Positions 1 through 64,000 of a stretch of DNA of 64,000 nt are shown one piece after another (position 1 is the stretch's first letter; every line of letters begins with the position of its first letter). The notes beneath the pieces were generated by a model. It did not search any database. It was not told the origin of the DNA and was given only the letters and a program-made list of their open reading frames with translations. The position numbers and the translations under genes were made by a program. The DNA comes from a bacterium 1xD42-67 (GTDB taxonomy: Bacteria; Bacillota; Clostridia; Oscillospirales; Oscillospiraceae), in the NCBI GenBank assembly GCA_003612335.1, contig RAYO01000010.1, forward strand, positions 62,001 through 126,000, given 5' to 3'.

Positions 1-53
1 TTTGCCCTGCGCTCCGGCGCTATCTCCCCTGCTCGGGGATTCGGCGCTTCTGC

Positions 54-365
54 TTACAGCTTGATCTCGATCTCCACGCCGGCGGGGAGTTCGAGAGACA
101 TCAGAGCCTCCACGGTCTTGGGGGAGGGCTTGATCACGTCGATCAGGCGCTTGTGGATCCGGCGCTCGAACTGCTCCCGGCTGTCCTTATACTTGTGGAC
201 GGCCCGCAGGATGGTCACGACCTCCTTCTTGGTGGGCAGGGGGATGGGGCCGGAGACATTGGAGCCAGTGCGCTTGGCGGTCTCCACGATCTTCTCAGCG
301 CTCTGGTCGATGAGCTGATGGTCATAGGCCTTCAGCCGGATGCGGATCATTTCTTTCTGAGCCAT
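54..365 (-). CDS. rpsJ: 30S ribosomal protein S10
   Basis: Small-subunit ribosomal protein uS10 (also NusE in transcription antitermination). The 103-residue product has the normal family length and the typical start [16 protein letters not shown] and the conserved [10 protein letters not shown] segment. The ATG follows an AAGGAGGAA ribosome site about nine bases upstream. It is the first gene of the S10 operon. The next gene (expected rplC) would lie beyond base 1, and bases 1-53 hold no start codon for it. It is preceded by a long structured leader that probably controls the whole operon. Confidence 0.97.
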
Positions 366-640
366 GTGGGTGTTTCCTCCTTAGATACGAAGTTGAAGTT
401 TTGGGGCTTGCTCCTCCTCCGTAACGGGTGAGCGGGCTTTCATACACGCTTTCGTGCGTATCACTCCAGGCCACGAAAAAACCGGCGCATAGACAGGCCG
501 GTCCTCCCCGTACCAGGCGATATACGCCGTGTACGGACTCGCTCAGCCGCCCGATAGTCGGACATACTCCGCGGAAGTTACCTCATCTCTGAGCAATCTC
601 CCGCATCATCGCAGGCGCGCCCTTTTTCAGACGCCCCGTT
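366..640 (-). promoter_or_regulatory. rpsJ (S10 operon) 5' leader, structured
   Basis: About 275 transcribed bases lie between the rpsJ promoter and start codon, with no reading frame of its own. In the minus-strand RNA a nested hairpin (CCGTAC...GTACGG around GGCG...CGCC, near 508-536) is followed directly by an intrinsic terminator (476-502). This order suggests attenuation of the operon by a ribosomal protein or another ligand. Clostridial S10 leaders of this kind have been proposed, from memory; assignment to a named RNA family would need a covariance-model search. Confidence 0.6.
476..502 (-). terminator. Intrinsic terminator / attenuator inside the rpsJ leader
   Basis: On the minus strand ACCGGC (502-497) pairs with GCCGGT (486-481) and is followed by a run of T (480-476 plus the last stem base). 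It lies about 110 bases before the rpsJ start, inside the leader, so it would act as an attenuator and not as the end of another gene. Confidence 0.65.
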
Positions 641-669
641 ATCATACAACACCCGCCCGTGTGTGTCAA
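641..669 (-). promoter_or_regulatory. Sigma-A promoter of the S10 operon
   Basis: Minus strand: consensus -35 TTGACA (669-664), 17-bp spacer, -10 TATGAT (646-641). Near-perfect hexamers and exact spacing fit a highly expressed ribosomal operon. Confidence 0.88.
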
Positions 670-735
670 GGGGTTTTTCAAAATTTTCCGGCATATTTTT
701 AAGGGATCGGGCGGATCCCTTTGTGCGTTTTGCGG

Positions 736-766
736 CAAAAGCAGGGGCCGCCCCACTGGGCGGCCC
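736..766 (-). terminator. Terminator of the padR operon
   Basis: Minus strand: GGGCCGCCC (766-758) pairs with GGGCGGCCC (753-745) around a short loop. It is followed by CTGCTTTTG, a weak T-rich tract. It lies 12 bases after the stop of the gene ending at 778. Confidence 0.6.
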
Positions 767-777
767 GCCGTCGGCTC

Positions 778-1416
778 CTACTCCCCCAGCCTCCCGCTTT
801 TCTCCAGCAGCAGGGAGCCGTCTGCCCGGTACAGGCGGAGGGTGTAAACACCATCCTCGGGCCGTTCAGGTGACCAGGCTGCTGTATCCATGCCCAGACA
901 CAGCAGCCACACCCCATTTTTCAGCCTCCAGCCGTTCCCGGCCCGCTGCTGTCCATCCAGCCACACCTCCACCTCCGCCCGCTCTGTCTCCTCTGGAACA
1001 TTTAAAAACAGCAGCGGGGTCCCCATCTTCAAGTTGCCACGATACGTCCAGACGGCGCTGACACCGTATATAGGGATGGAGATGATCCCATCTTCCAGGG
1101 AGCAGATCTCCAAGCTGTTATGATCCGGAATATACACATATACCTGATCTTTCGTCATGCCCACCACGGCATCCCGGTCCAAGAAGTCCAGCTCAGGCAA
1201 ATCCCGCCACTGGAGGGGACAGTCCTTTCCGCTGTTGAACACGATCTCGCTTCGAGGCAGGAGGTGGGTGCGCTCCATGCGCCGGAACTCCAGCTCCGCC
1301 GTGGGCAGGGGATAACCCGCCCGATCCCACAGGGCGTACAGGCAGATCAGCGTCAGGACCAGGTTGCAAAGAATGCTCTGCCCCCGGCCAAGCCGGGGCA
1401 GTTTTCTTTTAGCCAT
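778..1416 (-). CDS. Hypothetical membrane-anchored protein, padR operon
   Basis: Not recognised as a known family. The 212 residues begin with a basic stretch (MAKRKLPRLGRGQ) and one hydrophobic segment (about residues 15-32), then an extracytoplasmic-looking domain rich in Trp and acidic residues, so it is probably a single-pass membrane protein. The ATG follows GGAGGAGGG and overlaps the end of the upstream gene by eight bases, which implies translational coupling. Third gene of the PadR operon. Its architecture parallels the preceding gene (one helix plus outer domain), so the two may work together. Confidence 0.75.
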   Translation of the reverse strand: MAKRKLPRLGRGQSILCNLVLTLICLYALWDRAGYPLPTAELEFRRMERTHLLPRSEIVFNSGKDCPLQWRDLPELDFLDRDAVVGMTKDQVYVYIPDHNSLEICSLEDGIISIPIYGVSAVWTYRGNLKMGTPLLFLNVPEETERAEVEVWLDGQQRAGNGWRLKNGVWLLCLGMDTAAWSPERPEDGVYTLRLYRADGSLLLEKSGRLGE

Positions 1417-2284
1417 TCGTTCCGCCCTCCTCCACCACCAGCGGTATGGTCAGTGACCACTGTGTTCCCATCCAGTCGTATTCCAGTTTGATCCACTCTG
1501 CACCCGGGGCGATCCCGATCACCGTCAGGTCAAACCGCTTCTCCAGCCAGTTCCCTCGCCCCTGATCGACCATCACATAGCCCTCATGCTCCAACCTCAG
1601 GCTGTACACCTCATAGGAGCTGGCATACTCTCTTCCGGTACTGTCCACTGCCCGGAGCCGCTGGATGACATTTTCCGAAGCCGGCGCCCAGGGCGGCCCC
1701 GCCGCCCGCAGCTGTGCAAACAGCCACCACTCCCCTGGCTCCTGCTCCGCATCCTGGAAGCAAAATAACCCCGCCCGCTTTATCCGAAATCGGTAGTCCC
1801 CTACCCGGACACTGTCCTCCGGCTGGAGGGCAGCCAACGGAGTGCGGATGACACCGTCGTCTCTGTCAGCACCGTCTCCCTGCCAGGGATCGATCCCGGA
1901 CTGATAGCAGTCTTCAATGCGGTTCCATTCGCTGTCCTGCTCCAGACCGCGCGTCCAGTCCCGCAGTCCATCGCCCCCGTACAGGACGAACGCCAGCACC
2001 AACGTCACCGCCGCCAGCACCTGGCTGGCCCGCCACAGCCAGCCCAGCCAGGGCCGGTGCACTCGGGCCAGCTCCCGCCTGACCTCCTCCGGGTCCCCCA
2101 TGCCGGCCAGAGCCCGCTCCTGGGCCTCGCTGAGGGGGATCTGGGGAAAAACACGCTGGAGGTCGGCAGTCTTGTCCTCCAAATGTGCCAGCAGCTCCGC
2201 CCGCACCGCTTCCCGGTCAGCCCTGGACCGGATCCCGGATACCGCCATATCCAGCCATTTGTACTCCGCCATCGTGTGCTCCAT
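1409..2284 (-). CDS. PadR-operon membrane protein with permease-prefix/DUF1700-like N-terminus
   Basis: 291 residues. The first about 70 residues form a charged helical region (RADREAVRAELLAHLEDK, then GMGDPEEVRRELARVH) typical of the prefix domain that accompanies PadR regulators in Firmicutes. One transmembrane segment follows (about residues 82-103, LAAVTLVLAFVLYGG), then an outer domain of unknown role. The start chosen is the ATG 6-7 bases after AGGAG; a second ATG lies four codons in. It begins 10 bases after the padR stop. By analogy with PadR/DUF1700 pairs it may sense or transmit envelope stress, which is inference. Confidence 0.75.
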   Translation of the reverse strand: MEHTMAEYKWLDMAVSGIRSRADREAVRAELLAHLEDKTADLQRVFPQIPLSEAQERALAGMGDPEEVRRELARVHRPWLGWLWRASQVLAAVTLVLAFVLYGGDGLRDWTRGLEQDSEWNRIEDCYQSGIDPWQGDGADRDDGVIRTPLAALQPEDSVRVGDYRFRIKRAGLFCFQDAEQEPGEWWLFAQLRAAGPPWAPASENVIQRLRAVDSTGREYASSYEVYSLRLEHEGYVMVDQGRGNWLEKRFDLTVIGIAPGAEWIKLEYDWMGTQWSLTIPLVVEEGGTNG

Positions 2285-2294
2285 AGCTGTCTCC

Positions 2295-2660
2295 TCACGC
2301 CAGGGTGCCGGCCCCGCCGGACAGCACCTGGTCCACCCCTTGGTGGAAGGCCGTCCACTCCGCCCGCTTCTCGTCCAGCAGCTTTTTGCCCTTCCGGGTG
2401 AGCTTGTAATATTTCCGCATCCGCCCGGAGGGGGCCTCCTGCTGGTAGGAGGACAGGCACCCGTCCTTCTCCAGGCTGTGGAGGATCGGATACAGGGTGC
2501 CCTCCTTCATCTGGAACAGGTCGCTGGAGCGGCGGGCCAGCGCCTCTATCATCTGGTAGCCGTACATGTCGTCCCCCTCCAGCAGAGCGAGGATCAGCAT
2601 GGTCCCGCTCCCTGCCATCAGTCCTTTGTCGAATCTCATCTCGATCGCCCTTCCTATCAA
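2295..2660 (-). CDS. PadR family transcriptional regulator
   Basis: 121-residue winged-helix regulator. It has the PadR hallmarks: MLILALLEGDDMYGYQMIEAL at the N-terminus and KEGTLYPILHSLEKDGCLSS as the DNA-binding wing region, then GRMRKYYKLTRKGKKLLDE. It heads a three-gene minus-strand operon with two membrane proteins. The inverted repeat overlapping its promoter spacer and -10 element suggests self-repression, released by a small molecule or envelope signal that cannot be identified here. Confidence 0.93.
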   Translation of the reverse strand: MIGRAIEMRFDKGLMAGSGTMLILALLEGDDMYGYQMIEALARRSSDLFQMKEGTLYPILHSLEKDGCLSSYQQEAPSGRMRKYYKLTRKGKKLLDEKRAEWTAFHQGVDQVLSGGAGTLA

Positions 2661-2730
2661 CTCTGTACCGGCAGCGCCATCCAGGACACAGGCGCCGCCC
2701 TGCCCGTCTTAGCCTCGTTCCTCTAGGTAT

Positions 2731-2759
2731 ATGATACCTTGATATCCTAGGTATGTCAA
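2731..2759 (-). promoter_or_regulatory. padR promoter with overlapping operator
   Basis: Minus strand: -35 TTGACA (2759-2754), 17-bp spacer, -10 TATCAT (2736-2731). An inverted repeat ATACCT...AGGTAT (arms 2734-2739 and 2749-2754) covers the spacer and parts of both hexamers. A further copy of CTAGGTAT at 2723-2730 repeats the arm at 2747-2754. The placement is that of a repressor site, presumably for PadR itself. Confidence 0.8.
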
Positions 2760-2862
2760 GTACAGATCTTCTCCCCATGGCGCCGCCTCCCTCCTCCGCC
2801 CCGCCCGCTCCCGGGCATGTGGGGCGCTCCAAAATAAAAAAACAAAAATTAGAAAAATCCTC

Positions 2863-2891
2863 TTGCAATTTCAAGATCTCTGTGCTATGAT
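2863..2891 (+). promoter_or_regulatory. tRNA-Arg promoter
   Basis: TTGCAA (2863-2868), 17-bp spacer, TATGAT (2886-2891) with an extended TG one base before the -10. It sits 37 bases upstream of the tRNA. Confidence 0.85.
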
Positions 2892-2928
2892 AGCAGAGCT
2901 GTCGGGAGGGACGACCTCCTTTCAGTAT

Positions 2929-3005
2929 GCGGGTGTAGCTCAGTTGGATAGAGTGACTGGCTACGAACCAGTAGGTCGGGGGTTCGAATCCCTTCACCCG
3001 TACCA
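2929..3005 (+). tRNA. tRNA-Arg (anticodon ACG), CCA encoded
   Basis: Full cloverleaf of 77 bases. The acceptor stem GCGGGTG pairs with CACCCGT (first pair G-U). The D arm contains AGCTCAGTTGG, the anticodon arm is ACTGG-CTACGAA-CCAGT with anticodon ACG, the T arm has GGTTCGAATCC, discriminator A, and CCA is encoded at 3003-3005. ACG is normally deaminated to ICG and reads CGU/CGC/CGA. It is transcribed alone between its own promoter and terminator. Confidence 0.97.
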
Positions 3006-3006
3006 C

Positions 3007-3044
3007 GTCGGAGCAAGCGTTTTATCGCTTGCTCCGACTTTTTT
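3007..3044 (+). terminator. tRNA-Arg terminator
   Basis: A 13-bp perfect stem (3007-3019 with 3026-3038), a six-base loop and a six-T tract lie one base after the CCA end. Confidence 0.95.
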
Positions 3045-3482
3045 CGACCGTCAGAGCACGCTCATTTTGCTCCCCCTCTTCTTAAAAGATGATCCTTCAA
3101 AAAGCATCCAAACGATCTCCGCCGCCTACGGTCTGCCGGTCACACGCAGATCCGTGGGCGGCGTTCTATTTTCCCACACCGTTCTATGGGCTCCATCCGC
3201 CTATGGCCCTTGGGCGGTAAATACAGCCTCGGGATCCGCCGGGCTGACCACCCCAGGCGGAATCGGAGGGGACGAGACCGCTCCAGATACGCTGAAGTTT
3301 GGGCCCCTCTCCAGAGATCTGCCGGATCATGACAAAAAAGGCATACCTGCCATATCCCATTTGGAAGTGTACATCCCCCAGCAGGCATGATACTATAATA
3401 TACAGACAGAACTGTTTGAACAAAGCGCTTTATGTTCATAGATCCGCCGAAATGACTGGAAGATCACAGAAAGGGTGACGAG
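3045..3482 (+). other. 438-bp spacer without a recognisable gene
   Basis: Short frames on both strands show no start signals or family motifs. A TATAAT hexamer at 3394-3399 could be the -10 of the downstream dehydrogenase gene, but there is no convincing -35 17 bases upstream. AAAGGGTGACGAG just before 3483 supplies the ribosome site. Confidence 0.5.
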
Positions 3483-4502
3483 ATGATGATGAAGGCGGTC
3501 GTAGTGGACAGGGATTACGGCAGCACCACCGCAGAAGATATGGATCGGATCTCCCAGGCCTATCGGGCAGCAGGGATCCGGCTGGAGCTCCAGCATCTCA
3601 CGACGGAGGATGAGATCATAGCTGGATGTCAGGGGGCCATGGCGATCCTCTGCACCGGGAATCCTCCGATCAGCAGGAGGGTCATGGAAGCGCTCCCGGA
3701 GCTGAGGTATATCCAGCGCTTTGGGATCGGCGTCAACTCGATCGACCTGGATGCCGCCTCTGAGCTGGGCAAGATCGTGCTGAATCTGCCTGGTTTCTGC
3801 GTCCAGGAGCTGGCAGACCTGGCCACTGCTCTGATCATGGGGCTGATTCGGAACGTGGGCTTTTACGACCGGGCCATCCGCGCCGGCGGCTGGCCCAAGG
3901 GGGGATATCTGCTCCCTAGGAACGTCCGGGAGATGACACTGGGCCTCTATGGATTTGGCGGGGCGGCCCGCTGTCTGTATGGAATCTTCCACAGGGGTTT
4001 TGGCACCAAGGTGATCGCCTGCGACCCCTATGTCTCGGACAAGGACCGCGCAGACCACGAGGTGGAGTTCGTCTCCTTCGACGAGCTGCTCCTCCGCAGC
4101 GATATCCTCTCTCTCCACGCTCCGCTGACCGAAACGACCCGTCACATCTTTGGCCGGGACGCTTTCCGCAGGATGAAGGACAGCGCGATGATCGTCAACA
4201 CGGCCCGGGGACCGCTCATCGACCAGGAGGCCCTGATCTGGGCGCTGGAGACGGGGGAGATCCGCTATGCCGGACTGGATACCATGGAGCAGGAGCCTCT
4301 CCCGCCAGACTGTCCCCTCCTCGGTATGGACAACGTGCTCCTCACCCCTCACAGCGGTTTTTATGGTGAGAGCTCCAAACACATCCAGATCCAGATGGTG
4401 TGCGATCTGATCCCCGGCGCGGTGACTGCCAGCCGGCTCCCCGCCCGCTGCGTGGCCGACCGGGCCGTGTTGGCCCGGGACCTGGGCCTCGAGCTGATCT
4501 GA
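3483..4502 (+). CDS. D-isomer-specific 2-hydroxyacid dehydrogenase
   Basis: NAD-dependent dehydrogenase of the D-2-hydroxyacid/phosphoglycerate dehydrogenase family, 339 residues. It has the substrate-domain signature RFGIGVNSIDLDAA, a Rossmann motif GLYGFGGAARCLYG (about 156-169), ILSLHAPLTETTRH, IVNTARGPLIDQEAL, the acidic E in LDTMEQEPL, and the catalytic His in LTPHSGF. Three ATG codons occur in a row; the first is used. It lies alone on the plus strand, facing the TRAP/Ldh operon. With the Ldh_2 enzyme opposite it could interconvert two enantiomers of one hydroxyacid. The substrate is unknown. Confidence 0.9.
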   Translation: MMMKAVVVDRDYGSTTAEDMDRISQAYRAAGIRLELQHLTTEDEIIAGCQGAMAILCTGNPPISRRVMEALPELRYIQRFGIGVNSIDLDAASELGKIVLNLPGFCVQELADLATALIMGLIRNVGFYDRAIRAGGWPKGGYLLPRNVREMTLGLYGFGGAARCLYGIFHRGFGTKVIACDPYVSDKDRADHEVEFVSFDELLLRSDILSLHAPLTETTRHIFGRDAFRRMKDSAMIVNTARGPLIDQEALIWALETGEIRYAGLDTMEQEPLPPDCPLLGMDNVLLTPHSGFYGESSKHIQIQMVCDLIPGAVTASRLPARCVADRAVLARDLGLELI

Positions 4503-4565
4503 CAGCGCCTGCCTTCCCGCCGCTGTCAAGGCGATCAGCTCTGCCGGAGCCAACACAGACAGGAC

Positions 4566-4604
4566 AAAGGCCAAGCCCGCTCTCTCGAGCGGCTTGGCCT
4601 TTTT
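4566..4604. terminator. Bidirectional terminator between convergent dehydrogenase genes
   Basis: AAGGCCAAGCC-CGCTC pairs with GAGCGGCTTGGCCTT with one bulged C. T run on the plus strand (4600-4604), A run on the other side (4566-4568). Confidence 0.85.
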
Positions 4605-4639
4605 GAACGGGATGGACCGTTCCGATCCTGCCGTGTATT

Positions 4640-5701
4640 TCAAAGAGTTCCTCTTTCTTGAAGATCGGCTGTGACGCCATACCGGGCCCCCGCCTCTATC
4701 ATATCCGCCACGACAGCGTCAGACAACTCGATCCCCATCTCCAGCCCCCGTCTCTCTCTGCCGGCCTCGATCTCGCCTGGGATCATCACCTCCCGGGCCC
4801 CAGGCGCAGGGGGACAGCCCTTCAGTTCGTCCAGTATGCCGTCCACGCGCTCCAGGAACCGGTCCGTCTCCATGAATTTAGAGGGGTCCAGGACCCAGAT
4901 GAAGTATCCGATATTCTGGGGCCGCTCCAGATCCGTCCAAAAGCTGGGGGTCTCCCGGCAGTTGTACGCCCCTCCCAGAGCGCTGCACAGCAGATCGATC
5001 AGCAGACTGATGGCATAGCCCTTGGCCCCGCCGAAGGGGAGCATCGCGCCGCCGCAGAGGATCTCCTCCGGATCGGACGTTGGGACGCCCCGCTTGTCCA
5101 CCCCCCAATCTGCCGGGATGCTGCGTCCCTCCTTTTGGGCGAGCACCACCTTGCCCCGCGCCACGACGCTGGTCGCCATATCCAGCACATAGGGCTCATG
5201 CCGCCGGGCCGGGACCGCCGCAGACAGGGGGCTGGTCCCCAGCATAGGGACCGCTCCCCCTGTGGGGACCACAGATGCCTCAGCATTGCTGACGATACAG
5301 CAGATCATGCCCTCCTCGGCGGCATATCTCGTATAGAACGCGGCGCTGCCAAAGTGCGTCCCGTTCTTCACCGCCGCACAGCAGCAGCCAAACCGTCTGG
5401 CCCGCTCGATGCATCGATCCACGGCAAACCTGGCCGTACATGCGCCCAACCCGTTTTTTCCATCTATCGAGATCGCCGCGCCCCGGTCCTGACAGATCTC
5501 AGGCGTCACATGGGAGCTGACCGCACCGGAAGCGACCCGCTTCGCATAGATGCTCAGCCGGGACGTTCCATGGGACCCTATCCCCCGCAGATCTGCGAAG
5601 ATCAGGGACTGGACGAACAGCTCCGCCTCCTCCTCCGAGGATCCGGCGGCGCACATCACCTGGACACAGTATCTTTTCACCAAATCCACATCATATCTCA
5701 T
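4640..5701 (-). CDS. Ldh_2 family oxidoreductase (malate/L-lactate/sulfolactate dehydrogenase-like)
   Basis: 353-residue NAD(P)-dependent dehydrogenase of the Ldh_2 fold, unrelated to classical lactate dehydrogenase. It shows the family segments GIGSHGTSRLSIYAKR (about 36-51), DGKNGLGACTARFAVDRC, NGTHFGSAAFYTRYAAEEGM with the catalytic His region (about 112), MLGTSPLSAAVPAR, LDMATSVVARGKV and FGGAKGYAISLLIDLLCSAL (about 225-244). Last gene of the six-gene TRAP operon, 24 bases after the HD gene. Family members oxidise L- or R-2-hydroxyacids such as malate, lactate, ureidoglycolate or sulfolactate; this one's substrate cannot be told. Confidence 0.9.
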   Translation of the reverse strand: MRYDVDLVKRYCVQVMCAAGSSEEEAELFVQSLIFADLRGIGSHGTSRLSIYAKRVASGAVSSHVTPEICQDRGAAISIDGKNGLGACTARFAVDRCIERARRFGCCCAAVKNGTHFGSAAFYTRYAAEEGMICCIVSNAEASVVPTGGAVPMLGTSPLSAAVPARRHEPYVLDMATSVVARGKVVLAQKEGRSIPADWGVDKRGVPTSDPEEILCGGAMLPFGGAKGYAISLLIDLLCSALGGAYNCRETPSFWTDLERPQNIGYFIWVLDPSKFMETDRFLERVDGILDELKGCPPAPGAREVMIPGEIEAGRERRGLEMGIELSDAVVADMIEAGARYGVTADLQERGTL

Positions 5702-5725
5702 CCGACAGCCTACCTCCTCTCTGAT

Positions 5726-6283
5726 TCAGGCATGGAATCTCAGGTACAGATACCCAAAGGAAGCGCTGTCCGCCTGTTTGAGCAGATGCGACTCTGGGCT
5801 TTGATAGGAATCGCTGCCCTCGAAGCTGTGCGTCGCGATGGCGTGGATGACCTTTGGGGGCAGGCCGTGCTTGGCGGCGAGGATCGCGCCGGCCAGGGGG
5901 TGGCGCATATAGCGCGCGTCCTCCGCATAGGCGGGCCGGCCGTCCTTGATGGTATATTCCGTATATTTGCAGCAGTCGTGCAGGAAGGCCGCGGCAAGGA
6001 CCATATCCGGGTCGCAGTCTATGTGCTCCGCATAGCGGGGGATATACCAGTCACACATCACCTTGCACAGGTACATCACATCATGCACATGTGAGAAGTT
6101 CCCCAGCGGACACTCCGGGCTCAGTTCCGTCACCGCGATCGGGCAGGCCGATGCGTTCTCCTCATCCCAGCCTCCAGTCTGCAGGGCGTCTGCGAAGGTG
6201 TCCAGACATTTCTCCCGCAGCGCCTCATCCTTGATCCACATCACCTCCGGGAACTCGTCCAACAGAAATCTTTTCGTGACCAT
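5726..6283 (-). CDS. HD domain-containing protein
   Basis: 185-residue metal-dependent phosphohydrolase-type protein. The HD signature is visible: His in NFSHVHDVMYLCK (about 84-87), the HD pair in AAAFLHDCCKYTEY (about 115-118), then RHPLAGAILAAKHGLP and AIATHSFEG. It lies between the DUF6282 and Ldh_2 genes in the TRAP operon. HD proteins in such catabolic operons may hydrolyse a phosphorylated or activated intermediate. The chosen ATG has AGGAGAG about 12 bases upstream, which is rather far. Confidence 0.85.
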   Translation of the reverse strand: MVTKRFLLDEFPEVMWIKDEALREKCLDTFADALQTGGWDEENASACPIAVTELSPECPLGNFSHVHDVMYLCKVMCDWYIPRYAEHIDCDPDMVLAAAFLHDCCKYTEYTIKDGRPAYAEDARYMRHPLAGAILAAKHGLPPKVIHAIATHSFEGSDSYQSPESHLLKQADSASFGYLYLRFHA

Positions 6284-6330
6284 ATCTATCAGTCTCTCCT
6301 TATCTTCATCCCATCGATCTGTATGCAGCC

Positions 6331-7263
6331 CTACTCCGCGATCACAGCAGGATTATCCACCACCATCCGCCGCAGTTCCCCCTCCGAAAAGCCGCACCCG
6401 TGGAGGATCCCTACGAACGCCGCCATGCCCTCATCGGGATAGGGGGCGCTGCCGCTCATCAAAAACCCGCCCTTTTTCCCTCCGGGGACCTGCACCGCGC
6501 CCAGATCTGTCGAAAGATAGAAGTGCTCAGGGCCAAGGGCCCTCATCTGGGCCCCGATCTCCTCATACGGGATCGAGGGGGTCATATAGCAGTGTTCGAT
6601 CAGAGCGCCGTCTGCGATCGCCATGGCCTGTGCCTCCAGAGAGTAGTTGGTCGCCTTCCAGTCGGCATGTGTGACCACGATCTTCCGCAGGCCCATCTCA
6701 TGCGCCGCCTTTACCAGCGCCAGTCCCTCCCGCGGTGAGCTGTGCCCTGTGGCCACAGCCATATCGTGCTCCCTGGCGATCTCCAACACGTGGTAGACCG
6801 GCTCCACCAGCTCCCCGCTGCCGTCCAGCAGAGGCACTGCGCTGCGCAGCATCCCCCTTTCCTCCAGCCTGACCTGCAGCTCCACGAACTGGGGGATATC
6901 CTCCTTCAGGCGGGGCACATCGTGGGCGGCGTCCACAGTCGGGAACCAGACGATCCGTCCGCCCAAGCGTCCCGCCACCTCCACCGCCATGGGATTTAGG
7001 CCGCCGACGCTGCGGTTGAGCACCACGCCGCCCACCGCGTGCAGGCCGGGGAACTGGTCGTTCACCAGCCGGGCACGCTCCATAGTGGGGGTAAAGTGGC
7101 TCTTGATCCCAAAGCCCCGCATCCCCGCGTCCAGGGACCGCCGGGCGATCTCCATCTCCGTCCCTTTCCTTGGCATGACGTCCGGTCCGAAATGGATATG
7201 CAGATCGTATGCGCCCTCCAGGACCCGCCTCTCCAGATCCCCCATCGATGTATGTCCTTCCAA
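6331..7263 (-). CDS. DUF6282 family metal-dependent hydrolase-like protein
   Basis: 310-residue protein of amidohydrolase/PHP-like appearance. DLHIHFGPDVMPRKG near the N-terminus offers a metal-binding HxH, and GHSSPREGLALV and VTHADWKATN supply further conserved His and Asp. The frame is open far upstream through dctM, but the likely start is the TTG at 7263, seven bases after AGGAGGGG; an ATG six codons later (7245) is an alternative. It follows dctM by 17 bases in the same operon, so it probably processes the imported substrate. The reaction is unknown. Confidence 0.82.
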   Translation of the reverse strand: MEGHTSMGDLERRVLEGAYDLHIHFGPDVMPRKGTEMEIARRSLDAGMRGFGIKSHFTPTMERARLVNDQFPGLHAVGGVVLNRSVGGLNPMAVEVAGRLGGRIVWFPTVDAAHDVPRLKEDIPQFVELQVRLEERGMLRSAVPLLDGSGELVEPVYHVLEIAREHDMAVATGHSSPREGLALVKAAHEMGLRKIVVTHADWKATNYSLEAQAMAIADGALIEHCYMTPSIPYEEIGAQMRALGPEHFYLSTDLGAVQVPGGKKGGFLMSGSAPYPDEGMAAFVGILHGCGFSEGELRRMVVDNPAVIAE

Positions 7264-7280
7264 TGTCCATCCCCTCCTAT

Positions 7281-8561
7281 CTATGCGCCCAGCATCATAT
7301 CTGGGAGGAAGGTGATGATCGGCTCGATGAACGCACAGATCAGAACACACAGGAGCATCACGATCATAAATGGGATGACGCCCTTGACCACAGAGATATA
7401 ATCCTCTCCCGTCGTAGACACCGCCGTGAACAGATTGATGCCGAAGGGGGGCGTGATGAATCCGACCGTGAGCGTGATGCAGAACAGGACGCCCAGGTGG
7501 AGCTCGTCCAGGCCCAGCTCCACCCCCGCCGGGATCAGGATGGGGGCGAGGATCAGGATGCTGGGGATCGTCTCCATCAGACAGCCCACGACGAAGAGGA
7601 TCGCCATCAGGACGGCCAGATACACCCATTTGTTGGGGATGACGGATATGATCGCCCCGCCGATGATGGCCGGGAGCCTGGTCCGGGAGAGGATCCACCC
7701 GAAGAGATTGGCCACCGCGATGATGAAGGAGATCGTAGAGGAGGTCAGCACCGTCTTGGTGAACGCCATCCCCAGCGCTCTGGGTCTGAGCTCACGGCTG
7801 AGGAAGCCGTAGAGCATCGCATAGACAGAGCTGATGACAGCAGCCTCCGTGGGGGTGACGAACCCGCCGTAGATCCCGCCCAGGATGATGACAGGGAGCA
7901 CCAGCGTGGGGACCGCCCGGAACGTGCGGCGCAGGATCTCCTTCGTGGGATGGTGCCGGTCGTTTTTCGCAAAGTCGCGCTTATGAGCGATGACGGTGTT
8001 CACAGCACACAGCGCCATAGCGATCATGATCCCGGGGAGCACCCCGCCGATGAACATCTTGGAGACCGACAGGCCCATAGCCGCGCCGTAGACCACCATG
8101 TTCGCGCTGGGCGGGATGATGGGACCAAGGGCGCCGCCTGCGGCGATCATCCCGGCCGACGTGCTCCTGGGATAGCCTGCGCGCTCCAGGGCCGGCATCA
8201 TGATCGCGCCGATGGCCGCGACCGTGGCGGGCCCGCTGCCTGTGAGCGCGGCAAAGATCGCACAGGTCACGATTGTGACGGTGCCCATGCTGCCGCGAAA
8301 ACCGCCGAACAGGCTCTCCACGAATTCCACCAGCCGCACCGACAGGGTGGTCTGCTCCATGATATATCCGGTGAGGGTGAAGAGAGGGATCGCCAAGAGC
8401 ACGAAGCTGTTCATGCCGGTCACCAGGCGCTGGGCGATCCCCGCTATCGCAACGCCGTTGGGCAGGATGTAGGTCAGACAGGCGGCAAGGATCGAGAAGC
8501 AGACCGGCATCCCCAAGAACATCAGCAGGAACAGCGTACCGAACAGGACCGCTCCGATCAT
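7281..8561 (-). CDS. dctM: TRAP transporter large permease (DctM)
   Basis: 426-residue integral membrane subunit with about 12 hydrophobic segments. It opens LFGTLFLLMFLGMPVCFSI and contains LLAIPLFTLTGYIME and GPIIPPSANMVVYGA, typical of DctM. The start is ATG at 8561, overlapping the dctQ stop as ATGA. The frame stays open upstream to 8999, but that part reads dctQ in the wrong frame. With DctQ and DctP it forms a sodium-coupled tripartite uptake system for carboxylate-type substrates. Confidence 0.95.
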   Translation of the reverse strand: MIGAVLFGTLFLLMFLGMPVCFSILAACLTYILPNGVAIAGIAQRLVTGMNSFVLLAIPLFTLTGYIMEQTTLSVRLVEFVESLFGGFRGSMGTVTIVTCAIFAALTGSGPATVAAIGAIMMPALERAGYPRSTSAGMIAAGGALGPIIPPSANMVVYGAAMGLSVSKMFIGGVLPGIMIAMALCAVNTVIAHKRDFAKNDRHHPTKEILRRTFRAVPTLVLPVIILGGIYGGFVTPTEAAVISSVYAMLYGFLSRELRPRALGMAFTKTVLTSSTISFIIAVANLFGWILSRTRLPAIIGGAIISVIPNKWVYLAVLMAILFVVGCLMETIPSILILAPILIPAGVELGLDELHLGVLFCITLTVGFITPPFGINLFTAVSTTGEDYISVVKGVIPFMIVMLLCVLICAFIEPIITFLPDMMLGA

Positions 8562-9049
8562 TCCGCCCCACCCCCTGTGATATCTTTTTTCCCAAACAGG
8601 GAGCACAGCGCAGAGATCCCCATGCCCAGACCACAGAAGACCACCGCACTGTGGACATAGATCATCGGCAGGCGCAGAGAGGGGCTGGGCGTGGCGCGCG
8701 TGGCTATGCTCAGCAGGGCCCCGGACCAGCCGATCAGGCCCGAGAGCGCCAGGATGATCAGCAGCGTCAGCACCCGGACCACGTTTCTGAGGGGGACAGG
8801 CATCCGGTCCACCACCACTGTGATCGCCGCATGGAGCCCACGTTCCAGAGCGACCGCCGCGCCCAGCGAGCTGGACCAGATGAACGCGAACCGTGCCAGC
8901 TCCTCTGTCCAGGGGGGCGAGCTGGGCAGGAGATATCGGGCGACCACCTGGATGAGACAGGACAGGATCAGGACTGCCAGCATAGCCGCCGCGACCCAAA
9001 GATAGATGTTCAGAAGCGCATCCTTCACCTTGATAAGAGCTTTCAACAT
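8558..9049 (-). CDS. dctQ: TRAP transporter small permease (DctQ)
   Basis: 163-residue, four-helix membrane subunit. PPWTEELARFAFIWSSSLG (about 50-68) is the family signature. The start is the ATG at 9049, six bases after GAGGAGGG; an upstream in-frame ATG at 9109 has no comparable ribosome site. It is translationally coupled to dctM through ATGA. A spacer of about 160 bases separates it from dctP, with no gene in it. Confidence 0.93.
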   Translation of the reverse strand: MLKALIKVKDALLNIYLWVAAAMLAVLILSCLIQVVARYLLPSSPPWTEELARFAFIWSSSLGAAVALERGLHAAITVVVDRMPVPLRNVVRVLTLLIILALSGLIGWSGALLSIATRATPSPSLRLPMIYVHSAVVFCGLGMGISALCSLFGKKDITGGGAE

Positions 9050-9213
9050 TCTGTTACCCTCCTCCCACAGGGAGATCTTGATACGAGAGAGCGGCAAAGA
9101 CAGCTGCATATCCAGCGCGCTCTTGCCGCCCTTGGTCAGAGGAGGACCGGATCCCCCACGTCCCGCATCCTTGTCCGCGGATCCTCCGCCCCTCCCGATC
9201 CTCTCTCCTGCCG

Positions 9214-10257
9214 TTATGACAGGAATCCCAATGCGTCGTCCAAAAGGCTGCCGCCGATGATATCGCGGTATTCATCATAGACCGGCGCGGCGGCGGCACG
9301 GAAGGCCTCTGTATCCACATCGCGCACCACTGTGCAGCCGCCGTCCTCCATCTTCTGGAGCATGTCTTCCGAGGCCTGCTGCAGCCACTGGCGCTGCTCC
9401 TCCGCCGCCTCCTGCGCCGAGGTGAGGAAGATCTCCTGGAGCTCAGGGCTCAGCCCCTCCCAAAAGCTCTTGGAGCAGACCATCCCCAAGGCGTTATAGA
9501 AATGTCCTGTCAAGTCATAATGAGAGCAGATCTCATAATATGACCCGGTGTAGGCGCTGGCCACCGGGAGCTCCAGGCCGTCGATCACGTGCTGCTGGAC
9601 GGCAGTGAACACTTCGGCGAAGGCCATCGGCGTGGGATTCGCGCCGAGCGTCTCGAAGGTGGCGATGAAGGATCGGGACTCCGGCACCCGGATCTTCATG
9701 GCGGCGATGTCGGCAGGGGTCCGGATCGCCTTTTGGGAGAGCACGTTGCGGAAGCCGCCCTCGCCATATGCCAGGACCTTGTATCCCATCTCGTCATAGA
9801 GGCTGTCCTTCACGCCCTGCATGATGTCGCTGTCCAGAAAGCTCCACGCCTTCTCATTGCTGGAGAACATGAAGGGCATCTCCACCACGTTGCAGGGCCC
9901 GTAGACGTTCGCCAGGGCCAGGTTGCTGATGATCGCCACCTCGTGGGTCCCTACATCGAAACCAGTGAGCATCTCCTGTTCGCCGCCCAGCTCCGAATTG
10001 CCCAGGATGTCGAAGGTGACCGCTCCGCCGGTCCGTTCCGTCACCTTCTCCGCGAACAGGACCGCATATTTGTGATATTGATCCTCGTCGGTGGTAGGAT
10101 TCACATGGCCCAGCTGCAGGTGCATAGCGGGGAACTCTGTGCCCCCACCTCCAGACGGAGGTGCGGCGGAGCCGCCGTCCGGACCGGGACTGCCGCAGGC
10201 GGCCAGAGCCACTGTCATACATGCTGCCAGGATGAGAGCCAAGGTCTTTTTCATCAT
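9214..10257 (-). CDS. dctP: TRAP transporter solute-binding lipoprotein (DctP)
   Basis: 347 residues. The signal peptide has a lipobox (MTVALAAC, Cys about 20), so it is a membrane-tethered receptor outside the cell. DctP hallmarks include LQLGHVNPTTDEDQYHKYA, VTFDILGNSELGGEQEML, and the MKIRVPESRSF segment (about 155), whose Arg usually holds the substrate carboxylate. The double ATG at 10257 follows GAAGGAGGA; a further ATG five codons upstream lacks spacing. First gene of the operon, divergent from the lysR gene. Confidence 0.95.
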   Translation of the reverse strand: MMKKTLALILAACMTVALAACGSPGPDGGSAAPPSGGGGTEFPAMHLQLGHVNPTTDEDQYHKYAVLFAEKVTERTGGAVTFDILGNSELGGEQEMLTGFDVGTHEVAIISNLALANVYGPCNVVEMPFMFSSNEKAWSFLDSDIMQGVKDSLYDEMGYKVLAYGEGGFRNVLSQKAIRTPADIAAMKIRVPESRSFIATFETLGANPTPMAFAEVFTAVQQHVIDGLELPVASAYTGSYYEICSHYDLTGHFYNALGMVCSKSFWEGLSPELQEIFLTSAQEAAEEQRQWLQQASEDMLQKMEDGGCTVVRDVDTEAFRAAAAPVYDEYRDIIGGSLLDDALGFLS

Positions 10258-10364
10258 CGATTCCTCCTTCATGTTATACTCCCCAAAAAGATGCTCCCTT
10301 CGGTATCATGATCGTTCGCGACGACCGCTCTGCATCTTTTATCCAATAAAATATTATCACAGAC

Positions 10365-10393
10365 TTGATTTTTTGTGAAATACATATTAGAAT
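10365..10393 (+). promoter_or_regulatory. lysR promoter in the divergent dctP-lysR region
   Basis: TTGATT (10365-10370), 17-bp spacer, TAGAAT (10388-10393). The palindrome ATATTAGAATAT (10384-10395) covers the -10 and is a candidate LysR site for both directions. Confidence 0.65.
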
Positions 10394-10432
10394 ATCTGAA
10401 TATAGCTAACAGGTTATGATGGAGGACGGCTT

Positions 10433-11458
10433 ATGTCGCTGCGAAATTTCGACTATTTCCTGAAGATCGCTGAGTACATGAACATCACGAAGGCCGCCGA
10501 GAAGCTCTACATCTCTCAGCCCTCCCTGAGCAAATATCTCAAGAGCCTGGAGCATGAGGTCGGCGCCCCCCTGTTCTACCGCTCTGTGCCCCTCCGCCTC
10601 ACAGAGGTGGGCGAGCTCTACCATCAGATGGCAAAAAACATCCTGGCGGAGGAGAACGTTTTCCGCCAGGCCGTCGAGAACAGCTGCGGTCAGGCCCGGG
10701 AACGGCTGACTGTCGGCATCCCTGTCTGGCGCAACTCCCTGTTCGCCCCCACCTTCACCCTCGCCTTCAAAGAGCGCCATCCGGAGCTCGACCTGCGCGT
10801 CCAGGAGCTGTTCGGCTTCGAGACGGACTACGAGGCAGAGCTCCAGACAGGGAAGATAGACTGCTGTCTATGTTCCTCCGACACCCAGTCCCCCAAACTG
10901 ATCTACCACCTGCTGTGTCAGGAGAACCTGCTCCTGATGGGGAACAACGCCCACCCCGTGGTCCGGGACTATATCGCCAGCCATACTGCCGCACAGAACG
11001 GCGTCTATCTGGACTTCGATCTGAGGGAGCTGGAGGGCGAGGATTTCATCTCCTTCGAGGCGGGACAGGCCCAGGGACGCACCATCATCAACGAGCTGAA
11101 AGCGGCCCACGTGAAGGCCGGCGCCCTCACCCACACCACCTCGATCAACACCGCGATCACATCCGCCGCCGCCAACCGGGGCTTCTCCTTCCTCCCGGAG
11201 CTGGGGTACACCCTGGGCAGCATCCCTCAAAAGATCTCCTGCTTCCTCATCACCAGGCCCCATATCCTGTGCAAGTTCTGCGCAGTCACCACAGACAAGG
11301 GGCAGCAGATGCCCTCTTTGCAGCTGTATATCCGGGAGCTCCGGGAGTTCTGCCAGAGGAATCTCCTCCTGGGCCCCCAGGCGGCTCCCTCCGGTTCCCC
11401 AAGGCTCTCTTTTCCCGCCCCCTCACCTTGCAGTCTGCCAGAGCCTGTGATAGAATAG
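10433..11458 (+). CDS. LysR family transcriptional regulator
   Basis: 341 residues. The N-terminal winged helix is clear: FDYFLKIAEYMNITKAAEKL, then ISQPSLSKYLKSLE with GAPLFYR. A periplasmic-binding-like effector domain follows (about 90-300). The C-terminal about 35 residues run beyond the usual 300-residue length. Divergent from dctP, so it probably activates the TRAP/hydrolase/dehydrogenase operon in response to its substrate. The promoter of the next gene lies inside its last codons. Confidence 0.92.
   Translation: MSLRNFDYFLKIAEYMNITKAAEKLYISQPSLSKYLKSLEHEVGAPLFYRSVPLRLTEVGELYHQMAKNILAEENVFRQAVENSCGQARERLTVGIPVWRNSLFAPTFTLAFKERHPELDLRVQELFGFETDYEAELQTGKIDCCLCSSDTQSPKLIYHLLCQENLLLMGNNAHPVVRDYIASHTAAQNGVYLDFDLRELEGEDFISFEAGQAQGRTIINELKAAHVKAGALTHTTSINTAITSAAANRGFSFLPELGYTLGSIPQKISCFLITRPHILCKFCAVTTDKGQQMPSLQLYIRELREFCQRNLLLGPQAAPSGSPRLSFPAPSPCSLPEPVIE
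11428..11456 (+). promoter_or_regulatory. Promoter of the SWIM/HEAT/MoxR/VWA island
   Basis: TTGCAG (11428-11433), 17-bp spacer, TAGAAT (11451-11456), placed in the 3' end of lysR and 44 bases before the start of the SWIM gene. Confidence 0.7.
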
Positions 11459-11499
11459 GGGACAGTCCAACTCTCAGAATCTGAAGGAGCGTGTTATCC

Positions 11500-12939
11500 A
11501 TGACATTGACAGAAGAGATGATCCGCCTCCAGGCGCCCAACCCTGCGGCGGCAGAGAACGGGCGGAAGCTGTCGAAAAAGGGGAGCTTCTCCGGGCTGTG
11601 CCGGACAGAGGACGGCACTTTATACTGGGCGGAGTGCGCCGGGAGCGGGAAGACGCCTTACCGGGTATCCATCGACTGGACCGCCCCGGAGGCCCCGGTG
11701 TGCCGCTGCTCCTGTCCCAGCCGGCAGTTCCCCTGCAAGCACGCCCTGGGGCTGATGTTCGAGCAGCTGTCCGGAAAGGATTTCCAAACGGCGGAGCTCC
11801 CCCAGGACATCGCCGACAAGCGGGCCAAACAGGCGGCCCGGGCCGCGAAAAAGGAAGCGGCGGACACCCCTGCCAAGCCCAAAAAGACCAACACCGCCGC
11901 CCAAAAGAAGAAGCTGTCCAAGCAGCTGGGCGGTCTGGATATGGCGGAGAAGATGGTGGACGACCTCCTCACCGCCGGCCTGGGGACCCTGGCAGGCAGC
12001 TCAGCCCAGACCTATGACAAGCTGGCCAAGGACCTGGGCAGCTGTTATCTGACCGGGCTCCAGACCGCGTTCACCCGCATCGCCATGACGGTCCACACCG
12101 TCCAGAAGGACCCGGACCAGGCGGACCGGGCCTATGCCGAGGCCCTGCGCATCCTGGTGGCCCTGCGCTCCACCATCAAAAAGTCCCGGGCCCTCCTCCA
12201 GGGCCAGCTGGCCGAGGGCGGCTCCGCCCCCAGGGACGACGCCCTGTTCGAGGCCCTGGGCGGCGTGTGGAAGCTGGAGGATCTGCGGGCCATCGGCTCC
12301 TTCCAGGAGCATGTCCGGCTGGTCCAGCTGGCCTTCGACGTCTCCTTCGACGCGGCCAAAAAGGAGCTCGTCGAGCGGGGCTGGTGGGTCGATCTGGATC
12401 GGGGGAGCATCTTCCAGACCCTGAACCTCCGCCCCCAGAAGGCCCTGAAGCATGTGAAGGGGGACGACAGCCGGTTCGGCCTGCTGGAGATCCCCGCCCT
12501 GTACATCTACCCCGGAGAGGGGGACCGGCGGGCCCGCTGGGAGAGCGCCGCCTCCCGCCCCCTGACCGCAGAGGAACAGGCCGCTCTGCCCGCCTTGGCC
12601 CAGTCCGGGCTGGCGGCGGCGGTGAAGCTGACCAAGGGGTCCATCAAAAACACCCTGGCCCCCAAATATCTGGCGGTCCTGGTCCCGATCGGCCGGCTGG
12701 GGAAGTCGGGGGAGACCTTCGTGCTGGAGGATCCCGCCGGGGACCGGATCGTCCTCCGGGACCGGCCCGAGGACGGCCCAGACCACGCCTGCACCAAGCG
12801 GCTGGACATGTTCCCCGGGGCGGTCCCGGCGGGCAGCGCCCTCTTCGGCCTGATGTTTTACGACGAGGGGGACCGCTCCCTCTGCCTCCACCCATACAGC
12901 GTGGTCACACCGGACCAGATCGTCCGGCTGCAGTATTAA
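11500..12939 (+). CDS. SWIM zinc-finger protein (YehQ-like)
   Basis: 479 residues. The SWIM motif CxCx(n)CxH is visible at residues 68-81 (CRCSCPSRQFPCKH), a zinc-binding fold for nucleic-acid or protein contacts. A Lys/Ala-rich linker follows (about 105-140), then a helical region and a beta-rich C-terminal part. The start is ATG 11500, ten bases after AAGGAG; the GTG at 11491 is too close to the ribosome site. First gene of a seven-gene island; in E. coli a SWIM protein (YehQ) accompanies the MoxR and VWA proteins YehL and YehP. The molecular role is unknown. Confidence 0.88.
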   Translation: MTLTEEMIRLQAPNPAAAENGRKLSKKGSFSGLCRTEDGTLYWAECAGSGKTPYRVSIDWTAPEAPVCRCSCPSRQFPCKHALGLMFEQLSGKDFQTAELPQDIADKRAKQAARAAKKEAADTPAKPKKTNTAAQKKKLSKQLGGLDMAEKMVDDLLTAGLGTLAGSSAQTYDKLAKDLGSCYLTGLQTAFTRIAMTVHTVQKDPDQADRAYAEALRILVALRSTIKKSRALLQGQLAEGGSAPRDDALFEALGGVWKLEDLRAIGSFQEHVRLVQLAFDVSFDAAKKELVERGWWVDLDRGSIFQTLNLRPQKALKHVKGDDSRFGLLEIPALYIYPGEGDRRARWESAASRPLTAEEQAALPALAQSGLAAAVKLTKGSIKNTLAPKYLAVLVPIGRLGKSGETFVLEDPAGDRIVLRDRPEDGPDHACTKRLDMFPGAVPAGSALFGLMFYDEGDRSLCLHPYSVVTPDQIVRLQY

Positions 12940-12952
12940 AGGGGCGGCTCCT

Positions 12953-14827
12953 GTGGATCTGAGACCTCTTTACGACATAAAGGAGCGGCTGGAACAGGCC
13001 GCCATCGCCGGGACCGGCTTGCTGGGAGAGGACTTCCGCCTCCAGCGGGCGGCGGAGGCCCTGAGACCGCTGGCCGCGGCCAGTCCGGTGTTCGGGAAGA
13101 TCGCCGCGGGTCTGGAGGAACTGCTGTCCGCCCCGGCGGCGAAGCGCCCCGGCCTGCTGCTGGACGTCCTCGCCCTGGTGGACGCGGTGGTCTATACCCA
13201 AGGAAAGACGGGCGCAGAGGGGGATCTGGTCCCCCTGCCCGCCGGAGCGGGAGGGTATCAGGAGCTGCCCTACAGCCTGCTCCGCCCCCTCCTCTCGGCC
13301 CTCACCGGCGCCGGCGGCGGACGGATAGAGACTGTCAAGTCCGCCTGGGACGACCATCCCGAGTTTTTCTCCGATCTCCGTGTCCTGCCCGCCCTGATCG
13401 CCGGCCTGGGGGACAGCTACGGTGAGCTGGCCGAGCTGGATGAGACCATTTTGAAGGCCCAGGGGGCTGCTGTCGTCCCTCTGCTGAAGGAGGGCTTCGA
13501 CCCCGCCGGCAAAAAAGAGATGGCCCGCCGGGTGGAGGTCATCTCCGCCCTGGAGGGGGCGGGGGCCACCCCCTGGCTGCTGGAGGTCCTGCCTCTGGCC
13601 AAAAAGGACGTGCGTATGGCCGTCCTCACCGCCCTGGGGGAGGACGGCGCGAATGTCCCCCTCCTGCTGGAGCTGGCCGGACGGGAGAAGGGAAAACAGC
13701 TGGAGGCGGTGCTGGCGGCTCTGGCGAAGCAAGACAGCGAGACGGTCCGGGACTTCTGGTGCGCCCAGGTACGTCTGTCCCCCACCCGCCTGTGGTTTTT
13801 GCGGAACGCCCCCTTCCCCTGGATCTCCGACCTGGCCGCCGGAGCCTTTCGGAGCCGGCTGGAGGGCATCCTGTCGGAGGGGCAGCTCACCCAGGACAGT
13901 TTGGTGGACCTGCGCCTCTGCCGGTCCGGGGTGCTGGGCCGAAGCTCTTCCCAGATGCTGGACTGCTGGCGGTGGACAGCGGAACATCTCCCAGAGCTGG
14001 AGGGGGTCGAACGGAGCCCCGGGACGCGGGACATCGATCTGGGACGCCTCCTCCCTGGCTGTCTGCTGGACAGTCTGCGGACAGGAGGGCCGGGGCCGCT
14101 GTGCGGGCTAAGTCTGGAGCTGTGGGAGGAGAGGGGAGGCCCCTATCTGGCCTGCGCCCTCACCGCCGCCCTCCTCACCTGTCCGGCGGCGGAGGTATAT
14201 GACCACTTCGCCCCCTGTTTCGCAGACGACCGCCCCGAGGCCGCCCTCGCCCTGCTGGACGCTTTCTCCCACCTGCGCTGGAACGGGAAGGAAGACCGTT
14301 ACGAATCCTTCGATGCGGGAGCCAACTTCCTCCACCCCCTGGCCCAGCCTCTGGACCTGCGGTGGTATGGGCCCCTCACCCGCGCCCGGACCAGCGGAGC
14401 GCTGAAGCGTATCGAGCAGATCGGCCACCTGACCTGTGAACAGGGCATGGATGAGGTCATCCGGCAGTTGTTCCGGGAGGACCTGCCCCAGGTGCAGGAA
14501 CAGACCGGGGCGTACTTCTATCACCTCATCCACGACGTGGGGGGCGGCTACCGCATGGATGATGTCACCCTCCTGGGCCGGTGCGGCTGGACCCGGTGGA
14601 AGGATCTGCTCAGCGACCGGGTGACCACCGTCTATGTGGCGGCCGATGTCCTGGATCTCACCCCGCTCACCGGTCCTGAGAAGGCCGGGGTCCTGAGGGA
14701 TCTTTACCGGACCGCCCTGATGCAGGACAAGGGAAGCAGCTGGCCGGAGCAGAGGGTAAAGGACCAAATCGCCGCCTGGGAGGCGGAGCAAAAGAGGGAT
14801 CACCATGAATCTACAGCCACTTTATGA
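12953..14827 (+). CDS. HEAT-repeat-like scaffold protein, paralogue 1 of 3
   Basis: 624 residues, mostly helical, starting at GTG. An N-terminal domain (1-230) is almost identical to the two following genes. Residues about 180-270 look like HEAT/PBS-lyase repeats (VEVISALEGAGATPWL, then KKDVRMAVLTALGED). A conserved MLDCWRWT lies near 340, and the C-terminal SSWPEQRVKDQIAAWEAEQK closes it. It overlaps the next gene by 23 bases. No catalytic motif is seen, so a protein-interaction scaffold is the best guess. It may occupy the place of the DUF4132/YehI-type partner in related loci; that is inference. Confidence 0.75.
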   Translation: MDLRPLYDIKERLEQAAIAGTGLLGEDFRLQRAAEALRPLAAASPVFGKIAAGLEELLSAPAAKRPGLLLDVLALVDAVVYTQGKTGAEGDLVPLPAGAGGYQELPYSLLRPLLSALTGAGGGRIETVKSAWDDHPEFFSDLRVLPALIAGLGDSYGELAELDETILKAQGAAVVPLLKEGFDPAGKKEMARRVEVISALEGAGATPWLLEVLPLAKKDVRMAVLTALGEDGANVPLLLELAGREKGKQLEAVLAALAKQDSETVRDFWCAQVRLSPTRLWFLRNAPFPWISDLAAGAFRSRLEGILSEGQLTQDSLVDLRLCRSGVLGRSSSQMLDCWRWTAEHLPELEGVERSPGTRDIDLGRLLPGCLLDSLRTGGPGPLCGLSLELWEERGGPYLACALTAALLTCPAAEVYDHFAPCFADDRPEAALALLDAFSHLRWNGKEDRYESFDAGANFLHPLAQPLDLRWYGPLTRARTSGALKRIEQIGHLTCEQGMDEVIRQLFREDLPQVQEQTGAYFYHLIHDVGGGYRMDDVTLLGRCGWTRWKDLLSDRVTTVYVAADVLDLTPLTGPEKAGVLRDLYRTALMQDKGSSWPEQRVKDQIAAWEAEQKRDHHESTATL

Positions 14828-16652
14828 TGTGAAGGAGCGGCTGGAACAGGCCGCCATCGCAGGCACCGGCCTGCTGGGAGAGGACTTCCGCCTCCAGCGG
14901 GCGGCGGAGGCCCTGAGACCGCTGACCGGGGCCAGCCCGGTGTTCGGGAAGATCGGAGCGGGTCTGGACAAGCTGCTGTCCGCCCTGGCGGAGGAGCGGT
15001 CCGGCCTGCTGCTGGACGTCCTCGCCCTGGTGGACGCGGTGGTCTATACCCAAGGAAAGACGGGCGCAGAGGGGGATCTGGTCCCCCTGCCCGCCGGAGG
15101 CGGACAATATCAGGAGTTGTCCCACAGCCAGCTCTCTCCCCTCCTCACCGCCCTCACCGGCGCCGGCGGCGGACGGATGAGCCAGATCAGGGACACTTGG
15201 GAGAGCTGCCCTGAATGGTTCGGGGACTACCGGGTCCTGCCCGCTCTGGTGTCCGGCCTGGGGGACAGCTACGGCGAACTGGCCGACCTGGACGAGACCA
15301 TCTTGAAGGCCCAGGGGGCCGCTGTCGTCCCTCTGCTGAAGGATGGCTTCGACCCCGCCGGCAAAAAAGAGATGGCCCGGCGGGTGGAGGTCATCGCCGC
15401 CCTGGAGGGGGCGGAGGCCACCCCCTGGCTGCGGGAGGTGCTGCCCCAGACCAAGAAGGACGTGCGGGGTGCGGTCATCCTGGCCCTGGGGGCGGACCCG
15501 GAGAATGCCCCCCTATTGCTGGACCTGTCCAAGACCGAGCGGGGGGCCATCCGGGAGGCTGTCCTCCGGGCTCTGGCCAGGCAGGACGGGGAGGAAGTCC
15601 GGGAGTTCTGGACCGCCGAGGTGGCAAAGGCCCCGGAACATGTGGAGTTCCTGAAGGACAACTGGACCCAGTGGGCCTCTGACCTGGCCGCCGCTGCCTT
15701 CCGCTCCCTGCTGGAAGAGGCCCTGCCCGCAGAGGGACGGGAAACCCAGATCACCTATGAGGGACTGCTCACTCTGAACTGCGTCCAGGCCGCCATTTTG
15801 GGAAAGAGCTCCCCCGCTATGCTGGACTGCTGGCGGTGGGTCGACAGCCAGCTCCCCGCCCTGAGCAAAGTGAAGCGGGGGCAGGGGGTGCGGCATGTGG
15901 ACCTGGGGAACGGCCTGCCTGTCTGGCTGCTGGACAGCCTGTGCGCCGCCGGCCCAAGTCCCCTGTGCGGGCTGTGCCGGGAGCTGTGGGACCAGGACCG
16001 GGACAGCGCCTGTTATCTGCCCCACGCCCTGCTGGCCGCCCTGCTCACCCGCCCGGCGGCGGAGACCTATGAGGAATTTCTCCCCTATTTCAAACGTTCC
16101 GTGGGGGTCCGAAAGGCCCAGGCCATCAAAAGTGCCTTTGGACATGTCTTCTGGAGCGAAAAAGCGGGCCGCTATCAGGCGTCCCATGACTACTACAGCG
16201 TTCTGATCGATCGGGACAGCCGGATCAGCGCCCTGTATGAGCCCCTGGACCGGCGGTGGTTCGACCTGCTGTTCAAGATACCGAACATAGAGGACATCCT
16301 GCGCCGGCTGGTCCCCCCGGAGGACCCGGAGCTGCAAAACAAGCTGACGGTCTATCAATACCGAAAAATTCTGGAGGGCGGCCACTTTATTGAGGAGGAC
16401 GTAACCCGTCTTCGGGAGCAGGGCTGGACCGAGTGGAAGGGCTTTCTGGACAATAAAGTCCGCAAGGACGGCAGCATGACCACCTTCGCCGTCACCCGTC
16501 TTCTGAACCAGACCTCCCTGACCGGTCCGGAGAAGGCCCAGGAACTGCGGGACCTGTTCAAGATCGTCCAGGAGCAGCACGCCAAGAGCAAGCGGCCCAC
16601 CTGGCCGGAACAGAGAGTGCAGGAACAGATCGCCGCCTGGGAGGCGGAGTGA
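14805..16652 (+). CDS. HEAT-repeat-like scaffold protein, paralogue 2 of 3
   Basis: 615 residues with the same layout as its neighbours: near-identical N-terminal domain (LYDVKERLEQAAIAGTGLL), HEAT-like repeats near 190-290 (REVLPQTKKDVRGAV), the MLDCWRWV motif, and a C-terminal PEQRVQEQIAAWEAE. The ATG lies inside the end of paralogue 1, behind GAGGGATCACC. DNA identity to paralogue 1 runs unbroken for about 95 bases (15005-15101 against 13153-13249), while the middle and C-terminal halves diverge strongly. This indicates recent duplication or gene conversion of the 5' part. Confidence 0.75.
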   Translation: MNLQPLYDVKERLEQAAIAGTGLLGEDFRLQRAAEALRPLTGASPVFGKIGAGLDKLLSALAEERSGLLLDVLALVDAVVYTQGKTGAEGDLVPLPAGGGQYQELSHSQLSPLLTALTGAGGGRMSQIRDTWESCPEWFGDYRVLPALVSGLGDSYGELADLDETILKAQGAAVVPLLKDGFDPAGKKEMARRVEVIAALEGAEATPWLREVLPQTKKDVRGAVILALGADPENAPLLLDLSKTERGAIREAVLRALARQDGEEVREFWTAEVAKAPEHVEFLKDNWTQWASDLAAAAFRSLLEEALPAEGRETQITYEGLLTLNCVQAAILGKSSPAMLDCWRWVDSQLPALSKVKRGQGVRHVDLGNGLPVWLLDSLCAAGPSPLCGLCRELWDQDRDSACYLPHALLAALLTRPAAETYEEFLPYFKRSVGVRKAQAIKSAFGHVFWSEKAGRYQASHDYYSVLIDRDSRISALYEPLDRRWFDLLFKIPNIEDILRRLVPPEDPELQNKLTVYQYRKILEGGHFIEEDVTRLREQGWTEWKGFLDNKVRKDGSMTTFAVTRLLNQTSLTGPEKAQELRDLFKIVQEQHAKSKRPTWPEQRVQEQIAAWEAE

Positions 16653-16665
16653 AAGAGGGATATTT

Positions 16666-18579
16666 ATGGATCTACAGCCTCTTTATGATGTAAAAGGGCG
16701 GCTGGAGCAGGCCGCTATCGCCGGGACCGGCCTGCTGGCCGAGGACTTCCGGCTGAGCCGCGCGGCGGAGCAGCTAAAGCCTCTGGCCGCGGCCAGCCCG
16801 GTGTTCGGGAAGATCGGCGCCGGCCTGGACCAGCTGCTGTCCGCCCCGGCGGCGGAGCGGTCCGGCCTGCTGCTGGACCTGCTGGCCCTGGCGGACGCGG
16901 TGGTATACACCCAGGGGAAGACCGGCATAGAGGGGGAGCTGGTCCCCCTGCCCGCCGGGAACGGCCAATATCTGGAGCTGTCTTACAGCCAGCTCCGTCC
17001 CCTCCTGGAGGCCCTCACCACCACCGGCGGCGGCCGGATGGAGATCGTCCAGTCCGCCTGGGAAAACCACCCCGAACATTTCACCGACTTCCGGGTCCTG
17101 CCCGCGGTGGTAAACGGCCTGGGGGACAGCTACGGCGAGCTGGCCGAGCTGAACGCCAAAATTTTGAAGCAGATGGGTCCCGCCCCGCTGTCTCTGCTGA
17201 AGGAGGGCTTCGACCCCGCCGGAAACAAATCTATGGCCCGGCGGGTGGAAGTTGTTTCCGCTCTGGAGGGGGCCGGGGCCACCCCCTGGCTGAGGGAGAT
17301 CCTGCCCCAGGCGAAGAAGGACGTCCGGGCGGCGGTCCTCACCGCCCTGGGGGAGGACCCGGAAAACGTCCCCCTCCTGCTGGAGCTGGTCCAGACCGAG
17401 CGGGGGGCCAACCGGGAGGCCGCCCTCCAGGCCCTGGCCGGGCAGGACGGGGAGGCGGTGACCGGGTTCTGGGCGGCGGAGCTGGACAAAAAACCCGTCT
17501 CTGCCCTGTTCCTGGCAAAGACGGAAAAGGACTGGGCGGGAGACCTGATCGCCGCCGGCCTGCGGGCCCATCTGGAGAAGCTGCTCTCCCACGGCGACCG
17601 CGTCCCAGAGGAGGAGCAGACGGAGCTGTCCCACTGGTGCCAGGCGGTGGGGAAGAAGACCTCCCCCGCCATGCTGGACCTCTGGCGCTGGGCGGACGAG
17701 CGCATGGAGCTCTTCGACGGCCTGAGAAACAAGAAGGGCAATTCCATCTTTGCCGGGGTGCGGCTGACCGATACCCTGGCGGACTGCCTGCGCCACACCG
17801 GCCCAGGCCCTCTGCGGGACCACTGCCTCAAGCTGTTCGACCACCGGCCCGAGATGACTCGGTATCTCCATATCAGCTTCCTGGCCGCCCTGCTGTCCCT
17901 CCCTGCGGCGGAGGTCTTTGAGAAGTACGGCCCCTATATCCTGACCGAGGAGCCCACCCAGGACGCGGGGCGGAAAAAGACCCTGAACACCGTCCTGCTC
18001 CGGGCCCTGGGTGACGTGTGGTGGTATCCCCAGGTGGGGCAGTATCGGGTCTATGGGGGCCTGTCCACCGCCGAGCCCCTGGATATCCGGTGGATCGAGC
18101 GGCTCACCCGGGCGGTCTGCACCGACGTGCCCAGAAGGGCCGGTGCCTCCCCCTTCGCCTACTACTGGGAGGACGTGCCCGAGTTTGACCGGACCCTCAT
18201 GCGGCTGGTCGACCCGGAGAACGAGACGAGCCGGAAACTGCTGATCCCCTACCTCCGGAGGCGGCTGGAGGAGACCGGCCAGTCCTACACTTACAGCCGC
18301 TGGCTGTTCCGGCTGGGGGGCAGTCCCAGGGGGCTGCTGGGGAAAGCTCTAGCGAAGAGGCCCAACGATAACCGCAGTTACGCGGTGTGGCAGCTGATGT
18401 ATGACGCTTGGCAGGCCCTGGGTACGGAGGAGTCTATCGCCCTGCTGGAGGAGGTCCTGACCGAGGGGGCGTTCCAGAAGCAGGCCGCGCCCCTGATCCA
18501 GAAGGCCATTCCCTGGACCGTCGAGCAGCTTCGGGCGGGAAATGATTTCCCGTCCAACATCGACTGGACGAAACTGTGA
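16666..18579 (+). CDS. HEAT-repeat-like scaffold protein, paralogue 3 of 3
   Basis: 637 residues. It shares the N-terminal domain and HEAT-like region of paralogues 1 and 2 (LYDVKGRLEQAAIAG; REILPQAKKDVRAAVLTALG; MLDLWRWAD) but ends with its own C-terminal part, lacking the PEQRV...AAWEAE tail. It starts 13 bases after paralogue 2, behind AGAGGGATATTT. The different tail suggests that the three proteins share one partner through the N-terminal half and differ in a second contact. Confidence 0.75.
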   Translation: MDLQPLYDVKGRLEQAAIAGTGLLAEDFRLSRAAEQLKPLAAASPVFGKIGAGLDQLLSAPAAERSGLLLDLLALADAVVYTQGKTGIEGELVPLPAGNGQYLELSYSQLRPLLEALTTTGGGRMEIVQSAWENHPEHFTDFRVLPAVVNGLGDSYGELAELNAKILKQMGPAPLSLLKEGFDPAGNKSMARRVEVVSALEGAGATPWLREILPQAKKDVRAAVLTALGEDPENVPLLLELVQTERGANREAALQALAGQDGEAVTGFWAAELDKKPVSALFLAKTEKDWAGDLIAAGLRAHLEKLLSHGDRVPEEEQTELSHWCQAVGKKTSPAMLDLWRWADERMELFDGLRNKKGNSIFAGVRLTDTLADCLRHTGPGPLRDHCLKLFDHRPEMTRYLHISFLAALLSLPAAEVFEKYGPYILTEEPTQDAGRKKTLNTVLLRALGDVWWYPQVGQYRVYGGLSTAEPLDIRWIERLTRAVCTDVPRRAGASPFAYYWEDVPEFDRTLMRLVDPENETSRKLLIPYLRRRLEETGQSYTYSRWLFRLGGSPRGLLGKALAKRPNDNRSYAVWQLMYDAWQALGTEESIALLEEVLTEGAFQKQAAPLIQKAIPWTVEQLRAGNDFPSNIDWTKL

Positions 18580-18597
18580 GCAACGGAGGAACGTGAA

Positions 18598-19692
18598 ATG
18601 TCTGACAAAAACGTACAGCGCCTCCCGGCGGAGGAGCTTTTCCAGCGGGAGATCGACGCGCTGATCGCCGCCGACCACGACCCCATCCCCACGGGGTGGA
18701 GGATGTCCCCCCGGTCGGTACTGACCTACATCGAGGGCGGCACTGCCGTCAAGGGGGTGGAGATCACCCCCAAGTATATGGGCAGCCGGCGGCTGGTGGA
18801 GATCGCCATCTCCACCCTGGTCACCGACCGTGCCCTCCTCCTCATCGGCGAGCCGGGCACCGCCAAGAGCTGGCTGTCCGAGCACCTGGCCGCCGCCGTC
18901 AACGGCGACTCCACCAAGGTGGTCCAGGGCACCGCCGGCACCACCGAGGAGCAGATCCGCTACTCCTGGAATTACGCCATGCTCATCGCCAAGGGCCCCT
19001 GCCCCGAAGCCATGGTGAAGAGCCCGGTCTACCGGGCCATGGAGTCGGGCTCCATCGCCCGGATCGAGGAGATCTCCCGCTGCGCCAGCGAGGTCCAGGA
19101 CGCCCTGATCTCCATCCTGTCGGAGAAGCGGCTGTCCGTCCCTGAGCTGGGACTGGAGGTCCCGGCCCAAAAGGGATTTTCGGTGATCGCCACCGCCAAC
19201 ACCCGGGACAAGGGGGTCAACGACATGTCCGCCGCCCTGAAGCGCCGGTTCAATATCGTGGTCCTGCCCACCCCCTCTGACATGGCGACCGAGATGGACA
19301 TCGTCCGCACCCGGGTGGAGCAGCTGTCCGCCGGGCTGGACCTGAACGCCAGCCAGCCCAAGGAGGACACGGTGGAGAAGGTGGTCACCATCTTCCGGGA
19401 GCTGCGCAAGGGCGCCACCCTGGACGGCAAGCAGAAGCTGAAGCCCACCTCCGGGGTGCTGTCCACCGCCGAGGCCATCTCTCTGCTGGCCAACTCCATG
19501 GCTCTGGCCGGCAGCTTCGGCACCGGCGCCATCGCCGCCGAGGACCTGGCCGCCGCCCTCCAGGGGGCGGTAGTGAAGGACGAGGAGAAGGACAAGCTGG
19601 CCTGGAAGGAGTATCTGGAGAACGTGATGAAGAAGCGGGGGAGCGAGTGGCTGCCCCTCTACCGGGCCTGCCGGGAGCTGAACGGGACATGA
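18598..19692 (+). CDS. MoxR-family AAA+ ATPase (YehL-like)
   Basis: 364 residues. Walker A GEPGTAKS (about 83-90), a Walker B-like IARIEEISRC, sensor 1 ATANTRDKGVNDMS, then the arginine-finger region ALKRRFN. The C-terminal lid domain includes LKPTSGVLSTAEAISLLANS. MoxR ATPases act as chaperones that remodel partners through VWA proteins, and the VWA gene is three genes on. The stop overlaps the next start (ATGA), so expression is coupled. Confidence 0.92.
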   Translation: MSDKNVQRLPAEELFQREIDALIAADHDPIPTGWRMSPRSVLTYIEGGTAVKGVEITPKYMGSRRLVEIAISTLVTDRALLLIGEPGTAKSWLSEHLAAAVNGDSTKVVQGTAGTTEEQIRYSWNYAMLIAKGPCPEAMVKSPVYRAMESGSIARIEEISRCASEVQDALISILSEKRLSVPELGLEVPAQKGFSVIATANTRDKGVNDMSAALKRRFNIVVLPTPSDMATEMDIVRTRVEQLSAGLDLNASQPKEDTVEKVVTIFRELRKGATLDGKQKLKPTSGVLSTAEAISLLANSMALAGSFGTGAIAAEDLAAALQGAVVKDEEKDKLAWKEYLENVMKKRGSEWLPLYRACRELNGT

Positions 19693-22070
19693 GCGGACCG
19701 ACATTTTTCGGCGTGCGCCACCTGTCCCCGGCGGCGGCCTATCACCTGCGGAAGGCCCTGGATCGGGCCCGGCCCGAGCTGGTGCTGGTGGAGGGCCCCA
19801 GCGATCTGAACAGCCAGATGGAGTGGCTGTGCCACCCAGATACCCAGTTCCCCGCCGCCATCCTGGCCTACACCAAAACGCCGCCGGTGCGCACAGTCCT
19901 GTGGCCCTTCGCCGTCTACTCCCCCGAGATCCAGGCGATCCTCTGGGCCCACGAACACGGGGTGGAGTGCCGGTTCATGGACCTGCCCTCTTCGGTATTT
20001 CTGGCCCTCCGGGAGGCGGAGGAAATGTCTGTAGGGCGCGACGACCCCGGCGCGCCCTATTCAAACGACAACCCAGACGCACCGCATTCCAACAACACCC
20101 CCGGCGCATCTTCTGAGGACGGAGAAGAAGCCGGTGGGACGGCGGTCCGAGTCGTCCCGCCCTACACGGAGGATCTCCCTCAGACCACCGAATCGGTGTA
20201 CGAGCGTCTGGAGAAGATCACCGGCGAGGACCACGATACCTTCTGGGAGCGGGACCTGGAACAGGCGGAGGACTACCAGGCGGCTTCCGACGTCTTTGGC
20301 CGGGAGCTGCGGGAGGCGTCGGCAGACGACGCCCGCAGGGCTGCGGAGACCACGGTGCGGGAGGCCTATATGAAGCGGCAGATCCAGGAGGCTATCGATG
20401 GCGGGATCTCCCCGGAGAAGATCTTCTGTGTCTGCGGGGCCTTCCATGTGGCCGGGCTGGAGGAGAACGCCCCCCTGACCGACCAGGAGCTGGCCTCTCT
20501 GCCCACGGCGGGCTCTGCCGCCACCCTGATGCCTTACTCCTACTACCGCCTGTCCTCCCGCTCCGGCTACGGGGCGGGGAACAAGGCCCCCGCCTATTTC
20601 GAGCTGCTGTGGGAGGCCCTCAACGGCGGCGGGCTGGACCAGGCCCCTTACCTCTATCTGACCCGGCTGGCCGCCTCCCACCGAAACGCAGGGAACCTCG
20701 TCTCCTCCGCCGAGGTCATCGAGGCGGTGCGCCTGGCCGGCGCCCTGGCCAAGATGCGGGGGAGCCGATATCCGGTCCTGGCCGACCTGCGGGACGCCGC
20801 AGTCACCACCATGGGCCACGGGCAGTTCTCCGAGCTGGCCCTGGCCGCAGCGGACACTGAGATCGGCACCCAGATCGGATCCCTCCCCGAGGGGGTGAGC
20901 CGGACCAGCGTCCAGGAGGACTTCTACCGCCAGCTGAAGGAGCTCCGGCTGGAGAAGTTCCGCACCGCCCAGCTCCAGCGGCTGGACCTGGACCTCCGGG
21001 AAAAGCTGAACGTGAAGTCGGAGGCCGCCGCCTTCGCCGACCTGCGCCGGTCCTTCTTCCTCCACCGCCTGCGGGTGCTGAAGATCCAGTTCGCCGCCCT
21101 CCTCCCCTCCCGGCAGAGCGGTTCCAACTGGGGAGAATACTGGGACCTGCGCTGGACCCCGGAGGCGGAGATCCAGATCGTGGAATCCGCCCTCATGGGG
21201 GACACCATCCAGGGGGCGGCGGCCTTCGCCCTGAAGGAGCGGGCGGACAGCAGCAGCACCATCGCCGAAGCGGCCGCCATCTTCCAGGACGCCTTCCTGT
21301 GCGGGATGCCCGCCGCCGCCCAGCACGCCCTGTCGGTGCTCCAGGGGCTGAGCGTGGACGCCGCCGCTCTGGCGGACGTGGCCGAGACCGCCCAGCGCCT
21401 GAGCCTGGTGGTGCGGTACGGCGACCTGCGCCGGTTCGACCCCGCGCCGGTGGTCCCCCTGGTGGAACAGCTCTACCTCCGGGCCTGCCTCACCCTGGAG
21501 GACGCCTGTATCTGCGACGCCCAGGCCGCCCCTGCGGTGACCAAGGCCATGGACCAGCTCAACGCCCTCCAGCTCAGCCTCGACTTCCTGGCGGAGGACC
21601 GCTGGCTGGATCTGCTGGCAGAGATCTCTGACCGGGACGATCTGAACACCCGGTGTTCCGGCTTCGCCATGGCGATCTTGCTGGAGCGGGGCAGAGCGGA
21701 CGAGGCCCTGCTGGCCCGGGAGGTGGCCCGGCGGCTGTCCCCCGGGATCCCCGCCGACCTGGGGGCCGGGTGGTTCGAGGGGCTGGCGGCAAAGAACCGC
21801 AGGGCCCTCATCGCCCGCCTCTCCCTGTGGCGGCACCTGGACGACTACCTCTCCAGCCTGGATGACGAGGCCTTCCGCCGGGCCTTGGTCTTCCTCCGCC
21901 GGGCCTTCGCCGACTTTTCCCCCAGCGAGAAGAACGACATCGCAGAGGATCTGGGGGAGATCTGGGGCGTGGATCCCCGGCAGGCGGCGGAGGCGCTGAT
22001 GAACGAGACCACGGGAGCCGAACAGGCGGTCTTAGAGAGCCTGTCCGACTTCGATTTCGACGATATCTAG
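19689..22070 (+). CDS. DUF5682 family protein (YehM-like)
   Basis: 793 residues, started at the ATG overlapping the ATPase stop. GVRHLSPAAAYHLRKAL and ELVLVEGPSD at the N-terminus and FCVCGAFHVAGL near 250 recall the TraB/TIKI/ChaN-type fold, with conserved His and Glu that could bind metal; this likeness is my inference. The rest is helical and HEAT-like. Residues about 114-160 are an Asn/Pro/Gly-rich low-complexity stretch encoded by a palindromic DNA insertion (20030-20166) and are unlikely to be part of the ancestral fold. Its role in the MoxR-VWA complex is unknown. Confidence 0.87.
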   Translation: MSGPTFFGVRHLSPAAAYHLRKALDRARPELVLVEGPSDLNSQMEWLCHPDTQFPAAILAYTKTPPVRTVLWPFAVYSPEIQAILWAHEHGVECRFMDLPSSVFLALREAEEMSVGRDDPGAPYSNDNPDAPHSNNTPGASSEDGEEAGGTAVRVVPPYTEDLPQTTESVYERLEKITGEDHDTFWERDLEQAEDYQAASDVFGRELREASADDARRAAETTVREAYMKRQIQEAIDGGISPEKIFCVCGAFHVAGLEENAPLTDQELASLPTAGSAATLMPYSYYRLSSRSGYGAGNKAPAYFELLWEALNGGGLDQAPYLYLTRLAASHRNAGNLVSSAEVIEAVRLAGALAKMRGSRYPVLADLRDAAVTTMGHGQFSELALAAADTEIGTQIGSLPEGVSRTSVQEDFYRQLKELRLEKFRTAQLQRLDLDLREKLNVKSEAAAFADLRRSFFLHRLRVLKIQFAALLPSRQSGSNWGEYWDLRWTPEAEIQIVESALMGDTIQGAAAFALKERADSSSTIAEAAAIFQDAFLCGMPAAAQHALSVLQGLSVDAAALADVAETAQRLSLVVRYGDLRRFDPAPVVPLVEQLYLRACLTLEDACICDAQAAPAVTKAMDQLNALQLSLDFLAEDRWLDLLAEISDRDDLNTRCSGFAMAILLERGRADEALLAREVARRLSPGIPADLGAGWFEGLAAKNRRALIARLSLWRHLDDYLSSLDDEAFRRALVFLRRAFADFSPSEKNDIAEDLGEIWGVDPRQAAEALMNETTGAEQAVLESLSDFDFDDI
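20030..20166. repeat. 137-bp palindrome-bounded element inserted in frame in the DUF5682 gene
   Basis: TGTAGGGCGCGACGAC (20030-20045) is repeated in inverted orientation at 20151-20166 with one mismatch. The interior encodes a low-complexity linker unlike the flanking protein (repeated Pro-Gly/Asp-Ala with Asn pairs). The length and terminal inverted repeats resemble a small non-autonomous element or a dispersed intergenic repeat. The reading frame is kept open throughout. Confidence 0.65.
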
Positions 22071-22081
22071 GGGGTGCGGCT

Positions 22082-23218
22082 ATGTCAAAGACCGAACAGC
22101 TCTCCCGCTGGCGGCTGATCTTAGGCCAGGAAACGGAGCAGTCCTTCACACAGATGGGGGGCGTCCCCCTGACCCAGGAGGAGCTGCTCATGGACTCCGC
22201 CCTCGGGGCCATCTACGGCGGGCCGGGAGAGGGCTTCGGCGGGCCCGGCCAGGGGGCGGGGAAGGGGCCCTCCTCCCCGGTGATCTCCAAATGGCTGGGG
22301 GACCTGCGGTCCCTCTTCGATCCGGAGACGGTGGCGGTGGTGCAGAACGACGCCATCGAGCGCAAGGGCCTCAAGCAGCTGCTCCTGGAGCCAGAGCTCT
22401 TAGACGGGCTGGAGCCCGACTTGAACATGGCTTCTACCCTGCTGATGCTCAAGGACCAGATCCCCAAGAAGTCCAAGGAGTCCGCCCGGAACTTCATCCG
22501 GAAGATCGTGGAGGAGATCGATAAGCTGCTGGCGAACGACATGCGCCGGGCGGTGACCGCCGCGCTGGACCGCCGGGCCCATTCCCCGCTGCCCTCCGCC
22601 GCCGCCCTGGACTTCCCCTATACGATCCGGAGGAACCTGAAGCATTATAACAAAGAGCTGGGGGCGATCGTCCCAGAGCGGGTATGGTTCTTCGACCGCT
22701 CCAGCCGGGTGAATCGCTGGCATGTCATCCTGGACATCGACCAGAGCGGATCCATGGGCCAGTCGATCATCTACTCCTCCATCATGGCCTGCGTACTGGC
22801 CTCTATGTCCGCGGTGAAGACCAGCGTGGTGGCGTTCGACACCCAGATCATGGACCTGACCCCCCTGTGTGAGGACCCGGTGGACCTGCTCTTCGGCTTC
22901 CAGATGGGCGGCGGCACCGACATCGCCAAGTCCATCGCCTACTGCCAGGAGCTGGTAGAGTCCCCGGCCAAGACGCTGTTCTTCCTCATCTCCGACCTGG
23001 ACGAGGGGGGCAACCGGGCGGCCCTCCTCCGGCGGCTGGAGGAGCTGAAGAGCTCCGGCGTGACCGTGGCGGTCCTGCTCGCCATCGCCGATGGGGGCAA
23101 GCCCTATTACGATGCCCAGACCGCCCAGCGCGTCGCCGCTATGGACATCCCCTGCTTCGCCTGCGCCCCGGAAAAGCTGCCTCAGCTGCTGGAGCAGGCA
23201 CTGACCGGCCGGCTGTAG
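22082..23218 (+). CDS. VWA domain-containing protein (YehP-like)
   Basis: 378 residues. The C-terminal half is a von Willebrand A domain: the MIDAS motif DIDQSGSMGQS (about 218-228), a later Thr in MGGGTDIAKSIAY, and the acidic site in ISDLDEGG. The N-terminal half is helical and carries a Gly-rich loop (GGPGEGFGGPGQGAG) near 45-60. It presumably works with the MoxR ATPase of this island, the VWA protein binding the target or the metal-activated partner. Last gene of the island, followed by a terminator. Confidence 0.93.
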   Translation: MSKTEQLSRWRLILGQETEQSFTQMGGVPLTQEELLMDSALGAIYGGPGEGFGGPGQGAGKGPSSPVISKWLGDLRSLFDPETVAVVQNDAIERKGLKQLLLEPELLDGLEPDLNMASTLLMLKDQIPKKSKESARNFIRKIVEEIDKLLANDMRRAVTAALDRRAHSPLPSAAALDFPYTIRRNLKHYNKELGAIVPERVWFFDRSSRVNRWHVILDIDQSGSMGQSIIYSSIMACVLASMSAVKTSVVAFDTQIMDLTPLCEDPVDLLFGFQMGGGTDIAKSIAYCQELVESPAKTLFFLISDLDEGGNRAALLRRLEELKSSGVTVAVLLAIADGGKPYYDAQTAQRVAAMDIPCFACAPEKLPQLLEQALTGRL

Positions 23219-23234
23219 CGCCCATTCGGACCGC

Positions 23235-23265
23235 AAAGAGGACTGCTTCAGGGCAGTCCTCTTTT
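23235..23265 (+). terminator. Terminator ending the SWIM/HEAT/MoxR/VWA island
   Basis: AAAGAGGACTGC and GCAGTCCTCTTTT form a 12-bp stem with a six-base loop and a T run. Confidence 0.92.
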
Positions 23266-23296
23266 CCGTCTGTCAAAAAACAGCTGTGCCCGGTCC

Positions 23297-23325
23297 TTGA
23301 CGGGGCGGAGAAAAACCAATACAAT
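23297..23325 (+). promoter_or_regulatory. Promoter of the exonuclease gene
   Basis: TTGACG (23297-23302), 17-bp spacer, TACAAT (23320-23325), 34 bases before the start codon. Confidence 0.8.
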
Positions 23326-23358
23326 ATAGGCCGATCAAAAGGAAGATGAGATGATGCT

Positions 23359-24387
23359 ATGATCATATGGGACCTGGAATGGAACCGGGGCTATGACAGG
23401 ACGCCGCTGGACGAGATCCTCCAGATCGGAGCGGTCCGGGTGGCGGGGCTGGGCGGCCCTGTCCTCGACACCTTCAACGCCTATATCCGGCCGGCAGTCC
23501 ACAAAAGATTCGACCCGGGGGCCAGGCGGCTGCCCGGGCTCCAGGATTCCCGGAGCTCTGACCTGGACTTCATCGGGGCGATGGAGAGGTTCCGGACCTG
23601 GTGCGGCGGAGAGACGGAATTCGCCTCCTGGGGGAGCGGCGACCTGGACACGCTGACCCGGAACTGCCGCTACTGGGGGACCCCCTCCCTGACCATGGAG
23701 AAGTGCTACGACCTTCAGACCGCCTTCTCCTATGTGCTGGGCGCCGACCGGCAGATCGCCCTGTGGCGGGCGGTGGAGCACTGCCAGATCCCGGATCTCT
23801 TCCCCTTCCACGACGCCCTCTGCGACTCTCTGTACACCTCGGTGATCGGCTGCTGGCTCACCCCAGAATCCTTGGAACATGAGCCCGTCCGCCGCAGCCG
23901 CCGGGCGGGGCCCAAGGTGACGCTGAAGCTGTCAGGCTGCCCCTTCCCCCGCCAGCCCAGGCAGGGGATCGGCCCCTTCCCAACGCCGGAGCTGGTACTG
24001 GGGGCGAAGCAGAGCCGGCGGCCCCCCTGTCCGGTCTGCGGCCGGAAGGGGAGCATCAGCCAATGGCGCTGCGCCCCCGCCAAGACTTCCGGCGGACCGC
24101 GGCAGTGCTTCTCCATCTTCTCCTGCCCGGAGCACGGGCGGTTCCTGTGCCGCCTGGTACTGGCCCAGCTGTCCGACGGGAGCTGGCGGGGACGGCGCTC
24201 CGTCCCGCCCATCGGCCCGGAACTGATCCAGGAGTATACGGCGGCCTTCCAGACCGGCGCCGTCTACGAGTGCCGGGGGAGCGGCCGGAAGCGCCGCCGG
24301 GCCAGGCGGCCCGGCCCATCCTCCCAAGCGCGCGGTCCGGATGCCTCTTGCCGATCCGCTCCTGATGTGGTAAAATGTCCCGAATAA
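23359..24387 (+). CDS. DEDDh-type 3'-5' exonuclease with C-terminal zinc ribbon
   Basis: 342 residues. The RNase T/DnaQ-like fold begins at once: WDLEWN supplies the first Asp and Glu (residues 5 and 7), DFIGAMERF and WGSGDLDTL follow, and FHDALCDSLYT (about 150-160) gives the catalytic His and last Asp. The C-terminal part has a Cys/His zinc ribbon (CPVCGRKG, later SCPEHGRFLC). Exonuclease proteins of this type degrade RNA or DNA 3' ends. It has its own promoter and lies between the MoxR-VWA island and the glycan operon, with no clear tie to either. Confidence 0.85.
   Translation: MIIWDLEWNRGYDRTPLDEILQIGAVRVAGLGGPVLDTFNAYIRPAVHKRFDPGARRLPGLQDSRSSDLDFIGAMERFRTWCGGETEFASWGSGDLDTLTRNCRYWGTPSLTMEKCYDLQTAFSYVLGADRQIALWRAVEHCQIPDLFPFHDALCDSLYTSVIGCWLTPESLEHEPVRRSRRAGPKVTLKLSGCPFPRQPRQGIGPFPTPELVLGAKQSRRPPCPVCGRKGSISQWRCAPAKTSGGPRQCFSIFSCPEHGRFLCRLVLAQLSDGSWRGRRSVPPIGPELIQEYTAAFQTGAVYECRGSGRKRRRARRPGPSSQARGPDASCRSAPDVVKCPE
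24348..24376 (+). promoter_or_regulatory. Promoter of the glycan operon
   Basis: TTGCCG (24348-24353), 17-bp spacer, TAAAAT (24371-24376), within the last codons of the exonuclease gene. Confidence 0.7.
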
Positions 24388-24442
24388 GGACCAAAGACCC
24401 GTTTTGGTCCTGCCAGCCGCCGTTTGAAAGGAGCATCCTGCC

Positions 24443-26197
24443 ATGACCGATCTCAGACAGCGGGACATGGAGCGCACCCTCCTGTCCCTGGGTCTGTTCC
24501 TGCTGAACATCATCTTCTTCTCTCTGGCCCTGTCCACCCTGCTGTTCCTGATCGGGGCCCCTGTCAGCCCTCTCCACCTGCCCGCCGCTGTTTTGGGGGC
24601 CGCTGTGGTCAGCTGGCTGTTCCAGCGGCGGTCCTGGAAGGCCCTGGGGGCCGTCCTGGTCCTGGGCTTGGGGATCCTGGCCCTGAGCCTGCTGCTGGCC
24701 GGCTATGTGGACGACTGGTCCTGGGACGGGAACAGCTATCACAAGGGGATCGCCGGGGCGCTGAGCATGGGCTGGGACCCCCTGAAGGAGAGCTACTACG
24801 ACTTCGCCCGGCCCTACCCCTTCCTGGCCCACTGCACCGAGACCTGGTACGACTCCTACCCCAAGGCGTCGGAGCTCTTCGCCGCCTGTGTCCACGTCCT
24901 CACCGGCAACATCGAGGCTGGCAAGGGCTTCAACCTGCTGGCCATGGCCGGGACCTTTTTCCTGGCCTGGGGGATGCTGGCCTGCACCCGGCTGTTCCAG
25001 CACTGGCAGGCGGCGGTCTGCGCCGGTCTGTCGGTCCTCACCCCGGTGAGCACCTCCCAGATCTTCACCTTCTATAACGACGGCCTTTTGGCCGATATGC
25101 TCCTGCTGTGCCTGATCGGGCTGCTCTATCTCACCTTCTATCCCGGCGGAACGCTCACCCCTCTGGCCGGATATCTGGTCCTGGTGTCCATCAGTGTGGG
25201 CTTCAATGTCAAGTTCTCCTCCGTCCTCTTCTTCGCCATCCTCTGCCTCACCTTCTTCGGCTATTGGACGGCGGCGGAGCTGAGGAGAGGGGGGATCTCC
25301 CAGGCGGTCCGGGCTTTGCGGGGCCGGTTCTGCCTGCTGGCGGCCAGCGTACTGTCCGGGGTGCTCTTCCTGGGCTCCACCGCCTATGTGACCAACACCC
25401 TGCGCTACCACAACCCGGTGTACACCATGATCGGTCCCGGCTCCACCGAGATCATCACCTCCCAGGTGCCCACCGTCTTCCAGCCCATGTCCCACCCGGT
25501 GCGCTTCTTCGCCTCCCTCTTCTCCCGGACCAACGCCAGCCTGGAGATCGGGGCGGTGGAGTGGAAGCTCCCCTTCACCTTCAGCACCACCGAGCTGTAC
25601 TCCGCCCCCTCCTGCGACGTGCGGACGGCAGGCTGGGGAGTGCTGTTCAGCGGGATCTTTTTGATCGCCGCCGCGGTCATCCTCCTGTCCCTGCGGCGCT
25701 GCCGCCGGAGCCGGCCGGAGGTCTTCCGGCTGACGGCGGTGCTGTCCGCCATGCTGGGGCTGTCGGTGCTCTTCATCCCCGGCCTGTGCTGGGCCCGGTA
25801 CTTCACCGCCCTGTTCTATGTCCCGGTGGCCGCCCTCCTCCTCCTCTTCGCCTGGTGGAACAGAGAGGGCGGGAAGGGCCGGCTGGCCTGCGCCCTGGTC
25901 CTGACCGCCCTGCTGTGCGCCAACATGGCCCCCAACGGGGGCTGGAGCCTGCTGCTGATGAAGAACGCCGACCGGACCTGGGCCCAGCTGGACCAGCTGA
26001 AGGCTCTGACCGAGACCTGCGACGTGACCATCGGCTACGGCGGGGCGGACAGCTTCGAGGGCCGGATGTTCAATGTATACGACGCCGGGATCCGAGACTT
26101 CACCTTCGGGCCCATCGACCCGGAGGACTTCACCGGCACCATCTTCGACCGCTACCCCCTCTACTACCGGATAGCGGACGGACAGGAGGTCAGCTGA
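24443..26197 (+). CDS. GT-C-like multi-pass membrane glycosyltransferase
   Basis: 584 residues with about 11-13 hydrophobic segments. After the second helix comes an outer loop with DDWSWDGNSYHKG (about 94-106). Asp residues at this position are the catalytic feature of GT-C enzymes, which move a sugar from a polyprenyl phosphate donor. A soluble-looking C-terminal tail follows the last helix (about 500-584). It heads an operon with a UbiA-type protein that could make the lipid-sugar donor. The family and acceptor are not identified. Confidence 0.72.
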   Translation: MTDLRQRDMERTLLSLGLFLLNIIFFSLALSTLLFLIGAPVSPLHLPAAVLGAAVVSWLFQRRSWKALGAVLVLGLGILALSLLLAGYVDDWSWDGNSYHKGIAGALSMGWDPLKESYYDFARPYPFLAHCTETWYDSYPKASELFAACVHVLTGNIEAGKGFNLLAMAGTFFLAWGMLACTRLFQHWQAAVCAGLSVLTPVSTSQIFTFYNDGLLADMLLLCLIGLLYLTFYPGGTLTPLAGYLVLVSISVGFNVKFSSVLFFAILCLTFFGYWTAAELRRGGISQAVRALRGRFCLLAASVLSGVLFLGSTAYVTNTLRYHNPVYTMIGPGSTEIITSQVPTVFQPMSHPVRFFASLFSRTNASLEIGAVEWKLPFTFSTTELYSAPSCDVRTAGWGVLFSGIFLIAAAVILLSLRRCRRSRPEVFRLTAVLSAMLGLSVLFIPGLCWARYFTALFYVPVAALLLLFAWWNREGGKGRLACALVLTALLCANMAPNGGWSLLLMKNADRTWAQLDQLKALTETCDVTIGYGGADSFEGRMFNVYDAGIRDFTFGPIDPEDFTGTIFDRYPLYYRIADGQEVS

Positions 26198-26198
26198 T

Positions 26199-27095
26199 AT
26201 GGAAGGACGAGCCAAGCTGCGGCCTGCAGACCTCGTCAGACTGATGCGGCCCAAGCACTATATCAAGAATCTCCTCATCTTCGTCTCCATCACCTTCGAC
26301 CGGGATCTCTTCGACCCCCAGGTGCTCCTCCAAGCCCTTCTGGGCTTCGCGGCCTTCTGCCTGCTCTCTTCCGCCGTCTATATCTTCAACGATATCCGGG
26401 ACGTGGAGGCCGACCGCCAGCACGAGGTGAAGCGGCGCCGTCCCATCGCCTCGGGGGCGGTGCCCATCCCCGCGGCCTGGGCCCTGGCGGCGGTGCTCTT
26501 CGCTGCCGCCCTGGCCATCCAGCTCGCCGCTTTCGGCGTGCGGGGGGGGAGCCTGTTCTTCTTCCTGGCCTATTTCGCCGTCAACCTTGGCTACAGCCTG
26601 GGATTGAAGCATATCCCCTTCCTGGACATCGTCCTGCTGGTGCTGGGCTTCGTCCTCCGGGTGATCTACGGAGCGGCCATCGTGGGGTCCAGTACCTCCG
26701 CCTGGGTGTATCTCACCGTCTTCTCCCTCTCCTTCTACCTGGGGCTGGGCAAGCGGCGCAACGAGCTGGCCAAGGGCAAGGAGGGCACCCGGAAGGTGCT
26801 CCAGTACTACTCCTACGAATTTTTGGACAAGTTCATGTATCTGTGCCTCACCCTGGCCGTCACCTTCTACGCCCTGTGGAGCGCCGACGGGGAGATCGTG
26901 GAGAAATACGGGACGGACAAACTGATCTGGACGGTCCCCTTGGTGATCATCATCCTGATGAAATACAGCGCCGACATCGAATCCAACTCCTACGGCGACC
27001 CGGTGGACGTGGTGATGCACGATAAGGTCCTCCTGGGCCTGGGGGTGCTCTTCGGCCTGGTGATGGTGGGGCTGATCTATCTGCCCATAGCATGA
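26199..27095 (+). CDS. UbiA-family prenyltransferase, decaprenyl-phosphate phosphoribosyltransferase-like
   Basis: 298 residues, about nine membrane segments. The first Asp-rich motif is FNDIRDVEADRQHEVK (about 63-78), and MRPKHYIKNLLIF at the N-terminus is typical of the DPPR-synthase branch (EC 2.4.2.45) and not of ubiquinone or haem enzymes. That enzyme joins PRPP to a polyprenyl phosphate to give a lipid-linked 5-phosphoribose. It starts one base after the GT-C stop and overlaps the next gene at ATGA. The HAD protein two genes on could remove the phosphate. Confidence 0.87.
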   Translation: MEGRAKLRPADLVRLMRPKHYIKNLLIFVSITFDRDLFDPQVLLQALLGFAAFCLLSSAVYIFNDIRDVEADRQHEVKRRRPIASGAVPIPAAWALAAVLFAAALAIQLAAFGVRGGSLFFFLAYFAVNLGYSLGLKHIPFLDIVLLVLGFVLRVIYGAAIVGSSTSAWVYLTVFSLSFYLGLGKRRNELAKGKEGTRKVLQYYSYEFLDKFMYLCLTLAVTFYALWSADGEIVEKYGTDKLIWTVPLVIIILMKYSADIESNSYGDPVDVVMHDKVLLGLGVLFGLVMVGLIYLPIA

Positions 27096-28180
27096 CAGAA
27101 GGGGGGAGCCTCTTGACAGAGCAGCCCGCAGCAGGACTTCGGGATCAGAGCCTGGACTCCCTCCGGGGACTGGCCGCCCTGAGCATCATCTTCATCCACA
27201 CCGTCTTCTGGTCGGGAGAGACCTATGTCCCCCAGGCGGTAAGATCCCTCAGTCTGGTCCTGGATGTGCCCTTTTTCTTCTTCCTGTCGGGCTGGGGGGC
27301 TGGCTATGTCCGCTCCCTGAAGAAGAGCCTGATGTCCCTGGCGGGCATCTATCTGAAATATCTGGTCTTCTGGTGCCTGTATGTGGCCCTCCTGTTCTCC
27401 CTCTGGGCTGTTCGGGGATGGGACAGCGGGATGTCCCTTTTCAACCTGCTGGGCAACCTGTGGTTCCGAATCGGGGCGGGGACCGCCCTGCCGGTGGTGA
27501 TGGGGAGCATCTGGTTCCTGCCGGTGTACTTCACCGTTCTGCCCCTGGGGTCCCTCCTCCTCTGGCTGGCCCGCCGGGCCTCCAAGGGGGATGGGAGGCG
27601 CCTGCTGGTCTGGACGGGGGCTTTCCTGGCCCTGGTCCTGGCAGGACTGGTCTATACCTGGGCGGGGGGACGGATCCCTCTGCTGTCCCAGACCACCCTG
27701 TTCTATCTGGTCTTCTACCTCCTGGGCCTGCTGTGCTGGCGGACCAAGATCCCCTGCCTGTCCTGGACTGCGGGGCTGATCGCCCTGGACCTGGGGGCCA
27801 TGGTCCTGCTGGCCCGGCGGCTGGGGTCGGACATCTTCCAGATGCAGGACCTGAAATTCCCGCCCGCACCGGTCTACCTCCTCTTCTCTCTGATGACCGT
27901 GATCGGAGCGCTGTGGCTGCGGGGGCGGCTCACCGGTCTCTCCCCCTCCAGCCCCCTGTGCCGAATCGGACGGGCGGCCCTGCTGTTCTATTTCTGCCAG
28001 GGGATCGGAGCCTCCCTTTTGCAGCGCCTCGCCCCTAGGATCCATCTGGCGTGGTACTGCAAGCTCCCCCTGGCCTACTGCATCAACCTGTCGATCACTC
28101 TGGTGTTCGTCTGTCTGCTGTCCGGAGCCTACCGGCTGGTGTTCCGGACCCTGCCCGCCGCGATCAGGAGGCGCTCATGA
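27092..28180 (+). CDS. Acyltransferase family (Acyltransferase_3) membrane protein
   Basis: 362 residues with about ten membrane helices. The N-terminal SLDSLRGLAALSIIFIHTVF carries the Arg and His typical of the family that acetylates or succinylates cell-envelope sugars; VPFFFFLSGWGAG follows. The listed start is the ATG that overlaps the ubiA-type stop; the TTG at 27113, just after AAGGGGGGAG, is an equally good start. It overlaps the HAD gene by four bases. Probably decorates the glycan made by this operon. Confidence 0.88.
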   Translation: MTEGGSLLTEQPAAGLRDQSLDSLRGLAALSIIFIHTVFWSGETYVPQAVRSLSLVLDVPFFFFLSGWGAGYVRSLKKSLMSLAGIYLKYLVFWCLYVALLFSLWAVRGWDSGMSLFNLLGNLWFRIGAGTALPVVMGSIWFLPVYFTVLPLGSLLLWLARRASKGDGRRLLVWTGAFLALVLAGLVYTWAGGRIPLLSQTTLFYLVFYLLGLLCWRTKIPCLSWTAGLIALDLGAMVLLARRLGSDIFQMQDLKFPPAPVYLLFSLMTVIGALWLRGRLTGLSPSSPLCRIGRAALLFYFCQGIGASLLQRLAPRIHLAWYCKLPLAYCINLSITLVFVCLLSGAYRLVFRTLPAAIRRRS

Positions 28181-28746
28181 ACGTATACGACCTCGACCAC
28201 ACGATCTACCCTGGGGACAGCACCCTGGACTTCTGGCGCTTTTGTGTCAAGCGCTGGCCCGCCGCCCTCCTCCCCCTGCCCTGGGCGGCCCTGTCCGGGG
28301 GGCTGTTCCATGCGAAGCTGTGCTCCCGCGAGACCTTCAAGGGCCGTTTCTACCGCTTCCTGCGCCACGTGCCCAACGCGGAGGCGGCCGCCGCCGCCTT
28401 CTGGGAGGAGGATCTGGACAAGATCCGCCCCTGGTATCTGGAACAGAAGCGGCCGGACGACCTGGTGATCTCCGCCTCACCGGACTTTTTGGTCCTCCCC
28501 GCCTGCAGGGCCCTGGGGATCCGGGGGATCGCCTCTCCAGTGTCCCCGGATACGGGAGCTCTCCTGGGCCCCAACTGCCGGGGGACAGAGAAGGCGGTCC
28601 GTCTGGCACAGACCTTCCCCGGTGAAAGGGTGGAGGGCTTCTGGTCGGATTCCCTGTCTGACGTCCCCTTGGCCCGCCTGGCGGAGCGGGCCTATCTGGT
28701 GAAAAACGGAGTGCCCGGGCCCTGGCCCGCCGAACTGCTGAGATGA
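28177..28746 (+). CDS. HAD family phosphatase
   Basis: 189 residues. The catalytic DxDxT motif is at the very start (MNVYDLDHT, Asp5 and Asp7). VISASPDFL (motif II) and WSDSLSDVPL (motif IV acidic pair, about 155) are also present, with a helical cap between. The start is the ATG overlapping the acyltransferase stop. Two genes after the DPPR-synthase-like protein, it is a good candidate for dephosphorylating the lipid-linked phosphopentose. HAD domains are fused to UbiA proteins in some bacteria. Confidence 0.85.
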   Translation: MNVYDLDHTIYPGDSTLDFWRFCVKRWPAALLPLPWAALSGGLFHAKLCSRETFKGRFYRFLRHVPNAEAAAAAFWEEDLDKIRPWYLEQKRPDDLVISASPDFLVLPACRALGIRGIASPVSPDTGALLGPNCRGTEKAVRLAQTFPGERVEGFWSDSLSDVPLARLAERAYLVKNGVPGPWPAELLR

Positions 28747-28756
28747 GGTGACCTGT

Positions 28757-29110
28757 ATGGGACCGAACAAGGACCGTCTGTCCGTGGGCATCGCCCTGAT
28801 GCTCACCTCCGCCCTGCTCACCTGCACCGGCCAGCTGTGCTGGAAGCTGTCCGCGCTGCGGGAGCCCCCCCTCCTCTTCCTCCTGGCCGGGTTCGGCCTG
28901 TACGGCCTGGGGGCCCTGCTCATGATGGCCGCCATGCGCTTTGGCGAGCTGTCCGTCCTCCACCCCATGCTGGGGGCGGGCTATGTCCTGTCGGTGCTCC
29001 TGGGGGCCCTGGTGCTGGAGGAGGCGATCACCCCCAACAAGCTTTTGGGGATCGCCGCGATCACTGCCGGGCTGGTGTGTCTGAGCGGCGCGAAGGAGGG
29101 GGAGCGATGA
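28757..29110 (+). CDS. Small EamA/DMT-type membrane protein, first of a pair
   Basis: 117 residues, four predicted helices: half of a DMT fold, like ArnE. TCTGQLCWKLSAL and MRFGELSVLHPMLGAGYVLSV match the small-multidrug-resistance type repeat. It overlaps its partner at ATGA. Such pairs form heterodimers that flip lipid-linked sugars (ArnE/ArnF) or export small molecules. In this operon a flippase for the lipid-linked pentose is the simplest idea. An upstream GTG (28748) is a possible start, but AGGTGA fits the ATG better. Confidence 0.82.
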   Translation: MGPNKDRLSVGIALMLTSALLTCTGQLCWKLSALREPPLLFLLAGFGLYGLGALLMMAAMRFGELSVLHPMLGAGYVLSVLLGALVLEEAITPNKLLGIAAITAGLVCLSGAKEGER

Positions 29111-29433
29111 TCTGGGCGGGCGTGCTGGCCATGACCCTGATCGGGGCCATGGGGGCTTTTTTCCTCAAAGCGGGGATGGACCGGACGGACGGTCTGATCT
29201 CCCTCTTCCGGGAGCCCAGGATCTGGCTGGGCGGAGGCTGCTATGTGGCGGGAGCTCTGTGCAACGTCCTGCTGCTGCGCTTTTTGGACTACTCTGTGGT
29301 CTACCCCATGACCGCCATCACCTACGTTTGGTCCATGGCCCTGTCCGCCGCTTTCCTGGGGGAGCGGATCGGCCGGAGGAAGCTGATCGGGGTGGCGGCG
29401 ATCCTGGCAGGGGTGCTGATCCTGTCTCTGTGA
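29107..29433 (+). CDS. Small EamA/DMT-type membrane protein, second of a pair
   Basis: 108 residues, four helices, the same half-fold as the preceding protein: GAMGAFFLKAGMDR, then RFLDYSVVYPMTAITYVWS and LGERIGRRKLIGVAAILAG. Its start ATG overlaps the stop of the first EamA gene, so the two are made in equal amounts, as expected of a heterodimer. Last gene of the glycan operon. Confidence 0.82.
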   Translation: MIWAGVLAMTLIGAMGAFFLKAGMDRTDGLISLFREPRIWLGGGCYVAGALCNVLLLRFLDYSVVYPMTAITYVWSMALSAAFLGERIGRRKLIGVAAILAGVLILSL

Positions 29434-29440
29434 ACCAATG

Positions 29441-29470
29441 AAAAGACCTCGCCGGCCGGCGAGGTCTTTT
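29441..29470. terminator. Bidirectional terminator between the glycan operon and proS
   Basis: Perfect 30-base palindrome AAAAGACCTCGCCGG/CCGGCGAGGTCTTTT, with a T run on each strand. Confidence 0.93.
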
Positions 29471-29526
29471 GCAGCTTCGGATCTTCGGTCCAAGAGGAGC
29501 TCAGGCGCCCTCCCGATCGGGACCGG

Positions 29527-30969
29527 TCAGTAGGCCACGCCCCAGAGGATGGAGCGCTCGGCGGGCCTGCCGCAGCAGACGCACACGTCGGAGACATGCT
29601 CCTGCTCCAGGGGCATGCACCGGGAGGTGACCCCGGCCTTCTCCTTCATAGCCAGCTCGCAGTCCAGCTCGCCGCACCACATAGTCTTGGCAAAGCCGCC
29701 CTCGGTCTCCATGAACTCCTTGACCTCCTCCAGGGTCATGCACACCCGGGTATGGTCCTCCAGGTTCTTCTTGGCCCGGGCGTACAGGCCCTTGTGGACC
29801 TCGTCCAGCAGCCAGCGCACGTCCTCCTCCAGCTCGCTGAGGGGGACGAAAATCTTCTCTCCGCTGTCCCGGCGGCAGATGCAGCACTGGCCCTTCTCCA
29901 TGTCCTTGGGGCCGATCTCCACCCGGAGGGGGACCCCCTTCATCTCATACTCGGCGGCCTTCCAGCCCATGGACTGGTCGGAATCGTCCATCTTCGCCCG
30001 GATCCCCGCCTTCTGCAGCCGCTCCAGCAGGGCGGCGGCGGCCTCCAGGACCCCCTCCTTGTGCTGGGCCACGGGGATGACCATGGCCTGGATAGGGGCG
30101 ATGCGGGGGGGCAGGACCAGGCCGTTGTTGTCCCCATGGGTCATGATGATGCCGCCGATCATCCGGGTGGACACCCCCCAGCTGGTCTGGTGGGGGTGGT
30201 GGAGCTGGTTGTCCTTGCCGGTGAAGGTGATGTCGAAGGCCCTGGCGAAGCCGTCGCCGAAGTAGTGGCTGGTGCCCGCCTGGAGGGCCTTCTTGTCGTG
30301 CATCATGCACTCCACGGTGTAGGTCTCCTCGGCGCCGTTGAACTTCTCCTTATCGGTCTTCCGGCCCTTGACCACCGGCATGGCCAGCACGTTCTCCAGA
30401 AAGTCGGCGTAGACGTTCAGCATCCGCATGGTCTCCTCCCGGGCCTCCTCAGCTGTGGCGTGCATAGTGTGGCCCTCCTGCCACAGGAATTCCCGGTGGC
30501 GCAGGAAGGGGCGGGAGGTCTTCTCCCACCGCAGCACGGAGCACCACTGGTTATACAGCTTGGGCAGGTCCCGGTGGGAGTGGATCACGTTCTTGTAGTG
30601 CTCGCAGAACAGGGTCTCGGAGGTGGGGCGGATGCAGTATTTCTCCTCCAGCTTCTCACTGCCCCCCAGGGTGACCCAGGCGCACTCTGGGGCGAAGCCC
30701 TCCACGTGGTCCTTCTCCTTCTGCAGCAGGCTCTCGGGGATGAGCATGGGCAGGTACACGTTCTCGTGGCCGGTCTCCTTGAACTTCTTGTCCAGCTCGT
30801 GCTGGATGTTCTCCCAAATGGCGTAACCGTAGGGGCGGTAGATGAACATACCTTTGATGGAGGAGTAGTCGATGAGCTCCGCCTTTTTGCACACGTCGGT
30901 GTACCACTGGGCGAAGTCCACCTCCATGTCGGTGATCTGCTCCACCTGCTTCTTGTTTTCTTTGGCCAT
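29527..30969 (-). CDS. proS: Prolyl-tRNA synthetase, archaeal/eukaryotic type (type 3)
   Basis: 480 residues, the length of type 3 enzymes without the bacterial insertion domain. [18 protein letters not shown], class II motif 1-2 regions, [15 protein letters not shown] (motif 2 loop), [19 protein letters not shown] (motif 3) and the C-terminal zinc-like domain ending in Tyr (GVAY) are all typical. Charges tRNA-Pro. Transcribed alone from a strong promoter. No T-box is visible in the short 5' region. Confidence 0.97.
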
Positions 30970-31020
30970 ATCGTCCTCAGTCCTTTATCTTGAAATGGAT
31001 CGGAAATACTCGTGCCCCCT

Positions 31021-31049
31021 ATTGTATTGATTCCAGAGGGAAAAGTCAA
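31021..31049 (-). promoter_or_regulatory. proS promoter
   Basis: Minus strand: TTGACT (31049-31044), 17-bp spacer, TACAAT (31026-31021). Confidence 0.85.
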
Positions 31050-31072
31050 GTTTTTCCGCGCAGTCTGCCCCC

Positions 31073-31101
31073 TTGCCTGACAGGGCGGGATGTGCTATAC
31101 T
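31073..31101 (+). promoter_or_regulatory. niaR promoter
   Basis: TTGCCT (31073-31078), 17-bp spacer, TATACT (31096-31101) with an extended TG element, about 28 bases before the start codon. Confidence 0.75.
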
Positions 31102-31129
31102 GTTGTCATGACAGAGAGGAGGGGCCGCT

Positions 31130-31639
31130 ATGGACGCCCAGCAGCGCAGACAGATCATCGCCCGCCGTCTGGCGGCCAGCCCGGCGCCTCTGAGCGCCGC
31201 CGCCCTGGCCAAAGAGCTGGCGGTGAGCCGGCAGATCATCGTGGGCGACGTGGCCCTCCTCCGGGCCGGGGGGATGGACATCACCGCCACCCCCCGGGGC
31301 TACCTCCTCCCCCAGCCCCCCATGGGGACGGCGGCCACCTTCGCCTGCCGCCACCGGGCCGACCAGATGGAGGCGGAGCTCAACGCGGTGGTGGACCAGG
31401 GGTGCACCGTGCTGGACGTGATCGTGGAGCATCCGATCTACGGCCAGCTCACCGGCCCCCTCCGCCTGTCCAGCCGGTATGAGGTGGCCCAGTTCATCCA
31501 GCGCTGCCGCCAGGAATCCGCCGCCCCCCTCTCCCAGCTCACCGAGGGGGTCCACCTCCACACCGTCCTCTGCCCCGATCAGGAGGCCGCCGGCCGGGTC
31601 CGGGCCGCCCTGGATGCCCTGGGCCTCCTCTATCAGTGA
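31130..31639 (+). CDS. niaR: Nicotinate-responsive transcriptional repressor NiaR (3H domain)
   Basis: 169 residues. The N-terminal winged helix (APLSAAALAKELAVSRQIIV) is followed by the 3H domain: CRHRADQMEAEL, VIVEHPIYGQLTGPL and LTEGVHLHTVLCP carry its three conserved His, which bind a metal and nicotinic acid. In Firmicutes NiaR represses NAD synthesis and niacin uptake genes. No such genes are in the window, so it is transcribed alone and regulates elsewhere. Confidence 0.93.
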   Translation: MDAQQRRQIIARRLAASPAPLSAAALAKELAVSRQIIVGDVALLRAGGMDITATPRGYLLPQPPMGTAATFACRHRADQMEAELNAVVDQGCTVLDVIVEHPIYGQLTGPLRLSSRYEVAQFIQRCRQESAAPLSQLTEGVHLHTVLCPDQEAAGRVRAALDALGLLYQ

Positions 31640-31668
31640 GTTTTTGGGGCAAAAAGGGCGGATACCTC

Positions 31669-31697
31669 TTGACGATCCGGGAAAAACCGGATAAAAT
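31669..31697 (+). promoter_or_regulatory. Promoter of the T-box / ileS transcript
   Basis: TTGACG (31669-31674), 17-bp spacer, TAAAAT (31692-31697), about 30 bases before stem I of the T-box. Confidence 0.88.
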
Positions 31698-31724
31698 ACA
31701 GGCCACATATCCAAAATGCGCGGA

Positions 31725-31953
31725 AAAGGACGAGTACCCGTTCCCAAGACGCAAAGAGAGCCGCTGTTTGGTGGAAGGCGGACGGGAGGGAACGGCGAAG
31801 ATCACCTTGGAGCTGAGGGCTGAACTCCAGTAGGCCCCTCCGGACGCCCCCGTTATTGGGCAGACTTGAGTGGTCAAAGCATTCCGCTTTGGCAAGAAGA
31901 GTGGTACCGCAGAGGTCAGCGCCTTTGTCTCTTTCCCGAGACAGAGGCGTTTT
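31725..31953 (+). promoter_or_regulatory. T-box leader, specifier ATC (tRNA-Ile)
   Basis: Complete T-box architecture. Stem I has the AGAGAGCCGCTG / GGTGGAAGGCGG distal part (31755-31781) and a specifier loop GAAG-ATC-ACC with ATC (Ile) at 31801-31803, followed by TTGGAGC. The antiterminator T-box sequence AAGAGTGGTACCGCAG is at 31895-31912, and a terminator hairpin follows. It would read uncharged tRNA-Ile and allow read-through to ileS. Three other genes lie between it and ileS. Confidence 0.93.
31919..31953 (+). terminator. T-box-controlled terminator
   Basis: GCGCCTTTGTCTC pairs with GAGACAGAGGCG around a TTTCCC loop, followed by TTTT. Its 5' side directly follows the T-box sequence, as expected for the antiterminator switch. 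Confidence 0.9.
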
Positions 31954-31979
31954 CATATTCTGAAAAGGAGTGGGTACGA

Positions 31980-33008
31980 ATGACCAATATGGAAAGGATC
32001 CAGCTTTGCCAGGAGATCGCGGACCAGATCCAGGCGGACAGCAGACGGCCCGCCTGCTATCTGGAGTTCAGCAAAGAGCCCTTTGGCGTGACAGACAGCC
32101 ACCTGGGCGGGGTGCCCTATGTGCCCCGGGACGGCGAGATCCCAGCCGACGAGGACGGGAACCAGCTCTGGCTGTGCGCCCAGATCGACTTCGCTCAGAT
32201 GCCCCATATGGACAACTTCCCGGAATCCGGCATTTTACAGATATTTTTGTCCGACTGGGGCATCGATGACTTTGGTCTGTGCGGAGAGGATACCTGGGAG
32301 GGCACCCCTCAGGACGACTGGAAGATCATCTACTATCCGGAGGTCGACAGGACCGTCACCCTGGAGGAGTGCGCGGCCAAGATGGCCGTCCCCTGGGAGG
32401 AGGCCAGCAAGAAAAACATGCCCCGCCCCGCCCACAAGATCGACTTGCAGGATATTGAAAACGGGCATGTTGAACTATGGCGCTGCCCCAATGTGCCGCT
32501 GAAGATGACCTTCCGGCCGGCGAAACAGGAGGGCGTGGGCGACGAGGAATACCTCTTCAACGAACTCTTTACCGCCGCCTTGAAGGCCCGCCTGCCCGAT
32601 GCGGACCCGAAGGAGTTCGACACCTACCGGATGCGCTCCGACGTCCCGGAGGAGCGGGAGGCGCTGGACCGTCTGGAGGAACAGATGAAGCGGGGCGGCT
32701 GTAAGATCGGTGGACACCCCCGGTATTACCAGAGCGACCCCCGTGAAAACCCCTATCGGGGCATGACGGAGGAGTCTTTGCGGAAATACAATATCTCCCC
32801 GGAGCAGGTACAGCGAGCCCTGGCCCTCACTGCCTGGGATACCCTCCTCTTCCAGTTGGACGATGATGACAGCGACTTCCCGGCGGGGGATATCGGAGAC
32901 ATGGACCTGTATCTGGGCGGCTGCGGTTCCCTGAATCTGCTGATCCGGTCGGAGGACTTGAAAAACCGGGACTTTTCCCGCATTTTGGCTCAATGGGCCT
33001 GTACCTGA
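31980..33008 (+). CDS. YwqG/DUF1963 family protein
   Basis: 342 residues. DUF1963 features are clear: SHLGGVPYVPRDG (about 39-51), LWLCAQIDFAQMP, GILQIFLSDWGIDDFGL, and near the C-terminus LLFQLDDD with GDIGDMDLYLGGCGSLN. The start is the ATG behind AAAAGGAGTGGG, 27 bases after the T-box terminator; the open frame extends back into the leader but has no signal there. Family members are of uncertain function and often sit among immunity genes of polymorphic toxins. First gene on the Ile T-box transcript. Confidence 0.88.
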   Translation: MTNMERIQLCQEIADQIQADSRRPACYLEFSKEPFGVTDSHLGGVPYVPRDGEIPADEDGNQLWLCAQIDFAQMPHMDNFPESGILQIFLSDWGIDDFGLCGEDTWEGTPQDDWKIIYYPEVDRTVTLEECAAKMAVPWEEASKKNMPRPAHKIDLQDIENGHVELWRCPNVPLKMTFRPAKQEGVGDEEYLFNELFTAALKARLPDADPKEFDTYRMRSDVPEEREALDRLEEQMKRGGCKIGGHPRYYQSDPRENPYRGMTEESLRKYNISPEQVQRALALTAWDTLLFQLDDDDSDFPAGDIGDMDLYLGGCGSLNLLIRSEDLKNRDFSRILAQWACT

Positions 33009-33069
33009 AAACACAAAGACAAAAGACGATATCTCAGGGGCTTTTTTTATTTGCAGAGGAGGTCTTATC

Positions 33070-33825
33070 ATGACCATAGAAGAATGCCGGGAACATCTGC
33101 CCAAGGGCTGGACGGAGCTGATCCAGCAGGACCCGCTTCTGAAGGAAATTTTTGACGAGCATGAGTATGACCTGGAGCAGGAGGCGGTGCCCCCCTTCCT
33201 GATCCAGGAGCTGCGGGGCGGCGACCTGGACCGCCTGCGGCCCATCCTGGCCCTGTACGGCCAGCCGGGGCTGGACATGCTCCAGGGGCTGCTGGAGATC
33301 GACGAGGCCAGCCGGGACACCGCCACCTGCGTGTCCCCCACCGGCCAGACCGCCTACGCCGCCTACTTCTTCGCCCGGTTCTCGGAGGAGAACAAACAGG
33401 CCGCCATCAACGCCGCCCGGACCTATGTCAAGGCCATCGACCGCATCTATGTGGAGGAATTTGACGAGGACCCGCCCTTGGATGAAAACGCCAGCATCGA
33501 ATTTCTCGCCGGTCAGGAGGGCCGGGACTTTGAAGAGCAGGTTCGCCAGGTGTGGATCACGGGAGAGGGCATCCAAACGGTGGACCTGGACGAGCTGACC
33601 GAGTGGTATCAGGAGGATCTGCAATACCGGAAGGGCTGCGAGGATATTGACCTGATGTCCGAAGCCCTGTACCACATCAGCTGCGACTACGACCTGTCCC
33701 ATTATCTCCAGTGGCCTATGTACGACACCCAACGGGAAAACCCCTTCCACGGCTACTTTGACTTGTGGAAAATGGGCCTGAATATCTACTTCCCTGCCCG
33801 GGACCGGGTGGTGCTGGTGGGCTGA
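33070..33825 (+). CDS. Uncharacterised protein on the T-box/ileS transcript
   Basis: Not recognised. 251 residues, acidic, no signal peptide or membrane segment, likely cytoplasmic. Helical N-terminal half (GQPGLDMLQGLLEIDEASRD), then an aromatic, Asp-rich C-terminal half (HISCDYDLSHYLQWPMYD). It begins 61 bases after the YwqG-like gene, behind AGAGGAGG, and ends 12 bases before the next gene. Composition and neighbours recall immunity proteins of polymorphic toxin systems, but no such motif can be named. Confidence 0.7.
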   Translation: MTIEECREHLPKGWTELIQQDPLLKEIFDEHEYDLEQEAVPPFLIQELRGGDLDRLRPILALYGQPGLDMLQGLLEIDEASRDTATCVSPTGQTAYAAYFFARFSEENKQAAINAARTYVKAIDRIYVEEFDEDPPLDENASIEFLAGQEGRDFEEQVRQVWITGEGIQTVDLDELTEWYQEDLQYRKGCEDIDLMSEALYHISCDYDLSHYLQWPMYDTQRENPFHGYFDLWKMGLNIYFPARDRVVLVG

Positions 33826-33837
33826 AAGGGGACTCGT

Positions 33838-34341
33838 ATGGACATCAAACTATTGGATACCCCGGAAAAATTTCGGCCCATGGCGGAGGAGCTTGTTCCG
33901 CCCCTGGTGGAGCTGCTGAAAGCCCGGAATGGCCTGGAGCGGGAAATACAGGAGCGTTTCCAGGCCCTGGAGGCAGAAAAACCGGCGCTGGGCCTGCCCA
34001 AAAACCAGATGCACCCCGATGACCCGGCGCTGTGGGAGGATTACCGCCGCCGGTATCTGGAGCTGGTGGAGCCCCAATGCGTCCCCGGCCTGCTGAAGTA
34101 CGGCGCAGCCGGGAGCTGCGGCAAGCCCGCCCGGTACGATCCCCTCTTTGACGACCCGGAGGGGCAGGTGATCTTCACCATGAAAAGCGCCAAAAAAGCT
34201 GTTGTGGAGACCACCTGCCGGAAAACCTGGGAATACCGCTATCGCTTTACGCTGAAGCCCTCCGAGGACGGCTGGCTGATCGCCGGAGTAGAGTACAGGC
34301 TCGGCGGCGAGAACAGCTGGCACACGGAGCACTATGTATAA
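33838..34341 (+). CDS. Uncharacterised protein, possibly NTF2-like, upstream of ileS
   Basis: Not recognised with certainty. 167 residues: a charged helical N-terminal half with Glu/Arg-rich heptads (ARNGLEREIQERFQALEAEK), then a beta-rich C-terminal part (AVVETTCRKTWEYRYRFTL, DGWLIAGVEYRL) that resembles the sheet of small NTF2-fold proteins. It lies 32 bases before ileS on the same T-box transcript. Function unknown. Confidence 0.7.
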   Translation: MDIKLLDTPEKFRPMAEELVPPLVELLKARNGLEREIQERFQALEAEKPALGLPKNQMHPDDPALWEDYRRRYLELVEPQCVPGLLKYGAAGSCGKPARYDPLFDDPEGQVIFTMKSAKKAVVETTCRKTWEYRYRFTLKPSEDGWLIAGVEYRLGGENSWHTEHYV

Positions 34342-34373
34342 CAAAACACACTAAATCAAAGGAGTCATACAAC

Positions 34374-37151
34374 ATGGATTACAACAAGACCATCAATCTG
34401 CCAAAAACCGACTTCCCCATGCGGGCGGGACTGCCCGCCCGGGAGCCCGACATGCTCAAGCGCTGGGAGGACATGGACCTCTACCACGAGCTGCTGAAGA
34501 AGAATGAAGGAAAACCCCTTTACAGCCTCCACGACGGCCCTCCCTTCTCCAACGGCGCCCTGCACATGGGCCACGCCCTGAACAAGTCCATCAAGGACTT
34601 CATCACCCGCGCCGCCGCCATGCGGGGCTATCTCACCCCCTACATCCCCGGCTGGGACAACCACGGGATGCCCATCGAGAGCGCCATCATCAAGCAGAAC
34701 AAGCTCAACCGCAAGGCCATGTCGGTGGCCGAGTTCCGCACCGCCTGCCACGAGTTCGCCCAGCACTATGTGGACGTACAGCGTGAGGGCTTCAAGCGGA
34801 TGGGGGTCATCGGCGACTGGGAGAACCCCTACCTCACCATGTCCCCCGGCTTCGAGGCGGAAGAGGTCAAAATTTTCGGGGCCATGTACAAGAATGGCTA
34901 TATCTACAAGGGCCTCAAGCCGGTGTACTGGTGCCCCCACGACGAGACCGCCCTGGCCGAGGCGGAGATCGAGTATCAGGACGACCCGGTGACCACCGTC
35001 TACGTCAAATTCCAGGTGAAGGACGACCAGGGCAAGCTGGGGCAGTACGGCGATGTGTCGAAGATGTACTTCCTCATCTGGACCACCACCATCTGGACCC
35101 TGCCCGGCAACCTGGCCATCGCCCTCCACCCCCGGGACAGCTATGTGCTGGTAAAGGCGGACAATGGGGAGATGTATATCCTGGCCGAGGCCCTCCGGGA
35201 CAAGGTCATGAAGGTGGGCGGCATTGAGAACTACGAGACCGTCGCCACCTTCACCGGCTCCGATTTTGAGTATATGCTGGCCCAGCACCCCTTCCTGGAC
35301 AAGACCAGCCAGCTGTGTACCGCCGAGTACGTCACCATGGACAGCGGTACCGGCTGCGTCCACACCGCCCCCGGCTTCGGCGCGGACGACTACGAGACCT
35401 GCAAGCGGTACAAGATCGAGATGGTAGTGCCCGTGGACGACCGGGGCCGCCACACCGACTACGCCGGCAAATACGCCGGCATGAAGACCGAGGAGAGCAA
35501 CCCCGTCATCCTGGCCGACATGAAGGAGAGCGGAGCCCTGTTCGCCTCTGAGGACATCGTCCACTCCTACCCCCACTGCTGGCGGTGCAAGAAGCCCATC
35601 ATCTTCCGGGCCACCCCCCAGTGGTTCTGCTCGGTGGAGTCCTTCAAGGACGCGGCCGTCGCCGCCTGCGAGGAGGTACGCTGGGTCCCCGGCTGGGGCA
35701 TCGACCGGATGAAGTCCATGATCCAGGAGCGCTCCGACTGGTGTATCAGCCGTCAGCGCCGGTGGGGCCTGCCCATCCCGGTGTTCTACTGCGGGGACTG
35801 CGGCAAGCCCATCTGCACCGACGAGACCATCGCCGCCGTGAGCAAGCTGTTTGGCGAGAAGGGCTCCAACGCCTGGTATGAGATGGATGCGGCGGATATC
35901 CTCCCCGAAAACTTCACCTGCCCCCACTGCGGCAAGTCCGCCGGCTTCACCAAGGAGGAGGACACCCTGGACGGCTGGTTCGACTCCGGCTCCACCCACT
36001 TCGCCTCCATGCAGAAGGACCAGGGCTTCTGGCCCGCCACCGTCTACATGGAGGGTCTGGACCAGTACCGCGGGTGGTTCCAGTCCTCCCTGCTCACCGC
36101 CGTGGGCGCTCTGGGCAAGGGGGCTCCCTTCAAGGAGTGCGTCACCCACGGCTGGACGGTGGACGGCGAGGGCAAAGCTATGCACAAGTCCCTGGGCAAC
36201 GGCGTAGACCCCGCCGACATCTTCAAGAAGTACGGCGCCGACCTGATCCGCCTGTGGGCCGGCTCCGCCGACTACCACGTGGACGTGCGCTGCTCCGACA
36301 ACATCTTCAAGCAGCTCTCCCAGAACTACCTGAAATTCCGCAACACCGCCCGGTACTGCCTGGGCAACCTGGACGGCTTCGACCCCAACGATCTGGTCAA
36401 GCCGGAGGAGATGGCGGAGCTGGACCGCTGGGCTGTCACCAAGCTGAACCGGCTCATTGAGAAGTGCTTCGCCGCCTATGACGACTACGAGTTCCATGTG
36501 GTCAGCCACGCCATCAACGACTTCTGTGTGGTGGAGCTGTCCTCCTTCTATCTGGACATCATCAAGGACCGGCTGTACTGCGAGGAGAAGGACTCTACCC
36601 TCCGCCGTTCCGCCCAGACCGCCCTGTTCCTCATCCTGGACACCATCACCAAGCTGTTCGCCCCCATCCTGGCCTTCACCTGCGACGAGATCTGGCTGGC
36701 TATGCCCCACCGGGACGGCGACGACCCCCGGAACGTTCTGCTGAACGAGATGAACAAACCCTTCGCCCAGTATGCCCTGGATGACGCGGCCATGGAGCGT
36801 TGGGAGGAAATCATTCAGCTCCGGGACGTGGTCAACGCCGAGCTGGAGAAAGCCCGGAACGAGAAGAAGATCGGCAAGAGCCTGGAAGCCAAGGTTATCT
36901 TGGGCCTTCGGAAAGAGGACGCTTTCTTTGCCGAAATGGATCAGGAGGAGCTGGCCGACATCCTCATCGTTTCTCAGGTTGAGACGGAGATGGTTGACCT
37001 CACCGTTGCCAACGTAGAGCCCGCCGCAGGCCAGAAGTGCGAGCGGTGCTGGAAGGTGCTGCCCACCGTGGGCTCCGACAGCAAGCACCCCACCCTCTGC
37101 CCCCGGTGCGTCCGCGTCGTCGCAAAGTCCATTTCCTTCGAGGCACTCTAA
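34374..37151 (+). CDS. ileS: Isoleucyl-tRNA synthetase
   Basis: 925 residues. Class I signatures: HMGH (64-67, the HIGH motif) within PPFSNGALHMGHALNKSI, and AMHKSLGN (about 602-609, the KMSKS motif). The editing domain lies between them, and the C-terminal zinc finger is CERCWKVLP...CPRCVRVV. Charges tRNA-Ile. Its expression is presumably set by the Ile T-box about 2.4 kb upstream, with three genes in between; no second T-box or strong promoter is seen directly before it. Confidence 0.98.
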   Translation: MDYNKTINLPKTDFPMRAGLPAREPDMLKRWEDMDLYHELLKKNEGKPLYSLHDGPPFSNGALHMGHALNKSIKDFITRAAAMRGYLTPYIPGWDNHGMPIESAIIKQNKLNRKAMSVAEFRTACHEFAQHYVDVQREGFKRMGVIGDWENPYLTMSPGFEAEEVKIFGAMYKNGYIYKGLKPVYWCPHDETALAEAEIEYQDDPVTTVYVKFQVKDDQGKLGQYGDVSKMYFLIWTTTIWTLPGNLAIALHPRDSYVLVKADNGEMYILAEALRDKVMKVGGIENYETVATFTGSDFEYMLAQHPFLDKTSQLCTAEYVTMDSGTGCVHTAPGFGADDYETCKRYKIEMVVPVDDRGRHTDYAGKYAGMKTEESNPVILADMKESGALFASEDIVHSYPHCWRCKKPIIFRATPQWFCSVESFKDAAVAACEEVRWVPGWGIDRMKSMIQERSDWCISRQRRWGLPIPVFYCGDCGKPICTDETIAAVSKLFGEKGSNAWYEMDAADILPENFTCPHCGKSAGFTKEEDTLDGWFDSGSTHFASMQKDQGFWPATVYMEGLDQYRGWFQSSLLTAVGALGKGAPFKECVTHGWTVDGEGKAMHKSLGNGVDPADIFKKYGADLIRLWAGSADYHVDVRCSDNIFKQLSQNYLKFRNTARYCLGNLDGFDPNDLVKPEEMAELDRWAVTKLNRLIEKCFAAYDDYEFHVVSHAINDFCVVELSSFYLDIIKDRLYCEEKDSTLRRSAQTALFLILDTITKLFAPILAFTCDEIWLAMPHRDGDDPRNVLLNEMNKPFAQYALDDAAMERWEEIIQLRDVVNAELEKARNEKKIGKSLEAKVILGLRKEDAFFAEMDQEELADILIVSQVETEMVDLTVANVEPAAGQKCERCWKVLPTVGSDSKHPTLCPRCVRVVAKSISFEAL

Positions 37152-37188
37152 AGAGTACCTCTCACTGCATTTCCTTGCTCCGCCGCTT

Positions 37189-37223
37189 CCAACCGCGACC
37201 CGCTCCGCTGGGCTCGCGGTTGG
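37189..37223. repeat. Inverted repeat after ileS
   Basis: CCAACCGCGA (37189-37198) and TCGCGGTTGG (37214-37223) form a 10-bp stem around a 15-base loop. No T run follows, so it is not a terminator by itself. It may be a dispersed repeat or an mRNA-stability hairpin in the 3' untranslated region. Confidence 0.55.
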
Positions 37224-37280
37224 GGACCGCTTTCGACGGCTTTCCTGGGTGCCCGCAGTCGAAGTCGAATAAAACAAACA

Positions 37281-37317
37281 CCGCCCGGCGCAAAAAACTG
37301 CGCCGGGCGGGGCTTTT
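37281..37317 (+). terminator. ileS terminator
   Basis: CCGCCCGGCGCA (37281-37292) pairs with TGCGCCGGGCGG (37299-37310) around an A-rich loop, then GGCTTTT. Confidence 0.9.
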
Positions 37318-37385
37318 GGCGTATCAAGAAAGCGTTAAAAAAACGGCCAGCCTGTTGATATCCTGAACATCTTGGAGCGGGCCCC

Positions 37386-37414
37386 TTTCCAGCCCTTGAC
37401 ATGGGTGCTATAAT
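37386..37414 (+). promoter_or_regulatory. ATP synthase operon promoter
   Basis: Consensus TATAAT (37409-37414) with an extended TG one base upstream. TTTCCA (37386-37391) lies at 17-bp spacing as a weak -35. A closer TTGACA at 37396 is only 7 bp away and cannot be its partner. Confidence 0.7.
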
Positions 37415-37495
37415 ATCGAAGAACACCGCAGGGAGCGGGGAGGCGTCCGCTCTGTCGGGAGGGGCGCCTACGACTATGGAGAGAAGGGATGCTTG

Positions 37496-38296
37496 ATGAA
37501 ACAACACAAAAAGGGCCTGGCGCTGTGGCTGGCAGCGATCCTGCTCCTGTTGGCCGGCGCACTGCTCACCGGGTCGCCGGGCCGGACGGAGAGCGTGCAG
37601 GCCGCTATGCGGGACGCCGTGCTCCACGATGTGAACCGGATCGGTCTGTTCGGTCTGGGGGATGTGAGCCCCGGCCTGATCTCCGCCTTCGTGGTGACGG
37701 CTTTCCTGCTGATCCTGGCGGTCTGTCTCCGCCTCTTCGTCATCCCCAAGTTCCAATACGTCCCGGGAAAGCTCCAGCTCCTGCTGGAGGAGTGGGTGGG
37801 CCTGTTCGATAGGATGGCCCGGGGCAGCAGCCCCCACCGCCACAGCTTTTTGGGCGTGTATATCTTTTCCGCCGGTACTTATATCTTCGTGGGCACCCTC
37901 TTCGAGCTGCTGGGGCTCCAGGGGATCACCGTCCATGGCCACCCCATCACCCTGCCCGCCCCCCTGTCCGACGTGAACGCCGCCATCGCCCTGGGCACCC
38001 TGTCCTATCTGTTCATCCTGGCCGGCGGGATCGTGGGCAACGGGGCAAGAGGGATGGGCAAGACCCTGAAGGAGTTCTCCCTGCCCCTCTCTATGAGCTT
38101 CCGTCTCTTCGGCGCTCTGCTCAGCGGCCTGCTGGTGACGGAGCTGGTCTATTATTTCGTCAGTCTGAGCTTCGTCCTGCCGGTGGTGGTGGGGGTGCTG
38201 TTCACCCTGCTCCACGCCCTGATCCAGACCTACGTGCTCACCATGCTGACAGCGATGTACTACGGCGAGGTGTCTGAACGGCCCCACAAGGCCTGA
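37496..38296 (+). CDS. atpB: F-type ATP synthase subunit a
   Basis: 266 residues, membrane subunit that carries the half channels of Fo. The key helix shows SMSFRLFGALLSGLLVTELV with the essential Arg (about 202); the Asn common after RLFG is Ala here. The N-terminal hydrophobic segment LALWLAAILLLLAGALL may be a signal anchor. The start is ATG 37496 after AAGGGA; a TTG lies one codon earlier. First gene of the operon; no atpI precedes it. Confidence 0.93.
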   Translation: MKQHKKGLALWLAAILLLLAGALLTGSPGRTESVQAAMRDAVLHDVNRIGLFGLGDVSPGLISAFVVTAFLLILAVCLRLFVIPKFQYVPGKLQLLLEEWVGLFDRMARGSSPHRHSFLGVYIFSAGTYIFVGTLFELLGLQGITVHGHPITLPAPLSDVNAAIALGTLSYLFILAGGIVGNGARGMGKTLKEFSLPLSMSFRLFGALLSGLLVTELVYYFVSLSFVLPVVVGVLFTLLHALIQTYVLTMLTAMYYGEVSERPHKA

Positions 38297-38335
38297 CTGC
38301 CCGGCCGATCTGATGTTATTTGGAGGTAATCTGCC

Positions 38336-38713
38336 ATGAACAAGCTGACTCGAATGAAAAAGATCCACGCATCCATCCTGGCCCTGCTCCTGGCCCTGGC
38401 CCTTGCGGTCCCCGCCTTTGCCGCCGCAGCCCCCAGCGGGGACGCCCCGGCAGACACCACGGCCGCTGAGGAACAGGACGGTGGCTCCATCATCGGCATG
38501 AAGTCCATCGCCGCCGGCCTGGCCATCGGCCTGGCCGCCTGCGGTGGTGGCATCGGCATGGGCCTGGCTACCGCCAAGTCGGCGGAGGGCATCTCCCGTC
38601 AGCCTGAGGCCGAGGGCAAGATCCGGACCATGATGATGCTGGGCTTGGTCTTCATCGAGACGGCCATCATCTACGCCCTGCTGGTGGTCATCCTGATCAT
38701 CTTCGTATTGTAA
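38336..38713 (+). CDS. atpE: F-type ATP synthase subunit c with N-terminal signal-peptide-like extension
   Basis: 125 residues instead of the usual 70-90. Residues 52-125 are a normal hairpin of two helices with the RQP loop (88-90) and the ion-binding Glu108 in [12 protein letters not shown]. Residues 1-50 form a basic, hydrophobic segment ending in VPAFAAAAP, a convincing signal peptide, plus a short acidic stretch. The residue aligned with the sodium-binding Gln of known Na+ c-rings is Met75, which argues for protons; Tyr113 is kept. Confidence 0.93.
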
Positions 38714-38728
38714 AGGCAGGTGGAGGAG

Positions 38729-39214
38729 ATGCCGCTGAATATCGACCTGCAGCAGATCCTGCTGCACTGGATGAATCTGGCCATCCTCACCGGCGGACTG
38801 TACTTCCTGCTGTATCAGCCGGTGAAGAAGTTCATGGAGGAGCGGGAGGAACACTACCGCAGCCTGGATGAGGAGGCCGCCGCAAAGCTGGCCCAGGCCG
38901 AGCAGGTCCGTGCCGAGTACCAGGCCAAGCTGGACGGAGCCGACGAGGAGATCCGTCAGGCCAGGGCCAAGGCCCAGCAGTCCGCCCAGCAGTCCGCCCA
39001 GGCCCTGCTGGATCAGGCCCAGGCCCAGGCCAAACAGATCGTGGCCCACGCTCGGGCCGACGCGGAGCACAGCCGGGAGCAGGTCTTGAAGGAATCCCAG
39101 CGGGAGCTGCGCCGGCTGGCCACTGCCGCCACCAAGAAGCTGGCCTTCCAGGCCGACCCCTTCGACCAGTTCCTGGACTTAGCAGAGGGAGGAGACAAGC
39201 ATGAGGACAGCTAG
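38729..39214 (+). CDS. atpF: F-type ATP synthase subunit b
   Basis: 161 residues. One membrane helix (about 10-28, WMNLAILTGGLYFLLYQPV) is followed by a long Ala/Gln/Glu-rich coiled coil (about 40-140), the outer stalk. ATG 38729 is taken as start; GTG 38720 is possible. The C-terminal tail ends normally, without a delta domain fused to it, which matters because no separate delta gene follows. It overlaps the next gene by 14 bases. Confidence 0.93.
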   Translation: MPLNIDLQQILLHWMNLAILTGGLYFLLYQPVKKFMEEREEHYRSLDEEAAAKLAQAEQVRAEYQAKLDGADEEIRQARAKAQQSAQQSAQALLDQAQAQAKQIVAHARADAEHSREQVLKESQRELRRLATAATKKLAFQADPFDQFLDLAEGGDKHEDS

Positions 39215-40961
39215 AGGGAAGCTGACAGCGGAGCTGCGCAGCGCCAAGTCCCCCACTGAGGAACAGCTCCAGCGGTTCGGCGCCTTCCTGGCCCGGACCT
39301 ATCAGCGCAAGGTCCCCCTGCGCTGGGAGGAGGACCCCTCCCTCAAATCCGGATTCCGCCTGCAGGTGGGCTCCGACGTCTATGACTGGACCCTCAACGG
39401 CCGGGTCCGGCAGTTCCAGGACTACCTGCGCCAGATCCAGCCCGGCCAGGAGGACCTGCTGCCCCTGATGCACCAGGCCGTGGCCGACTGGGAGCTGGCC
39501 ATCGTCCCCGAGGAGACCGGCGAGGTGCTGACGGTGGACGGCGAGATCGCCACTGTCAGCGGGCTGGACCATATCCAATATGGAGAGGTGGTCCTCTTCC
39601 CCTCGGGGATCCGGGGGATGGTCCAGGACCTGCGCCGGAAGGAGCTGAGCTGCATCCTCTTCGGCAGCGGAGAGGAGATCTCGGCGGGCAGTCTGGTCCG
39701 CCGCACCAAAAAGACCGCCGGGATGCCGGTGGGCGACGATTTCCTGGGCCGGGTGGTAGACGCCCTGGGCGTCCCCATCGACGGGAAGGGCCGCATCCAG
39801 GCGGAGGGCTATCTGCCCATCGAGTCCCCCGCCCCTGGGATCCTGGACCGCCAGCCGGTGGACACCCCTATGGAGACCGGCCTGCTGGCCATCGACTCCA
39901 TGTTCCCCATCGGCCGGGGCCAGCGGGAGCTGATCATCGGCGACCGCCAGACAGGCAAGACCGCCATCGCCCTGGACACCATCCTGAACCAGAGGGGGAA
40001 GGATGTGGTGTGCATCTATGTGGCCATCGGCCAGAAGACCAGCTCGGTGGCCCAGTTGGTGGAGAACCTGTCCCGCCGGGGGGCCATGGAATACACCTGC
40101 GTGGTCAGCGCCCCGGCCAGCGCCTCCGCCGCCCTGCAGTACATCGCCCCTTACGCCGGCTGCGCCCTGGGGGAGCACTTCATGCGCCGGGGGCGGGACG
40201 TGCTCATCGTCTATGACGACCTGAGCAAGCACGCCATCGCCTACCGGGCCCTGAGCCTTCTGCTGGAGCGGTCCCCTGGGCGGGAAGCCTACCCCGGCGA
40301 CGTGTTCTACCTCCACTCCCGGCTGCTGGAACGGGCCGCCCACCTCAGCGACGAGCTGGGCGGGGGCAGCATGACCGCCCTGCCCATCGTGGAGACCCAG
40401 GCGGGGGACGTGTCCGCCTATATCCCCACCAACATCATCTCCATCACCGACGGACAGATCTTTTTAGAGCAGGACTTGTTCTTCGCCGGCCAGCGCCCCG
40501 CGGTCAACGTGGGCCTGTCCGTCTCCCGGGTGGGGGGCGACGCCCAGACCAAGGCCATGAAGTCCGCCGCCGGGCCCCTGCGCCTGGAGCTGGCCCAGTA
40601 TCGGGAGATGGAGGTGTTCACCCAATTCTCCAGCGACCTGGATGAGGCCACCAAGCGCCAGCTGGCCTATGGCCAGGGGCTCATGCGCCTGCTGCGCCAG
40701 CCCCAGTGCTCCCCCTGGTCCCTGCACCAGCAGGTGATCCTCCTGGTCACCGCCATGGACCGCGTGATGCAGGACGTCCCCCTGGACCAGCTGGAGCGGT
40801 TCCGCGCCGGCCTGCTCTCCGCACTGGAGGAGGATGCCCCCGACCTGTGCCGCCGAATCGACATGACCGGCCTGCTCTCCGCCGACGACCGGGGAGAGAT
40901 CCTGGCCCTGGCCAGAGCCTTCCTGGAGGACTTCCAGTCCGGCAGGGAACGGGGGGCATGA
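39201..40961 (+). CDS. atpA: ATP synthase delta (C-terminal domain)-alpha fusion protein
   Basis: 586 residues, about 80 longer than normal alpha. Residues about 8-75 match the C-terminal, b-binding part of delta: PTEEQLQRFGAFLARTYQRK and DPSLKSGFRLQVGSDVYD, then NGRVRQFQDYLRQ. A complete alpha subunit follows from about residue 80 (VADWELAIVPEETGEVL, Walker A GDRQTGKT at 247-254, VGLSVSRVGGDAQTKAM). GGAGGAG before the ATG fits one continuous product. The N-terminal six-helix part of delta is absent here and elsewhere in the operon. An internal ATG (39468) is 14 bases from AGGAGG and would cut into alpha's N-terminus. Confidence 0.93.
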   Translation: MRTARGKLTAELRSAKSPTEEQLQRFGAFLARTYQRKVPLRWEEDPSLKSGFRLQVGSDVYDWTLNGRVRQFQDYLRQIQPGQEDLLPLMHQAVADWELAIVPEETGEVLTVDGEIATVSGLDHIQYGEVVLFPSGIRGMVQDLRRKELSCILFGSGEEISAGSLVRRTKKTAGMPVGDDFLGRVVDALGVPIDGKGRIQAEGYLPIESPAPGILDRQPVDTPMETGLLAIDSMFPIGRGQRELIIGDRQTGKTAIALDTILNQRGKDVVCIYVAIGQKTSSVAQLVENLSRRGAMEYTCVVSAPASASAALQYIAPYAGCALGEHFMRRGRDVLIVYDDLSKHAIAYRALSLLLERSPGREAYPGDVFYLHSRLLERAAHLSDELGGGSMTALPIVETQAGDVSAYIPTNIISITDGQIFLEQDLFFAGQRPAVNVGLSVSRVGGDAQTKAMKSAAGPLRLELAQYREMEVFTQFSSDLDEATKRQLAYGQGLMRLLRQPQCSPWSLHQQVILLVTAMDRVMQDVPLDQLERFRAGLLSALEEDAPDLCRRIDMTGLLSADDRGEILALARAFLEDFQSGRERGA

Positions 40962-40962
40962 T

Positions 40963-41853
40963 ATGGCCGGGACCAAAGAGATCAAGAGCCACATCGAGAG
41001 CGTTCGGGAGACCCGAAAGATCACCAACGCCATGTATCTCATCGCCTCCACCAAGCTGCGCCGGGCCCGGGCGGAGCTGGACAACACCCGCCCCTATTTC
41101 CAGGCCCTGCGCAGCGAGATCAAACGGATCTTCCGCACCGCCACCGACGTGGACAGCCGCTATTTCTTCCCCGCCGGCGACGATTCCCCTCTGCCCGGGA
41201 CCTATGGCTGTCTGGTGATCACCGCCGACAAGGGGCTGGCCGGGGCATATAACCAGAACGCCATCCGAAAGGCGCTGGAGCTGCTGGACCAGCACCCGGA
41301 CACCAAGCTCTTCGTCGTGGGGGAGTTCGGCCGCCGGTCCTTCGCCCAGCGGAACATACCGATCGAGCAAAGTTTCCTGTATACCGCCCAGAACCCCACG
41401 ATGGCCCGGGCCCGTGAGATCAGCGCCCGGCTGCTGGACGGCTTCCACCGGGGGGAGCTGACCGAGATCTTCGTGGTCTACACCGATATGGCCGGCGCCA
41501 TGTCCTTCCAGGCCAAGTCCGCCCGGCTGCTGCCCTTCCACAGGACCTATTTCGCTGCCGACGGGGAACGGACGGCGCAGGAGCCCTTCGAGCTCTTCCC
41601 CAACGCCGGGGCGGTGCTGGACAACATGATGCCCAGCTATGTCTCCGGCTTCATCTACAGCGCTCTGATCGACAGCTTCTGCTGTGAGCAGAACGCCCGG
41701 ATGAGCGCCATGGACAGCGCCGACCAGAACGCAGAGAAGCTGCTGGGCGACCTGTCGCTGGAGTATAACCGGGTCCGCCAGTCGGCCATCACCCAGGAGA
41801 TCACCGAGATCTCCGCCGGGGCCAGGGCCCAGCGCCAAAAGAAAGGAAGATGA
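40963..41853 (+). CDS. atpG: F-type ATP synthase subunit gamma
   Basis: 296 residues, the central rotor shaft. The N-terminal helix has KEIKSHIESVRETRKITNAM, and the C-terminal helix SLEYNRVRQSAITQEITEI is the other half of the coiled coil. GCLVITADKGLAGAYN lies in the Rossmann-like middle. It starts one base after the delta-alpha stop. Confidence 0.96.
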   Translation: MAGTKEIKSHIESVRETRKITNAMYLIASTKLRRARAELDNTRPYFQALRSEIKRIFRTATDVDSRYFFPAGDDSPLPGTYGCLVITADKGLAGAYNQNAIRKALELLDQHPDTKLFVVGEFGRRSFAQRNIPIEQSFLYTAQNPTMARAREISARLLDGFHRGELTEIFVVYTDMAGAMSFQAKSARLLPFHRTYFAADGERTAQEPFELFPNAGAVLDNMMPSYVSGFIYSALIDSFCCEQNARMSAMDSADQNAEKLLGDLSLEYNRVRQSAITQEITEISAGARAQRQKKGR

Positions 41854-43262
<1,409 letters not shown>

Positions 43263-43263
<1 letters not shown>

Positions 43264-43673
43264 TGGAGCCCTTCCAGGTACACATCCTGGCCGCCGACCG
43301 GACCTTCTACGAGGGGCCCTGCCTCAGCCTGACCATCCCTGTCAGCGACGGAGAGCTGGGCATCCTGGCCCACCACGCCAGTATGATCGCCGCCGTCGTC
43401 CCCGGGACCCTGCGCTGGCAGGCCCCGGATCAGCCGGTGCAGCTGGCCGCCGTCTCCCCCGGCATGGTGAAGGTGGAGCATAACGACGTCTTGGTCCTGG
43501 TGGACTCCGCCGAGCGCCCCGAGGAGATCGACGCCGCCCGTGCCCAGCGGGAGGCCGACGAGGCCAGAGAGGCCCTCCTCCAGAAGAAGAGCCGGCAGGA
43601 GCACCAGATCGCCCAGGCCACCCTGGCCCGGGCCCTGAACCGCCTGCGCGTGAAGGCCAGAGGGGTAGATTGA
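43263..43673 (+). CDS. atpC: F-type ATP synthase subunit epsilon
   Basis: 136 residues. N-terminal beta sandwich (FQVHILAADRTFYEGP, GELGILAHHASMIA) and a C-terminal pair of helices with Glu/Arg-rich sequence (about 85-135). It begins at the ATG inside TGATG at the beta stop. Last gene of the operon. Confidence 0.95.
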
Positions 43674-43689
43674 ACATCAGATATCCGGC

Positions 43690-43720
43690 GGACCGCCCTG
43701 GGGCGGTCCGTCCTCCTTTT
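43690..43720 (+). terminator. ATP synthase operon terminator
   Basis: GGACCGCCC (43690-43698) and GGGCGGTCC (43701-43709), then GTCCTCCTTTT. Confidence 0.85.
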
Positions 43721-43770
43721 GCCCCGGAGGCAGGACCGATCATTAAATTTTCCGCGAGCCTCTAGTTTGG

Positions 43771-43799
43771 TTGCATTTTGTGGCGGATCGGTGTAAAAT
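43771..43799 (+). promoter_or_regulatory. Promoter of the zinc-ribbon gene
   Basis: TTGCAT (43771-43776), 17-bp spacer, TAAAAT (43794-43799), 35 bases before the start codon. Confidence 0.82.
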
Positions 43800-43834
43800 A
43801 TGGTCATCATCATTTTAGAGTGGAGGAGTATGAC

Positions 43835-44227
43835 ATGGACGACAAGGTAAGAGCCCTTTTGGAGCGGATCAAGGGGACCGCGGGGATCGCCGCCGACGCC
43901 GCGGCCGGCGGGGCCCGGGCGGCAGGCAAAAAGGCGGGGCAGATGGTGGATGTGGCCAAGCTGAACGTCCAGCTGTTCGACCTGAACGGGGAGTATAACG
44001 ACATCCTGCGCCAGCTGGGCCAGGTGATGTACGATACCCACAAGGGACAGGTCCCCGAGGGCGCCGCCATCACCGCTCTGCTGGCCCAAGCGGATGAGAA
44101 GTCTGTCAAGATCGCTGAGCTGAAGGGCCGCATCGCCGACCTGAAGCAGGCCCAGATCTGTCCCAGCTGCGGACAGCCCTGCGGCAAGGGCGACGCCTTC
44201 TGCCGCCACTGCGGCACACCGCTGTAA
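43835..44227 (+). CDS. Zinc-ribbon protein with coiled-coil N-terminus
   Basis: 130 residues. An Ala/Gly/Lys-rich helical stretch (AADAAAGGARAAGKKAGQ) and further helices lead to a C-terminal zinc ribbon with two CxxC pairs (CPSCGQPC...FCRHCGTPL). The start is the ATG after GGAGGAG; the frame stays open upstream to 43778. Small proteins of this build are common next to purine or membrane genes in Clostridia, but no function is assigned. Twelve bases separate it from the nucleoside phosphorylase gene, so the two are likely cotranscribed. Confidence 0.82.
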   Translation: MDDKVRALLERIKGTAGIAADAAAGGARAAGKKAGQMVDVAKLNVQLFDLNGEYNDILRQLGQVMYDTHKGQVPEGAAITALLAQADEKSVKIAELKGRIADLKQAQICPSCGQPCGKGDAFCRHCGTPL

Positions 44228-44239
44228 GGAGGGGACCCT

Positions 44240-45064
44240 ATGGACTACACGATGGAACAGTATCAGGCCAGCGCCCAGGCGATCCGGGAGCGGCTGGGAG
44301 GCTTCGTCCCCAAGGTGGCGATGGTGCTGGGCTCCGGCCTGGGATACCTGGGGGACGAGGTGGAGGACGCCATCGCCATCGACTACCGGGACATCCCCCA
44401 CTTCAAGGCCTCCACCGCGCCGGGCCACAAGGGCCGGCTGGTCTTCGGCGCCCTGGAGGGGCAGAAGGTGGCCGTGATGCAGGGCCGGATGCACCACTAT
44501 GAGGGCTATTCTTATGAGGAGGTGTCTTACGCCGTCCGGGTGCTGCGCCTGCTGGGGTGCGACACTCTGATCGTCACCAATGCCGCCGGCTGTGTCAACA
44601 CCCAGTGGAAGGCCGGAGACCTGATGCTCATCACCGACCAGATCAAGATGTTCTCCGAATCCCCCCTCAGAGGGGAGAATCTGCCCCAGTTCGGCGTCCG
44701 ATTCCCCGACGCCTCCCACCTGTATACCCTCCGCCTCCAGGAGCTGGCCCGGCAGACGGCGGCGGAGCGGGGGATCCCCCTGCGGGAGGGCGTCTATTTC
44801 TACTGCTATGGCCCCCAGTACGAGACCCCGGCAGAGGTCCGGGCGGTGCGCCTGCTGGGAGGAGACGCCGTGGGCATGTCCACCGCCCCCGAGGTCATCG
44901 TGGCCGGCCACTGCGGCATGGAGGTGCTGGGTCTGACCCTGCTGTCCAATATGGCCGCCGGGATCCTGGACCAGCCCCTGTCCGAGCAGGAGGTGCTGGA
45001 CGCCGCCGCCGCCGCCCGGGAGAAGTTCTCCGGACTTGTGCGGGCCTGTCTGAGGAAGATGTAA
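44240..45064 (+). CDS. Purine-nucleoside phosphorylase (trimeric type)
   Basis: 274 residues of the trimeric PNP / MTA phosphorylase family, which splits purine nucleosides with phosphate. Phosphate-site motifs: MVLGSGLGYLGDEV (about 28-41), PGHKGRLVFG, and QGRMHHYEGYS. The purine-site region is FYCYGPQYETPAEVRAVR with GMSTAPEVIVA, and VTNAAGCVN is also typical. Ala in FYCYGP replaces nothing essential that can be seen. The deaminase gene follows after the repeat element, which fits a purine or SAH/MTA salvage role. Confidence 0.94.
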   Translation: MDYTMEQYQASAQAIRERLGGFVPKVAMVLGSGLGYLGDEVEDAIAIDYRDIPHFKASTAPGHKGRLVFGALEGQKVAVMQGRMHHYEGYSYEEVSYAVRVLRLLGCDTLIVTNAAGCVNTQWKAGDLMLITDQIKMFSESPLRGENLPQFGVRFPDASHLYTLRLQELARQTAAERGIPLREGVYFYCYGPQYETPAEVRAVRLLGGDAVGMSTAPEVIVAGHCGMEVLGLTLLSNMAAGILDQPLSEQEVLDAAAAAREKFSGLVRACLRKM

Positions 45065-45067
45065 AAA

Positions 45068-45243
45068 GGCCCCTTTTGAAAGGGGCTGTCAGCCGCAGGC
45101 TGACTGAGGATCGTGTTCGCGAAACGAACATACGGAGTAAATAAGATTTCTGAGCACTGGCTTGCTTCGCATATTTTGGCTTCGCCAAAATGCAATCTTC
45201 CGCCCCAGTGTGCGCACTGGGGCACCTCCTTTCAAAAGGAGGC
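45068..45243. repeat. Multi-hairpin, inverted-repeat-bounded intergenic element
   Basis: About 176 bases made almost wholly of hairpins. The left end CCCCTTTTGAAAGGGG (45070-45085) and right end CCTCCTTTCAAAAGGAGG (45225-45242) are each palindromic and near-complementary to each other. Between them lie GTCAGCC/GGCTGAC (45088-45104), TGTTCG/CGAACA (45114-45130), ATTTTGGC/GCCAAAAT (45173-45191) and GCCCCAGTG/CACTGGGGC (45202-45223). No reading frame is seen. It looks like a miniature mobile or dispersed palindromic element; the first hairpin may also act as the PNP terminator. Confidence 0.7.
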
Positions 45244-45264
45244 TAAAAAGGAGGGACCCTGAAC

Positions 45265-46575
45265 ATGTCTATTCTCTTTGAAAACGTCACCGCCGTCACC
45301 ATGGACCCAGCACAGCCGGTCTTAAAAGACGCCTTTGTGGCGGTGGAGGGGACCCAGATCGCCTCTGTTGGGACGGAGCGTCCGGCCGGGGAGTTCGAGC
45401 GGACCATCGACTGCACCGGCAAGGTGATGATGCCCGGCTTCGTCAACTGCCACACCCATGTGCCCATGGCCCTCATGCGGGGGTACGGCGGGGGCTGCGA
45501 CCTGCACACCTGGCTCAACGACTATATCTTCCCCGTCGAGGCCAAGCTGGACGACTGGTGCGTGGCCGCCGGGGCCGAGCTGGGGCTGGCCGAGATGATC
45601 GCCTCGGGCACCACCTGCATCGCCGACATGTATATGAACACCGAGATCATCGCCCAGGCGGCGCTGAAGGCGGGGATCTCCGCCGACCTGGCCTGCGGGG
45701 CAGTGTATTTCGGCGACCCGGCGGACTTTTCCCCGGAGACCTGCAATGACTGTGAAAATCATATCAGGCTCTTTGAAAACTGGCACGGCGCGGGGGATGG
45801 ACAGATCCTGGTGGACGCCTCTATCCACGCCGAGTATACCTCCTGCCCCCCGGCCTGGGAGTGGGTGGCCGGCTTTGCCCAGAAGCACGGCCTGCGGATG
45901 CACGTCCATGTGTCCGAGACCCTCTCCGAGCATGAGAAGTGCATCGACAAATACGGCACCACCCCCGCGCAGATCTTGGACAAGTATGGCGTGTGGCAGA
46001 ACGGCGGCATCGCCGCCCACTGCGTCTATCTGTCCGGCGGGGACGCGGAACTGTTCGCCAAGCGGGGGGTCACCGCCGTCCACAACCCGGTGTCCAACCT
46101 GAAGCTGAGGTCGGGGGTGGCCCCCCTGTTCTTCCTCCGGGACTGCGGGATGAGCGTGGCCCTGGGCACCGACGGCGTGGCCTCCAACAACAGCCACGAT
46201 ATGTTCGAGGAGATGAAGACGGCCGCCCTGGTGCAGAACTACAGCTTTGGAGAGGACCACAGCCAGCTGTCCGCGGCGGATATCCTGGCCATGGCTACCG
46301 TCAACGGGGCCAAGGCCCTGGGCCGTGACACCGGCGTCATCGCGGCGGGGAAGACCGCCGACCTGATCCTGGTGGACTTCACCGCCCCCAATCTGTTCCC
46401 CTGCCACGATATCATGGAGAATCTGGTCTATTCTGCCAATGGGTCCAATGTGTGTATGAATATGGCCCGGGGCAAGATCATATATGAGGATGGGGAGTTC
46501 CTCACCTTGGACCTGGACCGGATCCGGGCCGAGGTGACGGGCTACGCCCTGCCCCACATCTTCGGAGGAAAGTAA
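45265..46575 (+). CDS. mtaD: Amidohydrolase, 5'-methylthioadenosine/S-adenosylhomocysteine deaminase type
   Basis: 436 residues. Metal site of the amidohydrolase fold: GFVNCHTHVPMALMRGYG (about 55-72), Glu and His of RMHVHVSET (about 210), HCVYLSGGD, and ALGTDGVASNNS with the catalytic Asp (about 300). DLHTWLNDYIFPVEAKL is typical of the MtaD/SsnA branch, which deaminates MTA, SAH or adenosine. Close to PNP, it would feed hypoxanthine or inosine derivatives into salvage. Other substrates of this branch cannot be excluded. Confidence 0.9.
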   Translation: MSILFENVTAVTMDPAQPVLKDAFVAVEGTQIASVGTERPAGEFERTIDCTGKVMMPGFVNCHTHVPMALMRGYGGGCDLHTWLNDYIFPVEAKLDDWCVAAGAELGLAEMIASGTTCIADMYMNTEIIAQAALKAGISADLACGAVYFGDPADFSPETCNDCENHIRLFENWHGAGDGQILVDASIHAEYTSCPPAWEWVAGFAQKHGLRMHVHVSETLSEHEKCIDKYGTTPAQILDKYGVWQNGGIAAHCVYLSGGDAELFAKRGVTAVHNPVSNLKLRSGVAPLFFLRDCGMSVALGTDGVASNNSHDMFEEMKTAALVQNYSFGEDHSQLSAADILAMATVNGAKALGRDTGVIAAGKTADLILVDFTAPNLFPCHDIMENLVYSANGSNVCMNMARGKIIYEDGEFLTLDLDRIRAEVTGYALPHIFGGK

Positions 46576-47258
46576 TGCCCGCCTATTTCGAGATGTCCCT
46601 CCAGTTTCAGCGCTCAGAGCTCTACCCGGACTTTATCCGCGACTTCGACGCCGCCCTGGACCGGGCCGGGCTGACCTTTCTCTCCGGCTGCCGCTGGGAC
46701 GGTTTCCCGCCCCGGGGGGAGATCTCCGCCTGGAACCAGAGAAAGCTGGAGGAGAACTTTGTCCTGGGGATGGATGAGCCCTACTCCCACGATTGCAGAC
46801 AGTCCCTGTACCGGTTCGGGGGCTACAGCGAGGTCCGGGGCTTCTGGACGAACCAGCACCCGGTGGAGGACGCCTTCACCTATTTTCTGATCATCCCGGA
46901 GAGCGAGGTGGTGGACGAGGGCGATCACACCATCTTCCTGCCGGACAAAGCGGAGCAGCTGCGGGAGCTGGCTGAAAAGCTGTGGCAGTTCCCGCTGGTG
47001 CGGTCCATCCAGACGGGACTGGAGCTGTCTGATCCGCCCCTGAGTCTGGCGGAGCTGCGGAAGGGCCAGTCCCCCGACGCCAGTCCCTTTGCGATCGTAG
47101 AGCCCGACTGCCACCCCTATGACGACGGCTCCCGGGCCATAGAGCTGACCCGGGGCAGGCCGGGGCTCCTTCTGCTGGATAACGAGGAGCTTTCCGGTCC
47201 GGTGATCGAGGTGCCCTTTGGCGGGCCGCTTCGGCTGGAGGAGCGGGGCGGACGATAG
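46575..47258 (+). CDS. Uncharacterised protein downstream of the deaminase
   Basis: Not recognised. 227 residues, acidic, cytoplasmic-looking, no membrane segment. Notable stretches are FEMSLQFQRSELYPDF near the start and FWTNQHPVEDAFTYFLIIPE near 95. The start shares one base with the deaminase stop, so it is translationally coupled to it and may serve the same pathway or be a passenger. Confidence 0.72.
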   Translation: MPAYFEMSLQFQRSELYPDFIRDFDAALDRAGLTFLSGCRWDGFPPRGEISAWNQRKLEENFVLGMDEPYSHDCRQSLYRFGGYSEVRGFWTNQHPVEDAFTYFLIIPESEVVDEGDHTIFLPDKAEQLRELAEKLWQFPLVRSIQTGLELSDPPLSLAELRKGQSPDASPFAIVEPDCHPYDDGSRAIELTRGRPGLLLLDNEELSGPVIEVPFGGPLRLEERGGR

Positions 47259-47285
47259 CAGATTCAAATTGTTAGGAGGCGGCCT

Positions 47286-49115
47286 ATGGCCCGATATGAC
47301 GCGCCCTCCCGCGGAGGCGGGAAACAGAATACCTTCTTCGGCGGGGCGGCCATCCTGGCGGTGGGCATCCTGGTAGTGAAGCTGATCGGCATGTTCTACA
47401 AGATCCCCCTGACCAACATCATCGGGGAACAGGGCACTGCCGACTTCAACAACGCCTATTATATCTATTCCGTCCTCCTCACCATCTCCACCGCCGGACT
47501 GCCGGTGGCGGTGTCCAAGCTGGTTAGCGAGGCCAACGCCCTGGGGCGGCGCAACCAGGTGAAGCGGACCTTCCAGCTGTCCCTGCTCCTCTTCCTGGGC
47601 CTGGGGCTGATCTCCTTCCTGGCCATGTACTTCAAGGCCGACGCCCTGGCTGGGATGATGAACGACGACAAGGCCGCCGCCGGCATCCGGGCCCTTGCTC
47701 CGGCAGTGATCTGTGTGGGCTGTCTGGCCGCCCTGCGGGGCTACTCCCAGGGGCACAACGACATGGCCCCCACCTCCATCTCCCAGATCATCGAGGCCCT
47801 GTGCAAGCTGATCGTGGGCCTGGCCCTGGCCCGCTGGCTCATCAAGGCGGGGCACGGGGCCGACGTGGCCGCCGCCGGGGCCATCACCGGCGTGACGGTG
47901 GGCACTATGGTCGCGCTGGTCTATATGGTGCTCAACTACACCTTCCGGGGCCACCGGTCCGACCGCCTCTCCCAAGACATCCCCGACGACAGCCGGACCA
48001 TCCTGATGGATATCCTGCGCATCGCCATCCCCATCACCCTCAGCTCTTCGATGGTGGGCATCGTCACGGTGATCGACTCCTCCCTGGTCCAGGGACAGAT
48101 CCAGCGGACCCTGCTGGAGGACCCGGAGAGCTGGAAGCTGTACACCGGCTTCGTGGACTTCACCGCCCTGGAGGAGGCCCTGTCCGCCTGGACGGCCTCC
48201 CTCCCCGCCGGGGCCTCCGCCACGATGGCGGCCCTCACCGCTCAGATCGAGCAGGCCGCCCCTCCAGAGGCGGCCCTGGCCCTGAAGGAGGCGGTCCAGT
48301 CCGTCAGCCGCACCCTTTATGGCAACTACTCCGGCGCTCTGAACATCTACAACCTGCCCACCTCCCTCATGGCGGCGGTGACTGCCGCCGTGATCCCCGC
48401 CGTCTCCGGGGCTCTGGCCCGGCGGGACCGCCGGGGGGCGGCCAAGGTGGCCGGCTCCGCCATGCGGATCTCTGCTCTGGTGGCGTTCCCTATGGGGGTG
48501 GGCCTCTTCGTCCTGGGCACCCCCATCATCCGGCTGCTGTTCACCAAGCTGAACGCCGACCTGGCTGGGCCCCTCCTGTCCACCCTGGGGCTGGCCACCG
48601 TCTTCGTGTGTATGATGCTGGTGTGCAACTCCATCCTCCAGGCCCACGGCTTCGTCAGCCTGCCGGTGCTGGTGATGATCGGAGGGGGCGCGCTGAAGAT
48701 CTTCACCAACTACAACCTGGTGGGCCGGTCCTCGGTGGGCATCTACGGCGCTCCCACCGGCAACATCCTCTGCTTCGGCCTGTGTCTGGCCCTGGACCTG
48801 TTCCTCATCACCCGGGTCATCCCCAACCGGCCCCCTCTCCTGCCTGTCTTCCTCAAGCCTCTGGCGGCCTCCGTCCTGATGGGGGGCGCGGCCTGGGCGG
48901 TGTACGGCCTGGCCGCTAAGGTGCTCAGCCGGGTCCCCGAGGGGGAGACCGCGGCGGTCCTCAGCCGCACGGGCAACGCCCTGGCCACCCTGCTGGCCAT
49001 CGGCGTGGCCGCGGCGGTCTACGGCGCCCTCATCCTAGCCCTGCGGGCCATCTCCCGGGACGACCTGGCCCTCATGCCCAAGGGAGACAAGATCGCCAAA
49101 CTGCTGCGGCTGTGA
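47286..49115 (+). CDS. SpoVB-like oligosaccharide/lipid flippase (MATE/MOP superfamily)
   Basis: 609 residues with about 14 membrane helices. GGAAILAVGILVVKLIGMFY, IPLTNIIGEQGTADFNNAYY and STAGLPVAVSKLVSEANALG (about 62-81) are the signature of the SpoVB/YabM group of the MOP superfamily. These proteins move lipid-linked glycans, in sporulation the cortex precursors. An extra segment of about 60 residues (280-340) lies in a loop. It precedes mazG and rqcP, as yabM does in B. subtilis. Confidence 0.92.
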   Translation: MARYDAPSRGGGKQNTFFGGAAILAVGILVVKLIGMFYKIPLTNIIGEQGTADFNNAYYIYSVLLTISTAGLPVAVSKLVSEANALGRRNQVKRTFQLSLLLFLGLGLISFLAMYFKADALAGMMNDDKAAAGIRALAPAVICVGCLAALRGYSQGHNDMAPTSISQIIEALCKLIVGLALARWLIKAGHGADVAAAGAITGVTVGTMVALVYMVLNYTFRGHRSDRLSQDIPDDSRTILMDILRIAIPITLSSSMVGIVTVIDSSLVQGQIQRTLLEDPESWKLYTGFVDFTALEEALSAWTASLPAGASATMAALTAQIEQAAPPEAALALKEAVQSVSRTLYGNYSGALNIYNLPTSLMAAVTAAVIPAVSGALARRDRRGAAKVAGSAMRISALVAFPMGVGLFVLGTPIIRLLFTKLNADLAGPLLSTLGLATVFVCMMLVCNSILQAHGFVSLPVLVMIGGGALKIFTNYNLVGRSSVGIYGAPTGNILCFGLCLALDLFLITRVIPNRPPLLPVFLKPLAASVLMGGAAWAVYGLAAKVLSRVPEGETAAVLSRTGNALATLLAIGVAAAVYGALILALRAISRDDLALMPKGDKIAKLLRL

Positions 49116-49223
49116 CCAGGCCGGAGCCTGTGAAACTTTGGGCGCCCCGCTGGCAGACTATGAAAATTTTCCGGCGAAAGTGAAAAAAATAAGTAAAAAA
49201 AGACTTGATAAGGGAGCGAGATC

Positions 49224-50012
49224 GTGGTAGATTTTCAAATAGCGGAACGGTATGGGATGGATGACCTGCTGAAGATCATGGAGCTGCTCCGCGCCCCCGG
49301 GGGCTGCCCCTGGGACAGGGCGCAGACCCATCGGTCCATCCGCTCCAACATGCTGGAGGAGGCCTATGAGGCGGCAGAGGCCATCGACCGCATGGATATG
49401 GCCAACCTGAAGGAGGAGCTGGGCGACGTGCTGCTCCAGGTGGTGTTCCACGCCCGCATGGCCCAGGAGGCTGACCAGTTCGACTTTGACGATGTGGTGG
49501 ATGGGATCTGCAAAAAGCTGGTCTTCCGCCATCCCCACGTCTTCGGCACGGCGGAGGCCCAGGACCCGGAGAAGGCCCTGGACACTTGGGACGGCCAGAA
49601 ACGGACCGAGAAGGGCCAGCGCACCGCCGGCGACGCCCTGGACAGCGTGGCCCGCGCCCTGCCCGCCCTCACCCGGGCGTCCAAGCTCCAGCACAAGGCG
49701 GCCAAGGCAGGCTTCGACTGGGAGGACGTCTCCCCCGCGCTGGACAAGCTGTCTGAGGAGCTGGAGGAGCTGCGCGCCGCCGTCCAAGAGGGCTCCAACG
49801 TGGAGGAGGAGCTGGGCGACCTGCTCTTTGCCGCCGTCAAGGTGGGCCGTTTCGTCCAGGCGGACGGGGAGACCGCCCTCCAAAAGGCCTGCGAGAAGTT
49901 CATCCGCCGGTTCCGGCGGGTAGAGGAGCTGGCTGGCGGCGGGCTGGAGGGGCTGGACGTCCCCGCCCTGGAGGCCCTTTGGCGCCGGGCCAAAGCGGCC
50001 GAGCGCCACTGA
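49224..50012 (+). CDS. mazG: Nucleoside triphosphate pyrophosphohydrolase MazG (YabN-type)
   Basis: 262 residues, two MazG domains. The first has the metal-binding ExxE pattern in [14 protein letters not shown] (about 37-50) and [17 protein letters not shown]; the second repeats it ([30 protein letters not shown]). It hydrolyses abnormal NTPs to NMP and PPi. The start is GTG at 49224, after AGGGAGCG. B. subtilis YabN has an extra methylase domain; this protein is the MazG part alone. Confidence 0.95.
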
Positions 50013-50098
50013 TCCAAGACTTAATGCCTGATCTGGAAGGGCTTAAGTATACTGGCAGCGATATGATGCTGACCAATCTGCACACAGGAGGAGAAACT

Positions 50099-50374
50099 AT
50101 GAATAAGACCGAGTTGATCGCTGCGGTGGCCGAGCTGGCTGAGCTGTCTAAAAAGGACGCCGAGTCCGCTGTCACCGCTACCTTCGACGCCATCACCGAA
50201 GCCCTGCGCCGGGACGAGAAGGTCCAGCTGGTGGGCTTTGGCTCTTTCGAGGTCAAGCTCAGGGCCGAGCGTATGGGCCGCAATCCCCAGACCAAGGAGC
50301 CCATCCCCATCCCCGCCTCCAAGGCTCCGGTGTTCAAGGCCGGCAAGGCCCTGAAGGACGCGGTCGCCCGCTGA
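50099..50374 (+). CDS. hup: HU family DNA-binding protein
   Basis: 91 residues. [32 protein letters not shown] and the arm [15 protein letters not shown] are diagnostic of HU, a nucleoid protein that binds and bends DNA as a dimer. The ATG follows AGGAGGAG. It sits between mazG and rqcP; a TATACT at 50048-50053 may belong to its own promoter. Confidence 0.97.
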
Positions 50375-50392
50375 CCCGATCCGTTCGACCAC

Positions 50393-50420
50393 GAGGGCGC
50401 TGCACCAGCGGCGCCCTTCT
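50393..50420 (+). terminator. Possible terminator after hup
   Basis: AGGGCGC (50394-50400) and GCGCCCT (50411-50417) form a short GC stem. The following bases are only moderately T-rich, so partial read-through into rqcP is likely. Confidence 0.5.
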
Positions 50421-50477
50421 GATTCGTACAAAACATCCACACGCCCCGCCCGGAGGGCGGGAGTCAGGAGGAAGATC

Positions 50478-50720
50478 ATGCGACTGGACAAATGGCTGAA
50501 GGTCTCCCGCCTCATCAAGCGGCGCACGGTCGCCAACGAGGCCTGCGACAACGAGCGGGTGTCGGTGAACGGCCGGCCCGTTCGGGCCAGCTACGACGTG
50601 AAGGTGGGGGACCAGGTAGAGCTGCGCTTCGGAGCCAGCACCGTGAAGGTAGAGGTGCTGGTGGTGGCCGACAATGTGGGCAAGGCGGACGCCGCCGCCA
50701 TGTATCGGGAGATCCTATGA
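50478..50720 (+). CDS. rqcP: S4-domain RNA-binding protein RqcP (YabO)
   Basis: 80 residues, one S4 domain. MRLDKWLKVSRLIKRRTVAN and NERVSVNGRPVRASYDVKVGD are typical. RqcP acts with RqcH on stalled 50S subunits, stabilising tRNA during alanine tailing of nascent chains. Located as in B. subtilis yabM-yabN-yabO, with hup in between. Its stop overlaps the apbE start at ATGA. Confidence 0.95.
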   Translation: MRLDKWLKVSRLIKRRTVANEACDNERVSVNGRPVRASYDVKVGDQVELRFGASTVKVEVLVVADNVGKADAAAMYREIL

Positions 50721-51748
50721 GGAGCAGGACCCTCCCCGCTCTGCTCGCGCTGCTGCTCCTGCTCCCGGCCGGGTGCCAAAAGGCCCCGGAGCCGACAGAG
50801 CTCACCACCTTCGCTATGGATACCATGATGAGCTTCACCCTGTATGGGGAGGAGGCCCAGACCGACGCTGTCCTGGCGTGGATCCCGACCCAGCTGGGGG
50901 CCCTCGAGGCGGAGCTGTCCGCCACCCGGGAGGACAGCGATATCTTTCGGATCGACCGGGCGGAGGGACAGCCGGTGGAGGTGCGCGCCTGCGTCTCTGA
51001 GCTGCTGTCTGACACGCTGGAGCTGTGCAGGATCACCGATGGGGCCCTGGACATCACCGCCTACCCTGCGGTGAAAGCATGGGGCTTCACCACTGGAGAG
51101 CACCGAGTGCCCGATGAGGAGGAGCTGGCGGAGCTGGCGGCGAAGATCGACTATACCGCAGTCGGGTGGGACGGGCCCGCCGTCACCCTCCCCGCCGGCA
51201 TGGAGCTGGACGTGGGAGCGGTGGCCAAGGGCTACGCCGGGGATCTGCTGGCGGAGACCGTCCGGTCCAAGGACATCTCCTCCGCCCTGCTGGACCTGGG
51301 CCAGAGCACCATCGTGGCCATCGGGACCAAGCCCGGCGGCAAGCCCTGGCGGATCGGGATCCGAGACCCGGCCGGGGAGAGCTATCTGGCCGTGGTGGAG
51401 CTGACGGACATGTCCTTGGGCACCTCCGGAGGCTACCAGCGGTATTTCGAGGAGGACGGAGAGGTCTATTGGCACATCCTGGACCCGGACACCGCCGCCC
51501 CCGCCCGCTCTGGCCTGGCCTCGGTGACAGTGGTCGCCCCCTCCGCGCTGCTCTGCGACGGCCTGTCCACCGCCCTGTTCGTCATGGGGCTGGAGGAGGG
51601 GAGCCAGTTCTGGCGGGACCACCCCGAGCTGGAGTTCGACGCCCTCTTCATCACCGAGGAGGGACAGATCCTCTGCACGGCCGGGCTGGAGGGCCGCGCC
51701 TCTCTGGCTGAGGGCTATGAGGACCGGGAGGTGACCGTGCTGAGATGA
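50717..51748 (+). CDS. apbE: FAD:protein FMN transferase, lipoprotein (ApbE)
   Basis: 343 residues. N-terminal lipobox LLLLLPAGC (Cys about 18) anchors it outside the membrane. ApbE motifs: FAMDTMMSFTLYG (about 31-43), ITAYPAVKAWGF, DVGAVAKGYAGD (about 173-184), LDLGQSTIVAIG, and the metal site in SLGTSGGYQRYF with HILDPDTAAPA. It attaches FMN to Thr of target proteins of the Rnf/Nqr or PplA type. The start overlaps the rqcP stop. It heads a three-gene cassette with NusG-domain-II and Gx-transporter genes. Confidence 0.95.
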   Translation: MRSRTLPALLALLLLLPAGCQKAPEPTELTTFAMDTMMSFTLYGEEAQTDAVLAWIPTQLGALEAELSATREDSDIFRIDRAEGQPVEVRACVSELLSDTLELCRITDGALDITAYPAVKAWGFTTGEHRVPDEEELAELAAKIDYTAVGWDGPAVTLPAGMELDVGAVAKGYAGDLLAETVRSKDISSALLDLGQSTIVAIGTKPGGKPWRIGIRDPAGESYLAVVELTDMSLGTSGGYQRYFEEDGEVYWHILDPDTAAPARSGLASVTVVAPSALLCDGLSTALFVMGLEEGSQFWRDHPELEFDALFITEEGQILCTAGLEGRASLAEGYEDREVTVLR

Positions 51749-52113
51749 GGACCAAGCTCATCCTGGCCCTGCTGATCGGGGCCGTGGCCGTCTCGGCGGC
51801 GGTCCTCCTCCTCCAAGGCCAGAGGACCAGGGCCCCTGTGGCCCGGATCACCCGGGACGGCGTCCTACTGGAGGAGATCGACCTGGAGGAGACGCAGGCC
51901 CCCCGCTCTTTCCTCCTGGAGGATGAGAGAGGGCGCAACCTGATCTCGGTGGAACAGGGCCGGATCCGGGTGTTGGAGGCGGACTGTCCCGACCAGATCT
52001 GCGTGGATCAGGGCTGGATCTCAGACGGGACAGTACCGATCGTCTGTCTGCCCCACAGGCTCATGATCCAGATCGTGGGCGGAGAGGAGGGCCTGGATGG
52101 CGGGGCCGGTTAA
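51745..52113 (+). CDS. NusG domain II-containing membrane-anchored protein
   Basis: 122 residues. One N-terminal membrane segment (about 4-24) is followed by a small beta domain with the signature ADCPDQICVDQGWISDG and IVCLPHRLMIQI; three Cys are placed as in the family. Despite the name it has no link to transcription: the domain occurs next to ApbE and Gx-transporter genes and in EetA-like proteins. It overlaps both neighbours (4 and 17 bases), so the three genes are tightly coupled. Confidence 0.88.
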   Translation: MRTKLILALLIGAVAVSAAVLLLQGQRTRAPVARITRDGVLLEEIDLEETQAPRSFLLEDERGRNLISVEQGRIRVLEADCPDQICVDQGWISDGTVPIVCLPHRLMIQIVGGEEGLDGGAG

Positions 52114-52606
52114 GGGGGCGGGGCGGACTGCCCGGCTGGCCCTGCTCACCGCCATCGCGCTGACCATCTTCCTGGCGGAGGCCCAGCTCCCCGTCATCCC
52201 TGTCCCTGGGGTCAAGCTGGGGCTGGCCAATATCGTCACGGTGTACGCCGTCTTCGTCATGGGCCCTGGAGACGCCCTGCTGGTCCTGGCCGGCCGGGTA
52301 TTTTTGGGCGCAGTGTTCTCGGGACAGATGATGACCCTGATCTACAGCGCCGCCGGAGGGATCCTGAGCTGGTCGGTCCTGTGCCTGCTGGCTAAGCTCC
52401 TCACCAGGGAGCAGATCTGGTTGGTCAGCCCGGTGGCTGCTCTGTTCCATAACTTGGGCCAGCTCCTGGCCGCCGCCGCTGTCCTGGGCTCCTGGGCCGT
52501 GATGGCCTGGCTGCCCTACTTGGTGATCGCCGCCGTGCTGGCCGGGCTGTCCACTGGGATCGCCGCCCAGGCCCTGATCCAGCGGCTGGATAAGCTGCAA
52601 AAATAG
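52097..52606 (+). CDS. Gx transporter family protein (heptaprenyl diphosphate synthase component I-like)
   Basis: 169 residues, five or six helices, S-component-like. FLAEAQLPVIPVPGVKLGLANIV-type segment (about 24-46) and MMTLIYSAAGGILSWSVLC mark the family; FHNLGQLLAAAAV follows. The old name heptaprenyl diphosphate synthase component I is misleading, and EetB of Listeria belongs here as far as I recall. With ApbE and the NusG-II protein it may handle electrons, quinone or flavin at the membrane. Confidence 0.87.
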   Translation: MAGPVKGAGRTARLALLTAIALTIFLAEAQLPVIPVPGVKLGLANIVTVYAVFVMGPGDALLVLAGRVFLGAVFSGQMMTLIYSAAGGILSWSVLCLLAKLLTREQIWLVSPVAALFHNLGQLLAAAAVLGSWAVMAWLPYLVIAAVLAGLSTGIAAQALIQRLDKLQK

Positions 52607-52634
52607 CGGACCGCTGGGCGGTCCGCTATTTTTG
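52601..52634. terminator. Bidirectional terminator after the ApbE cassette
   Basis: AAATAGCGGACCGC pairs with GCGGTCCGCTATTTTT; A/T runs on both sides serve the Gx gene and the convergent XRE gene. Confidence 0.92.
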
Positions 52635-53504
52635 TCAGGACTCAAATCTGGAATCGGAACGGGGGATGGCAAGGACGATGGACTGGGGGACGTATGCGTC
52701 GGGAGCGGGGTCAAGCTCCACCTGGATCCCGGTGAGGACGGAAGTGGTAAGTTCGATCTCAGGTGTGATGGTGAACACCTCGCCTGTATCGACCTCCCGG
52801 CCCGTCCTCTTTTCCCGGAGGGTGACATGGACCCTTACCGTCTCCCCTCTGTATCGTGGCAGGGTCAGTGCGGCCTTGCCGGTCTTTGGGTCGGCGGTCA
52901 GGTATTCGGTGCGGGGCAGAGGGGCGCTGTCTGAAGGCTGTCCCCCGGGCTCCAGCCACCAGGGCTCGGCCCGGCTCAGGATGACGGCGGTATAGCCGAT
53001 GACGTTCCAGCCCTTGAACTGTTTGACCGGGCGCAGGGTGAAGTCCAGGGTCAGGTCCTGGTCCCCCTCGTACCACGGAAAGCCCAGCTCCATATCGCCG
53101 GGGGCACACTCCGCCGTCTGGAACAGCTCCCGGTCATAGCATTCGACATATCCCTCACTCAAAACTATCTGGAGCTCCAGCGCCCGGATCTGGGACCATA
53201 AGATCCCAGTCAGCACGGACAGGATCGCCAGGACCGCCCCCATCCCGATCAGAAGAGCCTTCATCCGTTTGGGTATATTTGGAACAGCAGCGGGAGCCGG
53301 AACGGGCTGCTCCACCCCCAAGAGCTGGCCCACTGTGAGTCCGAAGAGTTTTGACAGTGCGATCAATTTGTCCAGCTCCGGGATGGTCTGATCCCCCTCC
53401 CACTTGCTGATGGCCTGACGGGAGACCCCCATCCGTTCTCCCAGTCCCTCCTGAGAAAGATCTAGTCCCTTCCGCAGCTCCTGGATCCGTTGGCCTAATG
53501 TCAT
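52635..53504 (-). CDS. Membrane-anchored XRE-family regulator
   Basis: 289 residues. N-terminal helix-turn-helix (LDLSQEGLGERMGVSRQAIS, KWEGDQTIPELDKL), then one membrane helix (about 90-110, LIGMGAVLAILSVLTGILWS) and an extracytoplasmic beta-rich domain of about 170 residues. The start is the ATG after GAGGAGGTG; the frame is open further upstream without a signal. The layout suggests an outer sensor coupled directly to a DNA-binding domain. The target is not evident. Confidence 0.88.
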   Translation of the reverse strand: MTLGQRIQELRKGLDLSQEGLGERMGVSRQAISKWEGDQTIPELDKLIALSKLFGLTVGQLLGVEQPVPAPAAVPNIPKRMKALLIGMGAVLAILSVLTGILWSQIRALELQIVLSEGYVECYDRELFQTAECAPGDMELGFPWYEGDQDLTLDFTLRPVKQFKGWNVIGYTAVILSRAEPWWLEPGGQPSDSAPLPRTEYLTADPKTGKAALTLPRYRGETVRVHVTLREKRTGREVDTGEVFTITPEIELTTSVLTGIQVELDPAPDAYVPQSIVLAIPRSDSRFES

Positions 53505-53633
53505 AACGGACACCTCCTCGTTTTTCTGATCCCAGCATACCCGGACCGCCCGGCTTTTACAAGCATCTGCCAAGTCCTTTTTGTCAACCGCCGGTTGCGC
53601 AGAGCGCGGTCCGCCTGTCCCAGGCGTTCTCCA

Positions 53634-53664
53634 GTCATATCCCCGTCCCGCTCCTCATATGTTT
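53634..53664 (+). promoter_or_regulatory. Possible sigma-E promoter of spoIIP
   Basis: GTCATAT (53634-53640) and CATATGTTT (53656-53664) with 15 bases between them resemble the mother-cell sigma-E pattern, and spoIIP is sigma-E-controlled in B. subtilis. No sigma-A hexamers are seen nearby. Confidence 0.45.
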
Positions 53665-53703
53665 ACCATAACGAAGACAGGGATACACAAAGGAGTGGTG
53701 ATC

Positions 53704-54876
53704 ATGGGGCATAAGGGGACAGGCCAGATGGGCCGGGCCCTGCGCCGGGGGGTGGCCCTGGGGCTGGCGCTGGTGGCCGTATGGGGGGTGGGCCTGACGG
53801 CGGACTTTGGCCAGGTGGGGGACCGCCTCACCGCCCTGGGGGAACAGCCAGGCCTGGCCGTCTCTCTGCTGGCCTCTCAGCTGAGGACGCCCCCCAGCGG
53901 GGGACGGGCCCTGGAGGGCTGGGGCCGGCTGATCCTGTCCGCCTCCCCCCTGCTGAGCCAGGGAGAGGATGAGATCCTCGCCCTGCGCGCCGTCCGAGGC
54001 CCGGAGGGGCCCTCTCCATCCACAGGTCCAGACCCGGTGGACGGGGATGACGATCAGGAGCCCGACCTCCAGCCCGCCGACCCCGGGGAGGGGATCGTGG
54101 AGATGACCGGCCGGGGCAAGGAGGGCAGCCTCTACCTCCGGGAGGGAGAGATCTATGTCTACAACCGGACGGAACAGCCCCTGGATCCCTCTGTCTTCCA
54201 CCAGGGGACGGTGGATGTCCCCCTGGGAGAGGGCCCCCAGATCCTCATCGTCCACACCCACGGCAGCGAGGCCTACTCGATGACCGACGGCGACACCTAT
54301 GAGGAGAGCGACCCCTATCGCACCACCGACTGCACCCACAACGTGGTCCGGGTGGGGGAGGAGATGGCCACCGTCTTCCGGGCCCACGGCTTCCAGGTGA
54401 TCCACGACACTACCCTCTTCGACTACCCCGCCTACAACGGGGCCTACGACCGTTCCAAGGCGGCAGTGGAGCAATGGCTGGCCCAGTATCCCACCATCAA
54501 GGTGGTGCTGGACGTCCACCGGGACGCCTTGGTGGGCAACGAGGGGGAGATCTATAAGATGGTCTCTGTCGAGGCGGGAGAAAAGGTGGCCCAGGTGATG
54601 ATGGTGCTGGGCTCCGACGCCGGCGGCGCAGACCACCCTCGGTGGAAGGATAATCTGGCCTTCGCCCTCCAGCTCCAGCGCAGTCTGGTCCGGGGATATG
54701 CCAGCTTGGCCCGGCCCACCGTCCTGCGCAAGTCCCGGTATAATCAGCAGCTCTCCCCCGGATCCATCCTGGTGGAGGTGGGCGGCCACGGGAACTCCCT
54801 CAGCGAGGCCATCGCCGGAGGCCGCCTGTGGGCCGACTGCGTGGCCCGGACCCTGCTGGATCTGAACGTGTCGTGA
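53704..54876 (+). CDS. spoIIP: Stage II sporulation protein P (SpoIIP)
   Basis: 390 residues. N-terminal membrane anchor (about 13-32), a Pro/Asp-rich linker (about 95-130), then the amidase domain: ILIVHTHGSEAYS (about 180), TTDCTHNVVRVGEEMA, VVLDVHRDAL and SILVEVGGHGNSLSEA with catalytic His and Glu. It cleaves peptidoglycan with SpoIID/SpoIIM during engulfment, so the organism is probably able to form endospores. The start is the ATG eight bases after AGGAG. Confidence 0.96.
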   Translation: MGHKGTGQMGRALRRGVALGLALVAVWGVGLTADFGQVGDRLTALGEQPGLAVSLLASQLRTPPSGGRALEGWGRLILSASPLLSQGEDEILALRAVRGPEGPSPSTGPDPVDGDDDQEPDLQPADPGEGIVEMTGRGKEGSLYLREGEIYVYNRTEQPLDPSVFHQGTVDVPLGEGPQILIVHTHGSEAYSMTDGDTYEESDPYRTTDCTHNVVRVGEEMATVFRAHGFQVIHDTTLFDYPAYNGAYDRSKAAVEQWLAQYPTIKVVLDVHRDALVGNEGEIYKMVSVEAGEKVAQVMMVLGSDAGGADHPRWKDNLAFALQLQRSLVRGYASLARPTVLRKSRYNQQLSPGSILVEVGGHGNSLSEAIAGGRLWADCVARTLLDLNVS

Positions 54877-54950
54877 TACAGGATACGGGCCGCAGTCCAA
54901 CGCTGCGGCCTGACCGTCATCAGATCTCCACCTGGCCGTGTATCATTGGA

Positions 54951-54992
54951 AAGGATCAGGACCGCCCATCATACGGGCGGTCCTGATCCTTT
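54951..54992. terminator. Bidirectional terminator between spoIIP and the Cys-rich protein gene
   Basis: AAGGATCAGGACCGCCC and GGGCGGTCCTGATCCTT form a 17-bp stem. The last codons of the convergent small gene lie inside it. Confidence 0.92.
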
Positions 54993-55139
54993 CTTCTGCC
55001 GGTAACAGATATCCCGGTTGCCGCAGGTGGCGCACCCCCGGCCGCACCCCCGCTTCTTGCCGTAGTCGTTCAGCAGCAGGATGGCGATGGGGATCCCGAT
55101 CACCGCCACAGCGAACAGTCCGATGGCGAAATATCCCAT
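54969..55139 (-). CDS. Small FeoB-associated-type Cys-rich membrane protein
   Basis: 56 residues. One hydrophobic helix (about 2-23: FAIGLFAVAVIGIPIAILLL) is followed by KKRGCGRGCATCGNRDIC with four clustered Cys. This is the build of the small proteins found next to feoB in Firmicutes, thought to bind iron or redox-active metal. The ATG at 55139 follows AAGGAGGTC. No feoB is in the window. The stop lies within the terminator stem. Confidence 0.8.
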   Translation of the reverse strand: MGYFAIGLFAVAVIGIPIAILLLNDYGKKRGCGRGCATCGNRDICYRQKKGSGPPV

Positions 55140-55151
55140 GGACAGACCTCC

Positions 55152-55361
55152 TTAGTCGAAGTAGAACAGCTCCTCGAACTTTTTATCCAGAGCGATGCAC
55201 AGGACCAGGGCCAGCTTGGCGGTGGGACTGAACTGGCCCGTCTCGATGGAACTGATGGTCTGGCGGGAGACCCCCACCAGCTTGGCCAGGTCCCCCTGGG
55301 ACAGAGACCGCTCTGCCCGGGCCACCTTCAACCGATTTTTCAGGACCAGCCGATCGTCCAT
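55152..55361 (-). CDS. Small XRE-family regulator (YozG-like)
   Basis: 69 residues, just one helix-turn-helix domain: RLKVARAERSLSQGDLAKLV, GVSRQTISSIETGQFSPTAK, then LALVLCIALDKKFEELFYFD. It follows the DUF6442-like gene by four bases and precedes the Cys-rich protein gene by 12, so the three are likely one transcript. Probably binds the palindrome over their shared promoter. Confidence 0.93.
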   Translation of the reverse strand: MDDRLVLKNRLKVARAERSLSQGDLAKLVGVSRQTISSIETGQFSPTAKLALVLCIALDKKFEELFYFD

Positions 55362-55365
55362 GCAC

Positions 55366-55677
55366 TCACCCCTGTGAGAAATATTTTACCACATAGAAGA
55401 CCAAGATGACAAGAGATATCATCATCGTGATCAGATCAGAGGTATCCTTTCGTTTCGTCAGACGATACAGCCTGCTGCTGACGCAGGAGGTCCAGAACAT
55501 GATGAATATGGTGTCGGAGGGCAGATCATGCAGCCTATTGTAAGAATAGAGGAGGACGCCCGCCATCAGAGTGAAGAACAGACTGAAAGATTCCCCTTGG
55601 ATGCGGATGGTCTGTTCCATCTCATCCTGCTGCTTATTTTCCTCACGGCTTTTTTCCAGTATCTTTTCTTTGTCCAT
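55366..55677 (-). CDS. DUF6442-like small membrane protein
   Basis: 103 residues. Start DKEKILEKSREENKQQDE, then three hydrophobic segments (about 30-47, 55-70, 84-100). Proteins of this form are regularly paired with the small XRE regulator in Firmicutes. Start ATG eight bases after GGAAAGGAAG; a TTG lies one codon earlier. Function unknown; family name from memory. Confidence 0.78.
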   Translation of the reverse strand: MDKEKILEKSREENKQQDEMEQTIRIQGESFSLFFTLMAGVLLYSYNRLHDLPSDTIFIMFWTSCVSSRLYRLTKRKDTSDLITMMISLVILVFYVVKYFSQG

Positions 55678-55739
55678 CAAAACGACTTCCTTTCCAGATC
55701 TCCGGTCTCGGTCCGGCCGCGGCCTCTTCCGGTGAAGTC

Positions 55740-55768
55740 ATCCTAGCACAGACGCCTTGTGTTGTCAA
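55740..55768 (-). promoter_or_regulatory. Promoter and operator of the DUF6442-like/XRE/Cys-rich transcript
   Basis: Minus strand: TTGACA (55768-55763), 17-bp spacer, TAGGAT (55745-55740). A perfect 12-bp palindrome CAAGTATACTTG (55766-55777) overlaps the -35 edge, a likely operator for the XRE protein. Confidence 0.8.
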
Positions 55769-55814
55769 GTATACTTGTCTAAAAAATAAGTTCACTTGGC
55801 AGAAAAGAATAGTC

Positions 55815-55843
55815 TTGACTTTTTCGCTCAAACAGGATACGAT
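55815..55843 (+). promoter_or_regulatory. Promoter of the second MoxR-VWA pair
   Basis: TTGACT (55815-55820), 17-bp spacer, TACGAT (55838-55843), 36 bases before the start codon. Confidence 0.8.
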
Positions 55844-55879
55844 CAGGGACGATACTGCAACGACCAGGAGGATGATGGA

Positions 55880-56689
55880 ATGAAGGAATTTCGCGGAAGT
55901 CAGAACTATGTGGCGTCGGAGGAGCTGCTCCGGGCGGCCAACATCGCCATGGTGCTGCAAAAGCCCCTGCTGATCAAAGGGGAGCCGGGCACCGGCAAGA
56001 CCATGCTGGCCGAGGCCATCGCACAGGCTCTAGGCAAGGAGCTGATCATCTGGAACATCAAATCCACCACCAAAGCGCAGGACGGCCTCTACGTCTACGA
56101 CGTGGTCCAGCGGCTCTACGACAGCCAGTTCGGGGGCCAGGGGGTGGACGACATCGAGAAATATGTCAAATTGGGCAAGCTGGGGGAGGCTTTCACCAGC
56201 CAGGAGCAGGCGATCCTCCTGATCGACGAGATCGACAAGGCGGATCTGGAGTTCCCCAACGACCTGCTGTGGGAGCTGGACCGGATGGAGTTCCACATCC
56301 CGGAGACGGGCCGGACCGTGAAGGCCAGGCACCGCCCGGTGGTGATCATCACGTCCAACGCGGAGAAGGAGCTGCCCGACGCCTTCCTGCGCCGGTGCGT
56401 GTTCCACTATATCGCTTTCCCCGACCGGGAGCTGATGGAGGAGATCGTCCGGGTCCACTATCCCGACATCGACGAGCGGCTGCTGGCCCAGGTGCTGGAA
56501 GCCTTCTATAAGATCCGCCAGCTCCCTCAGATCAAAAAGAAGCCCTCCACCAGCGAGATCGTAGACTGGATCCAGGCCCTCCAGCATGGGGGCGTGGACG
56601 TGCGCCGGATCGTGAAGGAGGTGCCCTATCTGGGGGTGCTGCTGAAGAAGAACGAGGACATGGACGTCCTGCGGCGGCAGTGGCGGTGA
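55880..56689 (+). CDS. MoxR-family AAA+ ATPase (second locus)
   Basis: 269 residues. Walker A GEPGTGKT (about 35-42), Walker B ILLIDEIDKAD, sensor ITSNAEKELPDAF and RRCVFHYIAFPD. It is close to the MoxR proteins paired with CoxE-type VWA proteins, and differs from the island ATPase by its canonical Walker A Gly and by its shorter length. ATG follows AGGAGGATGATGGA. The VWA gene starts five bases after its stop. Confidence 0.93.
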   Translation: MKEFRGSQNYVASEELLRAANIAMVLQKPLLIKGEPGTGKTMLAEAIAQALGKELIIWNIKSTTKAQDGLYVYDVVQRLYDSQFGGQGVDDIEKYVKLGKLGEAFTSQEQAILLIDEIDKADLEFPNDLLWELDRMEFHIPETGRTVKARHRPVVIITSNAEKELPDAFLRRCVFHYIAFPDRELMEEIVRVHYPDIDERLLAQVLEAFYKIRQLPQIKKKPSTSEIVDWIQALQHGGVDVRRIVKEVPYLGVLLKKNEDMDVLRRQWR

Positions 56690-56693
56690 GGCC

Positions 56694-57893
56694 ATGTTCA
56701 CCGATCTGTTATATCTCCTCCGGCGGAACGGACTGAAGGTGTCCCTCACCGAGTGGATGGCCCTGATGGAGGGGCTGCACAAAGGGCTCCACAGCGCCAG
56801 CTTCACCGGCCTCTATCATCTCTGCCGCTGTCTGCTGGTGAAGAGCGAGGCGGACTTCGACGCCTTCGACCGCACCTTCCTGGAGTATTTCAAGGACGTC
56901 CCCTTTCAGCAGGAGGTGTCTCAGGAGCTGCTGGACTGGCTGGACCGGCCGGACGTCCTGACCGACTATGCCAACTGGGACGAGATCCAGGCCCTGAAGA
57001 ACATGGGCTTCTCCGAAGAGGAGATCGAACGGATGCTCCGGGAGCGCATGGCGGAGCAGACCGAGGAGCACAACGGGGGCAGCTACTGGGTGGGCACCCA
57101 CGGCATGTCCATGTTCGGCAACTCCGGCCTGTCCCCCAAGGGGATCCGGGTGGGGGGACAGTCTATGTACCGCCGGGCCTTCCGGGTGGCGGGGGAACGG
57201 AAATTCCGGGACTTCCGCCGGGACAACACCCTGGACACCCGCCAGTTCCAGGTGGCCCTGCGGCACCTGCGCCAGTTCTCCGGTCTGGTGGACCTGCCTC
57301 CCACCGAATTCGATGTGGACCGCACCATCCAAGACACCGCCAGCAACGGCGGGGTCCTGAAGGTCCGCTACAAGCGCCCCCGGGAAAACACGGTGAAGGT
57401 CCTCCTCCTCATGGACTCCGGAGGCTCCATGGACTATTACGCCCAGCTGTGCTCCGCTCTGTTCCAGGCGGTGAGCAAGTCGGGCCACTTCAAGGATCTG
57501 AGGGTCTACTACTTCCACAACTGCCCCTATGGCCGGCTGTATCACGCCCCCACCCTCCTGTCCCGGGACAGCATCCCCACCGACTGGGTGCTGTCCAATC
57601 TCCCCGGGGACTATAAGCTGATCCTGGTGGGGGACGCTCAGATGGCCCCCTATGAGCTGATGGGGGGATACTACGGCCGGGGAGAGCGGGCCGGCGGGCC
57701 CCAGTGCGGCATGGACTGGCTGCGGCTGCTGAAGGGCCGGTTCCGCCATACGGTCTGGCTCAACCCCAGCGCCCGCCCCGACTGGGGAGAGTACTGGTCC
57801 CAGACCTACGACAGGATCGCGAAAGAGTTCCCCATGTTCCCCCTCACCGTGGACGGTCTGGAGGAGGGGATGAAAAAGCTGCTGGCGAGATGA
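56694..57893 (+). CDS. VWA domain protein, CoxE-like
   Basis: 399 residues. The C-terminal VWA domain has an altered MIDAS: LLLMDSGGSMDYYA (about 240), with DSGGS in place of DxSxS, where Gly replaces the first Ser position but the outer residues remain. WNPSARPDWGEYW-type ending is replaced by WLNPSARPDWGEYW (about 360). The helical N-terminus contains RNGLKVSLTEWMALMEGL, typical of CoxE-like partners of MoxR ATPases. Possibly assists assembly of a metal enzyme or another complex not encoded here. Confidence 0.9.
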   Translation: MFTDLLYLLRRNGLKVSLTEWMALMEGLHKGLHSASFTGLYHLCRCLLVKSEADFDAFDRTFLEYFKDVPFQQEVSQELLDWLDRPDVLTDYANWDEIQALKNMGFSEEEIERMLRERMAEQTEEHNGGSYWVGTHGMSMFGNSGLSPKGIRVGGQSMYRRAFRVAGERKFRDFRRDNTLDTRQFQVALRHLRQFSGLVDLPPTEFDVDRTIQDTASNGGVLKVRYKRPRENTVKVLLLMDSGGSMDYYAQLCSALFQAVSKSGHFKDLRVYYFHNCPYGRLYHAPTLLSRDSIPTDWVLSNLPGDYKLILVGDAQMAPYELMGGYYGRGERAGGPQCGMDWLRLLKGRFRHTVWLNPSARPDWGEYWSQTYDRIAKEFPMFPLTVDGLEEGMKKLLAR

Positions 57894-57908
57894 AGGAGGT
57901 CCACCCAT

Positions 57909-58478
57909 ATGAACGGGATCCGCAGAGGCACACTGTCTGATATCCCCCGGATCAGAGCGATCTACGACCACATCCTGGCCCAGGAGGAGCGGGGCGAGGC
58001 ATCCATCGGCTGGGCGCGGGGGGTCTACCCCACCGAGCGGACCGCTCTGGCCGCCCTGGAGGCAGGGACCCTGTTCGTCCTGGAGGAGGAGGGGACCGTC
58101 GCCGCCGCTGCCAAGATCGACCAGGAGCAGGTGCCCGAGTACGCCAGTGCCCCCTGGCGGTATCCCCACGTCCCGCCGTCCCAGGTGATGGTGCTCCACA
58201 CCCTGGTGGTGGACCCCGCCTTTGCCGGGCGGGGCTGCGGGACCCGGTTCGTGGCCTTTTATGAGGAGCACGCCCGGGAGCGTGGCTGTCCCTACCTGCG
58301 GATGGACACCAACGCCAGGAACACCGCCGCCCGGCGGCTGTACGCCCGCCTGGGCTACTGGGAGGCGGGGATCGTCCCCTGCGTCTTCAACGGGATCCCC
58401 GGCGTCCAGCTGGTCTGCCTGGAGAAGGTGCTGGAGGGGGGCGCATCCGCCCTTGCCAAACCGGGAAAAAAGGAGTAG
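57909..58478 (+). CDS. GNAT family N-acetyltransferase
   Basis: 189 residues. Acetyl-CoA motif VDPAFAGRGCGTRFVAFY (about 98-115), preceded by VMVLHTLVV and followed by RMDTNARNTAARRLYARLGY. Start behind AAGGAGG. It lies 15 bases after the CoxE-like gene, so it may be cotranscribed with the pair. Substrate unknown. Confidence 0.92.
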   Translation: MNGIRRGTLSDIPRIRAIYDHILAQEERGEASIGWARGVYPTERTALAALEAGTLFVLEEEGTVAAAAKIDQEQVPEYASAPWRYPHVPPSQVMVLHTLVVDPAFAGRGCGTRFVAFYEEHARERGCPYLRMDTNARNTAARRLYARLGYWEAGIVPCVFNGIPGVQLVCLEKVLEGGASALAKPGKKE

Positions 58479-58481
58479 AAT
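58453..58481 (+). promoter_or_regulatory. rpiB promoter
   Basis: TTGCCA (58453-58458), 17-bp spacer, TAGAAT (58476-58481), overlapping the end of the GNAT gene. Confidence 0.8.
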
Positions 58482-58529
58482 AGAGGAAAAGCGGGGATCG
58501 TCCCGCAACATGGATCGGAGGATGTTATT

Positions 58530-58967
58530 ATGATCGCGATCGCGTCTGACCACGGCGGTTATCCGTTGAAGGAGCACATCAAGGCCTATCTGGCTGCCAA
58601 GGGGATCACCTGTGAGGACTTCGGCACCGACAGCACCGAGAGCTGTGACTATCCGATCTTCGGCAAGGCGGCGGCCCAGGCGGTGGCCGACGGCCGCTGT
58701 GACCGGGGGATCGTCATCTGCACCACCGGGATCGGGATCTCCATCTCGGCCAACAAGGTGAAGGGGATCCGCTGCGCTCTGTGCGGCGATGTGCTCTCCG
58801 CCGAGATGACCCGCCGCCACAACGACGCCAATATGCTGGCCATGGGGGCGGCCATCATAGGCTCCATGACCGCAGAGCGGATCGTAGACGTCTTCCTGGA
58901 CACCCCCTTCGAGGGGGGGCGCCACGCCCGCCGGGTGGGCCTGATGATGGACATCGAGGAGGGATGA
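58530..58967 (+). CDS. rpiB: Ribose 5-phosphate isomerase B
   Basis: 145 residues. MIAIASDHGGYPLKEHIKAY at the start, DFGTDSTESCDYP, and the catalytic region GIVICTTGIGISISANK with Cys about 67. It interconverts ribose 5-phosphate and ribulose 5-phosphate; some members act on allose 6-phosphate. Single gene between its own promoter and a bidirectional terminator. Confidence 0.96.
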   Translation: MIAIASDHGGYPLKEHIKAYLAAKGITCEDFGTDSTESCDYPIFGKAAAQAVADGRCDRGIVICTTGIGISISANKVKGIRCALCGDVLSAEMTRRHNDANMLAMGAAIIGSMTAERIVDVFLDTPFEGGRHARRVGLMMDIEEG

Positions 58968-58981
58968 GTTTTCTCCTCATG

Positions 58982-59021
58982 AAAAGAGCTCCTGTCCGCG
59001 ATGCGGGCAGGAGCTCTTTTT
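58982..59021. terminator. Bidirectional terminator between rpiB and rpsR
   Basis: AAAAGAGCTCCTGTCCGC and GCGGGCAGGAGCTCTTTT pair with one G-T; T runs on both strands. Confidence 0.95.
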
Positions 59022-59033
59022 GATGAGAGATGT

Positions 59034-59279
59034 TCAGTCGGTGACATAGGGCAGCAGAGCGATCTGACGGGCCCGCTTGATGGCCTCGGTCAGCTGGCGC
59101 TGATGCATGGCGCAGGTGCCGGTGGTGCGGCGGGGCAGGATCTTGGCCCGCTCCGAGGTGAACCGGCGCAGCTTGGCGGCGTCCTTATAGTCGATCTGCT
59201 CCACCTTGTCGGCGCAGAAAGCACACACCTTGCGGCGCTTCCGGCCGCGCATGGGCTTGTTATCGCGTTCCATAGCCAT
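59034..59279 (-). CDS. rpsR: 30S ribosomal protein S18
   Basis: 81 residues, basic. [40 protein letters not shown] and the end IALLPYVTD are typical of bS18. The four Cys kept (CAFC and later) suggest a zinc-binding form. Third gene of the rpsF-ssb-rpsR operon. Confidence 0.97.
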
Positions 59280-59316
59280 GGGATGACCTCCTTTTTACGA
59301 CCAGATACGGTCAAAG

Positions 59317-59814
59317 TCAAAACGGCAGATCGCCGTCGTCTGTAGAGAGCTCGGCGAACTGGTCGCCGTCTGCGGGGGGGGCGCCGTAGCCGCCGAAGGG
59401 GTCTGCCGGCGCGGCAGGGGCCTGATAGCCGCCCTGTCCATATCCGCCGCCCTGGTGGTATCCGGTGGAGTAGCCTCCGCCGTCGCCGTCCCGCTTGGAA
59501 TCGCCGAAGTAGACGTTGTCCGCCACCACCTCGGCGCTGGTGCGCTTATTGCCTTCCTTGTCGGTCCAGTCGCGCATCTGGAGCCGGCCCTCCACCACGG
59601 CCATCCGGCCCTTGGTGAAATAGCGGCTGACGAACTCCCCCGTCTGGCGCCAGGCCACCACGTCGATCCAATCGGTGCCCCGCTCGCCGGTGGTCTTGTC
59701 CTTGAAATCCCGGTCCACCGCCAAGCGGAAGGAGGTCACGGGGACCCCTGCCTGGGTGCGGCGGAGCTCAGGATCGCGGGCCAGCCGGCCCATGATGATG
59801 ATCCGATTCAGCAC
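59317..59814 (-). CDS. ssb: Single-stranded DNA-binding protein
   Basis: 165 residues. OB fold with LNRIIIMGRLARDPELRRTQ and GTDWIDVVAWRQTGEFVSRY, a Gly/Tyr/Pro-rich linker (about 110-150), and the acidic tip DDGDLPF that binds replication partners. Between rpsF and rpsR, the normal Firmicutes order. Confidence 0.97.
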   Translation of the reverse strand: MLNRIIIMGRLARDPELRRTQAGVPVTSFRLAVDRDFKDKTTGERGTDWIDVVAWRQTGEFVSRYFTKGRMAVVEGRLQMRDWTDKEGNKRTSAEVVADNVYFGDSKRDGDGGGYSTGYHQGGGYGQGGYQAPAAPADPFGGYGAPPADGDQFAELSTDDGDLPF

Positions 59815-59827
59815 GTGCCGCTCCCCC

Positions 59828-60124
59828 TTACTCGTCCTTGCAGACGATCATAGAGCGCATCACGCCGTCAGTGATCCGGAAGATACGGTCCAGCTCAGCG
59901 GGGACGGCAGCGGCGGCAGTGAAGGTCATCAGCACGTAATAGCCGTCCATCAGGTCGTTGATGGGGTAGGCCAGCCGGCGCTTGCCCCACTCGCTGATCT
60001 CGGACACAGTGCCGTTGGCCTCGACCACGGACTTGAACCGCTCCACCAGAGCGGCGATCTGCTCCTCGTTCAGGTCAGGCTTCAGGATATAGACCGCCTC
60101 GTAGTTCGCATTGATCTTTGCCAT
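59828..60124 (-). CDS. rpsF: 30S ribosomal protein S6
   Basis: 98 residues. NYEAVYILKPDLNEEQIAAL, EWGKRRLAYPINDLMDGYYV and RITDGVMRSMIV are diagnostic of bS6, the partner of S18 in the 30S platform. First gene of its operon. The ATG follows AAGGAGGTG. Confidence 0.97.
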   Translation of the reverse strand: MAKINANYEAVYILKPDLNEEQIAALVERFKSVVEANGTVSEISEWGKRRLAYPINDLMDGYYVLMTFTAAAAVPAELDRIFRITDGVMRSMIVCKDE

Positions 60125-60209
60125 GTTTTTTGCACCTCCTTATGGACATGTGGCCCCCGGATGGCCGGGAGCAAGGATATCGCTGTCCCCTCAGGGGACA
60201 GTCCAATAT
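60125..60209 (-). promoter_or_regulatory. rpsF leader
   Basis: Short leader with a perfect hairpin CTGTCCCC/GGGGACAG (about 60184-60202) and a following GC-rich stem CCCGGCC...GGCC near 60150-60168. S6:S18 complexes bind such leaders in many bacteria, but I cannot show the specific site from sequence alone. Confidence 0.4.
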
Positions 60210-60237
60210 ATTATACCGGAGATCGGCAGGATGTCAA
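60210..60237 (-). promoter_or_regulatory. rpsF-ssb-rpsR promoter
   Basis: Minus strand: TTGACA (60237-60232), 16-bp spacer, TATAAT (60215-60210), both consensus. Confidence 0.9.
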
Positions 60238-60289
60238 GGAAAATTTTCATTTTCACCCGGTCTTTGGGGAAAGGATGCCCTGGACATAC

Positions 60290-60318
60290 TTGTCAAATGG
60301 AGCAAAAGCCATTATAAT
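60290..60318 (+). promoter_or_regulatory. asnS promoter
   Basis: TTGTCA (60290-60295), 17-bp spacer, TATAAT (60313-60318), about 60 bases before the start. Confidence 0.9.
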
Positions 60319-60380
60319 AGAGGGGCTTTGAACATCCGGCCCCCTGAGGCCGGAAATCCCGAGATATGGAGAGGATCGAT

Positions 60381-61775
60381 ATGGAACGCACCGCCATCGC
60401 CGCCATCTTTGCCGACCAGGACCGCCTGGACGGACAGGCCGTCACCGTCATGGGCTGGGCCCGGAGCATCCGTGACATGAAGGGATTCGGCTTCATCGAG
60501 CTCAACGACGGCTCCTGCTTCAAGAACCTCCAGGTGGTCATGGACGCCAGCCTTCTGGACAACTACAAAGAGATCGCCGGCCAGAACGTGGGGGCCGCCC
60601 TCATCGTCAAGGGCCAGGTGGTGCTCACCCCCGGGGCCAAACAGCCTCTGGAGATGAAGGCCGCCTCCATCCAGGTGGAGGGCCCCTCTACCCCCGACTA
60701 CCCCCTTCAGAAGAAGCGCCACAGCATGGAGTTTCTGCGCTCCATCCAGCACCTGCGGCCCCGGACCAACCTGTTCTCCGCCGCCTTCCGGGTGCGCTCG
60801 GTGGCAGCCCACGCCGTCCACTGCTTTTTCCAGGACCGGGGCTTCGTCTATGTCCACACCCCCATCATCACCGGCTCCGACTGTGAGGGCGCCGGAGAGA
60901 TGTTCCAGGTGACCACCCTGGACCTCAACGGCCTGCCCCGCACTGAAGACGGAAAGGTGGACTACAGCAAGGACTTCTTCGGCAAGCAGACCAGCCTCAC
61001 TGTCTCCGGCCAGCTCAACGCCGAGAACTTCGCCATGGCCTTTGGCAACGTATACACCTTCGGCCCCACCTTCCGGGCAGAGAACTCCAATACCCAGCGC
61101 CACGCCGCTGAGTTCTGGATGATCGAGCCGGAGATGGCCTTCGCCGACCTGGGCGACTATATGGACAATGCCGAGGCCATGATCAAGTATGTCATCACCA
61201 CCGTGCTGGCCAAGTGCCCCGATGAGATCGGCTTCTTCAACTCCTTCGTGGACAAGGGCCTGAAGGAGCGGCTGGAGCATGTGGCCGCCGCCGACTTCGG
61301 CCGGGTGAGCTATACCGAGGCGGTGGAGATCCTCAAGAAAAACAATGACAAGTTCGACTTCAAGGTGGAGTGGGGCTGCGACCTGCAGACCGAGCACGAG
61401 CGCTACCTCACCGAGCAGGTATTCCAGCGCCCCGTCTTCGTCACCGACTACCCCAAGGAGATCAAGGCCTTCTATATGCGCCTCAACGACGATGGGAAGA
61501 CCGTAGCCGCCGCCGACTGTCTGGTGCCCGGCATCGGGGAGATCATCGGCGGATCCCAGCGCGAGGAGCGGCACGAGGTGCTGGAGGCCCGCATGGGCGA
61601 GCTGGGCCTGGACCCCCACGACTACTGGTGGTATCTGGACCTGCGGCGCTTCGGCTCCTGCCGCCACGCCGGCTACGGCATGGGCTTCGAGCGCATGGTG
61701 ATGTACCTCACCGGCATCAACAACATCCGCGACACCCTGCCCCACCCCCGCACCGTGGGCAACGCGGAATTTTGA
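60381..61775 (+). CDS. asnS: Asparaginyl-tRNA synthetase
   Basis: 464 residues. N-terminal OB fold for the anticodon ([20 protein letters not shown]), then class II core: [14 protein letters not shown], the motif 2 region [21 protein letters not shown] and motif 3 [16 protein letters not shown]. The start is the second ATG (60381) after GGAGAGGA; an ATG five codons upstream is possible. The stop shares a base with the following small gene. Confidence 0.97.
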
Positions 61776-62023
61776 TGAGGTCCGAGCTGCAGAAGATCCC
61801 CGGCGTGGGGCCCAATATGGCCCGGCGTATGGAGCGCATCGGCTGTCCCACCCTGGACAGCCTGAAAGGCCAGGACCCGGAGGAGCTCTACCGGCGGGAC
61901 TGCCTGTTCCAGGGCTGTCAGGTGGACCGGTGCGTCCTCTATGTCTACCGCCTGGCCGTCCACTACGCCGAGCACGGCTCCTGTCCGCCGGACAAGCCCA
62001 ACTGGTGGGACTGGAAAGACTGA
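61775..62023 (+). CDS. Helix-hairpin-helix protein (Cdd1-like)
   Basis: 82 residues. The N-terminal LQKIPGVGPNMARRMERIGC is a helix-hairpin-helix of the TfoX-C/Cdd1 type; CLFQGCQVDRCVLYVYRLAV adds Cys that may bind metal, and it ends HYAEHGSCPPDKPNWWDWKD. Proteins of this kind are called pathogenicity locus Cdd1 in C. difficile; function unknown. It is translationally coupled to asnS (TGATG). Confidence 0.87.
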   Translation: MRSELQKIPGVGPNMARRMERIGCPTLDSLKGQDPEELYRRDCLFQGCQVDRCVLYVYRLAVHYAEHGSCPPDKPNWWDWKD

Positions 62024-62055
62024 AGGATCCCCCGGTTCACGCCGGGGGATCCTTT
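62023..62055. terminator. Bidirectional terminator after the asnS operon
   Basis: AAGGATCCCCCGG and CCGGGGGATCCTTT form a 13-bp stem. It overlaps the stop codon of the convergent dehydrogenase gene. Confidence 0.92.
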
Positions 62056-62981
62056 ACCAGACCGATCAGCTCTTCCCCCGCCAGATACCGGCGGAGATTC
62101 TCCTGGGCCATCTCCACACATTTGCGGCGGGTGAGCTCCATCCGCATCCCTCCGGCCACATGGGGGGTGAGGAGCAGATCCGGGACAGACCACAGCGGGC
62201 TGTCCTCGGGCAGAGGCTCCGGGACGGTGACGTCCAGAAAGGCCCCCCACAGCTTCCCGGCAGTCATGGCCTGGACCAGGGCCTCCTGATCCAGGACGGA
62301 TCCCCGGCCGGCGCTGAGGAGGATCGCGCCGTCCCTCATCAAGGCGATCCGATCCCGGTCCATCAGGCCCGCTGTCTGGGGGGAGTGGGGCAGGCACAGG
62401 GCCACCGTGTCCGCCTGGGGCAGCCACTGGTCCAGCCGGTCCATGGTGTCCAGCTGGTCGAAGCCCTCCACTGGGCCCCGCACTGTCCGCTTCAGGCCCA
62501 CCGTCCTGGCCCCCAGGCCCTGGCACATCCCGGCGAAGACAGAGCCGATGTGCCCAGCCCCCACCACCAGCACTGTGGTGCCCTGCACCGGACGCATCTT
62601 CCCCAGATCCTCCCAGCGGCGGGCCGTCTGGCTGTCCCGATACCGGGGCAGCTTGTGGCCCAGGGCCAGCAGTCCAGCCAGCATGTGCTCCGCCACGCTG
62701 AGGCTGTTGGAGCCGCTGGAGGAGGTGAACAGGATGCCCTGGGGCAGGGCGCCGTCGTATTCGTCGGTGCCCGCCCACATGGTCTGGAACCATTTGAGGC
62801 TGACCGCCCCCTTCATCATCTCCGGCCGGGGCCAGCCGAAGATCACGGTGGCGGCGGCGATCTGCTCCGGTGTGACGGTGCTGCTCCTGGCGCAGACGTG
62901 GACAGCGTCGGGGGCGATGGCCTCGAACTCCTCCCGCTCCCCCTGGTGCAGGGGGAGGAGGTTCAAAATATATTCGGACAT
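62037..62981 (-). CDS. D-isomer-specific 2-hydroxyacid dehydrogenase (second)
   Basis: 314 residues. TTVLVVGAGHIGSVFAGMCQ (Rossmann motif, about 140), CLPHSPQTAGLMDRD, LSAGRGSVLDQEAL, a Pro-Glu-Pro segment and LTPHVAGGM with the catalytic His. The N-terminus EYILNLLPLHQGEREEFEA is of the GhrB/CtbP-like NAD branch that uses varied hydroxyacids. The start is the ATG behind AAAGGAGCG; the open frame runs upstream without a signal. It differs from the paralogue at 3483 and has no pathway partner here. Confidence 0.9.
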   Translation of the reverse strand: MSEYILNLLPLHQGEREEFEAIAPDAVHVCARSSTVTPEQIAAATVIFGWPRPEMMKGAVSLKWFQTMWAGTDEYDGALPQGILFTSSSGSNSLSVAEHMLAGLLALGHKLPRYRDSQTARRWEDLGKMRPVQGTTVLVVGAGHIGSVFAGMCQGLGARTVGLKRTVRGPVEGFDQLDTMDRLDQWLPQADTVALCLPHSPQTAGLMDRDRIALMRDGAILLSAGRGSVLDQEALVQAMTAGKLWGAFLDVTVPEPLPEDSPLWSVPDLLLTPHVAGGMRMELTRRKCVEMAQENLRRYLAGEELIGLVKDPPA

Positions 62982-63017
62982 AGGCAGCGCTCCTTTCAAG
63001 ATCTGGCAGTCCTCTCC

Positions 63018-63046
63018 ATTATAGCGGAGGCCCCTCTTCGTGACAA
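63018..63046 (-). promoter_or_regulatory. Promoter of the second dehydrogenase gene
   Basis: Minus strand: TTGTCA (63046-63041), 17-bp spacer, TATAAT (63023-63018). Confidence 0.85.
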
Positions 63047-63061
63047 GCCCCATCCTTCGCC

Positions 63062-63090
63062 TTTACTCCCCGGAAAAGCTGTGGTAGAAT
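63062..63090 (+). promoter_or_regulatory. Probable recG promoter
   Basis: TTTACT (63062-63067), 17-bp spacer, TAGAAT (63085-63090), 36 bases before the start codon. Confidence 0.6.
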
Positions 63091-63125
63091 GGAGCGGGAG
63101 TCCCTGGAGGAAGGAGGCCGTCCCT

Positions 63126-64000
63126 ATGTCCATCACACGAAGCACCCCCCTCACCCAGCTCCCCGGCGTGGGAGAGGCCAGGGGCAAGAAGCTGGAGCGG
63201 TCGGGACTGGTATCCGCCGGGGACCTGTTGGGCTGGTATCCCCGGGGCTATGAGGACCGGCGGCAGATCCATACCATCCGCGAGGCCCCTCTGGACTGCC
63301 GGACATGTGTCGCCGCTATGGCGGCGGAGCACCCACGCCGCTCCCGAATCCGCAAGGGGCTGGAGCTGGTGCAGGTGAAGGTGGTGGACCACACCGGCGC
63401 CCTCCATCTGACCTTCTTCAACCAGGGCTATGTAGAGCGGGCCATCAAGGCCGGGGAGGAGTATATCTTCTTCGGCGCTGTGGAGGAGCAGGGCCGGCGG
63501 CGGGCCATGGTCAACCCGATCTTCGAACGGGCAGACAAACAGTCCTTCACCGGCTGCATCATGCCGGTCTACCGGCTGACAGCGGGGATCTCCAACCACC
63601 TGCTGGCCTCCCTGGCCCGGCAGGTCCTGCCCTGCGCCGGGGAGCTCCCCGAGACCCTGCCCCAGCAGATCCGTCAGGCCCACCAGCTGGCGGGAGCGGA
63701 GTTCGCCCTAAAGAACATCCACTTCCCGGAAAACGAGGAGGCCCTCTCCCTGGCCCGGCGCCGTCTGGCCTTCGAGGAGCTGTTCTATCTGGCGGTGGGC
63801 CTCAGCTGTCTGAAGGACCGCCGGGCCCAGAGGGCGGCGGGCTGGGCCCTCCCGCTCCGGCCCAAGGAGGAGTTCCTGGCCCTCCTCCCCTTCTCCCCCA
63901 CCCAGGCCCAGAACCGTGTGATGGATCAGATATCCGCCGACCTGACCTCAGGCCGGCCCATGGACCGGCTGGTCCAAGGGGACGTGGGCTCTGGCAAGAC
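63126..64000 (+). CDS. recG: ATP-dependent DNA helicase RecG, 5' part (cut by the window end)
   Basis: The frame is open from ATG 63126, behind AAGGAGG, to the last base; about 291 of roughly 680 residues are present. The wedge/OB domain shows LTQLPGVGEARGKKLERSGL and GDLLGWYPRGYEDRR at the start, then FFNQGYVERAIKAGEEYIFF. FSPTAQNRVMDQISADL-type sequence (here FSPTQAQNRVMDQISADL) leads into Walker A GDVGSGKT at the very end. RecG reverses stalled forks and branch-migrates Holliday junctions. Confidence 0.94.
   Translation, partial: MSITRSTPLTQLPGVGEARGKKLERSGLVSAGDLLGWYPRGYEDRRQIHTIREAPLDCRTCVAAMAAEHPRRSRIRKGLELVQVKVVDHTGALHLTFFNQGYVERAIKAGEEYIFFGAVEEQGRRRAMVNPIFERADKQSFTGCIMPVYRLTAGISNHLLASLARQVLPCAGELPETLPQQIRQAHQLAGAEFALKNIHFPENEEALSLARRRLAFEELFYLAVGLSCLKDRRAQRAAGWALPLRPKEEFLALLPFSPTQAQNRVMDQISADLTSGRPMDRLVQGDVGSGK

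Follow-up and report, generated by a model that had tools for sequence, protein, structure and literature searches.

F-type ATP synthases are described with one outer stalk. In the ordinary enzyme, one delta subunit joins one b2 dimer to F1, and the N-terminal domain of delta lies axially above the N-termini of the three alphas, where it meets the N-terminal helix of alpha. The mycobacterial b-delta protein is present in one copy per enzyme, with alpha as a separate chain. V-ATPases have a single membrane a subunit. Their three peripheral stalks consist of E and G (PMC6131620). Fusions of b and delta are known in mycobacteria and in N-type ATPases, as stated in PMC5709465 and PMC11738941. In the N-ATPases, delta is absent and b is longer (PMC5706428), and the gene order is beta-epsilon-XX-a-c-(b delta)-alpha-gamma (PMC11738941).

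The closest described system is an engineered enzyme. According to Ueno et al. (2025, PMC12229609), the delta N-terminal domain of Bacillus PS3 FoF1 was removed and the remainder was fused to alpha. The resulting enzyme carried as many as three b2 stalks and three a-subunits, with an average of about two, and some stalks were lost during preparation. Its H+/ATP ratio was 5.8 versus 3.0, and its ATP-driven pumping was lower. The authors concluded that the axial delta domain limits the stalk number to one, and they equated the ions per turn with the number of c multiplied by the number of a; the ion/ATP ratio of F-type enzymes is described there as varying through c-ring size. The article also mentions that delta, minus its N-terminal domain, is naturally fused to alpha in Acidaminococcus fermentans and in two further UniProt entries (G4Q3K6 and A0A1I2C5T3).

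The atp operon and the fused alpha gene

We analyzed a stretch of 64,000 nucleotides (the window) from the genome of the Oscillospiraceae bacterium 1xD42-67. Pfam searches of seven frames identified an operon on the forward strand (37493-43673) with the gene order a-c-b-(deltaC-alpha)-gamma-beta-epsilon, where deltaC denotes the C-terminal domain of delta; the same order had been read from the sequence alone. Subunit a (atpB, 267 aa, 37493..38296; ATP-synt_A, E 4e-17) has a TTG start as listed, its exact start being unsure. It is followed by subunit c (atpE, 125 aa, 38336..38713; ATP-synt_C at aa 58-121) and subunit b (atpF, 164 aa, 38720..39214, GTG start as listed; ATP-synt_B, E 6e-15). Downstream of the fusion are gamma (atpG, 40963..41853; ATP-synt, E 2e-83), beta (atpD, 41860..43263, TTG start as listed; ATP-synt_ab, E 7e-72), and epsilon (atpC, 43260..43673, GTG start as listed; ATP-synt_DE_N and ATP-synt_DE). 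The N-terminus of subunit c reads as a signal-peptide-like extension of approximately 50 aa.

The deltaC-alpha gene (39201..40961, forward strand) is a single frame of 586 residues. It starts with an ATG at 39201, its first 14 bases are shared with the 3' end of the b gene, and a Shine-Dalgarno (SD)-like sequence, AGGGAGGAG (39186..39194), lies 6 bases before the ATG. Pfam OSCP (PF00213) matched aa 2-75 (39204..39425) through positions 97-171 of its 172-position profile, with an E-value of 5e-10 and 40.1 bits (cut-off 22.3), and three alpha domains were matched downstream. As the OSCP match is confined to this part of the profile, the part of delta in the fusion is limited to the C-terminal region that binds b, and the six-helix N-terminal domain is missing, as the sequence-only reading had claimed. 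NCBIfam atpA (TIGR00962) matched from aa 84 with 702.8 bits (cut-off 484) over profile positions 5-497 of 503, and alpha is complete with its barrel, nucleotide-binding, and C-terminal domains (39450..40961). The alpha N-terminal helix region spans aa 84-104 (39450..39512). The atpA score over the cut-off, the seven subunits in order, and the fusion in place of a free delta identify an F-type ATP synthase. In the AF2 model, the deltaC part was folded as strand-helix-strand-strand-strand-helix with pLDDT block means of 79-90 over aa 11-80. For the whole fusion, the mean pLDDT was 61.5 and the pTM 0.43; the model is confident in deltaC only, the alpha core being poorly predicted from the nine alignment rows.

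The genome is a draft of 3.56 Mb in 120 contigs with 97.97% completeness. An OSCP search of this draft at E up to 10 returned the fusion as the sole match and no second one. This agrees with the earlier statement that no free delta gene exists, and the full-length atpH elsewhere that had been named as a ground for doubt did not appear; for a single genome, a free delta could still lie in an assembly gap. An AtpA search of the same draft returned one match, the fusion, and no second F-type alpha.

The fusion has deltaC in frame on the alpha N-terminus, no delta N-terminal domain, and no detected free delta beside it, and was compared with the PS3 construct deltaDeltaN-alpha (PDB 9jc1; PMC12229609). 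Both lack the N-terminal domain, carry deltaC on the alpha N-terminus through a short link, and occur without a free delta; they have 586 (window) and 580 aa, with an identity of about 46% in the fold search. The construct is man-made and its epsilon C-terminal domain was removed, whereas the window fusion is natural and its epsilon matches both Pfam domains. Among 60 listed solved sequences, only 9jc1_I (580 aa) matched through both deltaC and alpha. It ranked sixth by E-value, and aa 12-566 of the window protein aligned with its residues 8-567. In the fold search, three chains of 9jc1 were the top three by E-value; the TM-scores of the matches (by query) were only 0.35-0.37 with an rmsd near 23, and the rank is thus largely sequence-driven and silent on stalk geometry. 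When the N-terminal 102 residues were used alone, other delta chains (E 1e-4) matched better than 9jc1 (E 0.023).

In the mycobacterial b-delta protein (PDB 7jg5 chain d), deltaC is likewise fused to a stator subunit, and the window deltaC matched it (E 2e-4). That protein is a separate chain of 445 aa, whereas in the window deltaC is on alpha and b is a separate gene; with b and deltaC in different proteins, an enzyme of the mycobacterial type was rejected. N-type ATPases resemble the window operon in the absence of a free delta, and the window deltaC matched the tail of the N-type b family TIGR03321 (E 4e-4). An N-type enzyme was ruled out by the gene order and by the alpha score against the N-type family TIGR03324 (612 bits, below the cut-off of 750).

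Distribution, architectures, and history of fused alpha subunits

We searched genome samples with an alignment of 17 sequences spanning the junction (A1). In the family sample, 241 of 400 genomes matched at E up to 1e-40, and the junction was crossed without a stop in at least 106. The frames were delimited by stops or by contig ends, so that the length classes are rough, and the counts are lower bounds. They comprised 32 of at least 735 aa, 14 of 655-734 aa, 54 of 560-654 aa, and 6 shorter ones. An intact junction was also found in 67 of 394 genomes of the order sample, which partly covers the same family, and in 17 of 398 genomes of the phylum sample (manual tally, including the window genome and one cut frame). 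The fusion is therefore not limited to this lineage. The nearest named records, among the best 80 of 591 stretches, were an Oscillibacter sp. MAG, a Clostridiales MAG, and an uncultured Clostridia MAG (L051-L053). Many of the genomes searched are drafts, and all the evidence comes from sequence.

Eighty-two fused frames, window included, were labeled from profile matches, frame length, and reading as 50 deltaC-alpha, 12 full delta-alpha, 18 b'-deltaC-alpha (triple fusions), and 2 others. By these labels, the delta N-terminal domain is absent in 70 of the 82 frames. L036 is the sole deltaC-deltaC-alpha among them, and at L034 a b'-deltaC gene is followed by a separate deltaC-alpha gene. A delta profile match above 8 bits was obtained in 41 of the 50 deltaC-alpha frames, the remaining nine (L053, L057, L144, L145, L156, L157, L158, L167, and L170) being labeled by reading. 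L024 matched from profile position 69 only, and its full delta-alpha label follows its near relative L023.

The b profile matched 12 of the 18 triple fusions; the other six (L032, L134, L146, L147, L152, and L154) were labeled from a hydrophobic N-terminal segment (Kyte-Doolittle mean >2) and a charged arm before deltaC. When Pfam was applied to ten fused frames, ATP-synt_B, OSCP, and alpha were above their cut-offs in all five triple fusions. A separate b frame was present just upstream of the fusion in 18 of 18 triple loci, with weak profile scores at L032 and L134 (14 and 17 bits). OSCP was found once (E up to 0.01) in each of the 18 family genomes whose listed frames measured 747-815 aa. 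The model of one triple fusion (L064) combined deltaC and alpha with a long helical arm, the arm being of low confidence (block means of 37-53 over its first 130 residues). In a triple fusion, each alpha would own a membrane-anchored arm, with the free b as its partner.

An AtpA search of 50 fused genomes gave a single match, a frame of fused size, in 44 and two matches in 6; a second gene encoding an unfused alpha is thus not a general feature. In G740, both AtpA matches are fused (586 and 743 aa). Single stops in several triple AtpA rows were the terminal stop in both cases placed by coordinates (G102 and G169).

In an alpha tree of 68 rows, the window falls within a deltaC-alpha crown of 13 rows (support 100/92), nested in a clade of 38 rows, which includes free-delta and full delta-alpha forms as well. 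In the best tree, the triple fusions and the other-class deltaC-alpha forms branch apart from this clade. There were 6 changes between fused and free on the tree, and 8 for full delta-alpha, at least 6 of which are forced by starred branches. Judging from the tree, fusion events and losses of the N-terminal domain, or changes in the opposite direction, apparently took place repeatedly. The AU test rejected a single clade of all 51 fused rows (p 1e-51), a result that would be forced by the free-delta rows nested among the fused rows. Three joined arrangements were not rejected at 0.05: the Clostridia group with the other-class group (p 0.097), the other-class group with the triples (p 0.075), and the Clostridia group with the triples (p 0.55), for which the constrained tree was slightly better than the free one.

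Over 15 pairs from six close relatives, the dN/dS of deltaC was 0.18-0.51 and that of the alpha core 0.08-0.22, obtained by simple counting, with some pairs close to silent-site saturation. Purifying selection acts on the deltaC domain. The alpha N-terminal helix region evolves faster here, according to both dN/dS and a matched-identity comparison. At a core identity of 68-76%, the mean identity of this helix, calculated from pairs that are not independent, was 0.46 in free alphas, 0.34 in the deltaC-alpha crown, 0.26 in full delta-alpha, 0.18 in the triple fusions, and 0.14 in other-class deltaC-alpha. A helix whose partner, here the N-terminal domain of delta, has been lost or displaced would be expected to be less conserved, as is seen in fused alphas; the full delta-alpha forms fit this reading only if the N-terminal domain they keep is displaced.

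Number of outer stalks

The sequence-only reading had pointed out that the fusion places one deltaC on each of three alphas, and this puzzle of stoichiometry stands. The engineered equivalent of the arrangement recruited up to three stalks, in line with the logic of that reading. On the basis of this anatomy, the engineered case, and the alignment with 9jc1_I, we take the window fusion to be probably a natural deltaDeltaN-alpha with a multi-stalk F-ATPase. DeltaC on each alpha would provide three equal docking sites per F1. As many as three b2 stalks could then be arranged around one c-ring, every stalk having a subunit a to itself, with the operon's own a, b, and c genes supplying these parts. 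From this comparison, we infer that the native enzyme may have all three stalk positions filled, a feature it would share with the V-ATPases. More than one a-subunit would raise the ion/ATP ratio, and the raised ratio would permit ATP synthesis at a low ion-motive force or the pumping of many ions per ATP. The binding of b2 to each deltaC, the number of a-subunits, the ratio, and this physiological use are all predicted from the same analogy.

The operon, with its one a gene and one b gene, would also be consistent with a single-stalk enzyme, in which only one b2-a unit is bound and the other deltaC copies are idle, either through a shortage of a and b or because the c-ring has room for one; the fusion would then replace an easily lost subunit. 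Full-length delta-alpha forms point the same way, as three N-terminal domains cannot share the axial seat and at most one would be seated; fusion alone need not mean three stalks. We regard this explanation as unlikely for this enzyme, since the average number of stalks on the engineered fusion was about two (PMC12229609) and most fused frames have dispensed with the delta N-terminal domain. The triple fusions, in which alpha itself bears a hydrophobic segment of membrane type, are the strongest point of the finding: a single-stalk enzyme could be formed from them only if two of the three arms were cut, idle, or unmade. The three-stalk question is therefore directly testable by structure.

An ordinary single stalk would also result if internal initiation or clipping near Met90 gave one deltaC-alpha and two plain alphas. 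The in-frame ATG at 39468..39470 (forward strand), proposed earlier as a possible start of alpha, would allow this, and SD-like matches precede an internal start in some relatives (for example, L033, L138, and L179; 7 of 18 triple fusions). The scan for start codons with an SD found no SD-like match at 39468, in contrast to the fusion start at 39201, and across relatives the junction carried a start codon with an SD in 24 of 82 fused frames, not above the 319 of 980 found in background stretches of 35 codons; the true starts of free alphas carried both in 21 of 24 cases, with a scanned stretch of unequal width. By class, the junction counts were 14 of 50 deltaC-alpha, 7 of 18 triple, 3 of 12 full delta-alpha, and 0 of 2 other frames. 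An alpha start at Met90 is disfavored, short of outright exclusion, by the missing SD and the purifying selection on deltaC; the start signals at the junction are not enriched and lend no support to a second, unfused alpha product, and we consider the dual-product explanation quite improbable. The faster evolution of deltaC relative to the alpha core might suggest another role without b-binding, such as an assembly factor or regulator. This is very improbable, because deltaC still scores above the OSCP cut-off, is retained across a wide range of genomes, and has no free delta found in its own draft genome to take over. The chance that an assembly error or a frameshift merged two genes, a doubt raised by the sequence-only reading, is practically nil given the uninterrupted junction in at least 106 of 400 family genomes, in the named records L051-L058, and in the single-contig genomes G370 (deltaC-alpha size) and G128 (full delta-alpha).

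The multi-stalk reading can be extended, more tentatively, to the Clostridia series of free delta, full delta-alpha, deltaC-alpha, deltaC-deltaC-alpha, and b'-deltaC-alpha. These might be surviving steps in the evolution of F-ATPases with a stator arm on every alpha, the triple fusions being obligate three-stalk enzymes that have three b/b' arms and, probably, an equal number of a-subunits, and the window enzyme representing the deltaC-alpha stage.

Relation to described fusions and implications

The sequence-only reading knew of no described delta-alpha fusion. Acidaminococcus fermentans, a negativicute, belongs to another lineage. As described in one paragraph of PMC12229609, its fusion resembles that of the window, so the exact form of the window fusion is already known, both as an engineered protein and in nature, and the window fusion is a new member of the A. 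fermentans type. No other paper on a delta-alpha fusion was recognized in the literature searched besides Ueno et al. (PMC12229609), whose Discussion does not mention full delta-alpha, double-deltaC, or triple forms. These forms and the spread in Clostridia were not found in the literature searched, which lies mostly outside subscription journals, and appear to be new as far as that search extends.

If the multi-stalk reading is true, a natural enzyme with as many as three stalks and three ion channels would add a second route by which the ion/ATP ratio can change; the triple class would raise it by protein architecture, not c-ring size. It would also provide native counterparts to an enzyme known so far as an engineered construct and would bear on the life of anaerobes at low ion-motive force.

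Other genes were observed in the same genome. A pair of frames of 673 and 463 aa resembles the A and B subunits of a V/A-type ATPase by size and arrangement, and there is a further PF00006 protein of 442 aa. Two rnfC matches were above the cut-off, and as genomic context two rnfC genes would fit with life on small ion gradients.

Fusion architectures with one or two deltaC copies

We identified triple fusions of b', deltaC (the C-terminal, b-binding domain of delta) and alpha at the F-ATPase loci L025–L032, L035, L064, L133, L134, L142, L146, L147 and L152–L154. One of these, L064, lies in a named record (Ruminococcaceae RUG13294). The triple frames, read from stop to stop or to a contig end, were 737–815 aa long, except for that of L035 (635 aa), which is cut by the contig end. 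A separate b frame was located upstream of the fusion at every triple locus.

Two further loci contained deltaC twice. At L034 (L034:1842-4358), a b'-deltaC gene (frame of 244 aa) is followed by a separate deltaC-alpha gene, and this single operon holds both copies; in the alpha tree, this locus fell within the clade of the triple fusions. At L036 (L036:2523-4565), alpha is preceded by two tandem deltaC domains, detected as two stretches by Pfam OSCP.

Length and ion-site motifs of subunit c

The subunit c of the window (38336-38713, + strand) carries a signal-peptide-like N-terminal extension. In the crown group, the clade of the alpha tree containing the deltaC-alpha fusion of the window, c frames were mostly at least 120 aa, with helix 2 resembling a 22-residue sequence (not shown); the frames of L054 (70 aa) and L141 (76 aa) were shorter. 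Short c was found in the full delta-alpha relatives, in the free-delta relatives nearby, and in L132 and L171, which are basal deltaC forms. Long c genes accompanied deltaC-alpha at many loci, including L033, L036, L051–L053, L138 and L169.

The c subunits were compared across loci using the final 85 residues of each. The neighbourhood of the ion site varied with architecture: helix 1 of the triples mostly had (G/A)QG, and their helix 2 EALTIYG or EALAIYG, whereas the window's group lacked the Gln of (G/A)QG in helix 1 and had an 11-residue motif (not shown) in helix 2. On this reading of the motifs, the triples and the window's group may use different coupling ions.

F-ATPases within the genus, other ATPases and rnfC matches

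Ten genomes of the window's genus were compared (G000, the window's own, and G310, G370, G396, G128, G189, G039, G237, G275 and G342). Frames of deltaC-alpha size (592–618 aa) were found in four, full delta-alpha in one, and free delta in one; the search with the junction-spanning alignment gave no match at 1e-40 in 4/10. The alphas of G128 and G189 were located on a different branch of the alpha tree from that of the window, suggesting that whole F-ATPases were replaced or differentially lost within the genus.

Besides its F-ATPase, the window's genome contains an A/B pair that resembles the V/A type, together with another PF00006 ATPase that is unclassified (G000:C11:66607-68795 and G000:C34:21969-22598), and two rnfC matches, on contigs C108 and C25.
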